Made by a program: the position numbers and the translations under genes. The notes beneath the pieces are model-generated. The model did not search any database and had not been told where the DNA came from. It saw only the letters and a program-made list of their open reading frames with translations. Positions 1 to 26,335 of a stretch of DNA of 26,335 bases are shown one piece after another (the first letter of the stretch is position 1; each line of letters opens with the position of its first letter). The stretch comes from a virus: positions 1-26,335 of the IMG/VR virus record IMGVR_UViG_3300027797_001314. One strand, given 5' to 3'.

Positions 1-487
1 CCAATTCGTAGTCCTCTGTTACCAATACTGCGGCGCCGCCTGCAGATTCCCAACGGTCACAGTTGTCCTTGCGATCATCTACCAAGATGTCACCGGGATT
101 GCAATGCTGCCACTTGTCTGTTGAGTAGGGACCAAAGTGTACTGCTATATCAGGAAAGAACTCCTGTGCCCACTGCATCTTATCCCAGAATGCCCAGGCA
201 ACATCATTGTCTTTGGGAATGGCAGTTAAGAACATTAGGTTATAGCCGCCGCGGTCTCTGAGGTCACGAGCCAGGTTGGCCATACGATCAGCACCGGGCA
301 TCTTGGGCAGGGTACGATAAAAGTGTGGAGCTTCACGTAGGCGTTCCCACTGCTCCGGGGGCCAGTAGCGTTCCGGAGTGCCGGCCATGGCCACTGATCT
401 GGGTTCACGTAGGTAAAGTGTAGCGGCTCGATCCCAGTCGGCTACTACTCCGTCCATGTCTAGGTATATTGTATTGTTTGTGGTCAT
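1..487 (-). CDS. HAD-family 5'(3')-deoxyribonucleotidase-like phosphatase, 3' end outside window
   Basis: The reading frame opens at 487 and runs off the left edge after about 162 codons with no stop. Near the N-terminus it has DMDGVVADWD, the HAD motif I with the nucleophile and acid/base aspartates. An LTAIP segment fits motif II, STDKW supplies a lysine, and LVDDRKDN fits the metal-binding motif IV. This combination and the small size suit the 5'(3')-deoxyribonucleotidase branch, which dephosphorylates nucleoside monophosphates in the cytoplasm. Substrate cannot be read from the sequence. Its ATG overlaps the stop of the upstream glycosyltransferase gene by 4 nt (ATGA), so the two are probably translationally coupled. 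Family is fairly sure; nucleotidase versus other small-molecule phosphatase is inferred. Confidence 0.8.
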   Translation of the reverse strand, partial: MTTNNTIYLDMDGVVADWDRAATLYLREPRSVAMAGTPERYWPPEQWERLREAPHFYRTLPKMPGADRMANLARDLRDRGGYNLMFLTAIPKDNDVAWAFWDKMQWAQEFFPDIAVHFGPYSTDKWQHCNPGDILVDDRKDNCDRWESAGGAAVLVTEDYEL

Positions 488-1179
488 AGGGTTATTCCAT
501 AATGTTGTGCGGTTTCCTTACCGTGGAAACCAAGGCTCTTTTTAAACCAAGGATTAGAGTAGCTTTCACTGCCCTCAATGGCAAATCGGTGTGCTAGGTC
601 AATGGGTGCATACTTGATACCGTATTCAGGTTCCAGTATCTTACGATATGGGCCTGCCAGTAGGTTGTCTTCACATAGGGTGGTATGACCCGTGCGATCT
701 GTATAATAGTAACGTGGATCTAGATCAAGCCAATCGATTGTTAGGTAACTGGGCTCCCAATCTAGCAGGGCATCGTAGAGCCTGCGGCTACGTAAGGTGA
801 ATCCACCATTGCCCACGTTTTCACCATCAGGCCACCATAACCAGGGTGCGCCAATATAATCATAGTTGTAAAACTCATCAGTCCATGCGTCTCGATTAAC
901 TCCAAACCCATCATGATGTATGATTAGGTTGTAGTCAGTATTAACCACAGCGGGCATGACACGCAGGCAAGCATGACTGTACCAGTGATTGTATATATGC
1001 TTGGCTGGGTCAAAGCGTTTGATGCGTATCCACTCTACGGGCACATTCAATGTTTCCGGACAGGGTCGATCTGCTAGCCAGTATACACGGCTTGCGGGTG
1101 TAACTGCCAGGGTGGCCTTTAGGGCACGTAGGGTTTTATCGTAGTTTAAGGTATCTATACAGCTGATGCTAAGTCTCAT
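484..1179 (-). CDS. DUF5672-type glycosyltransferase-like protein
   Basis: 231 aa. It carries the DUF5672 signature set in order: HHDGF (residues 88-92, a DxD-like position), YDYIGAPW (106-113), VGNGGFTLRS (122-131), CEDN (169-172) and a C-terminal GFHG (217-220). Members of this family occur in bacterial and phage glycan clusters and are thought to be glycosyltransferases; activity is seldom demonstrated. A role in modifying virion or host-surface glycans is inference. No signal peptide or membrane segment is visible. The gene overlaps the HAD gene downstream by 4 nt and has a 39-nt gap to the nucleotidyltransferase upstream. Its region is clearly richer in G+C than the replication genes. 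Confidence 0.75.
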   Translation of the reverse strand: MRLSISCIDTLNYDKTLRALKATLAVTPASRVYWLADRPCPETLNVPVEWIRIKRFDPAKHIYNHWYSHACLRVMPAVVNTDYNLIIHHDGFGVNRDAWTDEFYNYDYIGAPWLWWPDGENVGNGGFTLRSRRLYDALLDWEPSYLTIDWLDLDPRYYYTDRTGHTTLCEDNLLAGPYRKILEPEYGIKYAPIDLAHRFAIEGSESYSNPWFKKSLGFHGKETAQHYGITL

Positions 1180-1180
1180 G

Positions 1181-1194
1181 TGTATAATTATACA
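1181..1194. repeat. 14-bp perfect palindrome TGTATAATTATACA just upstream of the glycosyltransferase start
   Basis: The sequence equals its own reverse complement and ends one base before the ATG of the minus-strand gene starting at 1179. It contains a TATAAT core on both strands. It could be an operator or a sigma70-like -10 box; no -35 match is visible at the usual spacing. Function is unknown. Confidence 0.4.
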
Positions 1195-1218
1195 GCCTGG
1201 ACCTGCCGGGGTGTTAGA

Positions 1219-1902
1219 TTAGATGCTCAGACCTTGATCTTCTATACGGGTAAGGGCCCGCATCAGTAGACTGAGTACTCCCAAATTACGTAGATTTTTA
1301 TAAGCCAAATTATGTGATCCAAACTCGCCCTGATCTTTTAGACCGGCCTTGCGGTATTGGCTCAGTTCATCTCGAGTTTGTTCAATACGCTCTAGATCTC
1401 GACTGGCCAATGCGTCTTTGATTTTCTCTAACCAACTCAGGGTTTCTCTACTGATTTCGTTATCATCCCAGTGTGCTCGAATCTTTTTTGGGCGTGTCTT
1501 CCATTGATCGTTTAATAAACTGTAGCTACTGCCCGTCACAGGTCTATTGGTATCTTCTACGTAGACTTCTACTGGTATACCATGAATGGTAATATCATGG
1601 CGTTCTTTCCATAATTTACGTTTGGCATCAAACATGGCTTCTACAGGTTGATCACAGGTAACGTTTTTATAGTTGACTATAAGGTGTAGATCTATGTCCG
1701 AATATTTACTGTAGGTATAATTGGCCTGACTGCCGGTAATTTGTATATCTTCTAATGGTGCATCAAAATCTAGAAATTCATAAAACTCGCGAGCTATACG
1801 TAATAGGGCAACCTGCACTCGAGAATCTAGTTGATCATCTCGCCAAAGCTGTGGATTTAGCTGGCTATGCAGTTCTATAGTGATGAAATCATTCTTGGTC
1901 AT
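1219..1902 (-). CDS. nucleotidyltransferase-fold protein (Pol beta-like, MNT type)
   Basis: 227 aa. Residues 57-73 hold GSQANYTYSKYSDIDLH, the GS-x-SDxD pattern of the polymerase beta-like nucleotidyltransferase superfamily, with metal ligands D69 and D71. A third carboxylate is probably E112 or E116 in the following VEVYVED strand. The C-terminal half is helical and charged. Such proteins transfer a nucleotide to a small molecule, RNA or protein; the substrate here is unknown. No partner HEPN-type antitoxin-system gene lies next to it, so a toxin-antitoxin role is not favoured. The ATG is preceded by CATAAATA plus 6 nt and no Shine-Dalgarno sequence, part of a two-way promoter shared with the plus-strand AlgH-like gene. 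Confidence 0.75.
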   Translation of the reverse strand: MTKNDFITIELHSQLNPQLWRDDQLDSRVQVALLRIAREFYEFLDFDAPLEDIQITGSQANYTYSKYSDIDLHLIVNYKNVTCDQPVEAMFDAKRKLWKERHDITIHGIPVEVYVEDTNRPVTGSSYSLLNDQWKTRPKKIRAHWDDNEISRETLSWLEKIKDALASRDLERIEQTRDELSQYRKAGLKDQGEFGSHNLAYKNLRNLGVLSLLMRALTRIEDQGLSI

Positions 1903-1904
1903 AT

Positions 1905-1929
1905 TGAATATTTATGCGGTAAATATTCA
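1905..1929. promoter_or_regulatory. palindromic bidirectional late promoter
   Basis: A perfect 10-bp inverted repeat (TGAATATTTA, 5-nt spacer TGCGG, TAAATATTCA) fills the gap between two divergent genes. On the minus strand it reads CATAAATA (1916-1909), then 6 nt, then the ATG at 1902. On the plus strand it reads GGTAAATA (1918-1925), then 5 nt, then the ATG at 1931. Both match the T4 late -10 element TATAAATA in the core TAAATA. Confidence 0.6.
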
Positions 1930-1930
1930 C

Positions 1931-2500
1931 ATGCTAATGGATAATTATCAAGGTAGATTATTAATATCACAACCTCGCTGCCGCAGTAAAATGTTTTCAC
2001 AGGGTGTAGTACTCGTTGTCAAACACTCAACTAACGGTGCTTGGGGAATCATGTTGAATAAACCTATAGACCCGGAACAATGCAACATGGCCGACATTAT
2101 TGAACATGTGGATATGGATAATCCCTACGGAGTAAATGCTCCAGTACATATGGGTGGTCCAGTGGAACGTGGGCGGGTATGTGTAATACATTCTGCTGAG
2201 TGGTCCAGCGCCAGCACACAATCTATATGTGAGGGAGTATCCGTTACTACAGATATCAGCGTTATCAGTGCTATTGTAGCTTTAGAAGGTCCTGCACAGT
2301 ACAGGATATTTTCCGGACTAAGTGTCTGGGGTGCCGGCCAGTTAGATGGAGAAATGCGTGGCAAAGAACCTTGGACTGCTCTACATCAATGGTTAAGCAT
2401 ACCTGCAGATATAGATACAATATTTCAGTTTGACACCGACGATCAATGGCAACACGCATTGGCGCTAGCCGTTGACCAAGAAGTTAAAGAACTGTTTTAA
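1931..2500 (+). CDS. YqgE/AlgH family (DUF179, UPF0301) protein
   Basis: 189 aa from the ATG at 1931. A longer frame opens at 1880, but it would overlap the divergent gene and bury the promoter; the family similarity starts at NYQGRLLISQP, just after this ATG. Family landmarks are GxMLNKPI near residue 45, HMGGPVERGRVCVIHS in the middle and the Gly-rich SVWGAGQLDGEM toward the C-terminus. The length is normal for the family (about 185-190 aa). AlgH of Pseudomonas was linked to alginate regulation, but the biochemical role of the family is not settled. It starts a two-gene plus-strand unit with the desaturase, opposite to nearly everything else in the window. Confidence 0.85.
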   Translation: MLMDNYQGRLLISQPRCRSKMFSQGVVLVVKHSTNGAWGIMLNKPIDPEQCNMADIIEHVDMDNPYGVNAPVHMGGPVERGRVCVIHSAEWSSASTQSICEGVSVTTDISVISAIVALEGPAQYRIFSGLSVWGAGQLDGEMRGKEPWTALHQWLSIPADIDTIFQFDTDDQWQHALALAVDQEVKELF

Positions 2501-2524
2501 TGAGGGATTTTCCATTATAATTAT

Positions 2525-3238
2525 ATGCTCGAATTACTATACATTTTAATTGCAACACACATCACTATTGCGTGTGTAACATTGTTTTTACATCGCGGGC
2601 AAGCACACAAATCAGTAGAGTTTCATCCCATAATAGAACACTTTATGCGTTTCTGGTTGTGGCTTACTACAGGTATGGTAACCAAGCAATGGGTTGCTGT
2701 ACACCGCAAGCATCACAGATACAGTGATGTCGACGGAGACCCGCACACACCTCATGTGTACGGTATCTGGCAAGTATTATTTAAAGGAGCAGTATTATAT
2801 CATGCGGCATCAAAAGATAAAGTTATGGTTGATACATACGGTCGTGGTACTCCTGCTGATTGGATGGAGCTTCACATATACCAGCCTCACTCTAGACTTG
2901 GCATTGGCATTCTCTTTGTGCTCAACACTCTAGTGTTTGGCTGGTGGGGAATATTAATCTGGGGCATACAAATGATATGGATTCCGTTCTGGGCCGCTGG
3001 GGTCATAAACGGTCTAGGACACTGGATAGGATACAGAAATGGCGAAACTAAAGATAAAAGTAAAAATATTATGCCTTGGGGTATTATTATTGGCGGTGAA
3101 TGTCTGCACAATAATCATCATCTTGAACCCGCAAATCCTCGTCTCAGTCGTCGCTGGTTTGAATTCGATATAGGATGGATGTACATCTGCATCCTCCGGG
3201 CCCTGCGGTTGGCCACTGTCAAAGAAAATACTATCTAG
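2525..3238 (+). CDS. membrane fatty acid desaturase (acyl-CoA/acyl-lipid delta-9 type)
   Basis: 237 aa. It has the three histidine boxes of the membrane desaturase superfamily: HRGQAH (residues 23-28), HRKHH (60-64) and HNNHH (195-199). NGLGHWIG (162-169) supplies the additional histidine typical of stearoyl-CoA desaturases. Hydrophobic stretches at about 4-22, 42-52, 126-145 and 147-160 fit the membrane hairpins. Members use a di-iron centre and O2 to introduce a cis double bond into acyl chains. It is shorter than most bacterial enzymes (about 300 aa), but all boxes are present, so it may be active. It lies 24 nt after the AlgH-like gene, presumably co-transcribed, and ends 3 nt before the convergent gp41 gene. 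A role in remodelling host membrane lipids during infection is inference. Confidence 0.9.
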   Translation: MLELLYILIATHITIACVTLFLHRGQAHKSVEFHPIIEHFMRFWLWLTTGMVTKQWVAVHRKHHRYSDVDGDPHTPHVYGIWQVLFKGAVLYHAASKDKVMVDTYGRGTPADWMELHIYQPHSRLGIGILFVLNTLVFGWWGILIWGIQMIWIPFWAAGVINGLGHWIGYRNGETKDKSKNIMPWGIIIGGECLHNNHHLEPANPRLSRRWFEFDIGWMYICILRALRLATVKENTI

Positions 3239-3241
3239 TTT

Positions 3242-4717
3242 TTAATCTCGTTCGCTATTCAAATTAGCCAACATAGCACGTATTTTTGCGCCGCCTAGAT
3301 CTGCTTTAACCTTGGGTATATTAGCACCCTGTCTAGGATCAACTTCTAATATTTCTCCAGTTTCTGGATCAGTGGTTGTAGTCACAGCACTGGTACGTTT
3401 TAGTCCAGCTACAATACTACTAGGACCACCAGCTTTGCCCCCACCCTGATTCATACTACGATCATCGTACTCATCACCGGTATCAGTTATACGCAGGGTA
3501 TCTACATTAAAATCTAGTTCAACCTTTTGTCCAACACCTGCACTACTACGTGTTTTCATAAACTGGATCTGATAGCGGCCACGTTCTTTCATTGCCCTGC
3601 TGGTAAAGATACCAATTACATTATCTGCTGTCATAATCTTACTCAATCCGCCACTAATATGACTGTGATCAAACTCAATTTCTTCAACAGCACTACGATT
3701 CAGCTGACTCGCTGTTACTGTGATACATTGTGTTTCCATTGCCAGATTTCGAATCTCTTCTGACACATACTTGTCTTTTACGAACAGATCGCTGGGCGAC
3801 ACCTTCACAGACAAAGGCATCATCAAATCGAGGTAATCTATTAAAATTACGTCTGGTTTGACGCCTTTTTTGACCTGATATTCCTTCAAATAGGCTCGAA
3901 TATCGTTACAATTTTTACCGCTGGGCATATACTTGATTTGTATGCTTCCTGCGTTTCTTCCCATCATTTTAACTTTGAGTTCAACATCGTCAATGTTCTT
4001 AAATATCTCTCGAGTAGTAATACCAGTCATCATAGAGTCAATTCTCATGCCCACTAGACCTTCTGCTAATTCAAATGTAAGGTACAATACATTCATTCCT
4101 GCTAGTGCCCAGTTCACACCCAAATTAGCTAGAAACAAACTCTTGCCGCCCCCGGAGCCAGCACAAAAAATATTAAGCTCTCCTCGATTGAAACCGCCAT
4201 AAAGTTTTCTATCAATGCTAGGCCATCCTGTTGAAATCTGTCCATTACCATCTTTTAGTTTTGTAAGACGACCTCTAGGATCTTCAAAGTAATCAGTGCC
4301 CATATCCTTGTTTAAACTAATCTGGATAGCATCTTTGATCAGCTTTTCAACCGGATTGTATTCTCCCTTTTCTAACAGATCTGCACTTTGTAAAATTGCA
4401 CGTTCCAGAGCTTTATGACGACTAAAGTTTTCAAACTCGTCCATTAGCCATTCATAGTTTTCTTTGGGTAAGTTAACAGATTGTAGTTCTTTACCGCAAC
4501 TTGCGTTAACAATAGCCGCATCTGGTATTACTTTATAATCGTCTACATATTTGGTAATAAACTCTGCGGTTTCTTTTAACTTCTGATCAAAGTTCTCAGG
4601 ATCAAAAATATTCTGACAACGAGCAAAAGTTTCTGCATCACTTAGAAACATTTCTAAGTAAAGTTTTTGTATATCGTAGTTGTAATTGGGTTTATCTTTT
4701 TGTTCTTGTTTATTCAT
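3242..4717 (-). CDS. gp41: replicative DNA helicase, T4 gp41 (DnaB family)
   Basis: 491 aa, close to T4 gp41. The N-terminal 140 residues are helical, as in the DnaB/gp41 collar. The RecA-like core has Walker A AGSGGGKS (186-193), a catalytic acidic strand LTFELAEG, Walker B VILIDYLDLM (290-299), TASQLNRSA (335-343) and an arginine-finger segment FMKTRSSAG near 396-404. It forms a hexamer that unwinds the fork 5' to 3' on the lagging strand and works with primase. The gene overlaps the primase gene by 8 nt, so the primosome subunits are made together. The C-terminal 60 residues are polar and probably flexible. Confidence 0.95.
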   Translation of the reverse strand: MNKQEQKDKPNYNYDIQKLYLEMFLSDAETFARCQNIFDPENFDQKLKETAEFITKYVDDYKVIPDAAIVNASCGKELQSVNLPKENYEWLMDEFENFSRHKALERAILQSADLLEKGEYNPVEKLIKDAIQISLNKDMGTDYFEDPRGRLTKLKDGNGQISTGWPSIDRKLYGGFNRGELNIFCAGSGGGKSLFLANLGVNWALAGMNVLYLTFELAEGLVGMRIDSMMTGITTREIFKNIDDVELKVKMMGRNAGSIQIKYMPSGKNCNDIRAYLKEYQVKKGVKPDVILIDYLDLMMPLSVKVSPSDLFVKDKYVSEEIRNLAMETQCITVTASQLNRSAVEEIEFDHSHISGGLSKIMTADNVIGIFTSRAMKERGRYQIQFMKTRSSAGVGQKVELDFNVDTLRITDTGDEYDDRSMNQGGGKAGGPSSIVAGLKRTSAVTTTTDPETGEILEVDPRQGANIPKVKADLGGAKIRAMLANLNSERD

Positions 4718-5711
4718 GTATTGCTTCCAGTTTTTTCTTTAGTAACTGTATTTTTATCTCGTTTGTTTCTCGGTAGTGCAAGATCGCGGATAGTGTATAC
4801 AATCTACCATATTTCTTTACTGCGTCTGCTACGTCTTTAACTTCGTCGCCCCAAGGAGGTAAACTCACACTCCACTTATTTTCTAAGGCGGCTTTGAGCA
4901 TAACTGCTCCGGCCCTGTCTCGATCTGGCACAACAATAACTTCTCTGCTTAATGCGTTAAGGCGCATAATTTGTGTATTGTTAGGACTATTATGCATTAC
5001 AGCACATCCATCTACAGCGATAGCATCAAACTGTCCTTCAACTACTATAACATATTTTCTATTGGTAGTTTGTGCGTCTATATTAAACACATAGCCAGGC
5101 TGTGCATCTGTTAGATACTTTGGTTTACCTTCAGTTATTTTACGTCCTGTATAACCAACTATCATACCGTCTTGATAAAATGGTATAATAACTCGATCCG
5201 AATATCCTGCCGTAGGCGACCACATCCAGTTGTACCAATCTAGTTCCATACCTCGGCCTAGCACATATTCTACTATTTTTCCAAGGTCCTCTGCTATGTC
5301 TGGCAAGTATGCAGTATTGATCCACTCCATGACTGGTAACGTTGCTTCGGGTAAGTCTATTTGATGCAGATTAAAGTCTAAAGGCTTCTCAACCTTAGGC
5401 ATGTCTTCTTTATTCTTTAATGCTTCAAGACCGAGTTTCTGTATTTCAATCTCAGGTAATCCCATCCATGAAAATAAGTTTTTAGTATTCTTACTTAGTA
5501 GTTTTCCAGGTACCCATCCTGCTTTAAAGTTACAGTTAAAACAGTGAAATTGGAATCCATCATTGTTAAACAACATGCCGCCGCGTTGTCTAGTATCTTG
5601 CTTTTCTCCATTATGGTGACAGCAAGGCGCATTGAAACTGATCCAACCGCTTGGAGTAGATTTGCGTTTAGGTGGTAATAGATTTTGTACCGTTGCTTGA
5701 ATCAGATTCAT
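4710..5711 (-). CDS. gp61: DNA primase, T4 gp61
   Basis: 333 aa, near the T4 length. The N-terminus has a zinc-binding module with C30, C31, H32 and H33 followed by HCFNC (C57, C60). The Toprim catalytic part has VVEGQFDA (E225) and VPDRDRAG (D263, D265), which bind the metals for RNA primer synthesis. It makes primers on lagging-strand template and docks on the gp41 hexamer, whose gene follows with an 8-nt overlap. It sits 9 nt after the stop of a tail-type structural gene, so read-through from a late-type promoter at 6566-6573 would also express it. No strong Shine-Dalgarno site is seen. Confidence 0.9.
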   Translation of the reverse strand: MNLIQATVQNLLPPKRKSTPSGWISFNAPCCHHNGEKQDTRQRGGMLFNNDGFQFHCFNCNFKAGWVPGKLLSKNTKNLFSWMGLPEIEIQKLGLEALKNKEDMPKVEKPLDFNLHQIDLPEATLPVMEWINTAYLPDIAEDLGKIVEYVLGRGMELDWYNWMWSPTAGYSDRVIIPFYQDGMIVGYTGRKITEGKPKYLTDAQPGYVFNIDAQTTNRKYVIVVEGQFDAIAVDGCAVMHNSPNNTQIMRLNALSREVIVVPDRDRAGAVMLKAALENKWSVSLPPWGDEVKDVADAVKKYGRLYTLSAILHYRETNEIKIQLLKKKLEAIHE

Positions 5712-5720
5712 GCATACAGT

Positions 5721-6560
5721 TTAACTTCTGTATTGGACTTTGTCAAACGTTCCGGCATATGTTGTGTCGTCATTTTGGCCAGTTGTCGGATTTGTATCCG
5801 GAATGTAACGCACTCGAATATAGCTAAACAATCCATTAAAATTAACATAGCCAACACCAGTATAATTAAAATAGGTCTTGGTACCTAAGGTAGCAAAATA
5901 CGAGTAAGTACCGGGACTGTTTTCCAATGTACCTTCTACTAATACTCGGCCTTTGAATCCAGTCATATAAAACGCAACCGTATGGAGTGCCGTGCCCGCT
6001 TGAAATTCTGGATTAGCTCTCAAGTTGCCCGTTGAGTATTCCCATTTCAGCGCCGTTGCATTGTAGTTACGCTGGAAGTTAGTTATTTCTTGACTAGGCT
6101 TTAGTGCGGGATATACATCATTTCTAATTTCTAATGTACCAGCTACTCCGTAATATGTATTAGTGTATGCAGGACTATAGCTACCATCACTTTCCAAACG
6201 AGTAACTGAAAATCTATAATTTTTAGGTTCTGCTTCTAATGTATCAACTTCTGTAAATGTAACTTGTCCAATACCTTTTAATGCGTTAGTAGTTGTAGAT
6301 GCAGTATCTAGTATATCTAGTTGTTTAGATAACATTAAGGTATTGTTTGTAGGGTCAAAAACATTCATAACAAAAGTCTGAGTGCTAATGTTTAATCGCT
6401 TTTGATCTGAATTTTTAAATTGTAGTTGTATGGTGCTACGGACACCCTTTTGTATAGTCAGTGGTCGTTGATACATGGTTTGGTGTATTCCTATATTATT
6501 GTCCAGATCTAACATCACTTCGAACAAATTGGTATATAAATAGACTGGTAATTTCTGCAT
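5721..6560 (-). CDS. probable virion structural protein (beta-rich, tail or neck type)
   Basis: 279 aa from the ATG at 6560. A longer frame opens at 6590, but the first 10 residues would overlap the divergent gene and erase the promoter. The 6560 ATG follows AATAAATA by 5 nt, as at other late genes here, and MQKLPVYLY is a natural start. The protein is rich in Thr, Asn, Tyr and Val with alternating hydrophobic residues, suggesting beta-sandwich folds. Two halves are suggested, with a break near residue 140. I know similar proteins as virion components of marine T4-like phages, but no precise role. It is odd that a late structural gene heads the primase-helicase unit. Confidence 0.6.
   Translation of the reverse strand: MQKLPVYLYTNLFEVMLDLDNNIGIHQTMYQRPLTIQKGVRSTIQLQFKNSDQKRLNISTQTFVMNVFDPTNNTLMLSKQLDILDTASTTTNALKGIGQVTFTEVDTLEAEPKNYRFSVTRLESDGSYSPAYTNTYYGVAGTLEIRNDVYPALKPSQEITNFQRNYNATALKWEYSTGNLRANPEFQAGTALHTVAFYMTGFKGRVLVEGTLENSPGTYSYFATLGTKTYFNYTGVGYVNFNGLFSYIRVRYIPDTNPTTGQNDDTTYAGTFDKVQYRS
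6535..6542 (+). promoter_or_regulatory. late promoter TATAAATA for the 126-aa gene
   Basis: A perfect match to the T4 late promoter consensus on the plus strand, inside the 5' end of the opposite gene. Initiation about 6 nt downstream would give a leader of about 32 nt before the ATG at 6581. Confidence 0.5.
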
Positions 6561-6565
6561 ATGGA

Positions 6566-6573
6566 TATTTATT
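6566..6573 (-). promoter_or_regulatory. late promoter AATAAATA for the structural gene
   Basis: On the minus strand AATAAATA is followed by TCCAT and then the ATG at 6560. No Shine-Dalgarno sequence is present; the mRNA would be leaderless or nearly so. Confidence 0.5.
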
Positions 6574-6580
6574 ATAAAGA

Positions 6581-6961
6581 ATGACGACAAAAGATAGCTT
6601 TCAGCAAAACTACCCGTTTATGACCTGTATCAGGTGTAATGGGACAGAATACTTAGGTATAATCATCAACTTCGATAATCAAGTGGTCAGCATCTACGAC
6701 TATGCTGTTATTAAGACTGTTAATCAGTCTCACTTTTTAGGACTAGGTGATTCTTGGTGGTGGGAAAGCAACCGAAAAATACCAATCAACATATTTTTAA
6801 AAAATGATATGATAGTATACAAACAGTATATTAAAACTTTTAACAGTAAAGATGTTGAAGTAGTTTTTGGCCCAACAGTCAACCTAAGTGATATTGCTGA
6901 AAAACGTATTAAGCGTAGATCGATCCAGCTAGTAAGAAATCCTAAGAAAATCCGTAACTAA
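6581..6961 (+). CDS. conserved phage protein of unknown function, 126 aa
   Basis: One of only three plus-strand genes. The protein has a beta-rich first half (RCNGTEYLGIIINFDNQVVS), then GLGDSWWWESNRKIPINIFL, a distinctive block around residues 55-74, and a basic C-terminal tail (KRIKRRSIQLVRNPKK). The tail suggests nucleic-acid or protein contact. I recognise it as a conserved hypothetical of marine T4-like phages, without a function. A TATAAATA box lies 39 nt upstream of its ATG. Its 3' end overlaps the convergent DnaE-like gene by 20 nt. Confidence 0.75.
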   Translation: MTTKDSFQQNYPFMTCIRCNGTEYLGIIINFDNQVVSIYDYAVIKTVNQSHFLGLGDSWWWESNRKIPINIFLKNDMIVYKQYIKTFNSKDVEVVFGPTVNLSDIAEKRIKRRSIQLVRNPKKIRN

Positions 6962-7520
6962 TACCTTCGCAGATAAGATTCATCTGCACAATAACAGCCA
7001 TTGCATACGCCATTGCATGAGCCTTCTTAAAGAAATATTCATCGCCTTGTGGTTTTGTCCAGACCTCTGCGGTTATTGTATTCCAATCTTTCCCTATCAA
7101 GTAACGTTTTGCGGGTCGGATCATTGCCAACACCGCTGCCAGTTGTTGTACAGAAGTCGGTTTCGTCTGCCTTAAAATCTGTCCATGACCGTTGACGTGA
7201 AATAGCAAATTGACAAAATCGTCCTGTTCTAGTAAGTCCCATAGTGGCTCAGCCTCCATTAATCTAACAAGGTGCTCTTCATCTTTAACACCTTCATAAA
7301 TTCCAACATTTAAAAAATCAATTTTAAAATATTTGCGATCTTCTGCTTCTTTATATTCGATACTTGCAGTACCAGTTAACGGATTGTACGGAATAGAATG
7401 ACAATATACACCGGTATTGTGTTTTTTAGAAGTTCCATCTTTGTCCACGATAGTCGCAGGAACATGCTTGATAATATCAAGTATCTTTTTCCTATCTGCA
7501 AAGTCGATATCAATGTCCAT
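6942..7520 (-). CDS. miniature DnaE/PolC-like protein (PolIII alpha palm and fingers motifs)
   Basis: 192 aa. It starts with MDIDIDF, matching the PDxDxDF active-site motif of bacterial PolIII alpha. TGVYCHS (36-42) matches the conserved TGVHAAG segment, KIDFLNV (66-72) matches KFDFLGL with the third catalytic Asp (D68), LAAVLAMIRPAKR (127-139) matches the IALVALFRPGP fingers motif, and FFKKAHAMAYA (163-173) matches FNKSHAAAYA. All five are in the DnaE order, but the whole is about one sixth of DnaE length. PHP, tau-binding and OB parts are absent. Whether it polymerises, binds DNA or only regulates is unknown. It overlaps the 71-aa gene upstream by 11 nt in a gene cluster with the probable clamp loader and UvsW. 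The relation to DnaE is my motif reading, not an alignment. Confidence 0.65.
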   Translation of the reverse strand: MDIDIDFADRKKILDIIKHVPATIVDKDGTSKKHNTGVYCHSIPYNPLTGTASIEYKEAEDRKYFKIDFLNVGIYEGVKDEEHLVRLMEAEPLWDLLEQDDFVNLLFHVNGHGQILRQTKPTSVQQLAAVLAMIRPAKRYLIGKDWNTITAEVWTKPQGDEYFFKKAHAMAYAMAVIVQMNLICEGISYGFS

Positions 7521-7725
7521 ATTTTAGTGCTACAAATGATGCATATTTTTCTGTGTAAAATGTGAATACTGTATGAGTTGGTATTTCGCCAATCATCTCG
7601 TCCCACCTACTTTGATTGTATGCAAAGTCAAAATCTTTACCTTGTATCAATCCGTCCTCTCTTATTTCTCGAACAATGTCCATAATTTCATTTGGTGTCT
7701 TATAAAATATCTTTATACTAACCAT
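7510..7725 (-). CDS. small conserved phage protein, 71 aa
   Basis: The sequence (MVSIKIFYKTPNEIMDIVRE, then FDFAYNQSRWDE, then VFTFYTEKYASFVALKYG) suggests a small alpha/beta fold. I recognise the pattern as a conserved hypothetical of marine T4-like phages that travels with the DnaE-like gene. It overlaps that gene by 11 nt and lies 1 nt after the stop of the zinc-finger gene, so all three are likely co-translated. A shared function with its neighbours is possible but not shown. Confidence 0.65.
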   Translation of the reverse strand: MVSIKIFYKTPNEIMDIVREIREDGLIQGKDFDFAYNQSRWDEMIGEIPTHTVFTFYTEKYASFVALKYGH

Positions 7726-7726
7726 G

Positions 7727-8422
7727 TCATTCTATACCTGCCTCTGTACAGATTTCTTTGACAAGTAGTATATCAGCAGGTACCGACTTAAACTTTTTTA
7801 ACCAATAAGGCAAATCAAATGCAGGAGCAATTAAATCTAATTGGTCATCATTAAACTTGTTTAACATGTCTTTTCCTGATTTAGAATTTAACAATACCCA
7901 CGGACTTATTTTTCCGTTCCTAATGTCGTGTACCGCTTTATTTAAATTAACATAGTTGAAGTAATGGTTGAACTGTGCGCCACTTGTATCACCCCATTCC
8001 ATCATAGTTTGTAAACTACGCTGTACAGCACTTTCAACAGGCTCCGACTTGATCATCTCAAATAGATACAAGTCATATAGTTCATCACGGCACCAATGAT
8101 CTATTTTAACATCACTTTTGATCACAAAGTCCATAAACTTTTCTGGATACAAAGGCAATACATTGTTGATAAAACTACCAAACTTAACAAAGGCATTGTA
8201 GTAAGGACTCTTACAGAAATCTTCATAGGTCTTATCTTTTTTACCGCCCTGTCTTACCCTAAAGAATTTATTGAATGCCATGTATCCTGCCTGCACACGC
8301 TTCTCATCTTTTTGCATTGCCCTTCTTTTATTTTCGCACATGTGAGCATATAAGGTCTTCTCTTTCATGAAGGCCTTGCCGCAATGTACACAATTAAAAG
8401 GTTGGTCGGCCAATGCTATCAT
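7727..8422 (-). CDS. zinc-finger conserved phage protein, 231 aa
   Basis: The N-terminus has FNCVHCGKAFMKEKTLYAHM (residues 9-28) followed by CENKRR, a C2H2/C2HC-type finger with C11, C14, H27 and C29 and a basic tail. The rest is helical with many aromatic residues (for example DFCKSPYYNAFVKFG and DLYLFEMIK). The finger suggests DNA or RNA binding. It overlaps the 93-aa gene by 4 nt (ATGA) and lies in the run of small genes between UvsW and the DnaE-like gene. I know similar proteins in marine T4-like phages only as hypothetical; a replication or recombination accessory role is inferred from position. Confidence 0.7.
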   Translation of the reverse strand: MIALADQPFNCVHCGKAFMKEKTLYAHMCENKRRAMQKDEKRVQAGYMAFNKFFRVRQGGKKDKTYEDFCKSPYYNAFVKFGSFINNVLPLYPEKFMDFVIKSDVKIDHWCRDELYDLYLFEMIKSEPVESAVQRSLQTMMEWGDTSGAQFNHYFNYVNLNKAVHDIRNGKISPWVLLNSKSGKDMLNKFNDDQLDLIAPAFDLPYWLKKFKSVPADILLVKEICTEAGIE

Positions 8423-8700
8423 TCTGCAAGTTCGTATGTCGCTTCAAAAATATCCGGCTTACAAGCATAAAACTCACCTTGTACACCTTTAATAATCCAA
8501 TCACCGTCTGTGGCAATATGTTTAACAGTTAAGTGAACACCATCTTCCAGTGTACCAATTTCTGCTTCGGCTGGACTGCTATCATGTTCTTTGCGAATAT
8601 TGCCTAAGGCAGATCCACAAAATTCCTCAAGCTGATCAATACTGTCTGGATAGACAAATTGTACTGCGTCAATTACTACAGGTTTTTTTCTAAACTTCAT
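8419..8700 (-). CDS. small conserved phage protein with RKKPVVIDA and GEFYACKPDIFEATYE motifs, 93 aa
   Basis: It opens with MKFRKKPVVIDAVQF and ends with GDWIIKGVQGEFYACKPDIF. This pair of motifs marks a widespread small phage protein family of unknown function found in many tailed phages and prophages. The length is typical. It overlaps both neighbours by 4 nt (8419-8422 and 8697-8700), so it is part of a tightly coupled operon. Confidence 0.75.
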   Translation of the reverse strand: MKFRKKPVVIDAVQFVYPDSIDQLEEFCGSALGNIRKEHDSSPAEAEIGTLEDGVHLTVKHIATDGDWIIKGVQGEFYACKPDIFEATYELAE

Positions 8701-9152
8701 TCGTATTCCTTTCTTTGCTTTTTATCAAATCCCATTTTATCAAATAGTTCTGTTTTATCTTGTTTGGTCATCAGGGCCGCCCACACTTTGATATCATCAA
8801 GTTTACGTGCCGGATATAATTCACATAACAATTTTTCAATCTTGTCTGCTTTGCCTTTTTTACCAGCGGCAAGGTATGGATGAAATGCTGGCACGCCAAC
8901 ACCACATGCCGCATACAATTTCCATAGCAAGCCTTTATGATCTTTGCTTAACAACCAATGATTCTTATTCAATAGCTCATTAGTCATTTCTAAGAAATGT
9001 TCTTGTACATCAATATCACCTTGTACATTTGATACAAATCTCATTAATACATAGGGACTAAACTCCTTCTGTTCTTCCGGAGTTAGTTTATCATAGAAGT
9101 CGTAATCTTTAAGATCGACCGCTTTAAGTTCTCGTTTAATGTCTAGTGCCAT
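8697..9152 (-). CDS. gp62: probable clamp loader small subunit, T4 gp62-like
   Basis: 151 aa, mostly helical. The central pattern, with PYVLMRFVSNVQG followed by FLEMTNELLNKNHWLL and then YLAAGKKGKADKIEKLLCEL, resembles the F-xx-R-xLS...MN...Y..L...K.K...K layout of gp62 in marine T4-like phages, where it pairs with gp44 to load gp45. T4 gp62 itself is longer (187 aa) and diverges fast, so this call rests on the pattern and the setting among replication genes. gp44 and gp45 are not in the window. Alternative: an unrelated helical replication accessory protein. Confidence 0.55.
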   Translation of the reverse strand: MALDIKRELKAVDLKDYDFYDKLTPEEQKEFSPYVLMRFVSNVQGDIDVQEHFLEMTNELLNKNHWLLSKDHKGLLWKLYAACGVGVPAFHPYLAAGKKGKADKIEKLLCELYPARKLDDIKVWAALMTKQDKTELFDKMGFDKKQRKEYE

Positions 9153-9153
9153 A

Positions 9154-9444
9154 TTATACTGGGTGCCACATCGGTGGATCGGGTTGATCTTTTTTGCTTA
9201 GATAATATATTATTTTAACACGTTCTAAGGCTTTTTGCAATTCTTCATTGCCCAATGCCGCTCGGTTAATATCGTGCCAAAGTTGGGATTCATTTGGATT
9301 ACTCATATAATTTCTATGATCCAGTGGATCCCGTGTGTAATTATATCCCACAACTGTCCTTGCAATAGATCCAACTTCTCGAGAATATACTGTATCCCCT
9401 ACTCGTTCATAAACGAGTGTTGCTCCCGGAGTAAGCGTTCCCAT
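9154..9444 (-). CDS. small conserved phage protein, 96 aa
   Basis: It starts MGTLTPGATLVYERVGDTVY and ends in a helix ALERVKIIYYLSKKDQ. The middle YNYTRDPLDHRNYMSNPNES is polar. I recognise it as a conserved hypothetical of myoviruses, often in several copies per genome; the role is unknown. It sits 1 nt upstream of the gp62-like gene and 3 nt after the 167-aa gene. Confidence 0.65.
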   Translation of the reverse strand: MGTLTPGATLVYERVGDTVYSREVGSIARTVVGYNYTRDPLDHRNYMSNPNESQLWHDINRAALGNEELQKALERVKIIYYLSKKDQPDPPMWHPV

Positions 9445-9447
9445 ATC

Positions 9448-9951
9448 TCACCAACACTTTGTATAATCTACTATCTCACATTGCCGGCTAACTTCTTTAA
9501 CAAAATAAGCACACAATGGATTGTCGCCACCATGTAACGGAGTACACAAGAGCTGTCCGGGTCGCATTTTTGGAAAGTACCATTTAACGTCTTGGTATAC
9601 ATCAATGATATCAATATCGTGGAATTCTGGTCTAAAACTAGTTAATGGATTAAAACAGTATGTTCTAAATCCTCTATCATTTAAACTAGTAATTGGAAGG
9701 ATTTCCATATCTGGTCCTTCTGGGTCTCCAACGATAGTACACCAATCTAGTGGCATTGTAAGTTCGTGAGGTCCGATCCTAAGCACTACTGCTGGTCCTG
9801 TAAAACTTTCAAGGAAAATTAAAGGTATATAGAAGTAATCGGGATTCTGGTTATCGCTGTTGTCAAGTACAGCAAACCTTACATCGTCTTCGATTTCGTC
9901 TGGTAGATCATTAAGATAAAATGTTTTATTATCGAGCGTTAAAATCTGCAT
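9448..9951 (-). CDS. conserved phage protein, 167 aa, downstream of UvsW
   Basis: It is acidic and beta-rich, with IPLIFLESFTGPAVVLRIG (residues near 42-60), MPLDWCTIVGDPE, ITSLNDRGFRTYCFNP and a C-terminal VKWYFPKMRPGQLLCTPL. I recognise this as a well conserved hypothetical of marine T4-like phages with no assigned function. The start overlaps the uvsW stop (TAATG), which suggests coupled expression and perhaps a role beside UvsW. Confidence 0.7.
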   Translation of the reverse strand: MQILTLDNKTFYLNDLPDEIEDDVRFAVLDNSDNQNPDYFYIPLIFLESFTGPAVVLRIGPHELTMPLDWCTIVGDPEGPDMEILPITSLNDRGFRTYCFNPLTSFRPEFHDIDIIDVYQDVKWYFPKMRPGQLLCTPLHGGDNPLCAYFVKEVSRQCEIVDYTKCW

Positions 9952-11405
9952 TATTGGTATTTTACCTTTTCTATTGTAAACGGATATTTGGCATCTTTAT
10001 AGAATTTCTTTCTTTCTGTTAGATGTCTCTTTGCGTATTTTGAAGAGGCCGTGATATCCCAGATTTGTACGAAGTCTTTATCTTCTGCTTTTCTAACGCC
10101 TCGCCCAATGCTTTGTATAACGCGGGTAAAGCTCTTTCCGGGCTCCAACATAACCAGATTAAAAATCCTTGGGATATTAAGACCAACAGCGGCCACGCCG
10201 TAAGTCGCCACAATAATCTTGTTAGTAGCAGTTTTAACTTCGTCATACTCTTCCTTGCGTTTTGCAGATTTTACTTCACCTGAGATAAAAACACTATCTT
10301 CAATAATACTTGTTATTATACGCCCTGTTTCAATTCTGTCAACCAACACTAGAGCGTTCCCGTTTTCTGCAATTGCGGTAATTAATCCAATTATATAGTC
10401 TAGTCTAGTTTCATCAGTTACCAAGTATTTTAATTCTTCGGGGTAACTGCCAAACTCTTTCCATTCTGCTGTTTGAACAATATTAACATGACAATTAGAT
10501 AACACGCCTTTGTCTTGTAGTTCTTTAGCAGTTACACGACCAACAACTTCTCCTAGACTAGCACGTAAACTTTGATACTCAAAATCCTGTTTTGGAACCG
10601 TTCCTGTAAGTCCCCAACGTATAGGTGCATTGGCTAGATTATGTGTTAATAATTTTTTTAATACTTCTGCCTTTGCCTGATGTACTTCGTCTACAATGAC
10701 TGTTTGAACCCCGTCTAAGAATTCAGCTAGTGATAATAGCTCGCTGTCATTTTGTGATTTTTTGTCTAAAATATTGAGACTTTGCCAGGTGCAAATAGTA
10801 TGTGTTTTTCCTAGATTTTTTCTATCACCAAAATACACACCAACGTCTAATCCCACATTAATAAAATCTTCTTCAGTTTGCAATACCAAATCTTTGTTTG
10901 GAACTATCACAATTGACCGGCCATATTTTTCCACAATTTTTGCCAAAGTTGCGGTCATAATAGTTTTGCCTGCACCAGTTGCAACTTCTTGTAATGCCTG
11001 AGGATTCTTTAAAAAATTGTTAACAACATTAACCTGATCGTCTCTTAATCGAATTGGATGTCCTTCAAACCTATGACCTTTAGGCCAGCATTTTTCACCC
11101 CAAAAATCCTCAAAAATCTCAGAAAATTCCAGGTTAGGACTGGTACGGTGATCTTCAACTTCTATATGATAATTTTTATTTTCAAGTTGGACCAGTACAT
11201 CTTCGAGCATCGACAAGTATGTTGTTCCGCCGAGACCAAAAAATGGAATTGAACCATCCCATCTACCTAATTTATAACTAGGACGATACCTTGCTGTGGG
11301 GTCTTCATACTTGAATTTCTTAACTAGGTATTTTCTTGTTTCTAAATCAAGGCCTTCAATCTTAATGTTTACTTCATCTTTGATGATAACTTTACACGTT
11401 GGCAA
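9951..11405 (-). CDS. uvsW: UvsW, recombination and fork-regression DNA helicase (SF2)
   Basis: 484 aa (T4 UvsW is about 500). SF2 motifs in order: motif I ATGAGKT (142-148), motif II DEVH (239-242), motif III LTGT (266-269) and motif VI QSIGRGVRKAED near 430-441. The N-terminal 100 residues match the UvsW substrate-recognition domain in position (YEDPTARYRPSYKLGRWDG). In T4 it unwinds branched DNA and R-loops, regresses stalled forks and ends origin-dependent initiation. It overlaps the 405-aa gene upstream by 14 nt and lies in a UvsX-UvsY-UvsW recombination cluster. Confidence 0.95.
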   Translation of the reverse strand: MPTCKVIIKDEVNIKIEGLDLETRKYLVKKFKYEDPTARYRPSYKLGRWDGSIPFFGLGGTTYLSMLEDVLVQLENKNYHIEVEDHRTSPNLEFSEIFEDFWGEKCWPKGHRFEGHPIRLRDDQVNVVNNFLKNPQALQEVATGAGKTIMTATLAKIVEKYGRSIVIVPNKDLVLQTEEDFINVGLDVGVYFGDRKNLGKTHTICTWQSLNILDKKSQNDSELLSLAEFLDGVQTVIVDEVHQAKAEVLKKLLTHNLANAPIRWGLTGTVPKQDFEYQSLRASLGEVVGRVTAKELQDKGVLSNCHVNIVQTAEWKEFGSYPEELKYLVTDETRLDYIIGLITAIAENGNALVLVDRIETGRIITSIIEDSVFISGEVKSAKRKEEYDEVKTATNKIIVATYGVAAVGLNIPRIFNLVMLEPGKSFTRVIQSIGRGVRKAEDKDFVQIWDITASSKYAKRHLTERKKFYKDAKYPFTIEKVKYQ

Positions 11406-12609
11406 AATCTGATTCCTTCAATGTATAGTTTATCACAAAATGGTGATTTTTTAGGTAATTTGTCAAAGTATAGTGAACGCCGGAAATACCAAAATTCAAA
11501 ATTGTTGAAAAATTCGTTTTTGACTCAACCAATGGTTTAGGAACCTTTCCACTGATAAACACGATTTTGATTTTTTCCGAAATTAGGTTGTTAAGTTTAT
11601 TTTCTTTGATGAAAGAATTGGTATTTTTTCCAGTTTCACCTTCTAGCCTAAACAGTACGGTCATCTCTTCAGGAGAAATTCCATATTTTTGGAAAAGTGT
11701 GTAACATAGCTCTAAATGTTTTAATTCTGAACCACCAGGAATGACCACCAGGCAAGGTAACGAACATTCTAATATACTAGTAATATCAGACATTGTCAAT
11801 TTTTCTCTATCTTCAGGCAAACTTGTGAGATTTGGTGAAGTTAAGAATTTTAATAGGAAAGGATTGAGTTCAATTTTTCCTAAAACATGATCAATTATTT
11901 CTGACCATACGGTAATACCATATTTTCTTGCAGTGACTAACACATCTACCACATCAAGACTAGTAGGTTGCGGTACTATCGAAGGAACATTGATAAACTT
12001 GAATCTATTTTCTTCAAAAACTACCATAGGTACATAATTTTCAATATTATTTTGTACCAAATCTATTTGATTAACTATATCTTCAAATATTTCATCGACT
12101 ACAAACGAATCATCAACAATGTTGCCGTTAATCCATAAGACATGTTCTTCCCTTAAATCAAAATCCCAAGATTTAGTGTCTATATTCCAGTTAATCGTGC
12201 TACCGACGTGAGATTTATGAGATAATAATTTCTTGTATCCTTTGATATTAGCAATCATTAGTTCGTTATAAGGAAAATTAATAGAAACAATTTTTTTATT
12301 TGAACCGGTGGCTTTTTTTATAGTAATTGACTTGGCCTGGTTGATAACTCGTATTGGTAATTTGTATTGAGGTGAGTCTATAAACGGAGACACCTCTTTA
12401 TTGAGTGCAATGCTCAATTGTCTTGAGTATTTCTTTACCAATTTTAGAGCTAGGTAGGATTGTTTTTCTGTAAATCCGTTTCCCATAACAATTTGATTTG
12501 ACAAACTGTTTACAATTGACTCGTCCATTGAAAAAACCGGAATGGCCTGTACAACAAACAAATATGCACCATCCCCTGCTAATCTATTAATTAAATCTTC
12601 TATAAACAT
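11392..12609 (-). CDS. unknown 405-aa protein between uvsY and uvsW
   Basis: I cannot assign a function. Visible parts: an N-terminal GFTEKQSYLALKLVKKYSRQ helix (45-64); a segment with INFPYNELM (110-118) and WNIDTKSWDFDL (141-152); and a C-terminal half that alternates beta-strands and helices, including LVVIPGGSELKHL and KIVFISGKVPKPL. The W-x3-TKxWxF pattern recalls the HARP-type recognition domain of annealing helicases, and the C-terminal half could be a degenerate RecA-like domain without a P-loop. The region is very A+T rich (14 G+C in 60 at 12001-12060). Overlap with uvsW by 14 nt suggests a UvsW partner. I recall related proteins in marine T4-like phages, also unassigned. Confidence 0.75.
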   Translation of the reverse strand: MFIEDLINRLAGDGAYLFVVQAIPVFSMDESIVNSLSNQIVMGNGFTEKQSYLALKLVKKYSRQLSIALNKEVSPFIDSPQYKLPIRVINQAKSITIKKATGSNKKIVSINFPYNELMIANIKGYKKLLSHKSHVGSTINWNIDTKSWDFDLREEHVLWINGNIVDDSFVVDEIFEDIVNQIDLVQNNIENYVPMVVFEENRFKFINVPSIVPQPTSLDVVDVLVTARKYGITVWSEIIDHVLGKIELNPFLLKFLTSPNLTSLPEDREKLTMSDITSILECSLPCLVVIPGGSELKHLELCYTLFQKYGISPEEMTVLFRLEGETGKNTNSFIKENKLNNLISEKIKIVFISGKVPKPLVESKTNFSTILNFGISGVHYTLTNYLKNHHFVINYTLKESDFANV

Positions 12610-12615
12610 AACATA

Positions 12616-13074
12616 TTAGATTGAAGCATCTTCCATACCGGCAGTACGCAATTTGATAATATTGCTTAACTGCCACTGTTTAATGTCAAGTCCTTTGATA
12701 ATCCCTAACCATTGATTACGCAGTAGAGCAAATTCATTGATAATTTTTTCCATATCAACAATATCCGGTTCTCCTTCGACATATTTCTCAACGTCTCTAG
12801 AGCTCAATGCTCTTTGATAGTTTTCTAAATATTTTCTAAATGTCTTTGATCGGAGTCTCCGAAGCTCGATATTCAGGTACTCAAGTATACCTTCAATTTC
12901 TTGCAATTGATTAAATCGTTGTTCAACTATACCAGGAAGAACAGAGCTAGATTTTTCTATGTTACCATAGATTTTTACTTCTGTTCTTGCCTGATCTAGT
13001 TCAACGTAAAAGTAATCAATACATGCAGGAAGATGCGCGATATCCTTGCTGATTTTTGAGTACCAATGAGACAT
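12616..13074 (-). CDS. uvsY: UvsY, recombination mediator
   Basis: 152 aa, near the T4 size of 137. It is helical, with a basic central region (LRRLRSKTFRKYLENYQRAL) and DVEKYVEGEPDIVDMEKIIN, then a C-terminal helix with IIKGLDIKQWQLSNIIKLR, similar in layout to T4 UvsY (arginine-rich middle, RGF-I-H-I-M-R-like end). UvsY loads UvsX onto gp32-coated single strands. Its place between uvsX and uvsW, as in T4, supports the call. Its stop-start junction with the acidic 82-aa gene is TAATG. Confidence 0.8.
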   Translation of the reverse strand: MSHWYSKISKDIAHLPACIDYFYVELDQARTEVKIYGNIEKSSSVLPGIVEQRFNQLQEIEGILEYLNIELRRLRSKTFRKYLENYQRALSSRDVEKYVEGEPDIVDMEKIINEFALLRNQWLGIIKGLDIKQWQLSNIIKLRTAGMEDASI

Positions 13075-13322
13075 TAATAGTCCTCATCTTCATCAGTCCC
13101 ATAATCTTCATCAGCATCTTCAAACTCAGCGTGTTCGTCTAACACCGCTTTGATTGCATCGTCAAGGTGAGGATCAAATCCCATCCACCCTTCTAGGTCT
13201 TCGGTCTTGATGTCCTTGCCTAACAACCAATCAACGTACTGATTTGCTGCCATCTCTTTATTTTTTTCGGGAACATACTCTCGAAATGTGTCCCAAATCT
13301 CCATGATTAAACTTTCGTCCAT
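13074..13322 (-). CDS. small acidic conserved protein between uvsX and uvsY, 82 aa
   Basis: Highly acidic; the last 20 residues are mostly Asp, Glu and Tyr (DADEDYGTDEDEDY). The first 60 residues are likely helical (MDESLIMEIWDTFREYVPEK). It overlaps uvsX and uvsY at TAATG junctions. I recognise it as a conserved hypothetical next to uvsX in marine T4-like phages. A DNA-mimic tail that touches recombination proteins is possible but not shown. Confidence 0.75.
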   Translation of the reverse strand: MDESLIMEIWDTFREYVPEKNKEMAANQYVDWLLGKDIKTEDLEGWMGFDPHLDDAIKAVLDEHAEFEDADEDYGTDEDEDY

Positions 13323-14380
13323 TATGCGTCCTCTTCAGAAATATCTAATTTTGTTAAAGATTCCACGGCCGAGGTATCCCACTCGTTCATAATAACGTGT
13401 AGTTTTTCTTCGGTCCAATTTTTTCGGAATTCTGCAACAATCTCACCAGTTTCTTTACTAGTGTATGCTAATTTATTCCCAACCTTAGATAACACACCCA
13501 TTTTCTCGAACATATCGACCAACCCGGACGTAGGACTCATACCTGTTGAATATGGAATTTCAACTTGTACTGATTCGAAAGGTTTAGCATACCGAGTTTT
13601 CATAATCTTACAAGCAGAACGAATACCCAATACATCAGTGACCTTGTTACCATCTGCGTCAACTTTAAGTTTTAGCTTCTTCATTGCAACAACAATCGAA
13701 CTTGCGTAAACAAATCCTTGACCACCACTAATTTTATCATCTGGATCAAACATATCTTGGCTTGCGTATGTGTGATTTGTACAAACCAGGCCTACATTGT
13801 AACTTCCAAACATGTTTACAGAGTTACGAACAAGTGATGTAAGTGCTTTAGGTTTACGGCCCATATCACCCTTCATCTCGCCTGCTTCAAACTGATTAAC
13901 ATCGGTTGGGGTGAGTAACATACCAAGTGAATCAATTACAAACAATACTTTTGGACGTTCTTCCAACGGCATTGCTTTATATTCTTTCATGAATTCACTA
14001 ATAGTTTTAGCCACGTCATCAATCATTGCCATGTTAAGTTTCAAAAGTTTTTCTTCTGAAATATCAACACCTAGATCTAACAACCACTTCTTGTCTAACG
14101 CATTTTCACTGTCAACTAGGACAACAAAAATACCTTGTTCTTGAGCATGTCGTATAATATTACCGGAACAGATATAACTTTTACCTGCACCAGATTCGCC
14201 TGCAAAAACTGTAACTTTTCCCAAAGGAACTCCCCTAAAGAAGTCCCCTGAGATAAGATAGTTTAGGGCGTAGTTACCGGTTGAAATCCAATCGGTGGGA
14301 TCATTAAACCCAATTCCTAAGCCATCAATACTTTTGGTGATAGACTTACGGAACTTCGAAATATCGAAGGCCTTTCCCAT
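13322..14380 (-). CDS. uvsX: UvsX, RecA-like recombinase
   Basis: 352 aa, near T4 (about 390). Walker A GESGAGKS (61-68), VLVDSENAL with the catalytic Glu E92, Walker B VLFVIDSLG (145-153) and a DNA-binding loop around GGQGFVYASS (219-228). It forms filaments on single-stranded DNA and drives strand exchange for recombination-dependent replication with UvsY and gp32. AAGGGG lies 8 nt before the ATG, a strong Shine-Dalgarno site. It lies 12 nt after gp32 and starts the TAATG-linked uvsX-82aa-uvsY run. Confidence 0.95.
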   Translation of the reverse strand: MGKAFDISKFRKSITKSIDGLGIGFNDPTDWISTGNYALNYLISGDFFRGVPLGKVTVFAGESGAGKSYICSGNIIRHAQEQGIFVVLVDSENALDKKWLLDLGVDISEEKLLKLNMAMIDDVAKTISEFMKEYKAMPLEERPKVLFVIDSLGMLLTPTDVNQFEAGEMKGDMGRKPKALTSLVRNSVNMFGSYNVGLVCTNHTYASQDMFDPDDKISGGQGFVYASSIVVAMKKLKLKVDADGNKVTDVLGIRSACKIMKTRYAKPFESVQVEIPYSTGMSPTSGLVDMFEKMGVLSKVGNKLAYTSKETGEIVAEFRKNWTEEKLHVIMNEWDTSAVESLTKLDISEEDA

Positions 14381-14392
14381 AGTCTATTCCCC

Positions 14393-15379
14393 TTATGCTT
14401 TTTGACGATTACGGATCATGGCTAAAATATCAGCCGCACGTCCACCTGCATCAGCACCTGCTGGTGCGTCCTCTTTAACAGGAGCCTTTGTTGCTACTGG
14501 CGCTGGAGTATCTTCATCTGCTTCAGGTGCTGATGCAGGAGCCGCTACTGGAGTTGCACGTGGTGCTGACCCAGTTGCTTGACCACTACCACCGTAACCC
14601 GCTGGTTTGAAGTACTGTGACCAACGTTCCATGTCAAATGCTTCACCGTCAACTGACGCTTCAAACATTTCTTTCATGACCTTGAGTTCAACATCACCTG
14701 GCTTCTTGGGCAAAAAGTCTTTAAGATTGAAACTACCAAACTGCTTGATAGCCGCTTGTTCTGCTTCGTCTAGAGCACGTTCACGACGAGCCCAGTTACT
14801 AGTAGAGTAGTCAGCATAACCACCTTTGCTGGTTTTTGTGATACGGAAATCTGTACCACGCACAAAGTCTGTTGGCATTTCTTCCATGTCCGGATCCAAC
14901 AATGCAGCCTTAACAATGTTAAAGATCTGACTACCAATAATGAATCGGCGAATTGGATTCTCTGGAGATTTTCCATCTTCTTTGTATTGACTATCAACAA
15001 CAAAGCCTTGGAACAAATAAGATTTCTTCTTCCAGTACTTACGACCCATATCTTCCAAACTCTTATCCTTAAACCAAGGGCGAACCTCAGTAAGAATTGG
15101 ACAAGTTTCTCCCCACATTTCCATACAAGGAACTTGTACAGTAACTGGTTTTGAATTTGTTTCACCTTTTACACCGGCGAATGGCAATTTGATCATTGCA
15201 CGTTCAATCCAGAAAAAAGTGTTATTTGGATCTGCGTCAGGAAGGAAACGTACTGTTGCACTAGTACCTTCTGCGATATTCCAATGGGGGTAAATTGCGT
15301 TGTCTCCGCCGGTTGCGCCACCGCCGTTATTTTGAGATGCTTGTTGAAGTTTTGCGCGAATTTCTGCTAAAGTTGCCAT
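14393..15379 (-). CDS. gp32: gp32 single-stranded DNA-binding protein
   Basis: 328 aa (T4 gp32 is 301). The basic N-terminal cooperativity region starts MATLAEIRAKLQQ, the core carries AEGTSATVRFLPDAD and YWKKKSYLFQGFVV, and the C-terminal third is Ala/Pro-rich and acidic, the docking tail for replication partners. The T4 zinc pattern is not intact: near 85-96 only C85 and C93 remain, and the CxxC position reads CPIL. It coats single-stranded DNA in replication and recombination. AAGGA (15388-15392) is 8 nt before the ATG. The leader of about 90 nt begins with a hairpin at the predicted transcript start, suggesting autoregulation as in T4. Confidence 0.95.
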   Translation of the reverse strand: MATLAEIRAKLQQASQNNGGGATGGDNAIYPHWNIAEGTSATVRFLPDADPNNTFFWIERAMIKLPFAGVKGETNSKPVTVQVPCMEMWGETCPILTEVRPWFKDKSLEDMGRKYWKKKSYLFQGFVVDSQYKEDGKSPENPIRRFIIGSQIFNIVKAALLDPDMEEMPTDFVRGTDFRITKTSKGGYADYSTSNWARRERALDEAEQAAIKQFGSFNLKDFLPKKPGDVELKVMKEMFEASVDGEAFDMERWSQYFKPAGYGGSGQATGSAPRATPVAAPASAPEADEDTPAPVATKAPVKEDAPAGADAGGRAADILAMIRNRQKA

Positions 15380-15434
15380 AATGTTTTTCCTTAATAAATG
15401 TTATATTATGCCTCTTTCTTTAAGCCAACTGACT

Positions 15435-15472
15435 AAAAGAAAAATGTGTGCATACGGTTAAGTATACACACA
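15435..15472 (-). promoter_or_regulatory. hairpin plus U-run in gp32 leader: terminator or translational operator
   Basis: On the minus strand an 11-bp stem (TGTGTGTATAC and GTATGCACACA, one G-U pair, loop TTAACC) is followed by TTTTTCTTTT. Read-through from the 828-aa gene would meet it as an intrinsic terminator. A transcript from the promoter at 15475-15482 would begin inside its 5' arm, placing a shortened hairpin at the 5' end of gp32 mRNA, followed by an A/U-rich stretch up to the Shine-Dalgarno site. Confidence 0.55.
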
Positions 15473-15474
15473 TC

Positions 15475-15482
15475 TATTTATA
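15475..15482 (-). promoter_or_regulatory. late-type promoter TATAAATA upstream of gp32
   Basis: Exact consensus on the minus strand. Initiation about 6 nt downstream (near 15469) gives a leader of about 90 nt to the gp32 ATG. Confidence 0.6.
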
Positions 15483-15513
15483 CATGCAACCTAAAAGGTG
15501 CTTGAAATATGGT

Positions 15514-18000
15514 TTATTTTGCCATTCCTGCAAGTTTTAACATTAAATCAATATCTTCATTCTTTGGCTTATTATAAGCATTAGGACGCTTACCGCCTGT
15601 TTCTTTTTCCAAACGTGTTAGCAACTCGTCATCATCTGGGCCTGTGATAGCTTTACCTACTGCCTTAGCACCGGCTTTAACAGCGCCGCCCACTTTTTTG
15701 GCAATATCTTTAAGACCTTCTTGTTGTATACCAGCAAGTCTCATTACCTCGTCTAAATCATCCCATTGCTTATCATCAGCATTATCATCTGGATATACTG
15801 GCTCATCGCCCGGGCCTTCTACTACATCTGGCATTGGATTACCAGTAGCTAGTTCGTCAATTGCCGATTCCATGCCTTTCAATTCGCCTAGTGTATCAGC
15901 AATAAAGTCTTCTTCGTAGCTAAGATGATAGTGGATTTGTTTATGATCCATGCCTAATTTTTTCATAGCATCATCCATTTTGCTGATAATATGTTTTTCG
16001 TTTTCTGGACTGTATCTTATACCCTTATCAAACATATAACGGGCTACCTGGTAACTTGTACGATCTTCCACAGCTTCTCTTAGCTTGTCTTGTATTTCAC
16101 TACCTATATCGGCGCCAGCCATTGCGCCGGCAGGTGATTTAGTTACAACGGCTCCGGCAACTCCGCCTAATGCGGCACCGGCCATTCCTTCGGTTTCGTG
16201 ACCACTTGACAAATACTCAACTAATTTCTTAGCCATTACACCTGCTCGGTCGCCTAGCTCTTTTGTTACATGAGTAATAACACCTTCTTCACCTCTAGGA
16301 AATGGACCAAGCCCCTGCTCTTTATGATCTCTATTGTACATAGAAAATACCATTTCGGCAACCTCTTTAGGAGTTGGTTGTTTTTCTATTTCTTGTTTTT
16401 TATCATCGCCATCCATAGAATCTTCGTCAGCAGTTGGTTCTTTCTGCCCTGCATATCCCAATTCCTGAGCGGCTTCAGGATCGTCATTTGCTAACCATTT
16501 TAGAATAGTATCTTTAGGATCATTCTTAGGATTGCCGCCTTGTTCTGGATCAGATAATAACTTTAATTGATTTTCTAATTCTTCGTCATGCACACCGATA
16601 CCTTGAAGTGCATCAATTGCACTTTGGCCGTCAACATCTAATGTTAGTCCACTATCTAATAGGTCTTTTAAATCCATAATAGTATCTGGTTCTAAACGAC
16701 CTTCAGCAACACGATCGACCCATTGTTCGAATGTACTAAAATTAACACCTTCCTTGTTTAGTTTTTCTGTTTCACGACGAGCTTTGTCACTCATGTTAGT
16801 AACTTTGCCCCGGCCGTCTTTAGGTGTAGTAGACTTGGTCCACTCACCTTCATCTTTCCAACTGACAACTTTACCGTCTTTGTCTTTAACTTCTGTGCGC
16901 TCTTCACTAACCGAATCGTCACAGGTGCATTTCTCTACAGGATTTTCACATACATCGCACTGATCTTCATCATTGCCTTCGCTCATATAATCTTCAAGTT
17001 CAACAGTTCCTGCTTCTTGCATGATACTGTGAATCAATGGAAAGTATTGGGCCAAGTCTTCTTTAAAACTATTTACAGTAAACTTAGATTTATAATTTTC
17101 CATAGTTGCCTGGTCCATTTCTAAACCATCGCCGCCTACTGAACTCATACCGCCTGCGCCAGCAGTCCAATTTTCATAACCACCTTGCCCACAAATACTT
17201 TCCATTTGCCTTCTTAATGAAACTAACTTTGCATTAGATTTTTCAACAATTTCATTTACTTCTTGATTCATTCCATCGTGACTACCAACATGACGTTTAA
17301 ATGCTGTTAGTTGGGCAATGTTTTCACACATCTCAACAATGTGTTGACCAATCTCGTCATACGGACGACCGCCATTGGCCACGTGACGTTGCATTGCCTT
17401 AGCACCTGCAATATAGATAAAGGGAAACTTGTAACGCTCGCCTTCGGCATTTTCAATATACAATGCTTTGATATTATTTTTACGGCTACGTGCGCCGCGA
17501 CTTTCATCACTAATTGGTGTATTATGTTTAGCAATAAGAACTGCTTTTTCTAGTACTCTTCGACTAGTCATCTTACCACCTTCAAACTTTGCAGATTCGC
17601 TCATATTCATATTATTATCCTTAGATCCAGTATTAGCTAGGTATTGGAAGTCATCTTTATTAAGATTACTCTTTGTAATGTCTCTTGTATCAAATCGTAG
17701 TAATCTACGTTTGGCAAACATTCTCATCTCACGTAAAAAATCATACCATAACTGATGAATAAACTCGTCAGTTGATTCTAATATTCCTTGACTGTAAAAT
17801 AACTTTAGAGCACCAGTTTCGTTGATACTGATACTTACTCTACCTAAATTGTTGCCTTCAACAACATAGTCAAAATCAAAAAATCGTGCTTCTTTAGGAT
17901 CTGATGTGATTTCACCTTGCTCGTCACCCATTTCTAAATTGGTGAATCGACTACGGATTTTGTCAAAAACGTCCTGGCTAATGATGTGAGTTGAGTTCAT
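15514..18000 (-). CDS. large acidic protein with Cys cluster and glycine zipper, 828 aa, probably virion-associated
   Basis: Function not recognised. The N-terminal 250 residues are globular, with FKFPFIYIAGAKAM-like text near 192-203 and LTAFKRHVGSHD (231-242). A C-x2-C-x6-C-x-C cluster (C348, C351, C358, C360) may bind zinc. Residues 424-513 (FEQWVDRVAEGRL onward) form a helical acidic module that I recall from other marine myovirus proteins. A glycine zipper lies at about 605-635. Two similar motifs, EVMRLAG (751-757) and MLKLAGM (820-826), occur near the C-terminus. The late promoter AATAAATA ends 5 nt before the ATG. Neighbouring terminase and late expression suggest a head or packaging protein; this is inference. 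Confidence 0.7.
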   Translation of the reverse strand: MNSTHIISQDVFDKIRSRFTNLEMGDEQGEITSDPKEARFFDFDYVVEGNNLGRVSISINETGALKLFYSQGILESTDEFIHQLWYDFLREMRMFAKRRLLRFDTRDITKSNLNKDDFQYLANTGSKDNNMNMSESAKFEGGKMTSRRVLEKAVLIAKHNTPISDESRGARSRKNNIKALYIENAEGERYKFPFIYIAGAKAMQRHVANGGRPYDEIGQHIVEMCENIAQLTAFKRHVGSHDGMNQEVNEIVEKSNAKLVSLRRQMESICGQGGYENWTAGAGGMSSVGGDGLEMDQATMENYKSKFTVNSFKEDLAQYFPLIHSIMQEAGTVELEDYMSEGNDEDQCDVCENPVEKCTCDDSVSEERTEVKDKDGKVVSWKDEGEWTKSTTPKDGRGKVTNMSDKARRETEKLNKEGVNFSTFEQWVDRVAEGRLEPDTIMDLKDLLDSGLTLDVDGQSAIDALQGIGVHDEELENQLKLLSDPEQGGNPKNDPKDTILKWLANDDPEAAQELGYAGQKEPTADEDSMDGDDKKQEIEKQPTPKEVAEMVFSMYNRDHKEQGLGPFPRGEEGVITHVTKELGDRAGVMAKKLVEYLSSGHETEGMAGAALGGVAGAVVTKSPAGAMAGADIGSEIQDKLREAVEDRTSYQVARYMFDKGIRYSPENEKHIISKMDDAMKKLGMDHKQIHYHLSYEEDFIADTLGELKGMESAIDELATGNPMPDVVEGPGDEPVYPDDNADDKQWDDLDEVMRLAGIQQEGLKDIAKKVGGAVKAGAKAVGKAITGPDDDELLTRLEKETGGKRPNAYNKPKNEDIDLMLKLAGMAK

Positions 18001-18005
18001 AGTCT

Positions 18006-18013
18006 TATTTATT
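18006..18013 (-). promoter_or_regulatory. late promoter AATAAATA for the 828-aa gene
   Basis: On the minus strand AATAAATA, then AGACT, then the ATG at 18000. It overlaps the TAA stop of gp17. No Shine-Dalgarno sequence. Confidence 0.55.
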
Positions 18014-19598
18014 AATAATTGCTAATGTATATAGGCATGGGCATGTCGTATTCTTCTAGCCCACTATGATCGCGCATTTTATCGTAAATTGCAGGATCCC
18101 ATTCTTGTAGTATTAAAACCATACGCATACACAACAATATAGCTGATACAAGATCATCGTGTTGCCCAGTTTTTGCTTTAAATGTAATGCCGTTAGCAAT
18201 AAATGTCTTTAATTCTGTTACTAGACTCTTGCTGTTTATACTAATTTTTTTAGTTTCTACCAGTTGTTTCAACTTAGCACAAGCATTTAACTTAGCCGAA
18301 TGGGTTGTATTAAATCCTTTGCGGAATCTTCTAACATGACCTTTCTTAATGGGCTCACTTAGAAATAATCCGGGTAATGTTTCTTCACCTAATTCATTGA
18401 TTGCTACTAATGCACTTTCACCTACGGTATTGTTTTCAACGCTGTAGTACAAGGAAGAATTTAACCCTTCCTCTGTAAACTTATCATCAATATGTTTACA
18501 TAAGTCTCGTAAAATGCGGGCTTGGGCCTGTACCGGAGTCATATTGTGATGCCATTCACATACCTGTATCATACTAGGCAATTCTAAGATTTCAATTGCG
18601 GCAAAATCTCCACCTGTTCCTAAACTTGGATCTAATGCTACTATATATGTACAAGACGTATCAATTTTTTTATACCAACGAGCCTGTCCCATTTTCATTA
18701 TTGGCTCAACACCTTCCATGTTGGCTAAACTTATACTGTTAATTAACGTTTCATCAAAAATTAAGAACTTACATTCGTGTTCACGTTCAAATCGTTCAAC
18801 ACCAACACGACTACGTTCTTCGTTGGCCCACACTTCATCTCGGTCTGGATGTTGGCTCCAAACAGCCATGTAAGGATAAAAACCGTTTTTGCCTAATACT
18901 GTACTATTACCGTATTCGTCAATGCGCTTATTTGCTTCTTGCCAAATAATAGCAAATTGATCTTCATCACTATTAGGAGTACTTGTGATAATTGCTTTAC
19001 CGCCGGTTGCTAGTGTAGGGCTAATAGATGTCCAAAACTCAACAGCAATATTGGGTTCAACGTATGCAAATTCGTCTAAGTACAATAAGGAAATAGACAT
19101 ACCTCGACCGGTGGTTGGAGTCGTAGTTTGTGCTACAATACGAGAACCGTTGTCGAATTCGATGGACTGTTTGTTATAACTAGTAACTCCACCGCGAACA
19201 TGATCAGGACAAGTTTCGTAAGCATACCGCAAACGTTGCATAATTTCCTGAGCACCTGTATATTTGTGCGCGGCGATTAGAATGGTACTATCAGGTACAA
19301 ACATTGCATACCATAACAAATATCCCACAGCAGTTGTGGTTTTACCCATCTGACGCCCTAACATGTTTACACTAAAACGATTTGTATGATAACTGGTTAG
19401 TAATTCTTCTTGATAATCAAATGCTTGGTATGGAATCTTACCCTTTTTAGGATGCTGAATGCTAAAGAAATTCTTTAAGAAATATGCAGGACCCGTATCC
19501 ATATCCTGACACGCTAATAATGCTTCCACATCTGCATCAGTCCACCGTTGTGTAGCATTTGCTTTCTTAATTAAATTACCGTCTAGTGATTTGGCCAT
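18012..19598 (-). CDS. gp17: terminase large subunit, T4 gp17
   Basis: 528 aa. ATPase part: Walker A GRQMGKTT (81-88), Walker B LLYLDEF (171-177, D175 and E176) and coupling motif ITSTPNS (204-210). Nuclease part: ALDPS (D323), YSVENN (E388) and QHDDLVSA (D481 or D482), matching the three acidic residues of the RNase H-like nuclease in T4 gp17. It is the packaging motor that cuts concatemeric DNA and pumps it into the prohead through the portal. The ATG lies 5 nt after TGTAAATA, with no Shine-Dalgarno site. Unusually, gp16 is separated from gp17 by two genes and a terminator. Confidence 0.97.
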   Translation of the reverse strand: MAKSLDGNLIKKANATQRWTDADVEALLACQDMDTGPAYFLKNFFSIQHPKKGKIPYQAFDYQEELLTSYHTNRFSVNMLGRQMGKTTTAVGYLLWYAMFVPDSTILIAAHKYTGAQEIMQRLRYAYETCPDHVRGGVTSYNKQSIEFDNGSRIVAQTTTPTTGRGMSISLLYLDEFAYVEPNIAVEFWTSISPTLATGGKAIITSTPNSDEDQFAIIWQEANKRIDEYGNSTVLGKNGFYPYMAVWSQHPDRDEVWANEERSRVGVERFEREHECKFLIFDETLINSISLANMEGVEPIMKMGQARWYKKIDTSCTYIVALDPSLGTGGDFAAIEILELPSMIQVCEWHHNMTPVQAQARILRDLCKHIDDKFTEEGLNSSLYYSVENNTVGESALVAINELGEETLPGLFLSEPIKKGHVRRFRKGFNTTHSAKLNACAKLKQLVETKKISINSKSLVTELKTFIANGITFKAKTGQHDDLVSAILLCMRMVLILQEWDPAIYDKMRDHSGLEEYDMPMPIYISNY

Positions 19599-19603
19599 AT
19601 GTA

Positions 19604-19611
19604 TATTTACA
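19604..19611 (-). promoter_or_regulatory. late promoter TGTAAATA for gp17
   Basis: On the minus strand TGTAAATA, then TACAT, then the ATG at 19598. It starts directly after the U-run of the terminator at 19613-19640. Confidence 0.5.
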
Positions 19612-19612
19612 G

Positions 19613-19640
19613 AAAAAAATAGGCTCCTAAGAGCCTATTT
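19613..19640 (-). terminator. intrinsic terminator after the 407-aa gene
   Basis: A perfect 10-bp stem (AAATAGGCTC and GAGCCTATTT) with a 4-nt loop is followed on the minus strand by a run of T. It lies 15 nt beyond the stop of the 407-aa gene and immediately before the gp17 promoter, marking an operon boundary. Confidence 0.85.
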
Positions 19641-19654
19641 GGTAAGCAGTTTTA

Positions 19655-20878
19655 TTAGTTGCTTTTTAAACGGCCATCTTTTTCTGCCGACTTTAGCATG
19701 TCGATACGATCTTTGTATCCTGCTGTACCTGGCTTAATATCTTTTGCCGCGGCTTTTTCTCCTGCTGTAGGATTCTTAACATGTTTCATTGTAGTTTTTT
19801 CTTGATGTGATGCAGGCTTCTTTTTCTTGAAGGACGGATAAGGTGCTGTCTGCGTGAATGCGTTGGAGGCCTCTTGCATTAAGCCCTCAGTTACAAACTT
19901 TTCGTAGTCATTAAACAATTGTGAAGTCATTGCATCTTCGGCAGTCATGTTGCCTTTGGGCATGTTACCGTCCATACGGTCACCGATACCCATGCTACCA
20001 CCGTTTGGATTATAGGCAAACTTGTCTGGATCGTGTGCAGGAATATCTGTTGGATTGTTAGGGGAATTATCTAACATATCCATCATTTTTCTAATATGAT
20101 CTTTTGCTTCCATTTCACCGCCTTGACTGTCGCCTGTAAATTCTTTACCAGCTTCGACACCTGCGGCAATTTCATCAGTGTCACCATCGGACATTGCGGC
20201 TGCGGCTAATCCACCGCCCACTCCTGCAATATCAACTTCTGGGATTGCGCCAAGTCCTTCGTCTTCTGGAGAACTATCTGTAATACTGTCGCCTGCGGCA
20301 CCGCCAACTGCGGCACCTAATGGGCCGCCAACTACGGCACCAATACCTGCTCCGGCCATAGTTCCTAGCAATCCTTCATCTTCTGGTTTACCGTCGCTAT
20401 CTACAGGTCCTGCGTCGCCTGGCTCATTCATAACGTCAATCATTCTTTTCATTTGGTCGTTGCCAGCTTGGTTAGATTGGCTCAACGAAGGAAGCGTGGT
20501 CATTACGTTAGGTTCTTTGTCAATTGGCATGTGTTCTGGGCCAACTTTGCTGCCGCCTGCTAGCGTCATAATTTGTGCTAACATATTTGCAACTTCATCG
20601 CCGTCGGCTGCTGTTGCATTGATTGAGAACGAAGCAGGAGTTGATGGCATACTCGGAGCCATGCTCATTCCTTCTGGATACATACCACATTCGTCTAGTG
20701 TTCTTTTAACACCGGACAAGTAGCGTAGGCTTTCTACACTTAGTTCTTCTGATAAAGATTGTTGAACAGCTTCAACTGCCGCGTCTGCTTTCAATTTAAC
20801 TTTAGTAGTGTCTTTGGCTACATTAGGATTAGTTGAATCTAATTCAGCTAGACGTTTCATTACGTTGATCATTTGCAT
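19655..20878 (-). CDS. low-complexity Gly/Ala/Asp protein with glycine zippers, 407 aa, probably virion-associated
   Basis: Function not recognised. A helical N-terminus (MQMINVMKRLAELD) is followed by VANMLAQIMTLAGGSK (97-112), a glycine zipper TMAGAGIGAVVGGPLGAAVG (173-192), a second Gly/Ala block near 219-229 and a basic Lys-rich C-terminus. The last 70 residues (KKKKPASHQEKTTM onward) could bind DNA. Glycine zippers favour membrane insertion or self-assembly. AAGGA sits 7 nt before the ATG. It lies between the 211-aa frame and gp17 and ends at a strong terminator. A late head or packaging role is inferred from the position only. Confidence 0.7.
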   Translation of the reverse strand: MQMINVMKRLAELDSTNPNVAKDTTKVKLKADAAVEAVQQSLSEELSVESLRYLSGVKRTLDECGMYPEGMSMAPSMPSTPASFSINATAADGDEVANMLAQIMTLAGGSKVGPEHMPIDKEPNVMTTLPSLSQSNQAGNDQMKRMIDVMNEPGDAGPVDSDGKPEDEGLLGTMAGAGIGAVVGGPLGAAVGGAAGDSITDSSPEDEGLGAIPEVDIAGVGGGLAAAAMSDGDTDEIAAGVEAGKEFTGDSQGGEMEAKDHIRKMMDMLDNSPNNPTDIPAHDPDKFAYNPNGGSMGIGDRMDGNMPKGNMTAEDAMTSQLFNDYEKFVTEGLMQEASNAFTQTAPYPSFKKKKPASHQEKTTMKHVKNPTAGEKAAAKDIKPGTAGYKDRIDMLKSAEKDGRLKSN

Positions 20879-20880
20879 AA

Positions 20881-21498
20881 TTATTTCCTTAAGGGGGTGC
20901 GGTCCGCTTGTTTAATTGGACTGGTATTATTTTGAGGAGCATCTGTGTTAAACTTGGCTTTAGCTGTGTGGCCAATTTCTTTCTCAGAAGCCTCAGGGAT
21001 TACCTCACCCCTCTCTCGTCTCTGTAGTTTTAAGATATCATTAAGTTCTTTAACGAAACCGGAATTGTATTTGTCGCCGTAGTAGTCTTCACTGTTAACT
21101 TTAACAGTTTCTTTATAGGTGTCATCGTTTAATAGCGCACCTTCTCTACGTTCAATTACTTGTTGATAGTCTTCAGTTGGTTCGTTAGGGCTACGAACAA
21201 CAAATCTATCTTTGGTAATTTTTAATTCGTTAGATAGATATTCTGACAATTCAAACTGTGTTGTTGGATATGCAAGAGTAAATTCATAGATGCTTACTTC
21301 TGCATTTTTAATCTTAGGAAAATCCAAAGGTACATCTTGCACAGGTGTGGTGCCTGTTTTCTTAAAAGATCCAAGTTGCCATTTTGACAGCAAAGATTCC
21401 ATTGCGGTTTCTTGATCTTTAGAAAAATCGCCTGCGACCTTTGCCCTAAAGGTATAGGTCTTCTTTGATTCTGCTAGATGTTCTTTAAATGATTTCAT
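20881..21498 (-). CDS. unknown late protein, 205 aa
   Basis: Start placed at the second ATG (21498, MKSFKEHLAE). The frame is open from 21516, but that ATG directly abuts AATAAATA, whereas the 21498 ATG has CAGGGA upstream and lies beyond the predicted transcription start. The protein is charged, with KTYTFRAKVAGDFSKDQETA near the start, an alpha/beta middle (EVSIYEFTLAYPTTQFELSE), and a disordered polar C-terminus (NTDAPQNNTSPIKQADRTP). I do not recognise a domain; I recall similar hypothetical proteins in marine T4-like phages. Next to gp16, it may be a head protein. Confidence 0.65.
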   Translation of the reverse strand: MKSFKEHLAESKKTYTFRAKVAGDFSKDQETAMESLLSKWQLGSFKKTGTTPVQDVPLDFPKIKNAEVSIYEFTLAYPTTQFELSEYLSNELKITKDRFVVRSPNEPTEDYQQVIERREGALLNDDTYKETVKVNSEDYYGDKYNSGFVKELNDILKLQRRERGEVIPEASEKEIGHTAKAKFNTDAPQNNTSPIKQADRTPLRK

Positions 21499-21516
21499 GT
21501 CAATTCCCTGATGCAT

Positions 21517-21524
21517 TATTTATT
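21517..21524 (-). promoter_or_regulatory. late promoter AATAAATA for the 205-aa gene
   Basis: On the minus strand it overlaps the TAA stop of gp16. The predicted start, about 6 nt downstream, leaves a short leader with CAGGGA before the ATG at 21498. Confidence 0.5.
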
Positions 21525-22005
21525 AAGATTTCATTTCTTTTAGCTTGGCCAATATGCTATTTCGATCAGTAATAACATAGCCTTCGCCCTGGATAGAGTT
21601 ACCATTATCTTCGCCGTGTTTCTTATCAATAGCGAGCTTTTTAAGTTGTAGATCTACCATTTTAAGCTTCTTGTCTATTTTGTTAGTTTTTGCAGTAATT
21701 GCCGCATTTAACATTTGCCCTGCTACTTCAAACATTCGAGTGCTATAACGTGCTTCAACATTCATGCCAAGATCCATTAGATCGTCATAGGCCTTCTCTG
21801 CTTTACTTGCAAGAGCATCTAATTCACCATCACTTAAATCACCAAGTCCTTTGACTCTGGGTAATGCGGCGCTAATTTTATCAAACTCTTCAAGTCTTTC
21901 TTGTAGATCAATTGTAGGAATAGGCGTTGCCTCAACTGAAGGAATTTCTACAGTTTCTTCTGGAGTAGGTTCTAAGTTTAATAATTCTTCAAGTTTTTTA
22001 GTCAT
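21523..22005 (-). CDS. gp16: terminase small subunit, T4 gp16
   Basis: 160 aa (T4 gp16 is 164). The acidic N-terminus (LEELLNLEPTPEETVEIP) is followed by a long central helical region, AYDDLMDLGMNVEARYSTRM and FEVAGQMLNAAITAKTNKID, which matches the gp16 oligomerisation coiled coil, then a polar C-terminus ending in NSILAKLKEMKS. It forms a ring that recognises phage DNA and regulates gp17. The order gp4-gp16 with gp17 nearby supports the call. AGGGA is 10 nt before the ATG, inside the end of gp4. Confidence 0.85.
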   Translation of the reverse strand: MTKKLEELLNLEPTPEETVEIPSVEATPIPTIDLQERLEEFDKISAALPRVKGLGDLSDGELDALASKAEKAYDDLMDLGMNVEARYSTRMFEVAGQMLNAAITAKTNKIDKKLKMVDLQLKKLAIDKKHGEDNGNSIQGEGYVITDRNSILAKLKEMKS

Positions 22006-22012
22006 ACCGTAC

Positions 22013-22456
22013 TTATCCCTTCTTTTTCCCAGTATGGTATATATCTGCTTCGTTTATAACTCGGAATTTCATATTGTTATTTTTACACCAATTACTAGCG
22101 GCGGCCCATTTGGCCATATTTTTAACATACTGAGCCTGGTTATAAGGATTCTTGCCTACTCGTTCTCTAAGCGTTTGATTTGCCGGTTTTATCTCAATTA
22201 TTTCTGCATGTTTTTTATGATTTTTATCTAAGTAAACAATCAAAAAATCAGGAACATATATTGTGTTCCTTCCTGATAATGGATCCTTATAAGGAATCTT
22301 TATACTTTCGCTAGCCCACTGATGTATACTAGGATTGTTATCACAAAAACTCATAAAGGTTAATTCCCAAGAACTCCTAAATCTAGGACTACCGACACCT
22401 ATATATTTTTCTGTATTTTGAACGGTGTAGACGCCCTGCGAAAACTTTAAACTCAT
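22013..22456 (-). CDS. gp4: head completion nuclease, T4 gp4 (gp50)
   Basis: 147 aa, near the T4 size. RSSWELTFMSFCDNNPSI (27-44) and WASESIKIPYKDPLSGR match the gp4 family. VPDF (68-71, D70) and EIIEIKP (85-91, E88-x-K90) form the PD-(D/E)xK nuclease core, similar to TnsA-type enzymes. In T4 it acts at the end of head filling, before tail joining. It overlaps the 127-aa gene by 4 nt (ATGA) and lies 7 nt before gp16. Confidence 0.9.
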   Translation of the reverse strand: MSLKFSQGVYTVQNTEKYIGVGSPRFRSSWELTFMSFCDNNPSIHQWASESIKIPYKDPLSGRNTIYVPDFLIVYLDKNHKKHAEIIEIKPANQTLRERVGKNPYNQAQYVKNMAKWAAASNWCKNNNMKFRVINEADIYHTGKKKG

Positions 22457-22836
22457 GTTATAATATTTCTTTGTATTTCATCAGAAATAGAAGGCCCTTG
22501 ATATATTCCGAGAAGACTGGTTTTAAATCTATTGTAATTTAATATCTCTGCAACCAGTCCCCCCATCTGGACATCTGTTAGTCCCGATAGAGTGTCTAAT
22601 ATTTGATTAGGATTAAAATTATCAAACTTAGCTTGTGATAAAATTATGCCTGCTGTGAATTCGGCGGCTGTTTTATCAAATCCTCTTTTTTCAAAGAATG
22701 CCTGCATCTGTAATAGACTATTATTATCGATCTCTACAGGCATATTATAAAAGTCGTTAAAATATTTTACCGTACTATTTGAGCTAGACAGATTATTATT
22801 TTCTGGGGGGATATTACTGTATATTTTACTACGCAT
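22453..22836 (-). CDS. conserved structural-type protein, 127 aa, between gp48 and gp4
   Basis: A polar N-terminus (IPPENNNLSSSNSTVKYF) precedes a helical core: FFEKRGFDKTAAEFTAGIIL (68 or so onward), ILDTLSGLTDVQMGGLVAEI and LNYNRFKTSLLG. I recall this core from small virion-associated proteins of marine T4-like phages, without a precise role. It starts 2 nt before the gp48 stop and overlaps gp4 by 4 nt, so it is expressed with the head and tail genes. Confidence 0.7.
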   Translation of the reverse strand: MRSKIYSNIPPENNNLSSSNSTVKYFNDFYNMPVEIDNNSLLQMQAFFEKRGFDKTAAEFTAGIILSQAKFDNFNPNQILDTLSGLTDVQMGGLVAEILNYNRFKTSLLGIYQGPSISDEIQRNIIT

Positions 22837-22837
22837 T

Positions 22838-24124
22838 TTATTTTAGAGATACTCCGGGTTTGCCAATAGATTTTACAACATCTCCAAAGGCCTGGGCATA
22901 GGTCATTTGTTTTGTTACTGTTGTGCCAAAGCCCGGCGTGCCCTCCGTAACATTTGTATACTGGTAGCTAAATGTAGTGTTTATTGGCGTGTTTAAAACG
23001 TTTTTGCGACCATCAGAATTTGTATCTGCATAAGCACCTCTACCCGACGCCGCATCTGATAGTGTACTTGAAGCAATACTGTATGCTTCACGCTCTAGAC
23101 CTTTCACGCCCGCGTTTTTAACGTCTTTATAATTTTGAGCGAGTTGTTTACTCTGTTTGGCTATTCCAATAAGGTCTCCAACACTAAATCCATTTTCTAT
23201 ACCGTCTGCAACACTATCCAATAAATCCCCCGAGCCCGATAATAATCCACTTAGGCCGCCGCCTTTGCCTGCACGTAGCGGACTCTTAGTAGGATCGTAT
23301 GGCAAGTCTTTATTAAATCCGGGTTCAGTTTTTGTAATACGATTTTGAAAGGTATTATAAAATACAGCTTCATATGCAACTGTCATTTTATTTTCCAGCA
23401 TTTTATTAGGAGAAGTATTATCTAGTTGAGAATGCGACCATTCTGTAATTATAGGATTAATTAATGTAACTGATGAATATTTTTGTTTATTCAGTAAAAA
23501 TATTGTAATATAAGAAAAGAAAGGAACTGATTGTTCGTTATTTAACCCATAACTAAACGTCTTGGCACTATTTGGAAAACCGCCCGCAGTGCTGCCAGCG
23601 GTATAGCCCCATGCGGCGTCCATGTTATATGCACTGGGTATTTTTGCAGTCCGACCAGTTGCGCCTCCACTGAATGTTGTAGGATATTTAGAATCTGCAT
23701 AATAATATTGATAATAGTTTTTCCACAAATTAGTGGTCATATTACCCATATCATCATGGAACGTAATAGTAATAGGATTATAGGTAATTTTATTTTGTAT
23801 TACAGTTTTTTTATTATATTGATTTATTGTTTCATGACCTATAGTAAATCTTGGCAAATCTGCCGACTTTGCTACCAATCCTAATTTACCTTTTGATTTT
23901 GTATACCACTCTTCGTTAATGAATTTAAATGGGCCCTTGGCGCCCTGACCCATTGCTGGATTTAATCCAATTTCTATAAAATAACTCCATCCTGCTTTTG
24001 GAGCCATACCATATGCACTATCAACATATAATCTACTTGCGTGTTGATAATCGCGAAGATAACCGGTATCAGCAAATAAGCCGCCGGCAAAGTCGCTTAG
24101 GAATTTAGTAAACATGTTTGACAT
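22838..24124 (-). CDS. gp48: baseplate tail tube cap, T4 gp48
   Basis: 428 aa. The N-terminus LSDFAGGLFADTGYLRDYQH and then SRLYVDSAYGMAPKAGWSYF is the pattern I know from gp48 of marine T4-like phages. The middle holds MTVAYEAVFYNTFQNRI, typical of tube-initiator proteins, and a Ser/Gly-rich linker near 278-310. gp48 caps the baseplate and, with gp54, starts tail tube growth. The family is longer here than in T4 (364 aa). The late promoter CATAAATA ends 5 nt before the ATG. Confidence 0.85.
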   Translation of the reverse strand: MSNMFTKFLSDFAGGLFADTGYLRDYQHASRLYVDSAYGMAPKAGWSYFIEIGLNPAMGQGAKGPFKFINEEWYTKSKGKLGLVAKSADLPRFTIGHETINQYNKKTVIQNKITYNPITITFHDDMGNMTTNLWKNYYQYYYADSKYPTTFSGGATGRTAKIPSAYNMDAAWGYTAGSTAGGFPNSAKTFSYGLNNEQSVPFFSYITIFLLNKQKYSSVTLINPIITEWSHSQLDNTSPNKMLENKMTVAYEAVFYNTFQNRITKTEPGFNKDLPYDPTKSPLRAGKGGGLSGLLSGSGDLLDSVADGIENGFSVGDLIGIAKQSKQLAQNYKDVKNAGVKGLEREAYSIASSTLSDAASGRGAYADTNSDGRKNVLNTPINTTFSYQYTNVTEGTPGFGTTVTKQMTYAQAFGDVVKSIGKPGVSLK

Positions 24125-24129
24125 AACAT

Positions 24130-24137
24130 TATTTATG
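24130..24137 (-). promoter_or_regulatory. late promoter CATAAATA for gp48
   Basis: On the minus strand CATAAATA, then ATGTT, then the ATG at 24124, with no Shine-Dalgarno sequence. Confidence 0.55.
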
Positions 24138-24156
24138 CCACATCAAACCGACAAAA

Positions 24157-24804
24157 TTAAGGAAGCAAATTCTGGTACATTTCTACTACAGCTTCGGCAG
24201 TGGGTCCAAGATAATCATTGTTTATAATTTCAAAATCTATAGAATCTTTCCAGAATAATCTAAGTTCTGTAGTAGCGTTTTCTTCTATAGTAGTGCCGTG
24301 AGGGTACCATGTTAAGGTCTCAATAAGGTTAATTTTCGGATACCCTACAAGTTTTCCTTGTTTGTTATCAAATATCCACCGGTGGTGGATCCCACCCCTA
24401 TATTGATCTCTATACTGTAATTCGTAATACTTGCTAGGTACTGCAATAAATCCTTCTTTGGCAATTCGGGGCATATATTTTAATGCGGCCATGGGATATG
24501 CAATATCCTCTAAGGTATGTGTACAATTACAAAAATCAAACTTGCCGTGTTGTTCAACATACTCAAATATTTGAACCCAATCTTCGTATGAATTCATATC
24601 TCCTAAAAAAGAGTGTTTATTTTCTAGATTATTAGGACGAAGATCAAACGTGTGCGTTAACAAACTCGGATTAAATGGATTATGACTAGCACCAATATCA
24701 ATCAATGTAAAGTTTTGGGTTCGCTCTTTTAGAATGGCTACATGACTGAGGACTTCTGGTCGCCCGTATAATTCTTCTTGGTGTATGTATAGCTGTTGTG
24801 GCAA
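24157..24804 (-). CDS. class I SAM-dependent methyltransferase-like protein
   Basis: 215 aa from a TTG start (codon at 24802-24804) with GGAG about 8 nt upstream. LIDIGASHNP (34-43) fits the SAM-binding motif I, TFDLRP (52-57) supplies the acidic residue after beta-2, and FDFCNCTHTLEDI (89-101) fits motif II, followed by RIAKEGFIAVPSKYYE (113-128) as the usual motif III strand. A C-terminal GIHHRWIF block is unusual. This fits sugar- or small-molecule-type methyltransferases seen in phage and bacterial glycan clusters; substrate unknown. A CTTAAATA box lies about 30 nt upstream. Confidence 0.7.
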   Translation of the reverse strand: MPQQLYIHQEELYGRPEVLSHVAILKERTQNFTLIDIGASHNPFNPSLLTHTFDLRPNNLENKHSFLGDMNSYEDWVQIFEYVEQHGKFDFCNCTHTLEDIAYPMAALKYMPRIAKEGFIAVPSKYYELQYRDQYRGGIHHRWIFDNKQGKLVGYPKINLIETLTWYPHGTTIEENATTELRLFWKDSIDFEIINNDYLGPTAEAVVEMYQNLLP

Positions 24805-24833
24805 AATATTCTCCGTCGTAAAAAAGACGTATA

Positions 24834-24841
24834 TATTTAAG
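24834..24841 (-). promoter_or_regulatory. late-type promoter CTTAAATA for the methyltransferase-like gene
   Basis: On the minus strand TAAATA sits in the 70-nt gap and would give a leader of about 24 nt with GGAG before the TTG start. It overlaps TTAAGTATACAC (24837-24848), a 12-mer also found in the gp32 leader. Confidence 0.4.
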
Positions 24842-24874
24842 TATACACGGCTTTAGAGAAGATACAACTGGAAT

Positions 24875-25840
24875 TTAGGTCGAACATCCTTCACCGTGCA
24901 GGGTGGTTGAGAGTTCAATTTTGTTAGCTAACGATATTTTATCAGCTAACTTACTGCCTGCTTCTACTTTAATCTCAAGATCAAATGATACTCGTTTATT
25001 TCCACTGATTTCAAATCCCTTGTCGCCTCTTCCTGTTGCATATATTACTTGATAAAAGCGACATTGTTTATCAAGTACCTTATTATTTTCGTCGTAGATA
25101 GTTGCTACTATCCAAGGAGTTTCGCCCAATCTTGACGTGATGTTTAAAGCTAACATTCGATCATTAAAATAAAATGTATCAACTGCGGCAAATATACTAT
25201 CTTTTTTTCTTGAAATAACTGTGACCGCTGTATCAGTTCTTTTATTAACTGCGATCACCTGCATGGCCTCTTTTAATGCTGTCAAATACGCCTGGTTCCA
25301 ACTAATAATAAACGGAACTGTAATAATTGCGTCTCTATCTTTATCAATAAAGACAGTCGGTTGGGACTGTTCAACGATGAACGCTCGTTTTGGATAGTCG
25401 TTGACTATCTGACTCACAAACTTGTCTGCAGAATTTCTCTCCTTCAGCAGAGACTGATACTGGGTTCCAATCACCCCGCCGCTAAGACTTTGTTGATCCT
25501 TGCCTGCATTTAATTTTTGATCTGCCATCTTACTGGGTCTAACCCACACATCGGCCTCTACTGTGTAACCATTTTTATCTTGGATAACATCGGTAATGAC
25601 ATATTTTTCAATGTAGCCTGCGCTGTAATTTCCCACTTCGTCTTTGATAAGGCGCTTTTTGTTTGCTTCCAAATTAGAAGTTACAACAATGCCTGAAACT
25701 TCCTCTATGGCCTTACGATGAAGGTCAGCAGTGGCTTCGGGCGGAGTACGGCCTTGTCCTACAGCCTTGACCATACGGGTCTCTTGTGCAGATACACTAG
25801 CGGCTATCATAACCGCTAGTATGCAAACAAGCCGTTTCAT
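24875..25840 (-). CDS. exported protein with signal peptide, FlgT/LPP20-like N-terminal domain
   Basis: 321 aa. The N-terminus MKRLVCILAVMIAASVSA is a clear Sec signal peptide with an AxA cleavage site (SVSA before QET); no lipobox cysteine follows it, so a periplasmic or secreted protein is predicted. After it, VGQGRTPPEATADLHRKAIE and VSGIVVTS, then KNGYTVEADVWV, resemble the N-terminal domain of the periplasmic flagellar protein FlgT and related LPP20-type proteins. The rest is beta-rich. It overlaps the gene upstream by 4 nt (ATGA), and the two may form one system. I recall curli-secretion-like genes (CsgG, CsgF) in some marine T4-like phages, which would fit, but no CsgG is in the window. 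Confidence 0.7.
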   Translation of the reverse strand: MKRLVCILAVMIAASVSAQETRMVKAVGQGRTPPEATADLHRKAIEEVSGIVVTSNLEANKKRLIKDEVGNYSAGYIEKYVITDVIQDKNGYTVEADVWVRPSKMADQKLNAGKDQQSLSGGVIGTQYQSLLKERNSADKFVSQIVNDYPKRAFIVEQSQPTVFIDKDRDAIITVPFIISWNQAYLTALKEAMQVIAVNKRTDTAVTVISRKKDSIFAAVDTFYFNDRMLALNITSRLGETPWIVATIYDENNKVLDKQCRFYQVIYATGRGDKGFEISGNKRVSFDLEIKVEAGSKLADKISLANKIELSTTLHGEGCST

Positions 25841-26335
25841 TGGAAGCGTTTGCGTAATTGGGCGGCAGCACGATCCGATTCAAGATCCCAACGGATAGTA
25901 ACCGAAATCTCTTGCTGGCCCACAGGCTCTTCCTTGATTGTTTTGAAGCCTTTTAGCATTGCCTCAGCATTTGCACTAATGTTACGAGTAACTGTACGGG
26001 CAGTATCGTTTGCGTTTTCACGATTAACTGTATTGAGCTTTTGGGCTTCTTTGTCGCTCATCTCGCTCTTGTCTGAGGTGATAGAATCCTTAGCCTTCTC
26101 AATGTGTTTGGCCATAACAGTAGTTACACGGTTACTGGTAACCTTTTCATTTAAGAAGTGTGCTACATTTGCGCTGGCTTCCATGCGAGCCACTTTGCGG
26201 GCTTCGCCGACTTGTACGGCAGTGGCACCGTTAGTCCATGCAACTGCTGTTGACTCAATTGCTGTAACGTCACATTCTGACTTGCCTAGTTTGTACCAAG
26301 CACAATCAGTTTCGATCTTAATACCTTCGCTAACA
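25837..26335 (-). CDS. partial protein of LPP20-like type, 5' end outside window
   Basis: The frame stays open to the right edge, so the ATG at 26193 is internal. The visible 165 residues have two early cysteines (TDCAWYKLGKSEC), then GEARKVARMEASANVAHFLN, which resembles the A-x3-A-x2-A-x2-L helix of LPP20/FlgT-type domains, a charged helical middle (SDKSEMSDKEAQKLNTVNRE) and a strand ending ISVTIRWD. The likeness to the next gene product suggests they are distant paralogues acting together at the cell envelope. A signal peptide would lie outside the window. The ATGA overlap implies coupled translation. Confidence 0.6.
   Translation of the reverse strand, partial: VSEGIKIETDCAWYKLGKSECDVTAIESTAVAWTNGATAVQVGEARKVARMEASANVAHFLNEKVTSNRVTTVMAKHIEKAKDSITSDKSEMSDKEAQKLNTVNRENANDTARTVTRNISANAEAMLKGFKTIKEEPVGQQEISVTIRWDLESDRAAAQLRKRFQ

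Follow-up and report, generated by a model that had tools for sequence, protein, structure and literature searches.

Genomic context of the gene

The stretch of viral DNA analysed here, which is 26,335 nucleotides long and will be referred to as the window, contains on its minus strand at positions 6942–7520 an intact open reading frame (ORF), which starts with an ATG codon, has no internal stop and encodes a protein of 192 aa. Based upon its match in PHROGs to phrog_11778 (annotated "DNA polymerase"; E = 4.6e-66), an AlphaFold model and Foldseek searches, the gene is annotated here as the C-terminal half (C half) of a minimal DNA polymerase III alpha that is split over two genes. Its start, MDIDIDF, sits one codon after an in-frame stop. 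Upstream of it, also on the minus strand, lies an ORF of 71 aa (positions 7510–7725), which has no PHROG or Pfam match and no GS motif, and which extends, with its stop codon, 11 bases into the start of the polymerase gene; in view of this overlap, an earlier reading of this DNA from its letters alone (the sequence-only reading) was correct in describing the gene as tightly coupled to its neighbour. At the other end, the polymerase gene shares its last 20 bases with a conserved convergent gene of unknown function on the plus strand (positions 6581–6961; phrog_11637). In nearly all annotated relatives, too, an antisense convergent gene is seen 3' of the C half.

The window as a whole represents a T4-like replication and packaging segment, which agrees with the T4-type replication setting that had been assigned to it. 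It encodes a gp41/DnaB-type helicase (positions 3242–4717, minus strand; phrog_19, E = 1.3e-75), a gp61-type primase (positions 4710–5711, minus strand; phrog_47, E = 1.5e-40), a UvsW-type helicase (positions 9951–11405, minus strand; identified by a PHROG/Pfam scan of the window ORFs and by its synteny with RaK2 and 121Q), UvsY, UvsX, a single-stranded DNA-binding protein (SSB) and the terminase large subunit. The gene order UvsW, several small genes, C half, convergent gene, structural protein, primase and helicase is common to the window and the phages RaK2, 121Q and GAP32. No DnaQ/epsilon-like exonuclease was recognised in the window. In 121Q, RaK2, GAP32 and XacN1, genes annotated as DnaQ/epsilon-like exonuclease or as "DNA polymerase III" lie near the C half, and on the basis of these annotated neighbours an exonuclease partner for the split polymerase is possible.

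A family B polymerase is present in all 11 of the 11 relatives that carry the C half, and the split enzyme is thus not the sole polymerase of these phages. The family B motifs A, B and C are intact in RaK2, Phosso and XacN1, and in a fourth genome an apparent intein divides motif C: in the Salicola phage SCTP-2 (MF360958, positions 178500–182500, minus strand) the family B ORF reaches 1089 aa because its motif C is interrupted (...YGDS-VTHDTIISTNNGEYTIEKL...NNILLKN-TDSSYFS) at the YGD/TDS site by an insert that has the appearance of an in-frame intein and measures roughly 140 aa.

Conserved motifs and residues of the C half

Five motifs of the bacterial enzyme follow one another in this protein in the DnaE order, at the positions where they had been noted before, and all of them could be mapped on E. 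coli DnaE. At the extreme N-terminus are the metal-binding aspartates D2-I-D4-I-D6 (positions 7503–7517, minus strand, as for all residues given here), which correspond to D401, D403 and D405 of E. coli DnaE (PDFDVDF), D405 being the third aspartate within this motif. They are followed by H34 in KHNTGVY (positions 7419–7421), corresponding by hhalign to H511 of DnaE (KHAGGVV), and by K66-I67-D68 in FKIDFLN (positions 7317–7325), corresponding to K553 and D555 (KFDFLG), where D68 is the third catalytic aspartate. The R135-P136-A-K138 sequence (IRPAK; positions 7107–7118) aligns in hhalign with R639 and P640 in the FRPGP motif of DnaE, and F164-K-K-A-H168 (FFKKAHAMAYA; positions 7017–7031) corresponds to FNKSH with K758 and H760 (FNKSHSAAYA).

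The three catalytic aspartates of the DnaE/PolC type (PDxDxDF and KxDFL) are therefore all present, as the sequence-only reading had proposed. In a set of 81 C-half sequences, obtained by thinning the relatives to less than 85% mutual identity, the residues D2, D4, D6, H34, K66, D68, R135, P136, K138, K165 and H168 are invariant. The gene is also under purifying selection, with dN/dS values of about 0.06–0.26 by the Nei-Gojobori method in comparisons with four relatives, and the view that this intact frame is not a decaying one is upheld.

The protein is strongly reduced in comparison to DnaE. It ends at the FKKAH helix after 192 aa, and the PHP, thumb, beta-binding, tau-binding and OB regions as well as the long fingers are gone, most of which had been pointed out earlier. 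In comparison to DnaE, the aspartates lie much closer to H34, and RPAK much closer to FFKKAH; in the part that corresponds to the fingers, from the RP motif to FKKAH, there are about 28 residues versus about 118 in E. coli DnaE, and by sequence comparison the LRRAMGKKK segment of DnaE has no counterpart here. With fingers so reduced, nucleotide selection may be lowered or altered. The GS motif (GRGS) is likewise absent from the 192-aa protein, because the chain begins at the DxD strand.

Homology and predicted fold

When the C half was searched as a single sequence, its relationship to Pol III alpha was only weakly indicated. The match to the Pfam DNA_pol3_finger family was non-significant (E = 0.054), no DnaE match was found by phmmer against PDB, and the match to phrog_405, the full-length DnaE family, which the N-terminal half described below also matches weakly, was a weak one (E = 0.006). 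Because the single-sequence PDB and Pfam searches are non-significant, profiles are needed to see the homology. A profile built from 23 diverse relatives and searched against 177,635 distinct PDB sequences gave nine matches with E < 1, eight of which were to Pol III alpha over several collinear stretches; the aligned blocks comprised MPDIDIDF, the region ahead of KxDFL through the RP motif, and YxFxKSHAxxY. The homology of the C half to the palm of Pol III alpha is thus clear at the family level.

The AlphaFold model of the C half, based upon an alignment of 81 rows, has a pLDDT of 91.6. Its predicted fold was compared with PDB by Foldseek, the check proposed earlier against the DnaE/PolC palm, and the best ten matches were all to Pol III alpha, with Thermus aquaticus entries at the top (E = 2e-3, probability 0.99–1.00). 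For the N-terminal half the model has a pLDDT of 94.4, and the first 17 Foldseek matches in PDB are all Pol III-type polymerase structures, the best ten of them Pol III alpha. The TM-scores of the two models are low (0.30–0.45; about 0.3 for the C half) and the rmsd values are high, so that neither half alone gives a rigid-body superposition on Pol III alpha, and the geometry of the active site cannot be claimed from the separate models. For the C half, a low TM-score can be expected of half a palm without the rest of the enzyme.

A separately encoded N-terminal half

In all 11 of the 11 jumbo-phage genomes that carry the C half, a second short ORF is found that matches positions of about 16–96 of PF07733 (DNA_pol3_alpha). 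This gene, which we refer to as the N half, belongs to phrog_11127, the C half being phrog_11778. Eight genomes were examined in detail; in each of them it is annotated as a gene of 169–182 aa, at a distance of 15 to 224 kb from its C-half partner, and in most of the eight the clamp loader lies nearby, together with a GroES-like or head-morphogenesis gene. The C half of the relatives adjoins the primase and helicase.

In enzymes with the Pol beta fold, a GS motif is needed just ahead of the DxD strand, and this motif (GRGS) holds the triphosphate of the dNTP. It is present near the C-terminus of the N half, which reads ...GxGRGSSxxSYxLxLIGxHxVxSxxYxLDxxEFLK-stop, and the GxGRGSS sequence is invariant in 72 N halves; in E. 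coli DnaE the GRGS residues occupy positions 361–364. The N half ends at the FLK or FLR that in DnaE precedes PDFDVDF. The complementarity of the two halves is exact by these computations: on E. coli DnaE the N half aligns with positions 318–393, its C-terminal stretch quoted above standing for 322–393, and the C half runs from 400 to about 767; on a mycobacterial DnaE the last N-half position is 407 and the first C-half position 413. In a scan of viral contigs, all of the 81 N-half ORFs found (81/81) end within six residues of the split point and none of them (0/81) runs past it into a fused C half, nor was a C half detected within the N-half loci of these 81 ORFs, which span roughly 10 kb (about 5 kb either way). 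The borders of the halves are identical across hundreds of environmental contigs. The 71-aa ORF upstream of the C half in the window was also considered as the missing half, and it was rejected since it contains no GRGS motif and has no PHROG or Pfam match.

The two halves also occur together. In tblastn searches that were run independently with each half against 50,697 phage records, each half found 63 records, and among the 60 matches listed from each search 59 accessions were in common. The exception on the C side without a listed N half is a partial record of 109 kb, and RAS14, which was listed on the N side only, may be among the three C-half records beyond the 60 listed. The divergence of the N halves over eleven genomes is correlated with that of the C halves (r = 0.91; 0 of 5000 permutations), and such a correlation is also expected from the shared ancestry of the phages. 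No N half was found in the 26-kb window contig, which is itself a fragment, and for the phage from which the window derives we therefore infer a partner lying outside this contig. Both halves are carried by a 181-kb contig, in which the C half has 70% identity with that of the window.

Interpretation and alternative explanations

Our favoured explanation, to which we would assign a probability of roughly 0.85, is that the gene at 6942–7520 encodes the C-terminal half of a minimal nucleotidyltransferase of family C (Pol III alpha type), which is made up of two polypeptides and belongs to T4-like jumbo phages. The sequence-only reading had described the protein as a miniature Pol III alpha; its homology to the palm of this enzyme stands, but the protein is not a miniature by itself, being only the C-terminal half, with the GS motif carried by the other. 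Because that motif sits on a separate, distant gene in every complete genome searched, the 192-aa protein is not a stand-alone mini-polymerase. In the proposed mechanism, the C half would supply the metal ligands D2, D4 and D68 together with a reduced template/primer-binding part (IRPAK, FKKAH), and the N half, encoded tens to hundreds of kb away, would supply GRGS(S) for the nucleotide triphosphate. We infer that the two chains associate non-covalently to form one Pol beta-like palm with one active site; as the split point falls in a loop (DnaE positions 394–399) ahead of the DxD strand, the core need not be disturbed. As regards the biological role, the phage would most likely use the split enzyme as an additional DNA polymerase alongside its intact family B (gp43-type) replicase, and repair, gap filling or the synthesis of one strand are possible jobs for it.

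That the pair is a true DNA polymerase, carrying out template-directed synthesis, is slightly favoured. This claim is put with reserve because fingers of about 30 residues take the place of about 120 and the LRRAMGKKK counterpart is absent, and after such trimming the enzyme may be slow, non-processive or some other kind of nucleotidyltransferase. The last possibility provides the most substantial alternative, to which we give perhaps one chance in a few: the halves assemble, but into a non-processive nucleotidyltransferase (for end-tailing, nucleotide modification or priming support) instead of a template-directed DNA polymerase. The loss of all accessory domains and of most of the fingers, along with the LRRAMGKKK segment, is compatible with such an enzyme, as are the catalytic residues, which are invariant all the same, and the family B polymerase that is kept, so that DNA replication can do without the split enzyme. 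However, the DNA-contacting motifs KHNTGVY, IRPAK and FKKAH are retained in the DnaE order, and both genes lie beside replisome genes, the C half next to those for the primase and helicase and the N half next to that for the clamp loader.

The suggestion made earlier that the protein could be a decoy or a repurposed DNA-binding fold corresponds to a catalytically dead scaffold, in which the polymerase fold binds DNA or a replisome partner. The low similarity to DnaE, the extreme reduction and the lack of a GS motif in the C-half chain are in line with it, but a dead scaffold is expected to lose some of its catalytic residues, and the invariance of the aspartates and of the partner GRGSS in very diverse relatives makes this explanation improbable. 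Trans-splicing of an intein- or intron-interrupted polymerase gene has the least to recommend it and merits hardly any weight. Inteins and homing elements often insert in catalytic genes, and the split point does lie in one; genes for Hef-type homing endonucleases are also present in the region in some relatives. However, no intein sequence flanks the split: the N half ends at the DnaE border, and M(P)DIDIDF opens the C half. The next genes in PA5oct and RaK2 begin within 13–65 bases, leaving no room for an intron; on these gene borders the explanation is largely refuted. Only a little more credible for this gene is the decay of a full-length DnaE taken from a host, which would account for its shortness relative to DnaE and for the description of the N half as "truncated" in a genome paper (PMC5259590). 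As a description of the family it is refuted by the same borders in hundreds of contigs, the purifying selection and the strict co-occurrence of the partners.

Relationship to known polymerases and significance

A split enzyme of this kind is the subject of a 2021 paper in Viruses (13:63), reportedly by Iyer, Anantharaman, Krishnan, Burroughs and Aravind. According to the passages of this work drawn upon here (Iyer et al., Viruses 2021, 13:63, PMC7824862), the split polymerase of the group 2.2 jumbo phages had already been described from sequence and was proposed to work beside the family B polymerase of the same phages. The two-gene arrangement is thus already known and explained at the sequence level. 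The two-gene split and the co-existing family B polymerase, both as seen in the relatives, and the phage group (RaK2-, 121Q- and Atu_ph07-like) are those of that system (phrog_11127 + phrog_11778), and nothing essential differs; the window would be a member from a metagenome, with its partner gene presumably located beyond the 26-kb contig. The window has the C-terminal unit of group 2.2, which begins at the DxD strand and holds the subdomain for binding Mg2+ and template. The N half alone had been noted earlier, as "truncated" in CBB (PMC5259590) and as a Pol III alpha subunit in Atu_ph07 (PMC6102473). A search of the open-access literature, with subscription journals outside its coverage, found no experimental follow-up on the split enzyme. 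No caveat concerning the reduced fingers or the LRRAMGKKK segment was met in the consulted passages of PMC7824862.

Among the other family C enzymes, bacterial DnaE (E. coli) has GRGS, PDxDxDF, KHxxGV, KxDFL, RP and FxKxHxxxYA in the same one order, and the predicted fold of each half is closest to Pol III alpha. Unlike E. coli DnaE, which is of 1160 aa, the phage enzyme would consist of two polypeptides of about 370 aa in all and has no PHP, thumb/beta-binding, OB or tau-binding parts. PolC (Geobacillus, 3f2b) belongs to the same palm family, but the N-half model matches it more weakly (probability 0.41) and DnaE structures fit better; it also has an exonuclease insertion and long fingers, unlike the split enzyme. 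The full-length Pol III alpha of the group 3.2 phages (phage G type; phrog_405) is likewise a phage-encoded family C polymerase. It differs from the split enzyme in being one long chain with a PHP domain, and it is the main replicase in the account given in the consulted part of PMC7824862.

The present work adds the strict split point, the invariance of the three aspartates in 81 sequences, the purifying selection, the congruent divergence of the N and C halves and the caveat regarding the fingers. The family is widespread, being found in hundreds of environmental contigs. The odds appear evenly balanced that the two proteins form a family C polymerase of exceptionally small size (about 370 aa), which is active without PHP, thumb and full fingers and has a job distinct from that of the family B replicase. 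If the pair is active, it would set a minimum for a Pol III-type active site and provide a palm that works as two separately encoded chains, and the split enzyme offers a clean test of why giant T4-like phages have retained two polymerases that are not related.
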